Assembly (NCBI GenBank): GCA_003599275.1
Contig: QZJG01000060.1
Coordinates: forward strand, 88,854-121,655
Direction of reading: 5' to 3'
Source: Nitrospiraceae bacterium
GTDB taxonomy: Bacteria > Nitrospirota > Thermodesulfovibrionia > UBA6902
DNA length: 32,802 nucleotides
Of the stretch, positions 1-32,802 are shown piece by piece (the first letter of the stretch is position 1; every line of letters begins with the position of its first letter). The notes below the pieces were generated by a model, which made no database searches, was not told the DNA's origin, and saw only the letters and a list, made by a program, of their open reading frames with translations. Made by a program: the position numbers and the translations under genes.

Positions 1-194
1 CCTGAAATAAGGTAACGGTACTTAAATAATGCAATTTCCTTACCAATTATAACTTCTTGAAATATCAGAAGTCGTATCCGCAAATTGATACGCGCAAGTC
101 GGATTTTCTTACATTGCCGAGGATATTCCTGTAGAATATGTCGGCTTGTCTTACAGACCGCTTTCTTTTTTATATGGGCTATTTTCTCTGAATA

Positions 195-223
195 TTGCGC
201 AGACGTATAATGAAACATATAAT
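195..223 (+). promoter_or_regulatory. Candidate sigma-70 promoter of the acyl-CoA ligase gene
   Basis: TTGCGC (195-200), a 17-bp spacer and a perfect TATAAT (218-223) precede the ligase start at 280, giving a leader of about 50 nt. A second TATAAT lies at 206-211 without a good -35. The rest of 1-243 is AT-rich and holds no convincing gene. Confidence 0.45.
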
Positions 224-279
224 GTAATCAGCCTGAATATTTTTTGACCGGCGATGTAAATGCCTGCGGGGGGGTTATT

Positions 280-1803
280 ATGACGCTTAGCGCCATGTTG
301 TCGGAAAGGGCAGAGAACAGCCCGAAGAGTATCTGCATTAAATTTGAGAAAAGAAAGATTACCTGTTCGGAGCTTGACGCCCATGTCAGCAGGGTCGCCG
401 GAGGATTGAAATCCCTGGGTCTGGGGTCTCAGGAGAGGGTGGCGGTCCTTATGGATAATTGCCCTGAATACATAATTTCCTATTTTGCGGTCCTCAGGGC
501 CGGAGGTATTGTGGTCCCCGTAAATATTTTTCTGACGCCCGATGAAATATCTTTTATACTCCGTGACTGCGGGTGCAAGGTCCTCATCTGCGGCAAGACG
601 TTTTTATCCAGGGCGGAGGTGATTAAAAAAAATGTCCCCTCCCTGCAGGCAGTTCTCTTTGATGAGATACCTGCCGGGAAGGCCGGGCCTGATACGGGAA
701 ACGACGATGACGTGGCGGCGCTGGTATATACTTCCGGCACTACCGGCTTCCCCAAAGGCGCGATGCTTACTCATAAAAACCTCTTATCGAATGCTGAAGC
801 GTGCATGAAGGCCATGGATATCACAAGCAGGGACCGGATACTGCTCTTTCTTCCTTTGTTCCATTCCTTCAGCTTCACCGTCTGTGTTGTCCTTCCCATA
901 TATGCGGGTGCGCGGATAATCCTGCTGGCTTCCGTCAGGCCTTTCTCAAAGGTAGTGAACAGTATTTTCAGGGACAGGATAACTTTTTTTGTTGCCGTCC
1001 CGACCGTCTACAATATTCTCTCAAGGAAGAAGATGCCTTTCCCGGCAAGATATCTCTTCAGGTTTTTTATGAACATCAGGGCTTGCGTGTCCGGCGCGGC
1101 AGCGCTGCCGGAAGAGACGATATATGCGATTGAAAAACGCTTCGGTGTGCCGCTTATCGAGGGTTACGGCCTTACCGAGGCAGCGCCTGTAGTGGCCGTG
1201 AATCCGATGAGAGGAGTGCGGAAGCCCACCTCGGTAGGCCCTCCGGTGCCGGGAGTTGAAGTCGCGGTCATGGGTGAAGACGGCGGGAGATTGCCTGCCG
1301 GAGAAATAGGGGAGCTGATTGTAACGGGGCCCAATATAATGAAGGGATATTTTAACAGACCGGAAGAAACATCGGCAGTGCTGAAGGACGGATGGCTTTA
1401 TACCGGAGATATGGCGAGGACTGATGAAGACGGATATATCTATATAGTCGACAGGAAAAAAGACCTTATCATCATTGACGGGATGAACGTTTATCCGAGG
1501 GAGGTGGAGGATTTTGTGATGAAGCATGCGTCGGTTGAAGAATGCGCCATGGTCGGGGTCCCCGACGGCAGGGGCTCGGAGACGGCAGTGCTTTTCATAA
1601 AAAGAAAAGAGAACGCCGTACTGGAAGAGGGTGAAATAAGAGATTACATGAAGGGGAGCATAGCGCAATTCAAGACGCCCAGGAAGGTAATGTTCATCGA
1701 CGAGTTCCCCAGGACCGCCACCGGAAAAATAAAAAAAACCGAATTGAGGAAGCAAATAATCACTCAAAATAATACTCAAAAAAATTCTCAAAATAATACT
1801 TGA
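280..1803 (+). CDS. AMP-forming acyl-CoA synthetase (long-chain fatty acid-CoA ligase-like)
   Basis: Adenylate-forming enzyme that activates a carboxylic acid to acyl-AMP and then acyl-CoA; cytoplasmic or membrane-associated. 507 aa, normal for short FadD-type ligases. The P-loop-like motif YTSGTTGFPKG lies at about residues 150-160, the A5 motif GYGLTEAAPV at 295-304, YTGDM follows further on, and the C-terminal catalytic lysine is in PRTATGKIKK near residue 484. I chose the ATG at 280 because a G-rich Shine-Dalgarno lies just upstream; a TTG at 244 in the same frame has none. The C-terminal tail (TQNNTQKNSQNNT) is a low-complexity extension encoded by a 12-bp tandem repeat and is not part of the fold. 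Its stop codon lies inside the IscR box of the next operon. Substrate chain length cannot be told from the sequence. Confidence 0.9.
   Translation: MTLSAMLSERAENSPKSICIKFEKRKITCSELDAHVSRVAGGLKSLGLGSQERVAVLMDNCPEYIISYFAVLRAGGIVVPVNIFLTPDEISFILRDCGCKVLICGKTFLSRAEVIKKNVPSLQAVLFDEIPAGKAGPDTGNDDDVAALVYTSGTTGFPKGAMLTHKNLLSNAEACMKAMDITSRDRILLFLPLFHSFSFTVCVVLPIYAGARIILLASVRPFSKVVNSIFRDRITFFVAVPTVYNILSRKKMPFPARYLFRFFMNIRACVSGAAALPEETIYAIEKRFGVPLIEGYGLTEAAPVVAVNPMRGVRKPTSVGPPVPGVEVAVMGEDGGRLPAGEIGELIVTGPNIMKGYFNRPEETSAVLKDGWLYTGDMARTDEDGYIYIVDRKKDLIIIDGMNVYPREVEDFVMKHASVEECAMVGVPDGRGSETAVLFIKRKENAVLEEGEIRDYMKGSIAQFKTPRKVMFIDEFPRTATGKIKKTELRKQIITQNNTQKNSQNNT
1763..1798 (+). repeat. Three imperfect 12-bp tandem repeats at the 3' end of the ligase gene
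   Basis: Units at 1763-1774, 1775-1786 and 1787-1798 read CTCAAAATAATA, CTCAAAAAAATT and CTCAAAATAATA. They encode the TQNN/TQKN/SQNN tail of the ligase, and the last unit runs into the IscR box that begins at 1796. Confidence 0.75.
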
Positions 1804-1820
1804 CAATTTCAGTAAACTAT
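1796..1820 (+). promoter_or_regulatory. Type 1 IscR binding box
   Basis: These 25 bases match the published E. coli type 1 IscR consensus at 23 positions; the mismatches are A at 1805 and A at 1814. The half-sites are ATACTTGAC and AGTAAACTAT. The box starts in the last codons of the ligase gene and covers the -35 of the iscR promoter, the arrangement expected for autorepression by [2Fe-2S]-IscR. The consensus is recalled from E. coli; binding by this regulator is inferred. Confidence 0.8.
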
Positions 1821-1828
1821 TTTAACCT
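1800..1828 (+). promoter_or_regulatory. Promoter of the iscR operon
   Basis: Perfect -35 TTGACA (1800-1805), a 17-bp spacer and a weak -10 TAACCT (1823-1828). The predicted start of transcription falls on or next to the ATG at 1835, and there is no Shine-Dalgarno, so the transcript may be leaderless. Confidence 0.55.
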
Positions 1829-1834
1829 AATTTC

Positions 1835-2260
1835 ATGCTCAGGCTTTCCACAAAGGCGCAGTATGGAGTTAGGGCGATGTTTGAGCTGGCGAAGAACAAT
1901 AAAAAGGGTCCGTTGTCAATAAGGGAAATAGCTGAAAGGCAGGACGTCTCCGTCGCATATCTTGAACAGTTGCTGAATAAGCTGCGCAGGTCCAGTCTGA
2001 TTAAAAGTCAAAAGGGTCCGGGCGGAGGATATGTGATTTCCCAAAGACCTGATGAAATCAGCATCGGCATGATACTGAATGCGCTTGAAGGGCCGATCTC
2101 CATTACGCAGTGCCTTGGGCCTTCAGCAAAAGGATGCAACCGCATTGAAAGCTGTGTAACCAGGTTGCTGTGGAAGTCGCTCGGAGAAAAGATAGAGAGC
2201 TTTCTGGGAACAATCAGTCTTAACGACCTTCTGAAAGAAGAGGCGAAAATAACGAGGTAG
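1835..2260 (+). CDS. iscR: Rrf2-family Fe-S regulator, IscR-like
   Basis: 141-aa transcription factor with the standard Rrf2 start (LRLSTKAQYGVRAM), a winged helix-turn-helix at about 10-66 (IREIAERQDVSVAYLEQLL, then the GPGGGY wing) and three cysteines C93, C101 and C107 that can ligate a [2Fe-2S] cluster. E. coli IscR spaces its cysteines slightly differently and uses His107 as fourth ligand; here the equivalent position is Arg110, so the fourth ligand is uncertain. The gene heads an operon with a TusA-like, a NifS-like and an IscU gene, and an IscR box overlaps its promoter, so autoregulation by cluster status is the likely role. The start is fixed by the conserved N-terminus although no ribosome binding site is visible. 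Confidence 0.9.
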   Translation: MLRLSTKAQYGVRAMFELAKNNKKGPLSIREIAERQDVSVAYLEQLLNKLRRSSLIKSQKGPGGGYVISQRPDEISIGMILNALEGPISITQCLGPSAKGCNRIESCVTRLLWKSLGEKIESFLGTISLNDLLKEEAKITR

Positions 2261-2264
2261 AATT

Positions 2265-2564
2265 TTGGGTCCATCGGAGGCGGCATTAAAATTGGTAGAC
2301 AACACACACCTTAGATTTCTGGATAAGCCGGTAAAGGCTGACGCTACCACCGACATCATCTATATGATGTGCCCGATGCATCTGCTCACTATTGAAGAAA
2401 AAATAAAGGAGATGGAGAGAGGGCAGATTGTGTCTATTCTCACCGACTATGACGGAGCGCTTGAAGACATCCCGCAGTGGTGCAACAAGACCGGGAATGA
2501 ATTTCTGGGCATCTATGAAGACGTCGATCATTACAAATTCTTTATAAAAAAGGTGCAGGCCTGA
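2265..2564 (+). CDS. TusA/SirA-family sulfur-carrier-like protein
   Basis: 99 aa. The core, from CPMH (Cys36) through the acidic helix and ALEDIPQW to the final FIKK strand, follows the TusA/SirA/YedF fold, in which the Cys of CPxP carries a persulfide. Here the second proline is histidine. Only four bases separate it from iscR and two from the NifS-like gene, so it is translated in the same operon. In known systems TusA takes sulfur from IscS; because the neighbouring IscS homologue lacks the PLP lysine, the sulfur source here is probably different (inference). TTG at 2265 follows GAGG; a second TTG at 2292, about 11 nt after GGAGG, is an equally possible start and would give 90 aa. Confidence 0.75.
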   Translation: MGPSEAALKLVDNTHLRFLDKPVKADATTDIIYMMCPMHLLTIEEKIKEMERGQIVSILTDYDGALEDIPQWCNKTGNEFLGIYEDVDHYKFFIKKVQA

Positions 2565-2566
2565 CA

Positions 2567-3763
2567 ATGAAAAAAATTTATCTGGACCATGTGGCGACAA
2601 ACCCTGTGCATCCCGAAGTCCTGGATGCGATGATGCCTTATTTTAAAGAGCATTTCGGCAACCCGTTGAGCATATACGAGCACGGCATGAAGGCGAGAGA
2701 GGCCATTGAAAACGCAAGGAGCAGCACCGCATCGCTTATAAACGCAAAACCGAAGGAAATCATTTTTACTGCAAGCGGCGCCGAGGCCAACAATTTCGCT
2801 ATTAAGGGAATCGCATACGCCAACCAAAACAGGGGCAAACATATAATAATCTCAAAAATAGAACATCACTCTGTTCTGAACACCGCGCGTTTTCTTGAGA
2901 AATCGGGTTTTGCAGTTACCTATCTGCCCATTGATAAAGACGGAGTTGTCAATCCCGCAGACGTTGAAAAGGCGATAACAAAAGAGACCATCCTTATTTC
3001 AATCATCCATGCGAGCCCTGAAATCGGCACCATAGAGCCTGTCGCTGAAATCGGCAGGATCGCAAAACAGAAAGGCGTAATCTTTCATACTGACGCCGTA
3101 GCATCGGTCGGGAATGTCCCTGTTGACGTGCAGTCGCTTAACATAGACCTCATGTCTTTTGCGGCGCACCAGTTTTACGGGCCTAAGGGAGCAGGCGCTT
3201 TGTACGTAAAAGAAGGCGTGCGGATTGTCCCTCTGGTTTACGGCGGTATACAGGAGGGCGGCAGAAGGGCAGGCACTGAAAACGTCCCTGCAATCGCCGG
3301 AATGGGCAAGGCCGCCGAACTTGCAAAACGGGACCTGCAAAAACGCATAGACTATGTAAAACCATTGAGGGACAAACTGATTAATAATGCCTTAAAGATC
3401 GACAAGGTCATGCTTACCGGACATCCTGGAAATCGCCTTCCAAACCACGCGAGCTTTGTAGCGGAATATATAGAAGGGGAAGCCATGCTTCTTCTCCTTT
3501 CCGCCAAAGGGATATTTGCGGCAAGCGGTTCGGCCTGCAGCTCAAAGGCGTTAAAGGCGTCGCCTGTTTTGATTTCCATAGGCGTGCCTACTCATGTCGC
3601 ACAGGGTTCGGTTGTCTTTACGCTTGGAGAAGGGACTACGGAAGATGACATAAATTATTTCAACGAAACATTTCCCCAGATCATTTCGCGCCTGAGAGAG
3701 ATTTCTCCTTATGCAAAAGGATGGGAAGGAACGGAGGACTCATCATGTACAGCCCAAAAGTAA
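2567..3763 (+). CDS. Cysteine desulfurase homologue (NifS/IscS) lacking the PLP lysine
   Basis: 398 aa, full length and collinear with IscS (YLDHVATNP start, EHHSVL, HTDAV, FYGPKGAGALYV, SGSACSS, FTLG). The Schiff-base lysine (E. coli Lys206, in SGHK) is Gln202 here, codon CAG at 3170-3172. Other cofactor or substrate contacts are also changed: Thr76 to Ala72, Asn155 to Pro151, Gln183 to Ala179, Ser203 to Ala199 and Arg356 to Val350. His100, Asp176, His201 and the mobile-loop cysteine Cys324 remain. Desulfurase chemistry through PLP is therefore unlikely. The intact frame, operon position and preserved cysteine argue for a working PLP-free partner of IscU, as known for Archaeoglobus fulgidus IscS, where the lysine is aspartate. 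Expected role: cluster-assembly platform or persulfide/cluster ligand. Family certain, function inferred. Confidence 0.93.
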   Translation: MKKIYLDHVATNPVHPEVLDAMMPYFKEHFGNPLSIYEHGMKAREAIENARSSTASLINAKPKEIIFTASGAEANNFAIKGIAYANQNRGKHIIISKIEHHSVLNTARFLEKSGFAVTYLPIDKDGVVNPADVEKAITKETILISIIHASPEIGTIEPVAEIGRIAKQKGVIFHTDAVASVGNVPVDVQSLNIDLMSFAAHQFYGPKGAGALYVKEGVRIVPLVYGGIQEGGRRAGTENVPAIAGMGKAAELAKRDLQKRIDYVKPLRDKLINNALKIDKVMLTGHPGNRLPNHASFVAEYIEGEAMLLLLSAKGIFAASGSACSSKALKASPVLISIGVPTHVAQGSVVFTLGEGTTEDDINYFNETFPQIISRLREISPYAKGWEGTEDSSCTAQK

Positions 3764-4116
3764 TGGACCACTTCACTAATCCGAGAAATGTAGGAGAGAT
3801 GCCGGACGCCGACGGCATCGGGACCGAGGGCAACCCCGTATGCGGCGATGTGATGAAGATATTCATAAAGGTGAATGATAACAAAGTAGTTGATGCAAAA
3901 TTTCAGACATTCGGCTGCGGCGCGGCGATTGCCGTATCAAGCATGGTTACCGAGATGGTCAAAGGCATGACCCTTGAAGAGGCAATGAAGATAACAAAGG
4001 GCTCGCTCGCAGAGGCCCTTGACGGTCTGCCGCCGCAGAAGATGCATTGCTCGAACCTCGGCGCGGACGCCCTCCACAAGGCAATCGAGGATTACAGGAA
4101 TAAACAGGGGAAGTAA
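3745..4116 (+). CDS. iscU: Fe-S cluster scaffold IscU (NifU N-terminal type)
   Basis: 123-aa scaffold on which [2Fe-2S] clusters are built before transfer to apoproteins. The three cluster cysteines are C33 (PVCGD), C58 (FGCGAA) and C102 (MHCSNL); Asp35, important for cluster release in IscU, is present. The protein ends without the C-terminal Nfu or ferredoxin-like parts of full NifU. The ATG at 3745 is preferred because GGAGG lies 7 nt upstream; an in-frame ATG at 3721 would add eight residues. The gene overlaps the last 19 bases of the NifS-like gene, so translation is coupled and the two proteins probably form a complex. Confidence 0.92.
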   Translation: MYSPKVMDHFTNPRNVGEMPDADGIGTEGNPVCGDVMKIFIKVNDNKVVDAKFQTFGCGAAIAVSSMVTEMVKGMTLEEAMKITKGSLAEALDGLPPQKMHCSNLGADALHKAIEDYRNKQGK

Positions 4117-4120
4117 TCAC

Positions 4121-4153
4121 GGCGTAACAGGGCTTACATCCTGTTTATGCGCC
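4121..4153 (+). terminator. Stem-loop after the iscU operon
   Basis: GGCGTAACAGG pairs imperfectly with CCTGTTTATGCGCC around a short loop just after the iscU stop. There is no T-run, so it may be an RNA-end or processing hairpin rather than a strict intrinsic terminator. Confidence 0.35.
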
Positions 4154-4308
4154 GCAATTAATCTTCATCCGTGTTGACTTCAACGCTCCAAAGCATTCGG
4201 AAAAACCCTTCCAATATCCGCCCGCTTTACTCATAAGTTTTCCGGACCGGTATTCCAAATTCAGCCTTTCTCCACTGAAGCAGCTCCCGGCATCGCAAAT
4301 TTATGCGA

Positions 4309-4314
4309 TATAAT
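4309..4314 (+). promoter_or_regulatory. Possible -10 box of the sulfite oxidase gene
   Basis: A perfect TATAAT lies 60 bp before the ATG at 4374, but no convincing -35 is seen 17 bp upstream. An activator may be needed, or this is a chance match in an AT-rich stretch. Confidence 0.3.
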
Positions 4315-4373
4315 TTAATCAGAGGTTTTTGGGGAAACAATGACAAGAGCGGAAAGCATAACGGGAGGCAAAT

Positions 4374-5441
4374 ATGGACGGAGAATTAAGCAGAAGAGAT
4401 TTTTTCAAGACTGTCGGCATGGGGACCATGGGCATGGGTTTAGGTGTTTCAGCGTTTGACAGTTTTTATCAATACGCGGAGGCGTTGACCGAAGAGGAAA
4501 AACACGAAATGCTGATGAAGGGCGCGGTGAATTTCAAAGGGTTTATGGCAAAGGAGATCACGCCGAACAATGAATTTTATATTACGTCGTATTCATCCGG
4601 CGTGCCTGAAGTCGATCCCGATAAATTCAGGCTGAGGGTAGAGGGGCTTGTTGAAAAGCCCTATTCCCTGTCGATGAAAGAGATAGAGAAAATGAAGGAC
4701 AAGACGGAGTTTGTCACCCTTGAATGCATAGGGAACCCTGTCGGGGGCGATGCCATCTCAAATGCGCTGTGGGAGGGCGTGACTCTCAAAAAAATTATTG
4801 AGAAGGCCGCGCCCAAAACCGGCATTGTAAAGACGGCGTTTTTTGCTGAAGACGGCTACTCAGACAGCATCCCATATTCTTTGTCCCTCTCGGATGACGT
4901 ATTCCTTGCGTTCAGGATGAACGGAGAGCCGCTGCCGGGGGAGCATGGTTTTCCTCTCAGGGCGATTGTGCCCGGCATCTACGGCATGAAGAACGTCAAA
5001 TGGCTTTCGAAGATAGAGCTTGTGGATTACAACTTCAAAGGTTACTGGGAGAAAAAAGGATGGTCGGACGATGCAGTGATTCCCGTCAAGTCGCAGATAC
5101 TCATGCCGATGGACGGCAAGACCATTGAGCAGGGGAAATATGTCATAGGCGGAATCGCCTTTGCCGGCAGACACGGCATAAGCAAAGTCCGGATTTCCCT
5201 CGATGACGGCAAATCCTGGCGCGACGCCGAATTAAAGCCACCGCTTTCAAAATGGTCGTGGACCCTCTGGCGTTATGACTGGGACCCCGCAAAAGAAGGG
5301 GAATACAGGATTACGGTGCGCGCATTCGACAGAAGTGGAAATGTCCAGGAGGCAGGTTCGATTTTCGGAAAAATCTTCAAAACATTCCCCGACGGCGCCA
5401 AAGGTTATCACACGGTCAATGTCAGGGTGGCGAAGAAATGA
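4374..5441 (+). CDS. Tat-exported molybdopterin oxidoreductase, sulfite oxidase family
   Basis: 355 aa. A twin-arginine signal (SRRDFFK, residues 6-12) followed by a glycine/methionine-rich hydrophobic stretch predicts export as a folded molybdoenzyme to the periplasm. The Mo-cofactor domain includes TLECIGNP, with Cys118 the likely molybdenum ligand, and HGFPLRAIVPGIYGMKNVKWL. Residues from about 240 onward form the Mo-co dimerisation domain (DDGKSW, WDPAKEGEYRITVRAFD). No cytochrome domain is fused. Family members oxidise sulfite to sulfate or act on related substrates. A TauE-type exporter gene 13 kb away gives weak support for sulfite handling. GGGAGG precedes the ATG. The last 48 bp of the gene are the left copy of the repeat that bounds the island. 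Confidence 0.88.
   Translation: MDGELSRRDFFKTVGMGTMGMGLGVSAFDSFYQYAEALTEEEKHEMLMKGAVNFKGFMAKEITPNNEFYITSYSSGVPEVDPDKFRLRVEGLVEKPYSLSMKEIEKMKDKTEFVTLECIGNPVGGDAISNALWEGVTLKKIIEKAAPKTGIVKTAFFAEDGYSDSIPYSLSLSDDVFLAFRMNGEPLPGEHGFPLRAIVPGIYGMKNVKWLSKIELVDYNFKGYWEKKGWSDDAVIPVKSQILMPMDGKTIEQGKYVIGGIAFAGRHGISKVRISLDDGKSWRDAELKPPLSKWSWTLWRYDWDPAKEGEYRITVRAFDRSGNVQEAGSIFGKIFKTFPDGAKGYHTVNVRVAKK
5394..5441 (+). repeat. Left 48-bp direct repeat (candidate attL) in the sulfite oxidase 3' end
   Basis: A perfect 48-bp match to 15373-15420, beginning GGCGCCAAAGGTTATC and ending GGTGGCGAAGAAATGA with the gene's stop codon. Identity stops at once on both sides, as expected for a site-specific recombination core or target duplication. 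Confidence 0.9.
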
Positions 5442-5461
5442 AGAGAATTCGTTATCCCGCC

Positions 5462-5863
5462 CTACATAGTCCAATCCACAACTCGCAAGTTGTTTATATG
5501 TTTGAATTCCCTTGTATTACTGGTGACAAGAGTTACGCCAAGACAAAGCGCATGAGCGCCGATCAGCATATCCATTGATCCGACAGGTTTTCCGGCTTTC
5601 TCAAGCGCTGCACGGACCACTCCGTATGATTCAGCCGCTTGTCCATCGAAGTCGGCAATTTCAAGCGGCAGCATGAATTCATCAAGCGCCTCTTTGTTCT
5701 TCTGTATGTGCCGGCTTTTTGCAACGCCATACTGGAGTTCTGCAAGGGTGATAGAAGAGATGCCTATGTCACCTACGGCATGAGATACAAAATGTTTGAG
5801 TACTTTTGGGGGCTTGTTCTTTATTATGTAAATGCAGGTATTTGTATCAAGCATTAACTTCAT
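5462..5863 (-). CDS. vapC: VapC toxin, PIN-domain ribonuclease
   Basis: 133-aa PIN-domain RNase. Acidic Mg-binding residues are visible as Asp6 (LDTNTCIY), Glu42 (LAELQYG) and Asp98 (GSMDMLIGAHAL), followed by TSNTREF near residue 114. VapC toxins cleave tRNA or rRNA when freed from VapB. The ATG shares one base with the antitoxin stop (TAATG at 5865-5861), typical of coupled toxin-antitoxin pairs. It lies directly inside the left island boundary, where such modules often stabilise mobile DNA. It starts ATGAAG on the minus strand; there is no sign of truncation. Confidence 0.9.
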   Translation of the reverse strand: MKLMLDTNTCIYIIKNKPPKVLKHFVSHAVGDIGISSITLAELQYGVAKSRHIQKNKEALDEFMLPLEIADFDGQAAESYGVVRAALEKAGKPVGSMDMLIGAHALCLGVTLVTSNTREFKHINNLRVVDWTM

Positions 5864-6090
5864 TACAGGTCCTCTCTTTTCTGAAGTTTTGGCTGTTTCC
5901 TTTCGGACATGAAGTCATCAGAAAATTTATTGAGACTGTCAAACAGGGACTCCCATGAGCCTTTAGCCGGAATTAAGACGACAACATTTCCTGCCTTCTT
6001 GATAAAAACATGGTCGTCCTCAAATCTGAATTCCTTAGGCAATCGCACAGCCTGACTCTGGCCATTCTGAAAAAGCTTCGCAGTTTTCAC
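5863..6090 (-). CDS. vapB: VapB antitoxin, AbrB/SpoVT-type
   Basis: 75-aa antitoxin starting at GTG, which follows GGAGG at the right distance. Its first 45 residues (KTAKLFQNGQSQAVRLPKEF, then VFIKKAGNVVVLIP) form the swapped-hairpin AbrB-like DNA-binding domain of VapB. The remaining acidic/basic tail, including WESLFDSLNKF, should block VapC. The upstream in-frame extension to 6147 has no ribosome binding site and would run through the operator, so I reject it. A 23-bp inverted repeat just upstream is the probable autoregulatory operator. Confidence 0.88.
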   Translation of the reverse strand: MKTAKLFQNGQSQAVRLPKEFRFEDDHVFIKKAGNVVVLIPAKGSWESLFDSLNKFSDDFMSERKQPKLQKREDL

Positions 6091-6105
6091 AGTACACCTC
6101 CATTT

Positions 6106-6128
6106 AATATATATTGTCAGTATATATT
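6106..6128 (-). promoter_or_regulatory. Inverted-repeat operator of vapBC
   Basis: AATATATA and TATATATT are perfect 8-bp arms separated by 7 bases, lying 15-38 bp upstream of the vapB start. VapB-type proteins bind such palindromes and repress their own operon. A -10-like TATACT overlaps it on the minus strand. Confidence 0.6.
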
Positions 6129-6174
6129 GATGCCCCTTGTTTTGCAACTAAAATTTGTAGCAAGGAGGTATGAA

Positions 6175-6231
6175 ATGACATACTCTTATGCGACGCCATC
6201 AGATGCAAGATCTATAGCCGCTATATCGTGA
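6175..6231 (+). pseudogene. N-terminal remnant of a GNAT-like acetyltransferase
   Basis: After a strong AAGGAGG, an ATG opens an 18-residue frame reading MTYSYATPSDARSIAAIS and then stops. The pattern ATPxDAxxIAAI is typical of the first strand and helix of GNAT acetyltransferases, so this looks like the 5' stump of a lost gene inside the island. The match is short and the call is tentative. Confidence 0.35.
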
Positions 6232-6235
6232 GCCA

Positions 6236-6403
6236 ATGAAAAGGGGGCTTGATCCGGAGGTTCAAATAAGGATGTCCTTCTTTGACCAAAGACTCTGCAA
6301 TCTGGTGCCCGGTGAAAAAAGAAGGGGCTATAAGGATCTTTTCTCTCAGCTTGTTTTTATTAAGTATGTCGGACAGGGCAGTTTGAAGCTGGTTCACGGG
6401 TGA
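6236..6403 (+). CDS. Short unrecognised ORF (55 aa), possibly a gene fragment
   Basis: The frame from ATG 6236 to TGA 6403 encodes 55 residues beginning MKRGLDPEVQIRMSFFDQ. GGAGG does not precede the start at a useful distance, and I recognise no family. It lies in the 365-bp stretch 6091-6455 between vapB and the HNH gene, which otherwise holds only the vapBC operator and the acetyltransferase stump. It may be another remnant left by island rearrangement or a chance frame. Confidence 0.2.
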   Translation: MKRGLDPEVQIRMSFFDQRLCNLVPGEKRRGYKDLFSQLVFIKYVGQGSLKLVHG

Positions 6404-6455
6404 ACATCCCTATCGCAATATTTCACTTGATTTATCCTCCCAAGGTGATATTGAA

Positions 6456-7322
6456 TCATGTCTTATTAATAAGCTTTCTTAAATCATCAATATCAAGTAT
6501 TGATTCGCCTTGATGTAACATTGCATGACAATTTGGACAAACAGGACATAAATCTTCAATAGGATTTACTTCATACTCTTGTCTGATTTCAGATAGCGGT
6601 TTTACGTGATGGACATGAATAAAACCCTCCCCGATTTTTCCATATACTTTTCCAAAATTGAAGCCGCAAACAATGCAATCTATTCCATAATGGGAAATAC
6701 ATTCTTTTCGAGCTGTTGGATCTCTTTCATATCTATCCACTACTACGGTTGTCACAGAACCTTCTTTATACTTTTTTATATCTGAAATTTCATCAGGATA
6801 AATGGTAAGTTCTCCTTCTGCTGAAATATGCTCAAGCCCTTTATCTATCGTGTGAACATCCTCTATTTTCTTGGACTCAAGGGATTTCTGACTATTTAAT
6901 TTAGCAAAGTATTCAAAACGTTCATTGGCATTTTGTCCCTTTATATTTTTAGCTTCTTTCCATTCTTGAAAGCACTCTCCGTGAAGAAATTGATTTTTAA
7001 TTTCTTCACCTTGTTCTCCAAGATGTTTTCCAATTAATACGATATAACCCGGCCTGCTGATATCTCCTGATATTTTTTTTGTATCCTCTTCTTGTTCATA
7101 TAGATTTCTGTGTTTATCAAAAAAATTGCGATCATAAAGTCTCACGGTGATGCCTTTGCTATCATCACAATAATAGAACCATTTTATTCGTTGATGTTCA
7201 AAAGATTTCAATTTTTCAAATAATTCTTTTTTATACTTGATTAAACCGTTACCTTTAACAATATTCTCCATGCACCTCACGCAATGTTCAAAGTTATCAA
7301 TCCTTACAAGATAGCTACCCAT
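6456..7322 (-). CDS. McrA-like HNH endonuclease
   Basis: 288 aa. The C-terminal third is a well-formed HNH (beta-beta-alpha-metal) nuclease: CIVCGF (C216, C219), HVHHVKPLSE (H236, H238, H239), Asn253 and CPVCPNCHAMLH (C262, C265, H266, H270). The cysteines should hold a structural zinc, and the histidines and Asn the catalytic metal. The string NPIEDLCPVCPNCHAMLH closely resembles the nuclease part of EcoKMcrA, a type IV enzyme cutting modified DNA. Residues 1-190 are charged, AT-rich in codon choice and unrecognised; they may sense the target. GGAGG precedes the ATG. Upstream lies one copy of the CTGCCA/TGGCAG operator and a leader shared with the helicase unit, so it probably belongs to the same regulon. 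Confidence 0.85.
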   Translation of the reverse strand: MGSYLVRIDNFEHCVRCMENIVKGNGLIKYKKELFEKLKSFEHQRIKWFYYCDDSKGITVRLYDRNFFDKHRNLYEQEEDTKKISGDISRPGYIVLIGKHLGEQGEEIKNQFLHGECFQEWKEAKNIKGQNANERFEYFAKLNSQKSLESKKIEDVHTIDKGLEHISAEGELTIYPDEISDIKKYKEGSVTTVVVDRYERDPTARKECISHYGIDCIVCGFNFGKVYGKIGEGFIHVHHVKPLSEIRQEYEVNPIEDLCPVCPNCHAMLHQGESILDIDDLRKLINKT

Positions 7323-7480
7323 TCATCCCTCCTGTCTTCCTCACTCATTCGATTATCCCTGCTTAGCGCCATCCTCCAGCACAGCCTGAACTGCAGAATA
7401 GGGTGCCGGCTTTTTTTATACTATACCTAACCCTGCCTGCCAGCATTATGGCAGGATGAATCTTTAAACTACTTGAGAAA
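7323..7480 (-). repeat. Leader repeat, copy A (operator to ribosome binding site)
   Basis: From the operator down to the HNH ribosome binding site the minus strand is clearly similar to 14136-14270: shared blocks include GGTATA with an A-run, CCCTAT, GCAG, TCAGG and GCTGGAGG. Both copies have a WYL gene 3' end immediately upstream, so a block of WYL tail, operator and leader has been duplicated. Confidence 0.7.
7420..7455 (-). promoter_or_regulatory. Operator A and promoter of the HNH gene
   Basis: CCTGCCA (7436-7442) and TGGCAGG (7449-7455) form a perfect palindrome around GCATTA. About ten bases downstream on the minus strand is a -10-like TATAGT (7425-7420). The same 18-bp core recurs near 14231 and 15251, so this is a candidate binding site for the island's WYL regulator. 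Confidence 0.65.
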
Positions 7481-7582
7481 TTACTGGAATTTATTTATTG
7501 CACCTTTGAACTCGGCATATATTTTATCCCTTAACTGCATTGGTGCGATAACCTCCACATGAGGCAGCCAGAGGTAATCCAT
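7481..7582 (-). pseudogene. C-terminal remnant of a second WYL regulator
   Basis: An open frame of 33 codons reading WLPHVEVIAP, LRD, IYAEFKGAINKFQ and stop matches the last 31 residues of the WYL protein encoded at 14271-15197, at both DNA and protein level. The remainder of this copy is missing; the ATPase gene ends 28 bp upstream. It is a decayed duplicate, not a working gene. Confidence 0.8.
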
Positions 7583-7587
7583 GTCTG

Positions 7588-7603
7588 ATAATATCAGCTT
7601 TTG
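7588..7603. repeat. 16-bp direct repeat, copy 1, just after the ATPase gene
   Basis: ATAATATCAGCTTTTG is identical to 10808-10823, which lies in the 3' end of the helicase gene. The pair brackets the GHKL ATPase gene. Confidence 0.7.
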
Positions 7604-7609
7604 TTCTCG

Positions 7610-10600
7610 CTATTTACTCAAGATCGTTTTCAGATCAAACCAGTGAGTACCGACAAAAAGCAACTTAAATTCTCTTCCAGCGAGCTTTACAGAAATCTCT
7701 ACGGATGACGCAGTATCATCCGCATCAAGATGGAGAATGTCATGTTGGATGGCCTTGTCGTCTGTCTCTCTGGCGTGTTGATACATAGCTGCACAGGTGG
7801 GACAAAGCGCGAGGCGATTTTCAAAGTGGTGCTGATCGAGTCCGCGCACGCATTGAATGGCTTCGAAATAATGAGCCTTGACTATCTTAAAAGGCATTTC
7901 AGCGTGGCAGCACTGGCAAATTAACTGTTTATCCGAGTTCGTGTACTTGGCACGAAGGTAGGCTTTTGCCTCTGCGACAACACTGCTAACTCCAGGCTGA
8001 ATAGCGCGTTCACGGCTGACACTTTCTTTTGTCGGCGCATTTTCTCGCCGCTCCAGCACCCTTTTTCGACGTCGCTCAGGATTCCTAACCGATTCCGAGG
8101 GTTGCTCGACCCGCCTTGTATATTGCGCAAGAATATCTTCGGGGGGGATACCAGCCTCTTTCACCTTCAGCCACTTAGCCAATTCCTCTGCTGAGTCGAA
8201 GCCGTTATCTTTGGCGCTTTGGTCTCTGGCCTTGTATTCCTCGCACTGTTTCTTCGCATTCTCGCCGACGCCGATAGCGGTCAATAAGCCATTGCGATCA
8301 TCGTATGGGAAGTCAATACGCAGATCGTCTTTCGTCATGTCCTGAGGTTTTTTAAAATCTCCAGATTTGTCTGGAATCCATGCATGGCGTTTCAGGTGAT
8401 AAACGAGTTGAGACTCTACTTCCCTTATTGGGTACTGTTGATTTGGTCGACAACGTGCCTTTGCAGATTTGGAAGAGGCATGAATAAGGGCATCCCATAG
8501 CAGACAACTTGCTGATACTGATTTCATATCTAAATACTTGTCAATATAGGAAATCGAATAATCCTCATTGATTGCAGTACTAGTCCATTTCGTTCTATGG
8601 CGATTCCTGTCTTGCCATAACACACCAGTATGTGGATTTTCATGAGTTCCCACATTTTTTATTTCCAGCTCATGCATTATTCCAATCATTTTCAAGAATG
8701 CTGTAAAATCTTTCAAATGGGTCTCGCTCAGTTTATCCTTATAGCTGTCATAGATCGGAATCTTACCATGAATACTTACCATCTCAGAAAGTCCGGTTTC
8801 TATGTAAGGGTTATCCAGACATAGCTGATCGGGTTTGAGCCAGTATAGCTCATTATCATGTGAAACACCAAGCAAAAAAGTTTTATTGCTGAATATGCCA
8901 CCTTCGTTAGGATTTTTCTTCCAATAGGCAATGAACTGCTTTATATCTTTGTAGTAGCTTTCTCTTACTTGCGTAGGTGGCGATTTATATTGAGCCAGCT
9001 TCAATTCTATCACTGCCTTAGCGTCGAAAAGGCGCACACCAGATTTCTCCAAAAAAGAGTAGGCGAATTTTTTCCGCTCTTCCGCTTTGCCGGTGCTATA
9101 GACAGTTGGCTTGACAAAACTAATGTTAGTCGGAGGAGTTGTCTCAGCGTTAGGAGGGAAGAAAGCTTCTTCGGGTGCTATATGCTCAGATGATTCACTG
9201 TGATCAGTTTCAACTCTTACGATGCGCAAAGTGCTTACGTCCACTCTTTTATAGTGAGTCTCGCAAACCTCGCCCAGTAAGGCATAAAAACGCATAAGCC
9301 AGGCATCATCTTTCCCGACTATCCAGTCTTCGATACGTCGCTTGTGTTGGGTGTTTTCTTCTCTTTGCTGATCTGAGTACGGAAAACTGTATGGCTTGTT
9401 TATTGCTCTGGCAATCTCGCTCCATCCCCACTCATTAATCTTTAGGCTGTCGAGAAAACGGTCTTCCCGCTGATTTTGCTGAGGCGGATTGGCGGCCCAC
9501 AATGGAGGATCACAACTCGTCAGCAATGATAAGTCGTCGTCATTTAAGACATCTACGATTTTGGCGGGACCACGATAAAGTCCGCTCGCTTTCGCATGAG
9601 TACCACATTTTGTCGGGGTAAGCGATTCATTCTTGAATGCATGGACAATGGCCGTGCGAATTGGTTCGTAGAAAGGCGGTAAGTTATCGATAATATTGGG
9701 CATAACCGCCAGAAAACCTACGGTCAACAAGTCTTGGTCGCGGATAGAAAAGAGCGATTCAACTATGAGATCGGCGACATGGCTGCACAGATGTTGGTTG
9801 GCCTTGCATTCACGTACGCTGTCCCGCGCAACAGTCGAGGCAAATGGCGCATGGAGATGGAAGCGCAGGTTGGAAGTCTCCTTATCGGCGGGGAAGTAGA
9901 TGGATACTTGTCCACGGTCAAGTGGTATGATCTTCCATGTCGATTTGCGTTTCTTCTTGTCTTTCTCTTCAACGATGCTGTAAGCCACAGCAATACGACA
10001 GGTCTTGGGCTTAGCGTCCTCATCCACCACCTCAACTTCTTTTTGAAAACGTAGCCAATGCGATACAGTATCGCTGCCCCCTGGATGACTGGCGCGAATC
10101 TCGATCCGTCCTCCTTTATGGTCAATGCGCTCCAGCGCGCCGAGAGAACCATCAGGGAGAAGGTATTCAATCTTGCGGATATGACTCAAGAACAGCAAGG
10201 TATTGTCGCCCAAGGCTCGAAGACCCTCTTCAATTTCTGTCAGTGCTTTTTTGGAGGGTTTTTTCGGATTGTCGAATGGAAAAATGAAACGAGTTTCCCG
10301 TTCACCCATGCGCGGTCGCGTGACACCATTCGGTTCCGGCACTACAAGATCATGGATGCGGAAATGGAATTCACCAGAGTGTATTTCCGGAGTATTGGTG
10401 TAGGCAAATACCGACTTAAAGCCGATTCCGAACTTTCCAATACTAGTGGGGTCATTGATTTTTGTGCTTTTTCCACTAAAACTGGTAATCGCCTTAACAT
10501 CTGAATAAGAAAAAAGACCATCACCATTGTGCTCGAATTCAAGAGAACTTTCGTTCAAGACAAAGCGAACTACTGAAGCTCCAGCACTCTTGATGACATT

Positions 10601-10762
10601 TTTATCGCGCGCATCCTCAGCGTTTTGGAGCAATTCAAAAATAAAATGAGCTTTGTGTGGGTAAAGGTTCGTCAACAGTTCTTTGAAACTGGCGTCTTCT
10701 CCTCGCCGTCGCAATACATCAATCAACTCTAAGCCACTCTGCCTTAGTTCTTCGAGTTTCAA
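7610..10762 (-). CDS. Sacsin-like GHKL ATPase with C-terminal HNH-like zinc motif
   Basis: 1050-aa cytoplasmic protein. Residues about 1-220 are a GHKL (Hsp90/histidine-kinase-type) ATPase: N-box FELLQNAEDA with Asn47, HNGDGLF (Asp81) and SIGKFGIGFKSVFAYTN (108-124). This arrangement is that of sacsin-like ATPases common in bacterial defence islands. The middle is unrecognised. The C-terminus (about 942-1050) carries ICQCC, a His at 964, HH at 978-979, Asn982, CPTC at 987-990 and His996, an HNH/treble-clef-like pattern that could be a nuclease or zinc-binding domain. The start is TTG at 10762, whose bases overlap the helicase stop (TTGA), implying translational coupling; no nearer ATG exists. 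Base composition differs from the helicase gene, and a 16-bp repeat flanks the gene. Confidence 0.82.
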   Translation of the reverse strand: MKLEELRQSGLELIDVLRRRGEDASFKELLTNLYPHKAHFIFELLQNAEDARDKNVIKSAGASVVRFVLNESSLEFEHNGDGLFSYSDVKAITSFSGKSTKINDPTSIGKFGIGFKSVFAYTNTPEIHSGEFHFRIHDLVVPEPNGVTRPRMGERETRFIFPFDNPKKPSKKALTEIEEGLRALGDNTLLFLSHIRKIEYLLPDGSLGALERIDHKGGRIEIRASHPGGSDTVSHWLRFQKEVEVVDEDAKPKTCRIAVAYSIVEEKDKKKRKSTWKIIPLDRGQVSIYFPADKETSNLRFHLHAPFASTVARDSVRECKANQHLCSHVADLIVESLFSIRDQDLLTVGFLAVMPNIIDNLPPFYEPIRTAIVHAFKNESLTPTKCGTHAKASGLYRGPAKIVDVLNDDDLSLLTSCDPPLWAANPPQQNQREDRFLDSLKINEWGWSEIARAINKPYSFPYSDQQREENTQHKRRIEDWIVGKDDAWLMRFYALLGEVCETHYKRVDVSTLRIVRVETDHSESSEHIAPEEAFFPPNAETTPPTNISFVKPTVYSTGKAEERKKFAYSFLEKSGVRLFDAKAVIELKLAQYKSPPTQVRESYYKDIKQFIAYWKKNPNEGGIFSNKTFLLGVSHDNELYWLKPDQLCLDNPYIETGLSEMVSIHGKIPIYDSYKDKLSETHLKDFTAFLKMIGIMHELEIKNVGTHENPHTGVLWQDRNRHRTKWTSTAINEDYSISYIDKYLDMKSVSASCLLWDALIHASSKSAKARCRPNQQYPIREVESQLVYHLKRHAWIPDKSGDFKKPQDMTKDDLRIDFPYDDRNGLLTAIGVGENAKKQCEEYKARDQSAKDNGFDSAEELAKWLKVKEAGIPPEDILAQYTRRVEQPSESVRNPERRRKRVLERRENAPTKESVSRERAIQPGVSSVVAEAKAYLRAKYTNSDKQLICQCCHAEMPFKIVKAHYFEAIQCVRGLDQHHFENRLALCPTCAAMYQHARETDDKAIQHDILHLDADDTASSVEISVKLAGREFKLLFVGTHWFDLKTILSK

Positions 10763-13700
10763 TTCCCGACCTCTATAACCATAATCCCAAAAGCTACAGG
10801 CTCGCTTATAATATCAGCTTTTGCCTTTGCATCTTCTATCTCTTTCATGCGTCTCTGAAAATCAGCCTCAGCAGATGTAATCTGGCTAATCCTCATACGC
10901 TTAATCCTGTCATTCTCAGCCCTGCTTAATAGATCATTCAGTTGATTTAGTCTTGCATTATGACTTGTTTTTAAACTCTCAGTGCGAAATTCTATCATGC
11001 GGTTATTGTTCTGGATATGTTTATCTCTTGCAGTAATCCATAGACCGTAATGCTGTTTATCCAGTTCGTCAAAGATATGATTTCCCGGCAGTTCATAAAG
11101 GCCTTCTGCATCGGTTGCTGTTGTAATCAACTGCATAAAAGAGCGAGACACGGCATCTGAATTACAGACCACCTGCAGTTCTGCATCTGATTTGACCCCT
11201 GTCTTTTGCCATTGATAAACAGCAAATGGATACTTCCCGGATGGTATTGAATAGCCAGAAGTTCTTACTATGACATAAAGAGGAGGCTTTTCATGAAGTA
11301 CAGACGCCGCCTGACGTATAAGCGGATGAACAGGGGTAATAAAAACAATGTCTCGATTTTCTGTAGCGAACGTGGCATCAAAAGTAACCGGAAGATATGC
11401 ATCTCCACCCTTAAGCCATTTTTCCCATTCCCTATAGACGGGAGAAGATTGTTTTGGTATCTGCCGGTAATCTGACAGAAGTTTGTTTCTTGCTTCCTGA
11501 TTTAACCTTAATGTTTTTGAGTCCTTCTCCCCTAAAAGTGTTTGTTCCGTTCCTGTGACTTTTTGCAAATACGTCTCTACAAGATTCTGAAGTGCTTCGG
11601 GACTTAGCCAGAAACTGCTCGCATCTTCAATATCCTTTTTCGCTCTATCCATCGGCAGACTAAGCCCGAATAACTCTGCTTGCCTTTCTTCCAATTCGTC
11701 CTGTTCCATTTGAAGGCGGAGCTCATTATCTGCAAGCTGCTGGAATTTTCTTTTCCGTTCATCCTCAGTAAGTTTATAATTTTCTGCTATATCCATTATC
11801 TGCCGGCTGATTTTCCCTAATATTTCCTCACTGCCTCCAAGACTTCTTTGAAAAACCCCGATTCTTATAAGGCAGCGCTCATATATATCGGCATCTACTG
11901 TGTCAGGAGTGATGAAATTGTAAACAAGAACAGTCTCGCTTTTCTGCCCATATCTGTCTATGCGACCAATACGCTGTTCAACTTTCATGGGGTTCCATGG
12001 TATATCATAATTAACCATACAATCGCAGAATTGATAATCCAACCCTTCGCAACCGACTTCAGAAGAAAGCAAAATATCTATTGCATCCGTGTTCTCTTTT
12101 GGCAGGCTGAAACGATGCCTTAAATCTTGTCTATCATAATCTTTAATGTCCCCGTGTATAAGTCCGATTCTGATACCACTGTTAATTAATTTTGTGTGGA
12201 GATAACCAAGTGTATGCCTGAATGTGCTAAAAAGTAATATCTTATTATTAGAAATAAGTTGTTTTTGCTTTACAATGTTAAGGAGGGCTTCGGATTTAGG
12301 ATCTTTTTTATCCAAATTGCTGCCCATATCTATTATTGACTGAAATTTCTTCATTAGGGACGACAGGTCTTTTTTATCTAATTCCTTAATTGTTTCATTA
12401 AATGTTTCTAAAGATTCAGCCCACTCCTCTTCAAGGCTATCTCCTTCAACAATCCTTGCTAAATTCCTTCGTAAAATAACCTGTAATAATGGGGCAAGAC
12501 CATGAATACAGCTTGACGCCTGTCTTCTCAACGTTGTCATCATGAATTTAATCTGTTGGGAATCATGAATCAGAGATAATATTTCAGCCTGAAGTTCCAA
12601 TAATGAATCATGTAACTTTTTCTGATCAGGGGTAAATTCAACGGTAACGGTTTCGGGTTTGCGAATTGTAAAAGCCCCTATGTCCCTCCTTCTTGTTCTA
12701 TTAATCAAAGTTGAGAATGTATGAAATTGTTCTGTGGTTCGGACAAATTCAAGGCGTTGCTCTGAGGACAAAGGATTTTCAAGAAGTGTTATTGCCTGTT
12801 GAAAATCAGGATTGCTTTGCAGCATTATTTGCCCCCAACTTGTTGAAGATGCCATACTTAAAGCATCCCTGCTTTTTGCCTCCCATTGAGGTTGAGCGGC
12901 ACGAGCAAAATCTATTGCCTGATTAATGAACGGATTAGGCTCTGCCATGTGTTCGAAACTGCTGCGGTCAATAATCAAGTCCGGACGTAACAGGTTAAGC
13001 AGGACATAAAGATCATTATCTCCCAATTGTATAGGTGTTGCAGAGAGGTGGAGTACCGCCTCTGCATTGTCACAGAAATATCGCGCTACCTGATGAATAT
13101 AAGTGTTTGTATTACGCAAATGATGCGCCTCGTCAATTATAACGAGGTCAAACTGAACCGGCGGGTCAAGTTCAAGGAGACCCTTCTGTTTCTTCCTGCC
13201 TTTTCCTTCTCCGGTTAAAAGCGCCTCATTGAAAAGTGAAAAAGGCATTATGGTTTTACTGTGCTGAGACGGCCATGTGCCGTCTAAATCCGTTTCATTA
13301 ATACAGTAACGTACAGCAGGGCCATCAAGGTGTGTAAATTCTTCATCAAACCTCTTTAACTCAAGCTGCCACTTTCGATCAGTAACAAGAGGCTTGGGAC
13401 ACAAAACCAATATAGATTTAATATCCATTCTCGCCTGCAATTCACGGAGAATTAATCCAGCTTCAATAGTCTTACCTACCCCCACTTCATCTGCAATTAA
13501 CAGCCTTGGGCGATCAGAGCGGATGAGTTTCATAACGGGTTTAAATTGAAATGGGATAAAGTTGACTCTTGCAGAATGCAGGGAATAAAGAGACGCAATT
13601 CCAGGATGATTGATTTGTATTGCCGTTAATCGTGCATTAAATAATTTCAGCGGTATCGGCTTTATTTCTTCTTCTGCCAGTTGCGAAGGAACTATTTGGC

Positions 13701-13854
13701 TTGCGTAGTATATATTCTTAGAATTTCCATGAAAAACTTCATAACGTGCTTCGTGATCGCCTTGCAGTACTCTTGTGATAACACCAACAATTGATGGGTT
13801 AGATTTTAAAGTGACCATTTGCCCAATTTGAAATTTACTTTCACTCAAAGCCAA
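10759..13854 (-). CDS. SNF2-family helicase, RapA/HepA-like
   Basis: 1031-aa superfamily 2 DNA translocase. An N-terminal Tudor-like segment (about 9-55: QMVTLKSNPSIVGVITRV) resembles RapA. Helicase motifs follow in order: motif I ADEVGVGKTIEAG (121-133), motif II DEAH (241-244), motif III SATP (271-274), then in the second lobe LLSSEVGCEGLDYQ and QRIGRIDRYGQ (motifs V-VI). The final third is charged and probably coiled. Such proteins remodel nucleoprotein or translocate on DNA; in defence systems they are coupled to effectors. The gene is directly followed, with overlapping stop and start, by the GHKL ATPase gene, suggesting one complex. It starts at TTG 13854 after AGAGGA; no better start is visible. 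Operator B lies about 380 bp upstream. Confidence 0.88.
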   Translation of the reverse strand: MALSESKFQIGQMVTLKSNPSIVGVITRVLQGDHEARYEVFHGNSKNIYYASQIVPSQLAEEEIKPIPLKLFNARLTAIQINHPGIASLYSLHSARVNFIPFQFKPVMKLIRSDRPRLLIADEVGVGKTIEAGLILRELQARMDIKSILVLCPKPLVTDRKWQLELKRFDEEFTHLDGPAVRYCINETDLDGTWPSQHSKTIMPFSLFNEALLTGEGKGRKKQKGLLELDPPVQFDLVIIDEAHHLRNTNTYIHQVARYFCDNAEAVLHLSATPIQLGDNDLYVLLNLLRPDLIIDRSSFEHMAEPNPFINQAIDFARAAQPQWEAKSRDALSMASSTSWGQIMLQSNPDFQQAITLLENPLSSEQRLEFVRTTEQFHTFSTLINRTRRRDIGAFTIRKPETVTVEFTPDQKKLHDSLLELQAEILSLIHDSQQIKFMMTTLRRQASSCIHGLAPLLQVILRRNLARIVEGDSLEEEWAESLETFNETIKELDKKDLSSLMKKFQSIIDMGSNLDKKDPKSEALLNIVKQKQLISNNKILLFSTFRHTLGYLHTKLINSGIRIGLIHGDIKDYDRQDLRHRFSLPKENTDAIDILLSSEVGCEGLDYQFCDCMVNYDIPWNPMKVEQRIGRIDRYGQKSETVLVYNFITPDTVDADIYERCLIRIGVFQRSLGGSEEILGKISRQIMDIAENYKLTEDERKRKFQQLADNELRLQMEQDELEERQAELFGLSLPMDRAKKDIEDASSFWLSPEALQNLVETYLQKVTGTEQTLLGEKDSKTLRLNQEARNKLLSDYRQIPKQSSPVYREWEKWLKGGDAYLPVTFDATFATENRDIVFITPVHPLIRQAASVLHEKPPLYVIVRTSGYSIPSGKYPFAVYQWQKTGVKSDAELQVVCNSDAVSRSFMQLITTATDAEGLYELPGNHIFDELDKQHYGLWITARDKHIQNNNRMIEFRTESLKTSHNARLNQLNDLLSRAENDRIKRMRISQITSAEADFQRRMKEIEDAKAKADIISEPVAFGIMVIEVGN
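10808..10823. repeat. 16-bp direct repeat, copy 2, inside the helicase 3' end
   Basis: Encodes part of the AKADII segment near the helicase C-terminus and is identical to 7588-7603. See the partner copy. Confidence 0.7.
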
Positions 13855-14000
13855 CTTATATTTCCTCTATTAAAGCAGTATCAATTAGCATACACTTTTC
13901 ATTTCCCCATCTGACCATCAGCCTTTTTCATTTCATTAAAAAAACATCCAGCAATACTATCGGAAATTAATAGTACTAAGGCCTTCGTATTTAAACATTT
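13855..14000. other. AT-rich gap before the helicase gene
   Basis: This part of the 416-bp space 13855-14270 shows no gene, strong hairpin or clear promoter; weak -10-like hexamers occur on the minus strand. The rest of the space holds the 44-aa ORF, leader copy B and operator B. Confidence 0.5.
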
Positions 14001-14135
14001 TTAAATTATTTTGGTAAAGAAGAAAAACGCAGGAGAAAGACGCAGGCGATCATATGTCCAACCGCCATCCAAATCTTGTATCATATCTCCTGATATGGCA
14101 ATCCTTTTATCCATACATTCCATTCTTCCTTCCAT
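14001..14135 (-). CDS. Small ORF (44 aa) in the helicase leader
   Basis: An ATG at 14135, preceded by GAGGAGG at good spacing, opens a 44-codon frame starting MEGRMECMDKRIAISGDM. It occupies the position where the HNH gene begins in the duplicated leader, so it is the first frame downstream of operator B. It could be a small regulatory or toxin-neutralising peptide, a leader peptide for the helicase, or a stump of a lost gene. I recognise no family. Confidence 0.35.
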   Translation of the reverse strand: MEGRMECMDKRIAISGDMIQDLDGGWTYDRLRLSPAFFFFTKII

Positions 14136-14270
14136 CGTTCCTCCTCTTTTATTCTTATTCTGCGCATCCCTCCAGCATCCTGATCTGCGGGATAGGGCGC
14201 CTACTGTTTTTACAATATACCAACCCCACTCTGACAGCATCATGGCAGTCTGAAAATTATGGCATCAGCA
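14136..14270 (-). repeat. Leader repeat, copy B, with operator B
   Basis: Similar to 7323-7480. Contains operator B, CTGACAGCATCATGGCAG at 14231-14248 (outer arms CTGaCA/TGGCAG), then a -10-like TATATT and the shared blocks down to GAGGAGG. It lies immediately after the WYL gene stop and upstream of the 44-aa ORF and helicase gene, so it probably drives the helicase-ATPase unit. Confidence 0.65.
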
Positions 14271-15197
14271 CTATTGAAACTTATTTATTGCCCCCCGGAG
14301 CTCAGTATATATAGTATCCCTTAATTTCTTTGGTGCGATAACCTCCACATGAGGCAGCCAGCGGTAAATCCAGGTCTTGATCCCTTCCGTCCCGTTGACC
14401 CTGAATCTGACCTCGATACCGCCGTCTTTCAGTTCTTTTATCTTCTGGCTCTGGTGCCACTTTTTTCTTGTGATAAAAGCCTTGCCCGCCGCATCAACGC
14501 GTAAAACCACATCAACAGGTTTTCCGTCAATTACGGAGCCGAAAGAATTTGACAGTTCATCCTCCGGCGAAATATCTACAGGTACAAAGTGCTTGTTCAG
14601 GACCTTTATAGAGGATATTCTGTCAAGGGCGAAAGTCCTGAAGTCATTTCTGAGATGACAATGACCCCTCAGATACCAGATATCATCATTATAAAAGAGA
14701 TAGTACGGATCAATCTCACGCGAGATTGTCTTGCTTGAATAAACGCTTTTGTATGCAAATGCCACTGTTTTGAAATTGGTTATGGCATGTTGAAGGCTAC
14801 TCATATTACCGGTTACAAGCGCCGGAGGTTGAGCAGCTTTAAATATTAGATAGTTCGGCAGGCCGGTCTCTTTCATGTCAAGCCTCTGTTCAAGGCTGTT
14901 CAGACCCTTCTCTATGCCTGTCCCGAAATTTTTCAGGAGGTTCTTCGCAAGAGCAAATGAGAGGCTCTCCTCCACAGAGAGGTTTGGTTTCTTCAGACTG
15001 AATCCCTCAACAAAACGATAAGTCCCTTTTTCTCTGTCATAATGTATGGGGAAGCCGGCAATCTGCAATGTCTGAAGATAACGGTGAACACTCCTTTCAC
15101 TGACCTCGATATCATTTATTAAAGAATAAACCGTGACTTTTTCATTGCGGTCAAGCTTGTTGAGGATTGTTATCAGTGAATCAAATTTGTTTGACAT
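14271..15197 (-). CDS. WYL-domain transcriptional regulator
   Basis: 308 aa. An N-terminal HTH_11-type winged helix (about 1-65: SLITILNKLDRNEKVTVYSL, SERSVHRYLQTL) is followed by a WYL domain (about 130-215) that contains the literal motif DIWYLRGHC and RTFALDRI, and by a WCX-type tail ending LPHVEVIAPKKLRD. WYL regulators of this layout (PafC/BrxR/CapW relatives) commonly control defence loci and may sense nucleic-acid ligands. An operator identical in core to those upstream of the HNH and helicase units lies just upstream of this gene, suggesting autoregulation and control of the whole island. AAGGGG precedes the ATG. Confidence 0.9.
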   Translation of the reverse strand: MSNKFDSLITILNKLDRNEKVTVYSLINDIEVSERSVHRYLQTLQIAGFPIHYDREKGTYRFVEGFSLKKPNLSVEESLSFALAKNLLKNFGTGIEKGLNSLEQRLDMKETGLPNYLIFKAAQPPALVTGNMSSLQHAITNFKTVAFAYKSVYSSKTISREIDPYYLFYNDDIWYLRGHCHLRNDFRTFALDRISSIKVLNKHFVPVDISPEDELSNSFGSVIDGKPVDVVLRVDAAGKAFITRKKWHQSQKIKELKDGGIEVRFRVNGTEGIKTWIYRWLPHVEVIAPKKLRDTIYTELRGAINKFQ

Positions 15198-15238
15198 ATA
15201 GTCCCCTTCTTTAATTTGATTATCCTGAGAAGTAGTAT

Positions 15239-15270
15239 ATTATACGCAAACTGTCAGCATTATGGCAGTT
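15239..15270 (-). promoter_or_regulatory. Operator C and promoter of the WYL gene
   Basis: On the minus strand a perfect TATAAT (15244-15239) is preceded within 4 bp by the palindrome with core CTGTCAGCATTATGGCAG (15251-15268; 8-bp outer arms with one mismatch, 15249-15270). The operator covers the -35 region, fitting repression or activation by the adjacent WYL protein. Confidence 0.7.
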
Positions 15271-15307
15271 AAATTATTATTTCAGATGAAGCGTAATTTA
15301 TTGAGGG

Positions 15308-15339
15308 AACTCTACGGAAATCCCAAATGGCATAGAGTT
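15308..15339. repeat. Inverted repeat beside the right island boundary
   Basis: AACTCTA (15308-15314) and TAGAGTT (15333-15339) are perfect 7-bp arms. The 9-mer GGAAATCCC occurs inside it and again just after it. Such sites near an attachment core can be recombinase arm sites, but no recombinase is known here. Confidence 0.4.
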
Positions 15340-15372
15340 GGCGGAGTGGAAATCCCCCCCTATCAAGTGTAA

Positions 15373-15420
15373 GGCGCCAAAGGTTATCACACGGTCAATG
15401 TCAGGGTGGCGAAGAAATGA
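15373..15420 (+). repeat. Right 48-bp direct repeat (candidate attR)
   Basis: An exact copy of 5394-5441 without the rest of the sulfite oxidase gene. It is followed by sequence that presumably once lay directly downstream of that gene, ending at the convergent oxidase gene at 15431. Confidence 0.9.
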
Positions 15421-15430
15421 TTGAACAGGA

Positions 15431-16102
15431 TCAGTAACCGGAAGGCTGTACTACTTCTGATTCACGGCCGCATCTCGATAAGCTGTTGTTCATATGGGCG
15501 CGTTCATCCAGTCCGATCTTGCGGAACACGTCCCCCCATGTTTTAAATCCGCCGTTTTCCGAGACGGTATGGGGAACGGGCTGCCGGTCGAGTGAGGGGT
15601 GCTTTTTGACAAACATCATGTATTCATGTTCCGCATGATCTTCGAGGTCTGCATTCAACCTGATCTCTTCCCTGATATTTACAAACGCAAGGAAACGGCA
15701 AAAGAGGTTATACCCAAAAACAGCAACAACGGGAAGGACACGGTCTTTGTACCAGTTCAGCTTCACATTGTCTTCTCTTATTTTCTCATTGACAACCTGC
15801 AGGTGCCAGAATTCATTGTCCTGCGCCTCGCGCGACCAGGTGATTAAATCCGTAGAATTGCCGACGAATGAAGGGTCCGAGAACCGGTGACTCAATTTAT
15901 GATACCGGCTGATTTCCCACGTCTGATAAGGTATCCTCGCAAGGATTTCCAGTACCCTCACTTTGCCGAGGGTCAGTTCTTTCCCGTAGAAAATATCCAT
16001 CCCACGGAACAATATCTTTGCCATCATGCCGTAAGCCCTTGGAGGACGGTCCAGTGTGGCCTCCTGTTCCCTCTTGAGGTCGATATTCTTTATCGCTGCC
16101 AT
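15431..16102 (-). CDS. Alternative oxidase-like diiron quinol oxidase
   Basis: 223 aa. All six diiron ligands of the AOX/PTOX family can be placed: Glu52 (LEILARIP), Glu97 and His100 (NEFWH), Glu154 (DLEDHAEHEY), Glu200 and His203 (DVFRKIGLDERAH). Family members are interfacial membrane proteins that oxidise quinol and reduce oxygen to water without pumping protons. The hydrophobic stretch around 120-142 fits monotopic membrane binding. In an otherwise anaerobic-looking gene set this would serve oxygen removal or redox balance (inference). It has its own promoter with a perfect TTGACA. It converges on the sulfite oxidase locus, now separated from it by the island. The sequence is divergent, so activity should be treated as probable. 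Confidence 0.75.
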   Translation of the reverse strand: MAAIKNIDLKREQEATLDRPPRAYGMMAKILFRGMDIFYGKELTLGKVRVLEILARIPYQTWEISRYHKLSHRFSDPSFVGNSTDLITWSREAQDNEFWHLQVVNEKIREDNVKLNWYKDRVLPVVAVFGYNLFCRFLAFVNIREEIRLNADLEDHAEHEYMMFVKKHPSLDRQPVPHTVSENGGFKTWGDVFRKIGLDERAHMNNSLSRCGRESEVVQPSGY

Positions 16103-16131
16103 AATTTACTTAGTATCCTCCTCCCGATTAA

Positions 16132-16160
16132 GAAATATCACATATTTGAATGCTTGTCAA
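16132..16160 (-). promoter_or_regulatory. Promoter of the alternative oxidase gene
   Basis: On the minus strand TTGACA (16160-16155), a 17-bp spacer and a weak -10 TATTTC (16137-16132), 30 bp before the ATG. GGAGGAGG lies between the promoter and the start. Confidence 0.5.
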
Positions 16161-16220
16161 TATTGAAGGGCAATTGAAAAAGCAGGGAGGAATATTCAAT
16201 TACGGAGAAACGAAGACGAG

Positions 16221-16255
16221 CGACATGGGAGCACTTTAAATTGACCGCCATGTCG
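16221..16255 (-). terminator. Stem-loop after the tandem Usp gene
   Basis: CGACATGG and CCATGTCG are perfect 8-bp arms with a 19-nt loop, located 31 bp after the stop of the tandem UspA gene. No T-run follows, so it may be an RNA-stabilising or factor-dependent end. Confidence 0.3.
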
Positions 16256-16285
16256 TCCTGTCGGTTTGAAATTGTACAACTGATT

Positions 16286-17179
16286 TTATGAAGCCTTGAC
16301 CACCAGCACTGAGCAATCCGAGAGGCCGATGACCCGTTCTGTCACGCTCCCCATGAGAAGCCTGTCGATACCTGTACGGCCGTGGCTGCCGACAACGATC
16401 AGGTCCGCCATCTTTTCTTTGGCGGTATTTATGATGGCTTCGAAAGGTTTGCCGCTGTATATGAGACCTGTAGCCGCAACCCCTTCTTTTTCAGAAGCTT
16501 CTTTCAGCTCCTTGATAATGCATTCCGCCATCTTCAGTTCTTTTTCAACGATGGTCTCCTTCATCATTTCCGTATGCACAATATCGAACGGAGATGCAGC
16601 TTCGGAAGGCATGACCGTGACGGCAATAAGGGTGGAGCCGCAGCGTTTTGCGATCCCGACGGCCTCGCGCACCGCTGCTTCACTGTATTTTGAACCGTCC
16701 GTGGCCACGACAATTCTGTTGAACTCAATCTTCGCAGCCCTCGGGACCACAAGAACATTGCATGGTGCATGGCCGATTGCTTTTGCGGTCTCGCTTCCCA
16801 TCATGAGCCTTTTCAGCCCGGTCCTTCCACGCCTGCCCATGATTATCATATCGACCTTGTTCTTCCCGGCTTCTTCAATAACGTATTTGTAAGGCTCTTC
16901 CCCCTGGCGGGGTATTATTTCGCAGTCAACGCCTTCCTTTGCCGCCCTGTCTTTTACAGCTTCAAGATGACTTCTTGTCGCTTTTTCAGCTTTCTCGACA
17001 AGCTGCGGAGCAATAGTTTCATATTCAGGATTTGTCTCAATAACTGAAACGGCCAATAACTTGCTCGAACATGTCTTTGCAAGTTTTATGGCTTCTCTGA
17101 CCGCACCTTCACAGAATTCGGAGCCGTCGGTTGATAAGAGTAATTTTTCGAGTCTTACGGCAGGACAGGACAATGCCAT
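16286..17179 (-). CDS. Tandem universal stress protein (two UspA domains)
   Basis: 297 aa with two UspA domains, about 8-146 and 150-296. Each starts with a strand leading to ATDGS/STDGS and ends with the nucleotide-binding signature: GRRGRTGLKRLMMGS with CNVLVV, and GSHGRTGIDRLLMGS with CSVLVV. These GxxGxxG-GS motifs mark the ATP-binding subgroup. UspA proteins help cells survive starvation, redox or uncoupler stress; the exact target is unknown. It follows another single-domain UspA gene after 47 bp in the same direction, probably one operon with the membrane proteins upstream. AAAGGGG precedes the ATG. Confidence 0.9.
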   Translation of the reverse strand: MALSCPAVRLEKLLLSTDGSEFCEGAVREAIKLAKTCSSKLLAVSVIETNPEYETIAPQLVEKAEKATRSHLEAVKDRAAKEGVDCEIIPRQGEEPYKYVIEEAGKNKVDMIIMGRRGRTGLKRLMMGSETAKAIGHAPCNVLVVPRAAKIEFNRIVVATDGSKYSEAAVREAVGIAKRCGSTLIAVTVMPSEAASPFDIVHTEMMKETIVEKELKMAECIIKELKEASEKEGVAATGLIYSGKPFEAIINTAKEKMADLIVVGSHGRTGIDRLLMGSVTERVIGLSDCSVLVVKAS

Positions 17180-17226
17180 GTGATACCCCTTTCTTGAATT
17201 AAGAACTGCTTGAATGGTTCAAGCGG

Positions 17227-17676
17227 TTACGCTTTAACAACCAGTACTGAACACGGAGTATGGGCCAATACTTTTTGAGTGACGCTGCCCATCAGGAATT
17301 TTTTCAGGCCTTTTCTGCCGTGGCTGCCCATTACGATCATTTCGACCTTTTTCTTTTCAGCTTCCTCAATAATGAATTGCGCCGGCTCTTCTCCCTGACG
17401 CGCGATCGTTTCACATTCTATCCCTTCTTTCACAATGCATTCTTTGGTCCATTCAAGGAGCTGTCTTGTATCACTCTCGGCTTTCTCAACGATCTTCGGG
17501 GCGAGGGCCTCATATTCAGGATTGACCTCTACCACTGAGATTATGTGCAATTTGGAAGAGCAGGCCTTTGATATGCTTATGGCCTGCTTCATGGCTGCTT
17601 CGCTGAAGTCGGAGCCGTCAGTGGCGAGTAGGATGTTTTTAAGACTGGCAATGGGACATGCCTGTTTTTCGGCCAT
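17227..17676 (-). CDS. Universal stress protein (single UspA domain)
   Basis: 149 aa. LLATDGSDFSEAA near the start and GSHGRKGLKKFLMGSVTQKV followed by CSVLVVKA at the end give a complete ATP-binding UspA domain. The ATG at 17676 follows GGAGGG with an 8-nt gap; longer in-frame starts upstream lie inside the preceding gene and are rejected. The start is only two bases after the stop of the small membrane protein gene, so the two are co-translated. It resembles the first domain of its downstream neighbour (CSSKL, VEKAE, RQGEEP), which suggests gene duplication. Confidence 0.92.
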   Translation of the reverse strand: MAEKQACPIASLKNILLATDGSDFSEAAMKQAISISKACSSKLHIISVVEVNPEYEALAPKIVEKAESDTRQLLEWTKECIVKEGIECETIARQGEEPAQFIIEEAEKKKVEMIVMGSHGRKGLKKFLMGSVTQKVLAHTPCSVLVVKA

Positions 17677-17678
17677 GA

Positions 17679-18122
17679 TTAGTGCCCTCCTACTTTTAGT
17701 ATCCCGCTTGCGGCGAGGACAAGGACAGCTATCTCGGCTATCGCGATGAGTACGTAGGGAGTTTCTTTCTTTCTCAGAAGTATAGGAATTATGGCTGAGT
17801 AACATAATATTGTTAACCCCGCAAGCCAGGCGATTCCGACAAAATTCAGATAGTCTCCTTTACCTGCCAGCGCAGTCCATCCCCAGCCTGTCGGTATATT
17901 GAAGGCCTGATTGAAATCATGGGCCCTCATGCTCCAGTACGGCACGTCCGAGCCCGGCGGGGTTTTGGAAAGCTCTTCGATAGGCACGTGACTGGGCAGC
18001 GCCCCGGATATATAGATGATGAAAGTAATTATGAGCAGGGCCAGCCCGGACCACATCCCTTTATTTAAGATATTAGCATATACAATCTGTTCTTCAGATG
18101 CCTTTGTTTTATCATTTGCCAT
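17679..18122 (-). CDS. Small membrane protein with three predicted helices, next to TauE
   Basis: 147 aa. Three hydrophobic segments are visible at about 24-42 (MWSGLALLIITFIIYISGA), 93-114 (FVGIAWLAGLTILCYSAIIPILL) and 121-138 (YVLIAIAEIAVLVLAA), with a soluble loop holding SMRAHDFNQAFNIPTGWGW. I do not recognise the family with confidence; small membrane partners of this sort (for example DUF1634 proteins) often sit beside TauE/SafE exporters. It lies 77 bp after the exporter gene and directly before a UspA gene in the same direction. A role in exporter assembly or regulation is plausible but not shown by the sequence. Confidence 0.8.
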   Translation of the reverse strand: MANDKTKASEEQIVYANILNKGMWSGLALLIITFIIYISGALPSHVPIEELSKTPPGSDVPYWSMRAHDFNQAFNIPTGWGWTALAGKGDYLNFVGIAWLAGLTILCYSAIIPILLRKKETPYVLIAIAEIAVLVLAASGILKVGGH

Positions 18123-18143
18123 GTTATTCTCTCCTTTAGTTAT

Positions 18144-18192
18144 AGGGTCAAGGGTCCTGAAAGTTTTTCCTTGCCACTAGGTCCTTGCCCCT
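18144..18192. repeat. GC-rich imperfect palindrome between the exporter and small membrane protein genes
   Basis: AGGGTCAAGGGTCC pairs imperfectly with GGTCCTTGCCCCT. The words CAAGGG and CCTTGCCCC recur at 19354-19455, so both may belong to one dispersed repeat family. Confidence 0.4.
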
Positions 18193-18199
18193 GTTTTTA

Positions 18200-19177
18200 T
18201 TATTTCCAGATCTCAAGTCCTTTTAATAAAGCCCTTAGTCCTGCGAAAAGTAAAAGTCCGATGACCATCCATTTGATGGCCTTTGGTTTTGCCTTTGCAA
18301 GGATCTTTACACCCACCATGGAACCTAACATGATGCCTACGATTGAAGGCACTACGATCATCGGCAGTACCGCGCCCTGGTTGAGGTAGACCCATGCCGC
18401 CGACGTGTCGGTGATGGAAAGCAGGAACTTGCTCGTGGCAACGGATATTTTCAGGGGAGCGCCCATTAGCAGGTTTAAAACCGGAACGTTAGCCCATCCC
18501 GCGCCGAGACCGAACATCCCCGCCATAATGCCGATCACGATGAACAGCAAGAGCCCCTGCGGCGTCTTATGGACTGTCCATTCCACGTCTTTGCCGATAG
18601 ATTCTTCCCGGTAGATACCCATGATGCCGAGGCTCTGGGCGATGTTGTCGGGTTTGGGCACGTTGGGGAAGTCGGACTTCTTTGCCGTGGCCATAATTAT
18701 TACGATGAACAGGATGGTGGCGCCGAGGAGAATATTGACGACATTGGGCTTAAGAGCCAGGCCGATCATTGCGCCGCCTATGGCTGCCGCCGAGGCAATA
18801 AGCGCCACGGGAAGTGCGAGCCGCAGGCTTGCGAGGTTTCGTTTCAGGAGCCCGGGTCCTGCTGCGAGCGCCCCTGCAAGGGCCACAAGAAGTCCAGCGC
18901 CTCTGACGAAATCGATATTAAAAGGGAAAAATCCGCCGACAATCGGCACAAACAAAACACCGCCTCCGACACCGCCTAAAACTGCAAGTATACCGAGGAC
19001 AAATGTTACTACAAACAAGACCAGCGGCCAGACCCACCATGCAACGTCCTGGTTTGCAGGCGGAGGCGCGACTGATTCCGCTGTCGAGGCAAACGTGGAA
19101 ACGGCCACCAGCGTCAAACAGAAAACTATTGATAAGAACAAGACAGTTTTGGGGGATCTTAGTGTTTTGGCTAACAT
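18200..19177 (-). CDS. TauE/SafE-family anion (sulfite) exporter
   Basis: 325-aa polytopic membrane protein. A signal-like first hydrophobic stretch (11-30) is followed by about eight further helices. The family hallmark glycine-rich segment appears twice: VLGGVGGGVLFVPIVGG (about 65-81) and AGMFGLGAGWANVPVLNLLMG (about 220-240), the two halves of the inverted repeat fold. Members export sulfite, sulfoacetate or related anions, or move other C2/sulfur compounds. The nearby sulfite oxidase family gene supports a sulfur role, but the substrate is inferred. It is first in a unit with the small membrane protein and UspA genes. A strong promoter and a folded leader precede it. Confidence 0.88.
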   Translation of the reverse strand: MLAKTLRSPKTVLFLSIVFCLTLVAVSTFASTAESVAPPPANQDVAWWVWPLVLFVVTFVLGILAVLGGVGGGVLFVPIVGGFFPFNIDFVRGAGLLVALAGALAAGPGLLKRNLASLRLALPVALIASAAAIGGAMIGLALKPNVVNILLGATILFIVIIMATAKKSDFPNVPKPDNIAQSLGIMGIYREESIGKDVEWTVHKTPQGLLLFIVIGIMAGMFGLGAGWANVPVLNLLMGAPLKISVATSKFLLSITDTSAAWVYLNQGAVLPMIVVPSIVGIMLGSMVGVKILAKAKPKAIKWMVIGLLLFAGLRALLKGLEIWK

Positions 19178-19224
19178 TATTCGTCCATCCTTTTTATTAA
19201 AAATTTTTTAAAAGAAGTTAGCGA

Positions 19225-19280
19225 CAAGAAAAACCGCTTCAATTTGAAGCACGACTGTTCTAATTTGTAACAGGCGGTTT
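19225..19280 (-). promoter_or_regulatory. Structured 5' leader or attenuator of the exporter operon
   Basis: On the minus strand AAACCGC (19280-19274) pairs with GCGGTTT (19237-19231) and encloses two hairpins, CTGTT/AACAG arms (19273-19255) and GCTTCAA/TTGAAGC arms (19250-19236). The fold ends in TTTTTCTT, resembling an intrinsic terminator 47 bp before the exporter ATG. It starts at the predicted transcription start, so it may be an attenuator or ligand-sensing leader. Confidence 0.5.
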
Positions 19281-19309
19281 ATTTTAATGAACTGAGGCCA
19301 TAAAATCAA
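19281..19309 (-). promoter_or_regulatory. Sigma-70 promoter of the exporter operon
   Basis: TTGATT (19309-19304), exactly 17 bp, then TAAAAT (19286-19281) on the minus strand. Transcription would begin near 19275, at the first bases of the folded leader. Confidence 0.65.
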
Positions 19310-19353
19310 TAATAAAACAGTTTATAGAATTATAAATATGCATGATGAAGGAA

Positions 19354-19455
19354 AGGGGCAGGGGCCATGGGGCAAGGGTTTAAGATGAGATTTAAAAGGG
19401 GTCACGGGTGACAGGCGTGTTTTTTTTTGCCCCCGGCCCCTTGCCCCCGGACCCT
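19354..19455. repeat. GC-rich inverted repeat upstream of surE
   Basis: GGGGCAAGGG (19369-19378) and CCCCTTGCCCC (19437-19447) form the core arms, with extra G-rich and C-rich blocks around them and a nine-T run at 19420-19428. It resembles the element at 18144-18192. It ends just before the surE -10 box. Confidence 0.45.
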
Positions 19456-19456
19456 G

Positions 19457-19465
19457 TGTTAGAAT
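19457..19465 (+). promoter_or_regulatory. Extended -10 promoter of surE, possibly leaderless
   Basis: TGTTAGAAT is a TGn-extended -10 ending five bases before the ATG at 19471. No Shine-Dalgarno and no clear -35 are present, so transcription may begin at the start codon. Confidence 0.45.
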
Positions 19466-19470
19466 ACTCG

Positions 19471-20235
19471 ATGCCGACGATCCTGGTCACAAATGACGAC
19501 GGAATATCATCGCCTGGAATTAAGATACTCTCAAAGACGCTCAAGGCCCTCGGAGAGGTTTATGTTGTGGCCCCTGAAACAGAGCAGAGCGCCGTTGCTC
19601 ACGCTCTCACTCTGCACAGGCCGTTGAAATCCGAAAAGGCCGGCAGGAATGCATACTCGGTAAACGGCACGCCTACCGACTGCGTTATTATTGCGGTCAA
19701 CAGGATACTTTCACGGAAACCGGACATAATTGTCTCCGGCATCAACAACGGCGCGAACCTGGGAGATGACATTACCTATTCCGGCACGGTCGCTGCGGCA
19801 ATCGAGGGCACGCTTCTCGGTATTCCGTCAATAGCCGTGTCCCTTGTCAGAAATGACAATAACGACAATTATCGCAAAAGGTCATCACTTCTGAAAACAG
19901 CAGCGGATTTTGCATTGAAACTTGCTAAAAAAATTCTGGCGAAGGGACTGCCGCCGGATACGCTCCTGAATGTCAACGTGCCGAACATCTCAGGGATTAA
20001 GGGAGTGAAATTCACGAAACAGGGCAAGCCGGTTTACTACAATGCCGTTCATGAGACTTCAGATCCCCGGGGAAGGAAATTTTACTGGATTTGCGGCGGC
20101 GCTCCAAAATGGGAACCGGATGAGGACTTCGATTTTGAGGCAATTCAGAAAGGGTATATTTCCATCACGCCCGTGCATCTGGACCTGACAAATTATGAAG
20201 CGCTGGAGTTAATAAAAAAAGAATGGAAAATGTGA
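19471..20235 (+). CDS. surE: 5'/3'-nucleotidase SurE
   Basis: 254-aa metal-dependent nucleoside monophosphatase (stationary-phase survival protein). Metal ligands of the family are present: Asp9 and Asp10 in TNDDG, Ser40 in ETEQSAVAHA and Asn92 in SGINNGANLGDD. Length and ITYSGTVAAA motif are typical. The ATG at 19471 gives the conserved start PTILVTNDDG; an upstream GTG at 19408 would add a proline-rich stretch from the repeat and is rejected. There is no ribosome binding site, fitting a leaderless mRNA. Downstream in the same direction are an FAD protein and pcm; surE and pcm are commonly linked in bacteria. Confidence 0.95.
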   Translation: MPTILVTNDDGISSPGIKILSKTLKALGEVYVVAPETEQSAVAHALTLHRPLKSEKAGRNAYSVNGTPTDCVIIAVNRILSRKPDIIVSGINNGANLGDDITYSGTVAAAIEGTLLGIPSIAVSLVRNDNNDNYRKRSSLLKTAADFALKLAKKILAKGLPPDTLLNVNVPNISGIKGVKFTKQGKPVYYNAVHETSDPRGRKFYWICGGAPKWEPDEDFDFEAIQKGYISITPVHLDLTNYEALELIKKEWKM

Positions 20236-20249
20236 TGCAGATGGACCTT

Positions 20250-20339
20250 CTGTCATTCCGCACTTGATGCGGAATCCAGTTTTTCTTTCTGGATTCCCGT
20301 TTTCACCAACAGTAGGTGCCTTAAGCACGGGAATGACAG
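20250..20339. repeat. Palindromic intergenic repeat (REP/MITE-like)
   Basis: Ends are the perfect inverted repeat CTGTCATTCC / GGAATGACAG. Inside are ATTCCGCA-TGCGGAAT and TTCCCGT-ACGGGAA plus CACC-GGTG, so the single strand folds into two hairpins. The GTCATTCC...GGAATCCAG wording is that of short mobile palindromes scattered in many bacterial genomes. It may also terminate surE. Confidence 0.7.
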
Positions 20340-20353
20340 GAATAAGAAATTAA

Positions 20354-21733
20354 ATGAAACATTACGATGTAATCATTGTAGGAGCGGGGCCTGCCGGTAT
20401 TTTTGCCGCGCTTGAAATGGTGTCCGCAAAAAAAGGCATTAAAATCCTCATCCTCGAAAAAGGCATGGACATCGATGAAAGGGTCTGCCCCTCTGCCTCA
20501 CAAAAAATCCCCTGCGTCCAGTGCCCCGACTGCGGGCTTTTATGCGGATGGGGCGGAGCAGGCGCATATAGTGACGGGAAGCTGACCCTTTCAAAAGAGA
20601 TCGGCGGGAACCTTTTGAGGTATATCGATGACCCGGCCCTTCAGTCGCTTATTGATTACACTGACGGGTTATATGTCAAATACGGAGCGCCATCGGAATT
20701 TTTCGGCGGTGATGCGGGCAAGGTCGATGCGCTAAAGAGGAACGCCGAAAATAACGGGCTTTCCCTGATACCATCACGGATAAGGCATATCGGGACAGAC
20801 AGGTGCCCGGCTGTCCTCAAGAAGATGAAGGCTGAGATCAATTCCGAAGCCGACATAGTTTTTTCACGGGACGTGACGACGATTGTTGTTGAAAACGGGA
20901 AGGCTGTTGGTGTTAAGACGATGGAAGGCGACTTGTTTTACGGGGATTTCGTAATCGTCGCCCCCGGCAGGGAAGGCGCCCTCTGGCTTGAAAGACAGGC
21001 AAAGACGATGGGGCTTTCATTATTGAAGAATCCGGTCGACATCGGCGTAAGGGTGGAGCTGCCCGCTGAAACTCTCGAACCGCTCACAAAAGTGGTATAT
21101 GAGCCGAAGCTGATTTTCCATTCAAGGAAATTCAATGACAGGGTCAGGACATTTTGCGTTAACCCATACGGCGAGATTGTGAGGGAATACGTTAAAGGGG
21201 TCTGGATCGTCAACGGGCACAGTTACTCCAACGTCAAGACCGATAACACAAACTTTGCGCTCCTGGTGAGCACGTATTTTACGGAGCCCTTCGATGAACC
21301 GCATTTATACGGCAGATATGTCGCAAGGCTTGCCAATCTCCTTGGAAAGGGCGTTATCGTCCAGAAGCTCGGCGACCTGCTGAAGGGGAGGAGATCGACT
21401 CCGCTCCGGATAAAAAGGGGGCGCGTGAAACCGACACTCCCTGACGCTGCGCCGGGCGACCTCAGTTTCGTACTCCCGCACCGATATATCATAGACATAC
21501 TTGAAATGCTCAGGGCGATGGACAAAATCGCTCCGGGTGTCTACAGCCCCCATACGCTGTTATACGGAGTTGAGGTAAAATTCTATTCAAGGCAGCTAAA
21601 GCTTGACGGTAACCTGGAGACAGAAATAAAAAACCTGTTCGCCATAGGAGACGGAGCGGGAGTGAGCAGGGGGCTTATCCAGGCCTCGGCTTCGGGTATA
21701 ATTGCTGCAAGAGAGATTTTGAAGAGGATATAA
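20354..21733 (+). CDS. FAD-dependent dehydrogenase (COG2509-like)
   Basis: 459-aa flavoprotein. The N-terminal Rossmann motif VGAGPAGIFAALE (9-21) with Glu35 (ILILEKG) binds FAD, and GDGAGVSRGLIQASASGIIAA near the C-terminus is the second FAD motif. A cysteine cluster C45, C54, C57, C60 and C64 precedes GWGGAGAYSDGKL, a hallmark of this uncharacterised FAD dehydrogenase family; whether it binds metal or Fe-S is unknown. The physiological substrate is not known. It lies between surE and pcm on the same strand and is 15 bp from pcm, so it is probably co-transcribed with it. Confidence 0.88.
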   Translation: MKHYDVIIVGAGPAGIFAALEMVSAKKGIKILILEKGMDIDERVCPSASQKIPCVQCPDCGLLCGWGGAGAYSDGKLTLSKEIGGNLLRYIDDPALQSLIDYTDGLYVKYGAPSEFFGGDAGKVDALKRNAENNGLSLIPSRIRHIGTDRCPAVLKKMKAEINSEADIVFSRDVTTIVVENGKAVGVKTMEGDLFYGDFVIVAPGREGALWLERQAKTMGLSLLKNPVDIGVRVELPAETLEPLTKVVYEPKLIFHSRKFNDRVRTFCVNPYGEIVREYVKGVWIVNGHSYSNVKTDNTNFALLVSTYFTEPFDEPHLYGRYVARLANLLGKGVIVQKLGDLLKGRRSTPLRIKRGRVKPTLPDAAPGDLSFVLPHRYIIDILEMLRAMDKIAPGVYSPHTLLYGVEVKFYSRQLKLDGNLETEIKNLFAIGDGAGVSRGLIQASASGIIAAREILKRI

Positions 21734-21748
21734 ATTTCTGGGTTAGAC

Positions 21749-22408
21749 ATGGCATACGAACATCAACGTCATCGCATGGTGGAAGATCAGTTGAGGGCGC
21801 GCGGGATAAGAGATGAAAAGGTCCTCGCTGCGATGGAGAAGGTACCGAGACATCTTTTTGTCGACGGGAAGCTTCAGGACAAGGCATATGATGACGGGGC
21901 ACTGCCGATAGGTGAAGGGCAGACAATTTCCCAGCCGTATATGGTGGCTGTAATGACCGAGCTGCTTGAACTGAAGGGAGATGAAAAAGTCCTTGAGGTA
22001 GGCACGGGTTCAGGATATCAATCCGCGGTGCTTTCATTGCTGGCTGCGGAGGTCTTCACTGTTGAGAGAATACAGCGGCTTGCCTTGCAGGCGCAGGGAA
22101 TTTTAAAACAGTTGAATTACTCAAACGTTCAAGTGGCTGTTTCTGACGGGACCGTTGGATTGCCTGAGCATTCTCCATATGACGGCATAATTGTTACCGC
22201 TGCTGCTCCGCATGTCCCGCAGCAATACATAGAGCAATTGAAAGTAAACGGAAGGCTTGTCATCCCTGTCGGCGACAGATATTCTCAGACGCTTTATCAG
22301 ATAAGGAAGACACCCACCGGGACGTTATCCAGAGTGTCGACCCCTTGCGTTTTTGTACCGCTCATAGGTAAAGAGGGGTGGAAAGATAAAGAGTCTTACG
22401 AAGTGTAA
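21749..22408 (+). CDS. pcm: Protein-L-isoaspartate O-methyltransferase
   Basis: 219 aa. Methylates isoaspartyl residues in damaged proteins with S-adenosylmethionine, starting their repair in the cytoplasm. The SAM motif EVGTGSGYQSAVL (83-95) and the family motif IGEGQTISQPYMVA (54-67, with the catalytic Ser61) are complete, as is DGIIVTAAAP further on. The length is standard. It lies 15 bp after the FAD dehydrogenase and in the same block as surE. Confidence 0.95.
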   Translation: MAYEHQRHRMVEDQLRARGIRDEKVLAAMEKVPRHLFVDGKLQDKAYDDGALPIGEGQTISQPYMVAVMTELLELKGDEKVLEVGTGSGYQSAVLSLLAAEVFTVERIQRLALQAQGILKQLNYSNVQVAVSDGTVGLPEHSPYDGIIVTAAAPHVPQQYIEQLKVNGRLVIPVGDRYSQTLYQIRKTPTGTLSRVSTPCVFVPLIGKEGWKDKESYEV

Positions 22409-22440
22409 AGTTTTCACGTAACATGTCGGTAAGGCTTACA
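22404..22440 (+). promoter_or_regulatory. Inverted repeat, possible enhancer site for the sigma-54 promoter
   Basis: GTGTAA (22404-22409) and TTACAC (22435-22440) are perfect 6-bp arms located about 65-100 bp upstream of the sigma-54 promoter at 22505. Such spacing suits an enhancer-binding protein, but the site overlaps the pcm stop and could be a terminator hairpin instead. Confidence 0.35.
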
Positions 22441-22504
22441 CAAAATAGCTCTTAAGTTTGTTTCTTCTATTGTCTGAACCTATTGGAATCAATAAGTTGG
22501 CTGG

Positions 22505-22520
22505 TGGCACATGATTTGCG
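22505..22520 (+). promoter_or_regulatory. Sigma-54 (RpoN) promoter of the PEP-CTERM gene
   Basis: TGGCAC, five bases, then TTGC gives the -24 GG (22506-22507) and -12 GC (22518-22519) exactly ten bases apart, matching the RpoN consensus at all key positions. Transcription would start near 22531 and leave an 86-nt leader. PEP-CTERM genes in several phyla are under sigma-54 and PrsR-type control. Confidence 0.8.
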
Positions 22521-22616
22521 ATACTTAAGCAGTTTGCTTTTGTTTTTTATTGTGAAAACTTGAACACGGATGAATTGATTCGGAAACTCAATAAATTTTA
22601 AGGAGGATGTAAGACT

Positions 22617-23390
22617 ATGAAGCAGATGTATAAGAAAGTGAAGATCATGTTGTTAAGTTTTGTTGCCGTACTCTTTTGCCTGAGCATAAATGCCCATGCA
22701 GGAAAGATCGTTCTTGCAAACGATGAATGGACTTTGAGTAACAGTGGGTTCTTTTCGCCGAACGATCCCGGGGTTTTTGCAACCAACGTCGGCAGTTGGT
22801 TTACCGGAGGCTCCACGGGAAATTTTCTTGCTTACTCGTCAAATTTCGGTCTTACCCAGTCGTCCCTGGCTAACGCAATGACATCAGCCGGCAATGCGTG
22901 GACTGTATCCACTGCAGTGCCCTTTACCCTGGCAACATTACAAAGCTATGATGCTGTATTTCTCTCAGGGAACTCGGCAAGCAACAGTGTCCTTATCGAC
23001 TATGTAAATGCGGGTGGCAATGTCTATCTTGCAGGCGGGACCGGATGGGGCGGGTCAGTGGCTGAAGCAAACCAGTGGAAGGCGTTCCTGAATAACTTCG
23101 GCCTGGGTTTTGGGACGTACTACAATGGAATAGCTGGAAGTATAGCCATTGATAATTCTCATCCCATATTTGCCGGGGTAGATCATCTTTATCAGAACAA
23201 TGGAAATGATGCGCTCGACATCCTGGCTCTGGACCCGCAGTCAACTGTCCTTGTATCTTACAACGGTCACGGGTTATACGCTGTTTATGAATCATATACC
23301 CCCCCGACAGTTCCTGAACCCTCCACTTTTGTCCTTTTGGCTGCAGGGCTTGCGGGCGCCGGTTTTTTTGTAAGGCGGCGTAAAAAGTAA
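22617..23390 (+). CDS. PEP-CTERM sorted exported protein
   Basis: 257 aa. A Sec signal peptide (about 1-28: KKVKIMLLSFVAVLFCLSINAHA) is followed by a 200-residue soluble domain and the sorting signal VPEPSTFVLLAAGLAGAGFFVRRRKK: PEP motif, transmembrane helix and basic end. Exosortase should cut and process it during export to the outer surface. The middle (YDAVFLSGN, VLIDYVNAGGNVYLAGG, HPIFAGVD) resembles glutamine-amidotransferase-like folds, but no catalytic site is evident. AAGGAGG precedes the ATG. It is controlled by the sigma-54 promoter above and followed by a strong terminator, so it is a single-gene unit. Confidence 0.9.
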   Translation: MKQMYKKVKIMLLSFVAVLFCLSINAHAGKIVLANDEWTLSNSGFFSPNDPGVFATNVGSWFTGGSTGNFLAYSSNFGLTQSSLANAMTSAGNAWTVSTAVPFTLATLQSYDAVFLSGNSASNSVLIDYVNAGGNVYLAGGTGWGGSVAEANQWKAFLNNFGLGFGTYYNGIAGSIAIDNSHPIFAGVDHLYQNNGNDALDILALDPQSTVLVSYNGHGLYAVYESYTPPTVPEPSTFVLLAAGLAGAGFFVRRRKK

Positions 23391-23413
23391 ATAACACTTA
23401 AAATCTATTTCAT

Positions 23414-23453
23414 AAAAAGGGCACGGTCATTAAAGACTGTGCCCTTTTTATTT
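23414..23453 (+). terminator. Intrinsic terminator of the PEP-CTERM gene
   Basis: AAAAAGGGCACGGTC and GACTGTGCCCTTTTT form a 15-bp stem with one mismatch around ATTAAA, followed by further T residues. It would work in both directions. Confidence 0.92.
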
Positions 23454-23595
23454 CCTGCCTTTATACCGTAGTCTTTGCAGGCATCACTTATTTTCAGAAA
23501 AAAACAATGGCAAAGTTTTCAGGTAAAGGGGTATAATTTTTTCTGTGTTATTGAGTTTGAGATAAATTAAGATTTCAATATTCTCAGGAGGAAAA

Positions 23596-24501
23596 ATGCT
23601 TAACGAGTCAAAAAAAATCTGGATGGACGGGAAATTTCTAAACTGGGCGGATGCCAACGTTCATATACTGACCCATACATTGCATTACGGAACAGGCGCC
23701 TTCGAGGGGATCAGGTGCTATAAAACTAAAAACGGCTCGGCCATTTTCAGATTGCAGGAGCACGTGGACAGACTTCTTGATTCCTGTCACATTCTGAAGA
23801 TCGATCCTCCTTTTTCCCACGCGGAAATCAGCAGGGCCATTACAGATACAGTAAAGATCAATGGATTAAAAGAGTGCTATATCCGTCCCATTGTGTATAT
23901 CGGATATAAGAATATGGGCTTGTACCCCAAGGACAATCCTGTCAGGCTCGCGATTGCCGCATGGCCCTGGGGGGCGTATCTCGGTGAGGAGGGCATTAAA
24001 AACGGCATCAGAGTAAAGGTCTCTTCTTTTACATGGAACGCCTCATTGACGAAGAGCAAGACATGCGGGGACTATGTAAACTCGACCCTTGCCAAGCGCG
24101 AGGCGCTTGCCGCCGGTTACGAAGAGGCGCTCCTGCTTGATTCAAATAACTATATCTCGGAAGGAACGGGGCAGAATATTTTTATTGTGAGAAACGGTGT
24201 ATTGATTACTCCGCCTCTCCCTTCCGTCCTCGAGGGCATTACCCGAAACAGCATTATGGAGATAGCGCGTAAGGAGAAGATAGAAGTCCGTGAAACACCC
24301 TTCACGAGAGACGAAGTCTATATTGCCGATGAGGCCTTCTTCTCCGGTACGGCTGCGGAAGTGACGCCTGTAAGAGAAGTGGACGACAGGAGCATCGGAA
24401 ACGGCAAACCGGGCCCGATAACTAAAAAACTGCAGGGCCTTTTCTTTAAAATCGTAAAGGGCGAGCTGAAAGCATACAAGTCCTGGCTGACGTATATATA
24501 A
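23596..24501 (+). CDS. ilvE: Branched-chain amino acid aminotransferase
   Basis: 301-aa class IV PLP aminotransferase making valine, leucine and isoleucine from their 2-oxo acids with glutamate. The PLP lysine is Lys155 in SKTCGDYVNS; EGTGQNIFIV, GITRNSI and FFSGTAAEVTPV are family signatures. Length and start (WMDGKFLNWADANVHILTH) are standard. AGGAGG precedes the ATG. Flanking genes run in the same direction but are unrelated, and a terminator stands between it and the PEP-CTERM gene, so it is probably transcribed alone. Confidence 0.95.
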   Translation: MLNESKKIWMDGKFLNWADANVHILTHTLHYGTGAFEGIRCYKTKNGSAIFRLQEHVDRLLDSCHILKIDPPFSHAEISRAITDTVKINGLKECYIRPIVYIGYKNMGLYPKDNPVRLAIAAWPWGAYLGEEGIKNGIRVKVSSFTWNASLTKSKTCGDYVNSTLAKREALAAGYEEALLLDSNNYISEGTGQNIFIVRNGVLITPPLPSVLEGITRNSIMEIARKEKIEVRETPFTRDEVYIADEAFFSGTAAEVTPVREVDDRSIGNGKPGPITKKLQGLFFKIVKGELKAYKSWLTYI

Positions 24502-24674
24502 TTGCATGTCATTATGAAGCGCCCCAATAGGGACGTTTCTTGCCGCATAACATTTGTCTCCTTTATCCTGTTTTATTCGCAAACTCAACAGTGCTGGAAA
24601 TCGTCATCCCCGCGACACTTTTCAGGAGGTGCCGCGCAGTTTAAAGTTTAATCTTTGTTCTCCCTGATATGACC

Positions 24675-24703
24675 TTGACACGAAGGATTTTTGTGTTAAC
24701 GTT
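24675..24703 (+). promoter_or_regulatory. Possible promoter of the DUF1059 gene
   Basis: A perfect TTGACA (24675-24680) is followed after about 16-17 bp by a poor -10 (TAACGT/AACGTT). The rest of 24502-24765 shows no gene. Confidence 0.35.
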
Positions 24704-24765
24704 TAAGTTATAAACACTGAGTGGATACGGGTAAGCCGTGCAAATTCTGGAAGGAGGTGATTTAT

Positions 24766-24930
24766 ATGGCCGAGACGCTTAAAAAAGTCGAATGTGAGCC
24801 GACGTGCGGTTTCATGATAAGAAGCCATGATGAAAAGGAGCTTATAGAGCTTGTAAGGCAGCATGCGGAAAAGATGCACAAGATGAAAGTTACGGACAAG
24901 GACATAAGAGAAAAGATGAAGACCGCATAG
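24766..24930 (+). CDS. DUF1059-family small protein
   Basis: 54 aa. The pattern C-x3-TCGFMI, a central acidic helix (DEKELIELVRQHAEKMH) and the ending DIREKM match DUF1059, small proteins predicted to bind metal through the conserved cysteines and histidines. Function unknown. The ATG at 24766 follows a very strong AAGGAGGTGA; an in-frame GTG at 24721 lacks this. A ferritin-like gene follows after 80 bp in the same direction, so a link to metal or oxidative stress is possible. Confidence 0.8.
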   Translation: MAETLKKVECEPTCGFMIRSHDEKELIELVRQHAEKMHKMKVTDKDIREKMKTA

Positions 24931-25010
24931 CGCGGTCATCGCACGGTCCGGAAAACAAAGAGTGATGGGCCGGCTGTACGCCGGTCCATATAAACCCGGG
25001 AGGACGAATT

Positions 25011-25427
25011 ATGGCCAGCAAGGAATTAATTGACAAATTAAATGCCGCAATCGCGATGGAGCTTCAGGTAAGTATTCAATACATGTGGCAGCACGTGACG
25101 GTGCGGGGCATCAATGCCGAAGCGGTGGGAGGGGTTTTCAAAAAGATCGGGATCGTGGAGATGAAACATGCGGAGGCGATAGCCGAGAGGCTCGACTATC
25201 TCGGAGGGCAACTCACTACAAAGCCTTCACCCATAGAGGTCGGGAAGGGCCTTAATGAGATGTTGCAGATAGATAAAAAGGCCGAGGAAGGCGCAATAAA
25301 ATTCTATAAAGAGATAGTTGCCCTTGCCGCAAAAGAGGACGATGTCGTCACTAAAAGGCTTTTCGAGGAGATACTCTCCGCTGAAGAAGACCACCACAAT
25401 CAGTTCTCGACCTTATTGGAAGAGTAG
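25011..25427 (+). CDS. Bacterioferritin-like diiron protein
   Basis: 138-aa four-helix ferritin-like protein. Diiron ligands can be placed at Glu17 (IAMELQVS), Glu50 and His53 (VEMKHAE), Glu93 (AEEGAIKFY), and Glu126 and His129 (SAEEDHHNQF). The haem-binding Met52 of bacterioferritin corresponds to Met51 here, so haem binding is possible. Members store iron or detoxify peroxide. The protein is shorter than classical bacterioferritin (about 155 aa). GGGAGG precedes the ATG. It is linked to the DUF1059 gene. Confidence 0.88.
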   Translation: MASKELIDKLNAAIAMELQVSIQYMWQHVTVRGINAEAVGGVFKKIGIVEMKHAEAIAERLDYLGGQLTTKPSPIEVGKGLNEMLQIDKKAEEGAIKFYKEIVALAAKEDDVVTKRLFEEILSAEEDHHNQFSTLLEE

Positions 25428-25435
25428 TCTGGATT

Positions 25436-25494
25436 TCCCAATTAGTGTTCAGGGCACATAACTCTGTGGGACTGCCCCGGCTTATAATTGGGGA
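25436..25494. terminator. Convergent inverted repeat between ferritin and coiled-coil genes
   Basis: TCCCAATTA and TAATTGGGGA are near-perfect arms around a 40-nt loop that can fold further (CAGGGC, GCCCCG). It lies between two convergent genes and could end transcription from both sides; no T-run is present. Confidence 0.35.
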
Positions 25495-25500
25495 TTGCCG

Positions 25501-25803
25501 TCAGGCGCTCTTCTTTAATTTTGACGTCGCTTTCTCTACCGCGTCTTTCATTTCCTTCCAGGCTTTTTCGGTGCCGGACTTGAGTCCCTCCCATGTGTCC
25601 CCGCCTGATTCTTTCAGTTTCCGGAGCCTCTTTTTTACGTCCTCTCTTCTTTCGTGAAGGTCTTCGACCATTTTGCCGTATTGCTCTTTGAGCTTTGCCT
25701 CAGGACCCTCGGCCTTTGCCTTAAGTTTATCGATCTCCGCGCTCCACTCTTTGAATTTCGCCTCGAGCTTCTCTATATATGCTTTTTTAGCCTCATCACT
25801 CAT
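25501..25803 (-). CDS. Small coiled-coil protein of unknown function
   Basis: 100 aa, highly charged and almost entirely helical with a heptad-like pattern (KLEAKFKEWSAEIDKLKAKA, LHERREDVKKRLRKLKE). The end, WEGLKSGTEKAWKEMKDAVEKA, is an amphipathic helix like those of lipid- or membrane-associated stress proteins. No signal peptide or membrane helix is seen. AGGAGG precedes the ATG. It is transcribed alone and converges on the ferritin gene. No function can be assigned. Confidence 0.8.
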   Translation of the reverse strand: MSDEAKKAYIEKLEAKFKEWSAEIDKLKAKAEGPEAKLKEQYGKMVEDLHERREDVKKRLRKLKESGGDTWEGLKSGTEKAWKEMKDAVEKATSKLKKSA

Positions 25804-25950
25804 GTTCTCCTCCTTACAGGTTTACGCCTGCGGTGCAAATGTTTTTTGCACTGCGACGCCTGATTATTACGCAGTGTCCTTTATGTAGTAAATGCATTCT
25901 ATCAAAAATATGCGGTATGTCAACTGCGCGCCCTGACGGGAATGAAATTG

Positions 25951-25956
25951 TATAAT
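25951..25956 (+). promoter_or_regulatory. -10 box of the SprT-like gene, possibly leaderless
   Basis: A perfect TATAAT ends six bases before the ATG at 25963, and no Shine-Dalgarno is present, so transcription would begin at about the start codon. The -35 region is poor. Confidence 0.4.
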
Positions 25957-25962
25957 ATATCT

Positions 25963-26652
25963 ATGCCCGATAGCCGTCAGTGTCCCGACCAGATGGATTT
26001 ACCTTTTCATTGCGACGAAAGTTTTCTGAAGTCTCACCTCGAAAAGGCCGCCGGCAGGAACGTCCTGCTCACACTTACCGAAAATTCCACGAGCATGATC
26101 TCCGTAAGGGCGTCCGGCGGCTCGGCATTGGTCAGGCTCCACAGGATATTCCTCTCCGCAGACAGGGACGTCCTCGACGAAATAACCGAATTCATAAAAA
26201 AGGGCAAGGGGAGCACGCCCCACATACGAAGGTTTATCAGGGACAACGTCAAATATATAGCAAAGAAACCAAGGAGGGTGAAGGTCAGGACCGGGGGCAG
26301 GTTCCATGACCTGCGCGTCATATACGACTCTCTGAACGATGCTTATTTCAACGGCGAGGTTTCCGCCCCTGTTACCTGGGGATCGAAAAGCGCGAGGCGT
26401 TCCGTAAGGAGGAGAATACTCGGCAGCTATTGCAAGGATGAAAAGGTCATCAGGATAAACCCCGTGCTCGACTCCGGGAAAGTTCCGCGATATTACATGG
26501 AATACGTGGTCTATCATGAAATGCTGCATGCCCATATGGATGCGGGGACCTGTGAGGGGAGGGTGCATTCGAATGAATTCAAAAGGCGTGAAAGAATGTT
26601 CAGGCATTTTCAAAAGGCCCTCTCCTGGGAAAAGGACTGGTCCGGAAGATGA
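25963..26652 (+). CDS. SprT-like zinc metalloprotease
   Basis: 229 aa. The C-terminal half has a SprT/WLM-like pattern: LRVIYDSLNDAYFNGEV, a WGSKSARRSVRRRILGSY strand, IRINPVLD, then VVYHEMLHAHM with the HExxH zinc site, and a downstream HSNEFKRRE whose His can be the third ligand. The eukaryotic relative Spartan removes DNA-protein crosslinks; bacterial roles are poorly known. The first 90 residues are not recognised. I prefer the ATG at 25963 over 25942 because a TATAAT covers the sequence between them. The stop overlaps the start of the sugar dehydrogenase gene (ATGA), so the two are coupled. Confidence 0.85.
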   Translation: MPDSRQCPDQMDLPFHCDESFLKSHLEKAAGRNVLLTLTENSTSMISVRASGGSALVRLHRIFLSADRDVLDEITEFIKKGKGSTPHIRRFIRDNVKYIAKKPRRVKVRTGGRFHDLRVIYDSLNDAYFNGEVSAPVTWGSKSARRSVRRRILGSYCKDEKVIRINPVLDSGKVPRYYMEYVVYHEMLHAHMDAGTCEGRVHSNEFKRRERMFRHFQKALSWEKDWSGR

Positions 26653-27803
26653 AAAAGATTATTTGTGTCATATTCATTGCCCACCTGCTTGCAACGGCGC
26701 CTGCCTGCTCACTTACAACCGGAGGTAAACCACAGGCAGTCGAAGACGTCTTCCTTCCCGACGGCGACGCAATAAAGGTCGAGGTATGGGTGGAGAACCT
26801 GGAGGTCCCGTGGTCACTCGTCTTTTTATCGGAGGGCAGGGCGCTTGTGAGTGAGCGGGGCGGGGCAATAAGATTGATCAGGAATGGAAAGCTCCAGCCT
26901 AAGCCTTACGCTGCTATAAATGTCGCGCACACCGGAGAGGCAGGCCTGATGGGACTCGCTGTTCATCCCCGGTATCCGCAGTCCCCTTATGTTTACGCCA
27001 TGCACACATACAAAAAAGGGGGCAAACTGTATAACAGGGTAATAAGGCTGAAGGATGAAGGAGAAACGGGTGCGTTTGACAGGGTCCTGATTGATGATAT
27101 TCCCGGCGGCACACATCACGACGGCGGGAGGATAGCCTTCGGTCCGGACGGCTTGCTCTATATCACGACAGGGGAGACCTTTGAGGCAGGCCTTGCGCAG
27201 GACCTCAGGTCTTTTGCAGGCAAAATACTCAGGACAACGCCTGAAGGAGATATACCGCAGGACAATCCCTTCCGGGGATCACCGGTATATTCATACGGTC
27301 ACCGGAACCCGCAGGGGATCGCCTGGCATCCGGCGACAAAGAAACTCTTCGCGTCCGAACACGGCCCTTCGGGAGAATTCGGACGGTTTGCGAATGACGA
27401 AATAAATTCAATTGTAAGAGGCGGCAACTACGGATGGCCTGATGCAATCGGCGCACCCGGGTCGGGTAAATACCTTGACCCTGTAATCGTCTGGAAGAAG
27501 ACGACCCCGCCTTCGGGGATCACCTTTTACAGGGGCAACCTGCTTCAGCACGTCAAAGGCGATCTCTTTGTTGCGACTTTGAAGAGCGAGGCCCTCATAA
27601 GAATCAGGTTCGATAAGGATGCGGAGAAACCCGTGAGGATAGAGCGATGGTTTGTAAAGGATTTCGATAACGGCAAATACGGCAGGCTGAGGGACGTTGT
27701 TGAGGGGCCTGACGGAGCGCTCTATTTTCTTACAAGCAACAGGGACGGCAGGGGTACGCCGGCATCCGGAGACGACAGGATATACCGGATTACGCCGCAA
27801 TGA
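26649..27803 (+). CDS. PQQ-dependent soluble sugar dehydrogenase-like protein
   Basis: 384 aa, exported. The N-terminal signal (KKIICVIFIAHLLATAPACS) has a cysteine at 20, so it may be a lipoprotein, though the lipobox is imperfect. The rest is a GSDH-type six-bladed propeller: VPWSLVFL, GLMGLAVHPRYP, GTHHDGGRIAFGPDGLLYITTGE with the putative catalytic His, GHRNPQGIAWHP, ASEHGPSG, NYGWP and VVEGPDGALYFLTSNRDGRG. Homologues such as E. coli YliI oxidise aldose sugars with PQQ in the periplasm. No PQQ synthesis gene is in view. Its start overlaps the SprT-like stop by four bases. It converges on zwf. Confidence 0.88.
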   Translation: MKKIICVIFIAHLLATAPACSLTTGGKPQAVEDVFLPDGDAIKVEVWVENLEVPWSLVFLSEGRALVSERGGAIRLIRNGKLQPKPYAAINVAHTGEAGLMGLAVHPRYPQSPYVYAMHTYKKGGKLYNRVIRLKDEGETGAFDRVLIDDIPGGTHHDGGRIAFGPDGLLYITTGETFEAGLAQDLRSFAGKILRTTPEGDIPQDNPFRGSPVYSYGHRNPQGIAWHPATKKLFASEHGPSGEFGRFANDEINSIVRGGNYGWPDAIGAPGSGKYLDPVIVWKKTTPPSGITFYRGNLLQHVKGDLFVATLKSEALIRIRFDKDAEKPVRIERWFVKDFDNGKYGRLRDVVEGPDGALYFLTSNRDGRGTPASGDDRIYRITPQ

Positions 27804-27817
27804 AATTATTTCAACTC

Positions 27818-29365
27818 CTAATCCGTTATCCAGCTCCGGCCGTCCTGTTCAAGTAATTTCAGGGCCTCGGGCGGGCCCCACGTGCCTGCCCCGTAATTAG
27901 GGAACTGCTTCACTGGAAAGCTTTCCCACCGCGCTGTTACAGGATCGACAATGCCCCACATTTCTTCTATGCCGTCTTCTCTCACAAAGAGCGTCAGATC
28001 GCCTTTTATGCAATCGGCCAACAACAATTCATAGGGCTGGCTGAAACCCGTTTTAAACGTCTCCCTGTAATTGAAGGTCATGCTCACGGAGTAGAGCTGG
28101 TTATGAGAATAGGGATATTTTACGCCGAGGCGCAGGGATATCCTTTCATCGGGCTGGATGGTCAGTATCAGTATATTCGGGTCGAAGGCGTCGCAGTCGC
28201 GTCCCAGAAGTCTCAGCGGCAATCTCTTGAACTGTATGCATATCTCTGTTACGCGTCTCGGGAGGCGCTTTCCCGTGCGCACATAAAACGGCACTCTGCC
28301 CCAGCGGAGGTTGTCTATGTAGAACTTGCCCGCAAAAAAAGTCGGCACGTTTGAAGCCGGCGAGACATTCTGTTCCTGCCTGTATCCGGGGACATCCTGT
28401 CCCTTTATCTTTCCGGGCCCGTACTGGCCGCTTACAGTAAAGGCGTCTATATATGCGTTGTCCATCTCGCGTATCGAGCGGAGGACCTTTACTTTTTCGT
28501 CGCGTATGAAATCCGCCTTGAAACCCGTGGGAAGTTCCATCGCCACCATCCCGAGGAGCTGCATGACGTGGCTCTGGACTATGTCACGGACAACTCCCGA
28601 CTGCTCGTAAAATTCGCCCCTGTGCTCTATGCCTATGTCTTCCGCCACCGTAATCTGGACGTTGTCTATGTACTGATGGTTCCAGAACTGCTCGAAGATA
28701 GCATTGGACGACCTGAAGAACAGGATATTCTGCACCGTCTCCTTGCCGAGGTAATGGTCGATGCGGTATATCTGCTCTTCCTTAAACGCGCCGGTTAATG
28801 TCCTGTTCAGCGCAACCGCGGATTTCCTGTCGACTCCGAAAGGCTTTTCGACAATGACCTTTGTATTAAACGGGCCTTTGCAAAGGTCATGCTCTTTCAG
28901 CTTTCCTACAACGAGCGGGGCCACCCCCGGCGGGACCGCCAGATAATAAATGACGTCCTTCAGGCCGTTAGATGCGGGGACCGTCACCTGATCGATCTTT
29001 TTGCGGACCCTTTCATACGTGTCATCATTCTCAAGTTTCGAAGTCAGGTAATAAACGTGCCTGATGAATTCGTACCATTGGTCTTCATCAAAAGGTCCCT
29101 CGCTGAATTCCCGGACAGCGTCTTTCATCATGGAGCGGTACTGGTTATCGTCCATTTCACGCATGTCTACCCCGACAACGGAAAATCCCTTATACAGTTC
29201 TTTGTTGCAATAGAGGTTGAAAATGGAAGGCATGAGCTTTCTTCTGCTTAAATCGCCTGCCCCGCCGAATATCGCCATTGTGAAAGGCCCGATACTGAAT
29301 TCATCGATAGGTATCCCGCACTTTTGCAGGTACTTGCTGAATATGATGTCTTCCTCTGGCAGCAT
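27818..29365 (-). CDS. zwf: Glucose-6-phosphate 1-dehydrogenase
   Basis: 515 aa, full length. Oxidises glucose 6-phosphate to 6-phosphogluconolactone with NADP+ in the oxidative pentose phosphate pathway. The nucleotide motif GGAGDLSRRKL is at 34-44, EKPFG at 173-177 and the active-site motif RIDHYLGKE at 201-209. It is the last gene of the tkt-tal-rpiB-zwf unit, 10 bp after rpiB. 6-phosphogluconolactonase and 6-phosphogluconate dehydrogenase are not in this window. Confidence 0.96.
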   Translation of the reverse strand: MLPEEDIIFSKYLQKCGIPIDEFSIGPFTMAIFGGAGDLSRRKLMPSIFNLYCNKELYKGFSVVGVDMREMDDNQYRSMMKDAVREFSEGPFDEDQWYEFIRHVYYLTSKLENDDTYERVRKKIDQVTVPASNGLKDVIYYLAVPPGVAPLVVGKLKEHDLCKGPFNTKVIVEKPFGVDRKSAVALNRTLTGAFKEEQIYRIDHYLGKETVQNILFFRSSNAIFEQFWNHQYIDNVQITVAEDIGIEHRGEFYEQSGVVRDIVQSHVMQLLGMVAMELPTGFKADFIRDEKVKVLRSIREMDNAYIDAFTVSGQYGPGKIKGQDVPGYRQEQNVSPASNVPTFFAGKFYIDNLRWGRVPFYVRTGKRLPRRVTEICIQFKRLPLRLLGRDCDAFDPNILILTIQPDERISLRLGVKYPYSHNQLYSVSMTFNYRETFKTGFSQPYELLLADCIKGDLTLFVREDGIEEMWGIVDPVTARWESFPVKQFPNYGAGTWGPPEALKLLEQDGRSWITD

Positions 29366-29375
29366 AGGGGCCTCT

Positions 29376-29834
29376 TCAGGTTTTCATGAATTCCTTCTCG
29401 ATGTCCTTGACTTTTCCCAGCCTGCGGACATGCCTCTCCGCTAATGAGAACCTTGCCGAAAGGAAAAAACCTGCGACTTCCTTCGCGAGTTCGGGACCGA
29501 TGATCCTTTCGCCAAGGCAGAGAACGTTCATGTCGTCATCTTCCACTCCCTGATGAGCGGAGAAGGAATCATGACATACGGCGGCCCGCACTCCCGGGAA
29601 TTTATTTGCAGCCACGGAGGCGCCTACACCGCTTCCGCAGATGAGGATGCCCCGTTCAGCCTTTCCTTGCCGTATAGCCATTGCCACAGCCCTTGCATAA
29701 TCGGGATAATCGTCCCCCGGCGCGTAAGTCTGCGCGCCCAGATCGATTGTCCCGTGTCCTTTTTCTTTCAGAAAACCGATGATGATTTTTTTGAGGGTGG
29801 TCCCCCCGTGGTCCGCGCCTATCGCTACATTCAT
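29376..29834 (-). CDS. rpiB: Ribose-5-phosphate isomerase B
   Basis: 152 aa. Interconverts ribose 5-phosphate and ribulose 5-phosphate. Motifs of the RpiB/LacAB family are complete: ADHGG (7-11), catalytic Cys66 in ICGSGVGASVAANK, GVRAA, MNVLCLGERIIG and the C-terminal RHVRRLGKV that binds phosphate. The start is 8 bp after the transaldolase stop. Part of the pentose phosphate operon. Confidence 0.95.
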   Translation of the reverse strand: MNVAIGADHGGTTLKKIIIGFLKEKGHGTIDLGAQTYAPGDDYPDYARAVAMAIRQGKAERGILICGSGVGASVAANKFPGVRAAVCHDSFSAHQGVEDDDMNVLCLGERIIGPELAKEVAGFFLSARFSLAERHVRRLGKVKDIEKEFMKT

Positions 29835-29842
29835 AATATCCG

Positions 29843-30712
29843 TCAGGACTTTCTTATCAGGGCGTTCCAGTCCCCTGAAAATTTCTCCATCCCCCCGGCA
29901 GTCAGATCATGAGTCAAGTCATAAACCTGCCAGTGCCTGGAAAGATCGACGGCCTTGTAGAATATCGGCTTTAATGCCCCGGCATCATACACGTATTTGT
30001 CTCCCGGAAGCGGAAGTCCTTTCTCTCCCCATTCTTTCAAAATCGGGTAAGGCGCAGTAATGATGTCCGAGCCGAGTTTTAACGCATACAACAGATGATC
30101 GGGTTTTCTTACACTGGCGGTAAGCACCTCGACGTGACCATCGCCTCTCGCATACATTTTTAAAATATTCCTGATGAGGTCCATGCCGTTTTCATTCCTG
30201 TCGTCGAGTCTCCCTATGAAGGGTGAGACGAAGACGTCCCCTTTTTTTGCGCTGCGTGTTGCCGCATATACTGCTGCGGCCTGTTCCTGGCTGAAACAGA
30301 GGGTCATGTTTATTCTCATGCCGCCTTTGACAGCCTGCTCAGCGGCCCTCAAGCCTTCGGCGGAGCAGGGGAACTTTATATGTGCGTTCGGTATCCATGA
30401 AAACATCTCTTTCCCCTGACGGAGCATTGTCTCCGCATTTGTGTATGCGTCTGCGTAGACCTCCACGGACACCGACCCTTCGGGGATGAGAGAGGATATT
30501 TCCCTCACGGTCTTTTGATAAAACCGGATGATTTCATCTTCGCTGAATTTATTTCCGGTCTCGATGCGTTTTTTCGCCTCGGGGTTTTTTGAGATGAGTG
30601 TCGGATTTGTTGTCTGGCCGTCGAGGAAGCCCAGGAGTTTGATAAGCGTTTTTGTCTCATCGGGATCGCCCCCGTCCAGGAATATCTTCGTTTTCAGGTT
30701 TGCAGGCCTCAC
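29843..30712 (-). CDS. tal: Transaldolase
   Basis: 289 aa. Transfers dihydroxyacetone units between sugar phosphates in the non-oxidative pentose phosphate pathway. The Schiff-base lysine is Lys113 in AHIKFPCS; FLDGGD, TTNPTLISK, NMTLCFSQEQA and VSPFIGRLDDR are family signatures. It overlaps the transketolase stop by four bases (ATGA), so translation is coupled. The length is between the small (about 215 aa) and large (about 315 aa) transaldolase types. Confidence 0.93.
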   Translation of the reverse strand: MRPANLKTKIFLDGGDPDETKTLIKLLGFLDGQTTNPTLISKNPEAKKRIETGNKFSEDEIIRFYQKTVREISSLIPEGSVSVEVYADAYTNAETMLRQGKEMFSWIPNAHIKFPCSAEGLRAAEQAVKGGMRINMTLCFSQEQAAAVYAATRSAKKGDVFVSPFIGRLDDRNENGMDLIRNILKMYARGDGHVEVLTASVRKPDHLLYALKLGSDIITAPYPILKEWGEKGLPLPGDKYVYDAGALKPIFYKAVDLSRHWQVYDLTHDLTAGGMEKFSGDWNALIRKS

Positions 30713-32538
30713 AGCAGTCCCTTTACTTTCTTTATGATCGCGTTCCTTGAGATGCCTTCGTAATCGAGGAGCTCATCGGGTCTTCCGCTCTTCGGTATTT
30801 TCCGCACCGCTAATGAATGGACAGGCACATCATATTGGGCAAGCGCGCTCCTGACCGCTTCACCGAGCCCGCCTTCCGGATGATGGTCCTCAACGGTAAC
30901 AATCGCCGTGGTTACGCTTCCGGCCTTTTTGAGGGTCTTTATGTCTATGGGTTTGATGCTGTAGAGGTCGATGACCCGGACCAGTATATTTTCCTTGAGC
31001 AGCTCCTCATAAGCCGCGAGCGCTTCATGAAGAGTTATACCGGCTGCGACAACAGTGACGGCGTCTTTAACGGATTGTCTCAGGACCTTGCTTCCGCCGA
31101 TGGGAAATTCCTCATCGGCGCCGTAGAGGACCGGGGTTTCCTTTCTCGTTGTTCGTATGTAAACGATGCCGTTATGTCTTGCGGCTTCTTCAACAAGCTT
31201 GTCGGTCGATACCGCGTCCGATGGATAGAGCACAACGCTGTTTGTGATCGCCCTGAACATCGCGATGTCTTCCAGCCCCATCTGTGACGGGCCGTCTTCT
31301 CCTATGGATACGCCTGCGTGCGAACCTGAAAATTTTATGTTTGCGTTCGAATACTGGCTCATTCTTATCTGGTCATAGGCCCTGCTGAGAAAAGCCGCAA
31401 AGGTCGAGACAAAGGGGATTTTCCCCCTGCGCTCGAGGCCGAGGGCCGTGCCGACCATGTTCTGTTCGGCGACAAACATCTCGAAGAACCGATCGGGATA
31501 TTCATCCCTGAATATTTCAGAGTAAGTCGAGTTGCACACCTCGCCGTCCAGAACGACAAGGTCGGGGAACATCGGGAATATCCTTTTCAGTCCCATCCCG
31601 TAGGCCTTTCTTGTGGCAACGGCCTTGCCGCTTTCGTATGAAGGTTTGTAGTCTTTTTTCGCAGGGCGTTTCCGGGTCTTCCCGTTCTCCGGCTTAGGTA
31701 TCTCTCCCCTTACGGCCTTGTCCACTTCGCCTAATTCCTTAAGCGCCTGTCCGAATTTCTCCCTGTCAAGCGCCTTTCCGTGCCAGCCGTTTTGGTCCTC
31801 GACGAAAGAAACTCCCTTCCCCTTTACTGTCTTTGCGATAATCATTACCGGCCTGTCTTTAACATCAAATGCCTTTTCATAGGCGCCGACAATTTCATTC
31901 ATGTCGTGTCCGTCGATCACTATTGTTTCCCAACCGAATGCGGAGGCCCTCTTTTCATAAACGGAAAGGTCATGCCCGTACATGGTCTCCCCGCGCTGTC
32001 CCAGACGGTTGACGTCTATGATTCCCGTAAGGTTGTCAAGTTTATAGTATGAAGCGATCTCCATGGCCTCCCACTGGGAGCCTTCGGCCATCTCACTGTC
32101 TCCCAGAAGCACGTATGTCCTGTATGGGGTCTTGTTGATGTATTTCGCGTTCAGCGCCATGCCCACTCCTATCGAAAGTCCCTGTCCGAGCGAGCCGGTC
32201 GCGGCCTCGACAAATGGAAAGGCGACCGTCGGATGTCCTTCGAGCGTACTTTCGAATTTCCTGTACTTAAGCATGTCCTGTTCGGTCAATTTGCCGGCCG
32301 CCGCCCATAAAGAATACAGCAGAGGAGAGGCGTGCCCCTTGGAAAAAATAAGCCGGTCGTTGTTATGAAAATCCGGATGGTCCACATCGTACCTGAAGGT
32401 CCCGCCGAACATCAGGCCGGTCATTAAATCTGTTGCGGAAAGCGCCGAGGTGGGGTGGCCGGAGCCTGCTTCGGTCGTTGCTGCGAGAATATAATAGCGG
32501 ACCAGCCTGGCTATACTGTCAAGTTTATTGTTGATCAT
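30709..32538 (-). CDS. tkt: Transketolase
   Basis: 609 aa, one chain with all three transketolase domains, slightly shorter than the usual 620-670. TPP site: GHPTSALSATD (27-37), SKGHASP (66-72) and GDSEMAEGSQWEA with Asn177 (146-177). The catalytic Glu358 is in VAEQNMVGTALGL of the pyrimidine domain; ETPVLYG and VEDHHPEGGLGEAV mark the C-terminal domain. A lysine-rich linker (about 283-305) joins the halves, which in many anaerobes are separate genes. First gene of the pentose phosphate operon; AGGAGA precedes the ATG. Confidence 0.95.
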   Translation of the reverse strand: MINNKLDSIARLVRYYILAATTEAGSGHPTSALSATDLMTGLMFGGTFRYDVDHPDFHNNDRLIFSKGHASPLLYSLWAAAGKLTEQDMLKYRKFESTLEGHPTVAFPFVEAATGSLGQGLSIGVGMALNAKYINKTPYRTYVLLGDSEMAEGSQWEAMEIASYYKLDNLTGIIDVNRLGQRGETMYGHDLSVYEKRASAFGWETIVIDGHDMNEIVGAYEKAFDVKDRPVMIIAKTVKGKGVSFVEDQNGWHGKALDREKFGQALKELGEVDKAVRGEIPKPENGKTRKRPAKKDYKPSYESGKAVATRKAYGMGLKRIFPMFPDLVVLDGEVCNSTYSEIFRDEYPDRFFEMFVAEQNMVGTALGLERRGKIPFVSTFAAFLSRAYDQIRMSQYSNANIKFSGSHAGVSIGEDGPSQMGLEDIAMFRAITNSVVLYPSDAVSTDKLVEEAARHNGIVYIRTTRKETPVLYGADEEFPIGGSKVLRQSVKDAVTVVAAGITLHEALAAYEELLKENILVRVIDLYSIKPIDIKTLKKAGSVTTAIVTVEDHHPEGGLGEAVRSALAQYDVPVHSLAVRKIPKSGRPDELLDYEGISRNAIIKKVKGLL

Positions 32539-32665
32539 TTTCAGTTTCTCCTTTTCTGTCCGGCATAAATAAATTCAAAGGCAGAATGCCTCATAAAACA
32601 ACGGACCGACGGATTATGGAATATGAAAACTTATTTTGCAAAGTAAATTTTATTGATTTTCAATA

Positions 32666-32699
32666 CCCCCACAGTCTCTGCTGTGGGGTTTCCTTGTTT
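32666..32699 (+). terminator. Hairpin with T-rich tail near the right end
   Basis: CCCCACAG (32667-32674) and CTGTGGGG (32681-32688) form a perfect 8-bp stem followed by TTTCCTTGTTT. It looks like a + strand terminator, yet no + strand gene precedes it; it may belong to the repeat that follows or to an unseen small RNA. Confidence 0.5.
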
Positions 32700-32802
32700 C
32701 CCTCCCCTTGACGGGGGAGGGTCAGGGTGGGGGTTTTAAACATGCTGTGTTCACCCTCCCCTTAATCCCCTCTCGGTACGAGTCGTTTCCGACCCGTCAA
32801 GG
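32700..32802. repeat. GC-rich dispersed repeat, cut by the window end
   Basis: CCCTCCCC (32700-32707) pairs with GGGGGAGGG (32713-32721), then GGGTGGGGGT pairs with CACCCTCCCC (32753-32762). Such CCCTCCCC/GGGGAGGG wording is common in short dispersed elements. Nothing else is seen between the transketolase start and the window end apart from the hairpin. Confidence 0.55.

Follow-up and report, generated by a model that had tools for sequence, protein, structure and literature searches.

What can an IscS-type protein still do when the lysine that binds pyridoxal phosphate (PLP) has been replaced? All iron-sulfur assembly systems except SMS are stated to include a cysteine desulfurase (PMC11559095; papers are cited here from excerpts, by PMC number). 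A 32,802-nucleotide stretch of DNA from a Nitrospiraceae bacterium, hereafter the window, encodes an IscS-like protein with glutamine in place of this lysine. We analyzed this protein, called IscS* here, together with its relatives and its genetic neighbors. With moderate confidence, we suggest that IscS* is a pseudo-desulfurase to which TusA and IscU dock, and which hands sulfane sulfur, or lends its cysteine, to the scaffold.

Active-site residues of IscS*

The iscS* open reading frame (2567-3763, + strand) encodes 398 amino acids and contains no internal stops. The product matched PF00266 with 255.9 bits and scored below the curated cut-off of the NCBIfam NifS equivalog TIGR03402 (503 vs 530.75 bits). 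An AlphaFold model had an intact IscS/NifS fold (mean pLDDT 89.5, pTM 0.88), with pLDDT below 50 at residues 325-328, directly after Cys324, as expected of a mobile loop. Among solved structures, the closest were human NFS1, Archaeoglobus fulgidus IscS and E. coli IscS, also in complex with TusA (TM-scores by query length, 0.89-0.92; 0.90-0.92 for the top IscS and NFS1 hits).

We mapped residues onto the E. coli K-12 IscS protein (L253). Codon 202 is CAG (3170-3172, +), placing Gln202 where E. coli has Lys206. T76, N155, Q183 and S203 of E. coli are replaced by A72, P151, A179 and A199, and the substrate-binding arginine R354 aligns with V350. H104, D180 and C328 are kept as H100, D176 and C324, the last being the persulfide-carrying cysteine (codon TGC, 3536-3538, +). 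An earlier interpretation of this DNA (the sequence-only reading) had reported the glutamine codon, five further substitutions, and the retention of the three residues and the fold. All of these observations held, except that its numbering was mixed: the arginine is R354 in K-12, not 356, and Cys324, His100 and Asp176 are window numbers.

Residue roles can be read from the structure of the desulfurase SspA. The Schiff base is formed on Lys201; the carboxylate of cysteine is bound by Arg340 and Asn150, and the variants R340E and N150D were impaired in function; the PLP ring is held by His99 and Asp175, its hydroxyl is contacted by Gln178, and the phosphate is contacted by Ser71, Ser198 and His200 (PMC7188994). 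By order along the sequence and alignment, Lys201, Arg340, Asn150, His99 and Asp175 correspond to Q202, V350, P151, H100 and D176 of the window protein, and Gln178, Ser71, Ser198 and His200 to A179, A72, A199 and H201. In IscS*, neither substrate contact remains (V350, P151), and the lysine (Q202), the glutamine (A179) and two phosphate contacts (A72, A199) are missing as well. It has kept His100 (ring stacking), Asp176 (ring nitrogen) and His201 (phosphate). With no residue left to bind the cysteine carboxylate and no lysine for the Schiff base, IscS* is unlikely to be a cysteine desulfurase. Judged from its residues, loss of desulfurase chemistry appears well supported. The sequence-only reading had also called the protein PLP-free. 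The sequence does not establish this, since His100, Asp176 and His201 are kept and a figure legend shows PLP in 4EB5, a complex of the lysine-less A. fulgidus IscS (PMC9769115).

We found that the glutamine is a character of the clade. We aligned the window protein with 91 relatives. The lysine position was Gln in 89 of the 92 rows, Leu in one (L037) and Lys in two (L001 and L002). The two Lys rows are canonical paralogues from the window's own genome, one of which adjoins a NifU-like fusion gene. Among the relatives alone, Gln was present in 88/91 and Leu in one. dN/dS was 0.020-0.127 for 15 close pairs within the Gln clade, supporting purifying selection on the gene. Counted from the matches listed, 125 of 395 sampled genomes of the phylum had a match with at least 60% identity to the window protein. 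Nine of these 125 matches carried an in-frame stop flag; in the three that we inspected (L038, L142 and L216) the aligned part was open to residues 384, 367 and 386. All 522 matching records in a plasmid collection had less than 60% identity.

A pseudogene or an assembly error would explain the loss of active-site residues, and the stop flags could be read the same way. We give this explanation practically no chance. The conservation of Gln in 89/92 rows excludes a sequencing error at 3170-3172 and, together with the low dN/dS, rules out a pseudogene; the operon is also preserved. The claim of the sequence-only reading that the gene is intact therefore stands.

Probable order of residue loss

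We took a census of 163 distinct IscS-type proteins, gathered by searching one phylum with the window protein as seed and with E. coli IscS counted among the 30 Arg-bearing members. One contig scan among these searches contributed the best 80 of its 258 loci. Matches covering fewer than 300 residues and duplicates with an identical core were excluded. The substrate arginine was missing from 133/163. This set is defined by the missing Arg, and it is an independent finding that all 133 also lacked the PLP-binding glutamine (Gln179 position). Cys324, His100 and Asp176 were present in 133/133. At the lysine position the Arg-less proteins had Gln (113), Lys (7), Asn (3), Arg (2), Pro (2), and Leu, Ile, Met, Ser, Thr and Val once each, so that Lys was replaced in 126/133, by ten different residues. 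Among the Arg-bearing proteins, 29/30 had both Lys and Gln. We considered lysine loss as the key event, but Arg350 and Gln179 were gone in all 133 proteins and Lys was still present in seven. The substrate site is for this reason the better mark of the family.

One protein counted among the 133, L168 (31% identity, branch length 7.0), is of doubtful membership. Its genome (G123, family f30) encodes two odd IscS-type proteins: L152, with Arg kept and Leu at the lysine position, and L168, with Val at both positions and a very long branch.

Trees were quick maximum-likelihood trees with SH-aLRT support only and with 11 active-site columns left out. In these, 58 Arg-less rows formed one group (SH-aLRT 98), with A. 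fulgidus IscS and the very long L168 outside. A. fulgidus IscS was placed beside the Arg-less group in one tree, with support of 31, and outside the group in the tree with the long rows. With the long rows L168 and L139 removed, there was a single change of Arg, and Lys changed twice among the Arg-less rows other than A. fulgidus; over all 88 rows there were one Arg, two Gln and four Lys changes. With L168 and L139 kept, Arg changed three times and Lys five times. These are parsimony counts, in which loss and regain look alike. From the counts without the long rows, we suggest that the substrate site was lost first and the lysine later. If regain is excluded, Lys was lost more than once.

The iscR-tusA-iscS*-iscU cassette

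iscS* lies in a run of four closely spaced genes, all on the + strand (1835-4116): iscR, tusA-like, iscS-like and iscU. The first (1835-2260, +) encodes an IscR-like Rrf2 regulator, with 135.7 bits to PF02082 (cut-off 30) and 144 bits to TIGR02010, below the cut-off of 207.55; its C93, C101 and C107 were present in 96/96 aligned rows. The second (2265-2564, +) encodes a TusA-like sulfur carrier (PF01206, 67.6 bits; cut-off 28.6). Its start codon is uncertain and is given as the listed TTG at 2265. C36 and C73 of TusA were invariant in 97/97 aligned rows; from the motif, we take them to be the equivalents of Cys19 and Cys56 of E. coli TusA. The iscU scaffold gene (3745-4116, +; TIGR03419, 207.2 bits, cut-off 187.9) is listed as an open reading frame from 3721. 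The conserved start is ATG at 3745, a position with Met in 97/107 rows, and the gene thus overlaps the end of iscS* by 19 bases. IscU has three Cys ligands and one Asp ligand: C41, D43, C66 and C110, found in 106, 106, 107 and 105 of 107 rows, respectively, the remainder being gaps. The overlap (3745-3763) also encodes the C-terminal Cys394 of IscS*. This residue is Cys in 26/28 Gln-clade tree rows and is probably a by-product of the kept iscS*/iscU overlap.

We found that this arrangement is conserved. Genes for iscR, tusA and iscU formed an operon-like run with iscS* for 91/102 Gln-clade proteins, in agreement with the sequence-only reading, which had described the gene as operon-encoded. 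iscU followed iscS* in 99/102. Beyond the four cassette genes, every gene cluster was confined to 18 or fewer of the 55 loci of the Gln clade that we compared.

A TusA gene lay within 1.5 kb on the same strand for 119/133 Arg-less proteins. In contrast, none (0/30) of the Arg-bearing proteins had one. Some loci had only about 1.5 kb of flank, and a TusA gene farther away would be missed on either side of this comparison. The Fisher p value of 2e-22 is inflated by shared descent: the number of independent pairs on the tree is one. Because the Arg-less proteins form one clade, the association may have a single origin. More telling than the number of cases is that the IscS*-TusA pair was kept through rearrangements. 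tusA preceded iscS* in 97/133, mostly as iscR-tusA-iscS*-iscU; followed iscS*-iscU in 13/133; and followed iscS* with no iscU nearby in 9/133 (L220-L226, L209 and L210). In three of these iscU-less cases (L221, L225 and L226) the iscS* and tusA genes touch. The remaining 14/133 had no TusA gene nearby, some because the contig ends; in seven of the 14 (L121, L124, L127, L217, L227, L230 and L231), both flanks extended for 3.8 kb or more. The idea that gain of TusA went with loss of Lys was weakened, since TusA lay beside 4/7 of the Lys-bearing Arg-less proteins.

The TusA protein itself differs between the two settings. In the window the active motif is CPMH, with His replacing the second Pro of CPxP. 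CPMH was found in 93/97 Gln-clade rows (others: CPIH in two, CPRQ in one, CPEA in one), whereas CPxP was found in 22/22 outside the Gln clade. The TusA motif therefore shifts with the partner of TusA.

In five of the iscU-less cases (L220, L221, L222, L225 and L226; families f35 and f38), the IscS*-TusA pair lies downstream, on the same strand, of a gene that by eye resembles a membrane fatty-acid desaturase. There the pair may serve something other than IscU.

Proposed sulfur delivery and other IscS-type enzymes

The close precedent for IscS* is A. fulgidus IscS (IscS 2; PDB 4EB5, 4EB7 and 4HVK; D199K mutant, 4R5F). There, too, the lysine (Asp), the Gln183 equivalent (Ala) and the arginine (Leu) are replaced and the persulfide cysteine is kept. 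The sequence-only reading had cited this protein, and we confirmed the Asp in its sequence; its complex with IscU is described in PMC7585200, which reports no desulfurase activity for it in the excerpts cited. The two proteins have different residues at the lysine position, and identity is 44% in the fold alignment with 4eb5. In the archaeon Methanosarcina acetivorans, IscS1, encoded in an iscSU pair, is likewise without the catalytic lysine (PMC7585200). The cassette also resembles the minimal iron-sulfur (MIS) system MisS-MisU, an IscS and IscU homologue core with Rrf2 regulators nearby (PMC12442378, PMC9973013, PMC11559095), in that iscS* lies beside iscU without further ISC genes. However, MisS is listed as a cysteine desulfurase. 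IscS* lacks the residues for this, and a TusA gene adjoins it.

The E. coli IscS-TusA-IscU system (PDB 3LVJ and 3LVL) has homologous partners. There, IscS has separate, neighboring docking sites for TusA and IscU, both with access to the persulfide cysteine, and TusA Cys19 lies 4 Å from IscS Cys328 (PMC11302665). By analogy, we infer that TusA and IscU dock beside the cysteine loop of IscS*. Sulfur in E. coli flows from cysteine to IscS to TusA. In contrast, the flow that we propose starts from TusA, because IscS* should not be able to start it. IscS* would keep the IscS fold and the mobile Cys324 loop and would no longer use cysteine as a sulfur source. TusA would acquire sulfane sulfur from polysulfide or dissimilatory sulfur metabolism and dock on IscS*, and the sulfur would pass via Cys324. 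IscU would receive this sulfur and build the cluster, which Cys324 might partly hold as in the A. fulgidus IscS-IscU complex. The absence of catalysis, TusA as donor, the direction of flow, the sulfur source and the relay are what we infer: if IscS* cannot make sulfane sulfur, TusA would now bring it, and the conserved TusA partner favors such a relay. E. coli IscU and TusA compete for IscS (PMC11302665); in a relay, the two would have to dock one after the other. The window proteins also lack the salt bridge that joins IscS Arg220 to TusA Glu21 in E. coli, having E216 and, two residues after the TusA cysteine, M38.

Our results suggest that iron-sulfur assembly in these sulfur-metabolizing bacteria is fed by a route other than cysteine. 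More tentatively, the cassette could be a desulfurase-independent iron-sulfur line of sulfide-handling Nitrospirota, in which TusA loads inorganic or respiratory sulfane sulfur via the pseudo-IscS cysteine onto IscU, opposite to the direction in textbooks. Desulfurase activity would have been dismantled stepwise, substrate site first and lysine later, perhaps repeatedly. A desulfurase-free line is chemically plausible, since H2S can serve as sulfur donor on IscU in an anaerobic E. coli iscS mutant (PMC13015791). dsrA was over cut-off in 36/41 genomes, the window's own and relatives.

We asked which other desulfurases these genomes encode. The window's genome (3.05 Mb, 89% complete) has two other NifS genes (on C30 and C7), both with Lys and Arg, which answers the suggestion of the sequence-only reading to look for a second, lysine-bearing IscS or SufS. 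In a PF00266 scan of 42 further Gln-clade genomes, 40 had a full-length second hit of at least 240 bits, not read residue by residue; of the other two, G353 had a partial hit and G031 a hit in two frames. Seven genomes had no other IscS-type gene: G016, G026, G151, G275 and G311 (estimated completeness 92-98%), G402 (80%) and G033 (84%). Other strong class V hits in these seven were SerC by NCBIfam (L163, L164, L166 and L167); L170, L173 and L260 were glyoxylate-type aminotransferases by NCBIfam, below cut-off. G004 is not a clean IscS*-only genome, because it has SerC (L174) and a weak SufS relative (L165, 144.5 bits vs a cut-off of 475.1). IscS*-only genomes were mostly chosen for showing one match, from 125 Gln-clade genomes. 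The argument that they prove independence from cysteine was weakened, since at such completeness a handful of genomes lack any given gene through assembly gaps. We do not use them as proof, because such gaps could explain most cases. Real loss of the other IscS-type gene is hinted at only in genus g79 (both members) and in g17 (absent from G026, in two frames in G031).

SUFBD matched at E 1e-10 or better in 57/200 genomes of the class; 143/200, the window's own included, had no match at that threshold. Of 32 strong SUFBD hits (at least 128 bits), 23 were in families f12 and f17, whose genomes, G402 excepted, had no match of at least 60% identity to IscS* by best E-value and the matches listed. 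From this distribution, much of the class has no visible IscU/SufB-type system other than the cassette, alone or together with a NifS paralogue.

The main rival to a relay is a ligand-only model in the style of A. fulgidus. IscS* would hold IscU and lend Cys324 as the fourth ligand while a cluster forms from free sulfide; it would bring no sulfur, and TusA would have a side role. We consider this possible, though rather unlikely. It draws on A. fulgidus IscS, which shares the three replacements and whose cysteine ligates the IscU cluster (PMC9769115, PMC7585200), on the use of H2S by E. coli IscU (PMC13015791), and on dsrA in 36/41 genomes. However, it leaves unexplained why TusA lies beside 119/133 Arg-less proteins and why nine IscS*-TusA pairs have no nearby iscU. 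The sequence-only reading had offered both roles, cysteine ligand and acceptor of sulfur from sulfide or polysulfide. It had named tusA as a neighbor without drawing on it, and the conserved TusA partner tilts the choice toward a relay of sulfane sulfur.

Less probable still is that IscS* is a regulator or decoy that binds IscU, TusA or both, or heterodimerizes with a canonical NifS, and so controls sulfur traffic. Lysine-bearing enzymes coexist with it in the window's genome, at least 40/42 genomes have a second class V hit of IscS size, and the fold is preserved. Such a second enzyme could also be the sulfur source in most genomes, which counts against a relay. On the other side, the cassette accompanies iscU in 99/102 Gln-clade proteins, and five genomes that are 92-98% complete have no other IscS-type gene, although assembly gaps could cover most of these. 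We judge it improbable, more so than a decoy, that IscS* is still a desulfurase or another PLP enzyme, with PLP held non-covalently by His100, Asp176 and His201 and with cysteine or another substrate. His100 and Asp176 are in 133/133 Arg-less proteins, Lys persists in seven, and a figure legend in PMC9769115 describes PLP in A. fulgidus 4EB5. However, the window protein lacks both contacts to the cysteine carboxylate and three more contacts to PLP, the lysine has ten different replacements across the set, only 49/59 Arg-less tree rows have His at position 201, and A. fulgidus IscS is reported to lack desulfurase activity (excerpt of PMC7585200). Transfer of sulfur, or loan of a cysteine, by a pseudo-desulfurase docked with TusA and IscU is the reading that we prefer.

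Lysine-less IscS proteins of A. fulgidus and M. acetivorans (PMC7585200) and two-gene MIS systems (PMC12442378, PMC9973013) were already known. In the open-licence papers that we searched, neither this family in Nitrospirota nor the ordered loss was described, and we found no pseudo-desulfurase paired with TusA. The TusA partnership of a desulfurase-dead IscS is new here. A widespread, selected, desulfurase-dead cassette that is nearly always found with TusA would make the A. fulgidus puzzle a general design, and would give a bacterial handle on the cluster sulfur of sulfide-rich anaerobes and perhaps of early life. Family models score iscS* genes as NifS/IscS, and some genomes may for this reason be assigned an activity that they lack.

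Several other observations concern the genomes and the rest of the window. In G013, G014, G188 and G296, canonical-size NifS-like hits lie inside open frames 1129-1147 codons long, suggesting a fusion of NifS with a long additional segment. MnmA had the motif PNPCxxC in all ten readable proteins (L239-L247 and L249; the partial L248 gave none), at places that by our own reading match Asp99 and Cys102 of E. coli. This motif does not discriminate, because it was also present where the Gln type is absent (L244, L245 and L247). PMC11784392 discusses MnmA with three cysteines in connection with tRNA thiolation that depends on a [4Fe-4S] cluster. After iscU, the window encodes a relative of molybdopterin sulfite oxidases resembling the SorA family (4374-5441; 185.6 bits, below the cut-off of 600), a gene absent from the listed recurring neighbors of the 55 Gln-clade loci. 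It is followed by a pair that by eye resembles a VapC-like PIN toxin and an AbrB/VapB-like antitoxin (5462-6147, - strand). The region at 6456-15197 (- strand) encodes an HNH nuclease, a sacsin-type ATPase with TmtA hits (187 bits), an SNF2 helicase with DrmD hits (375 bits) and a WYL-domain regulator, and looks like a defence island.
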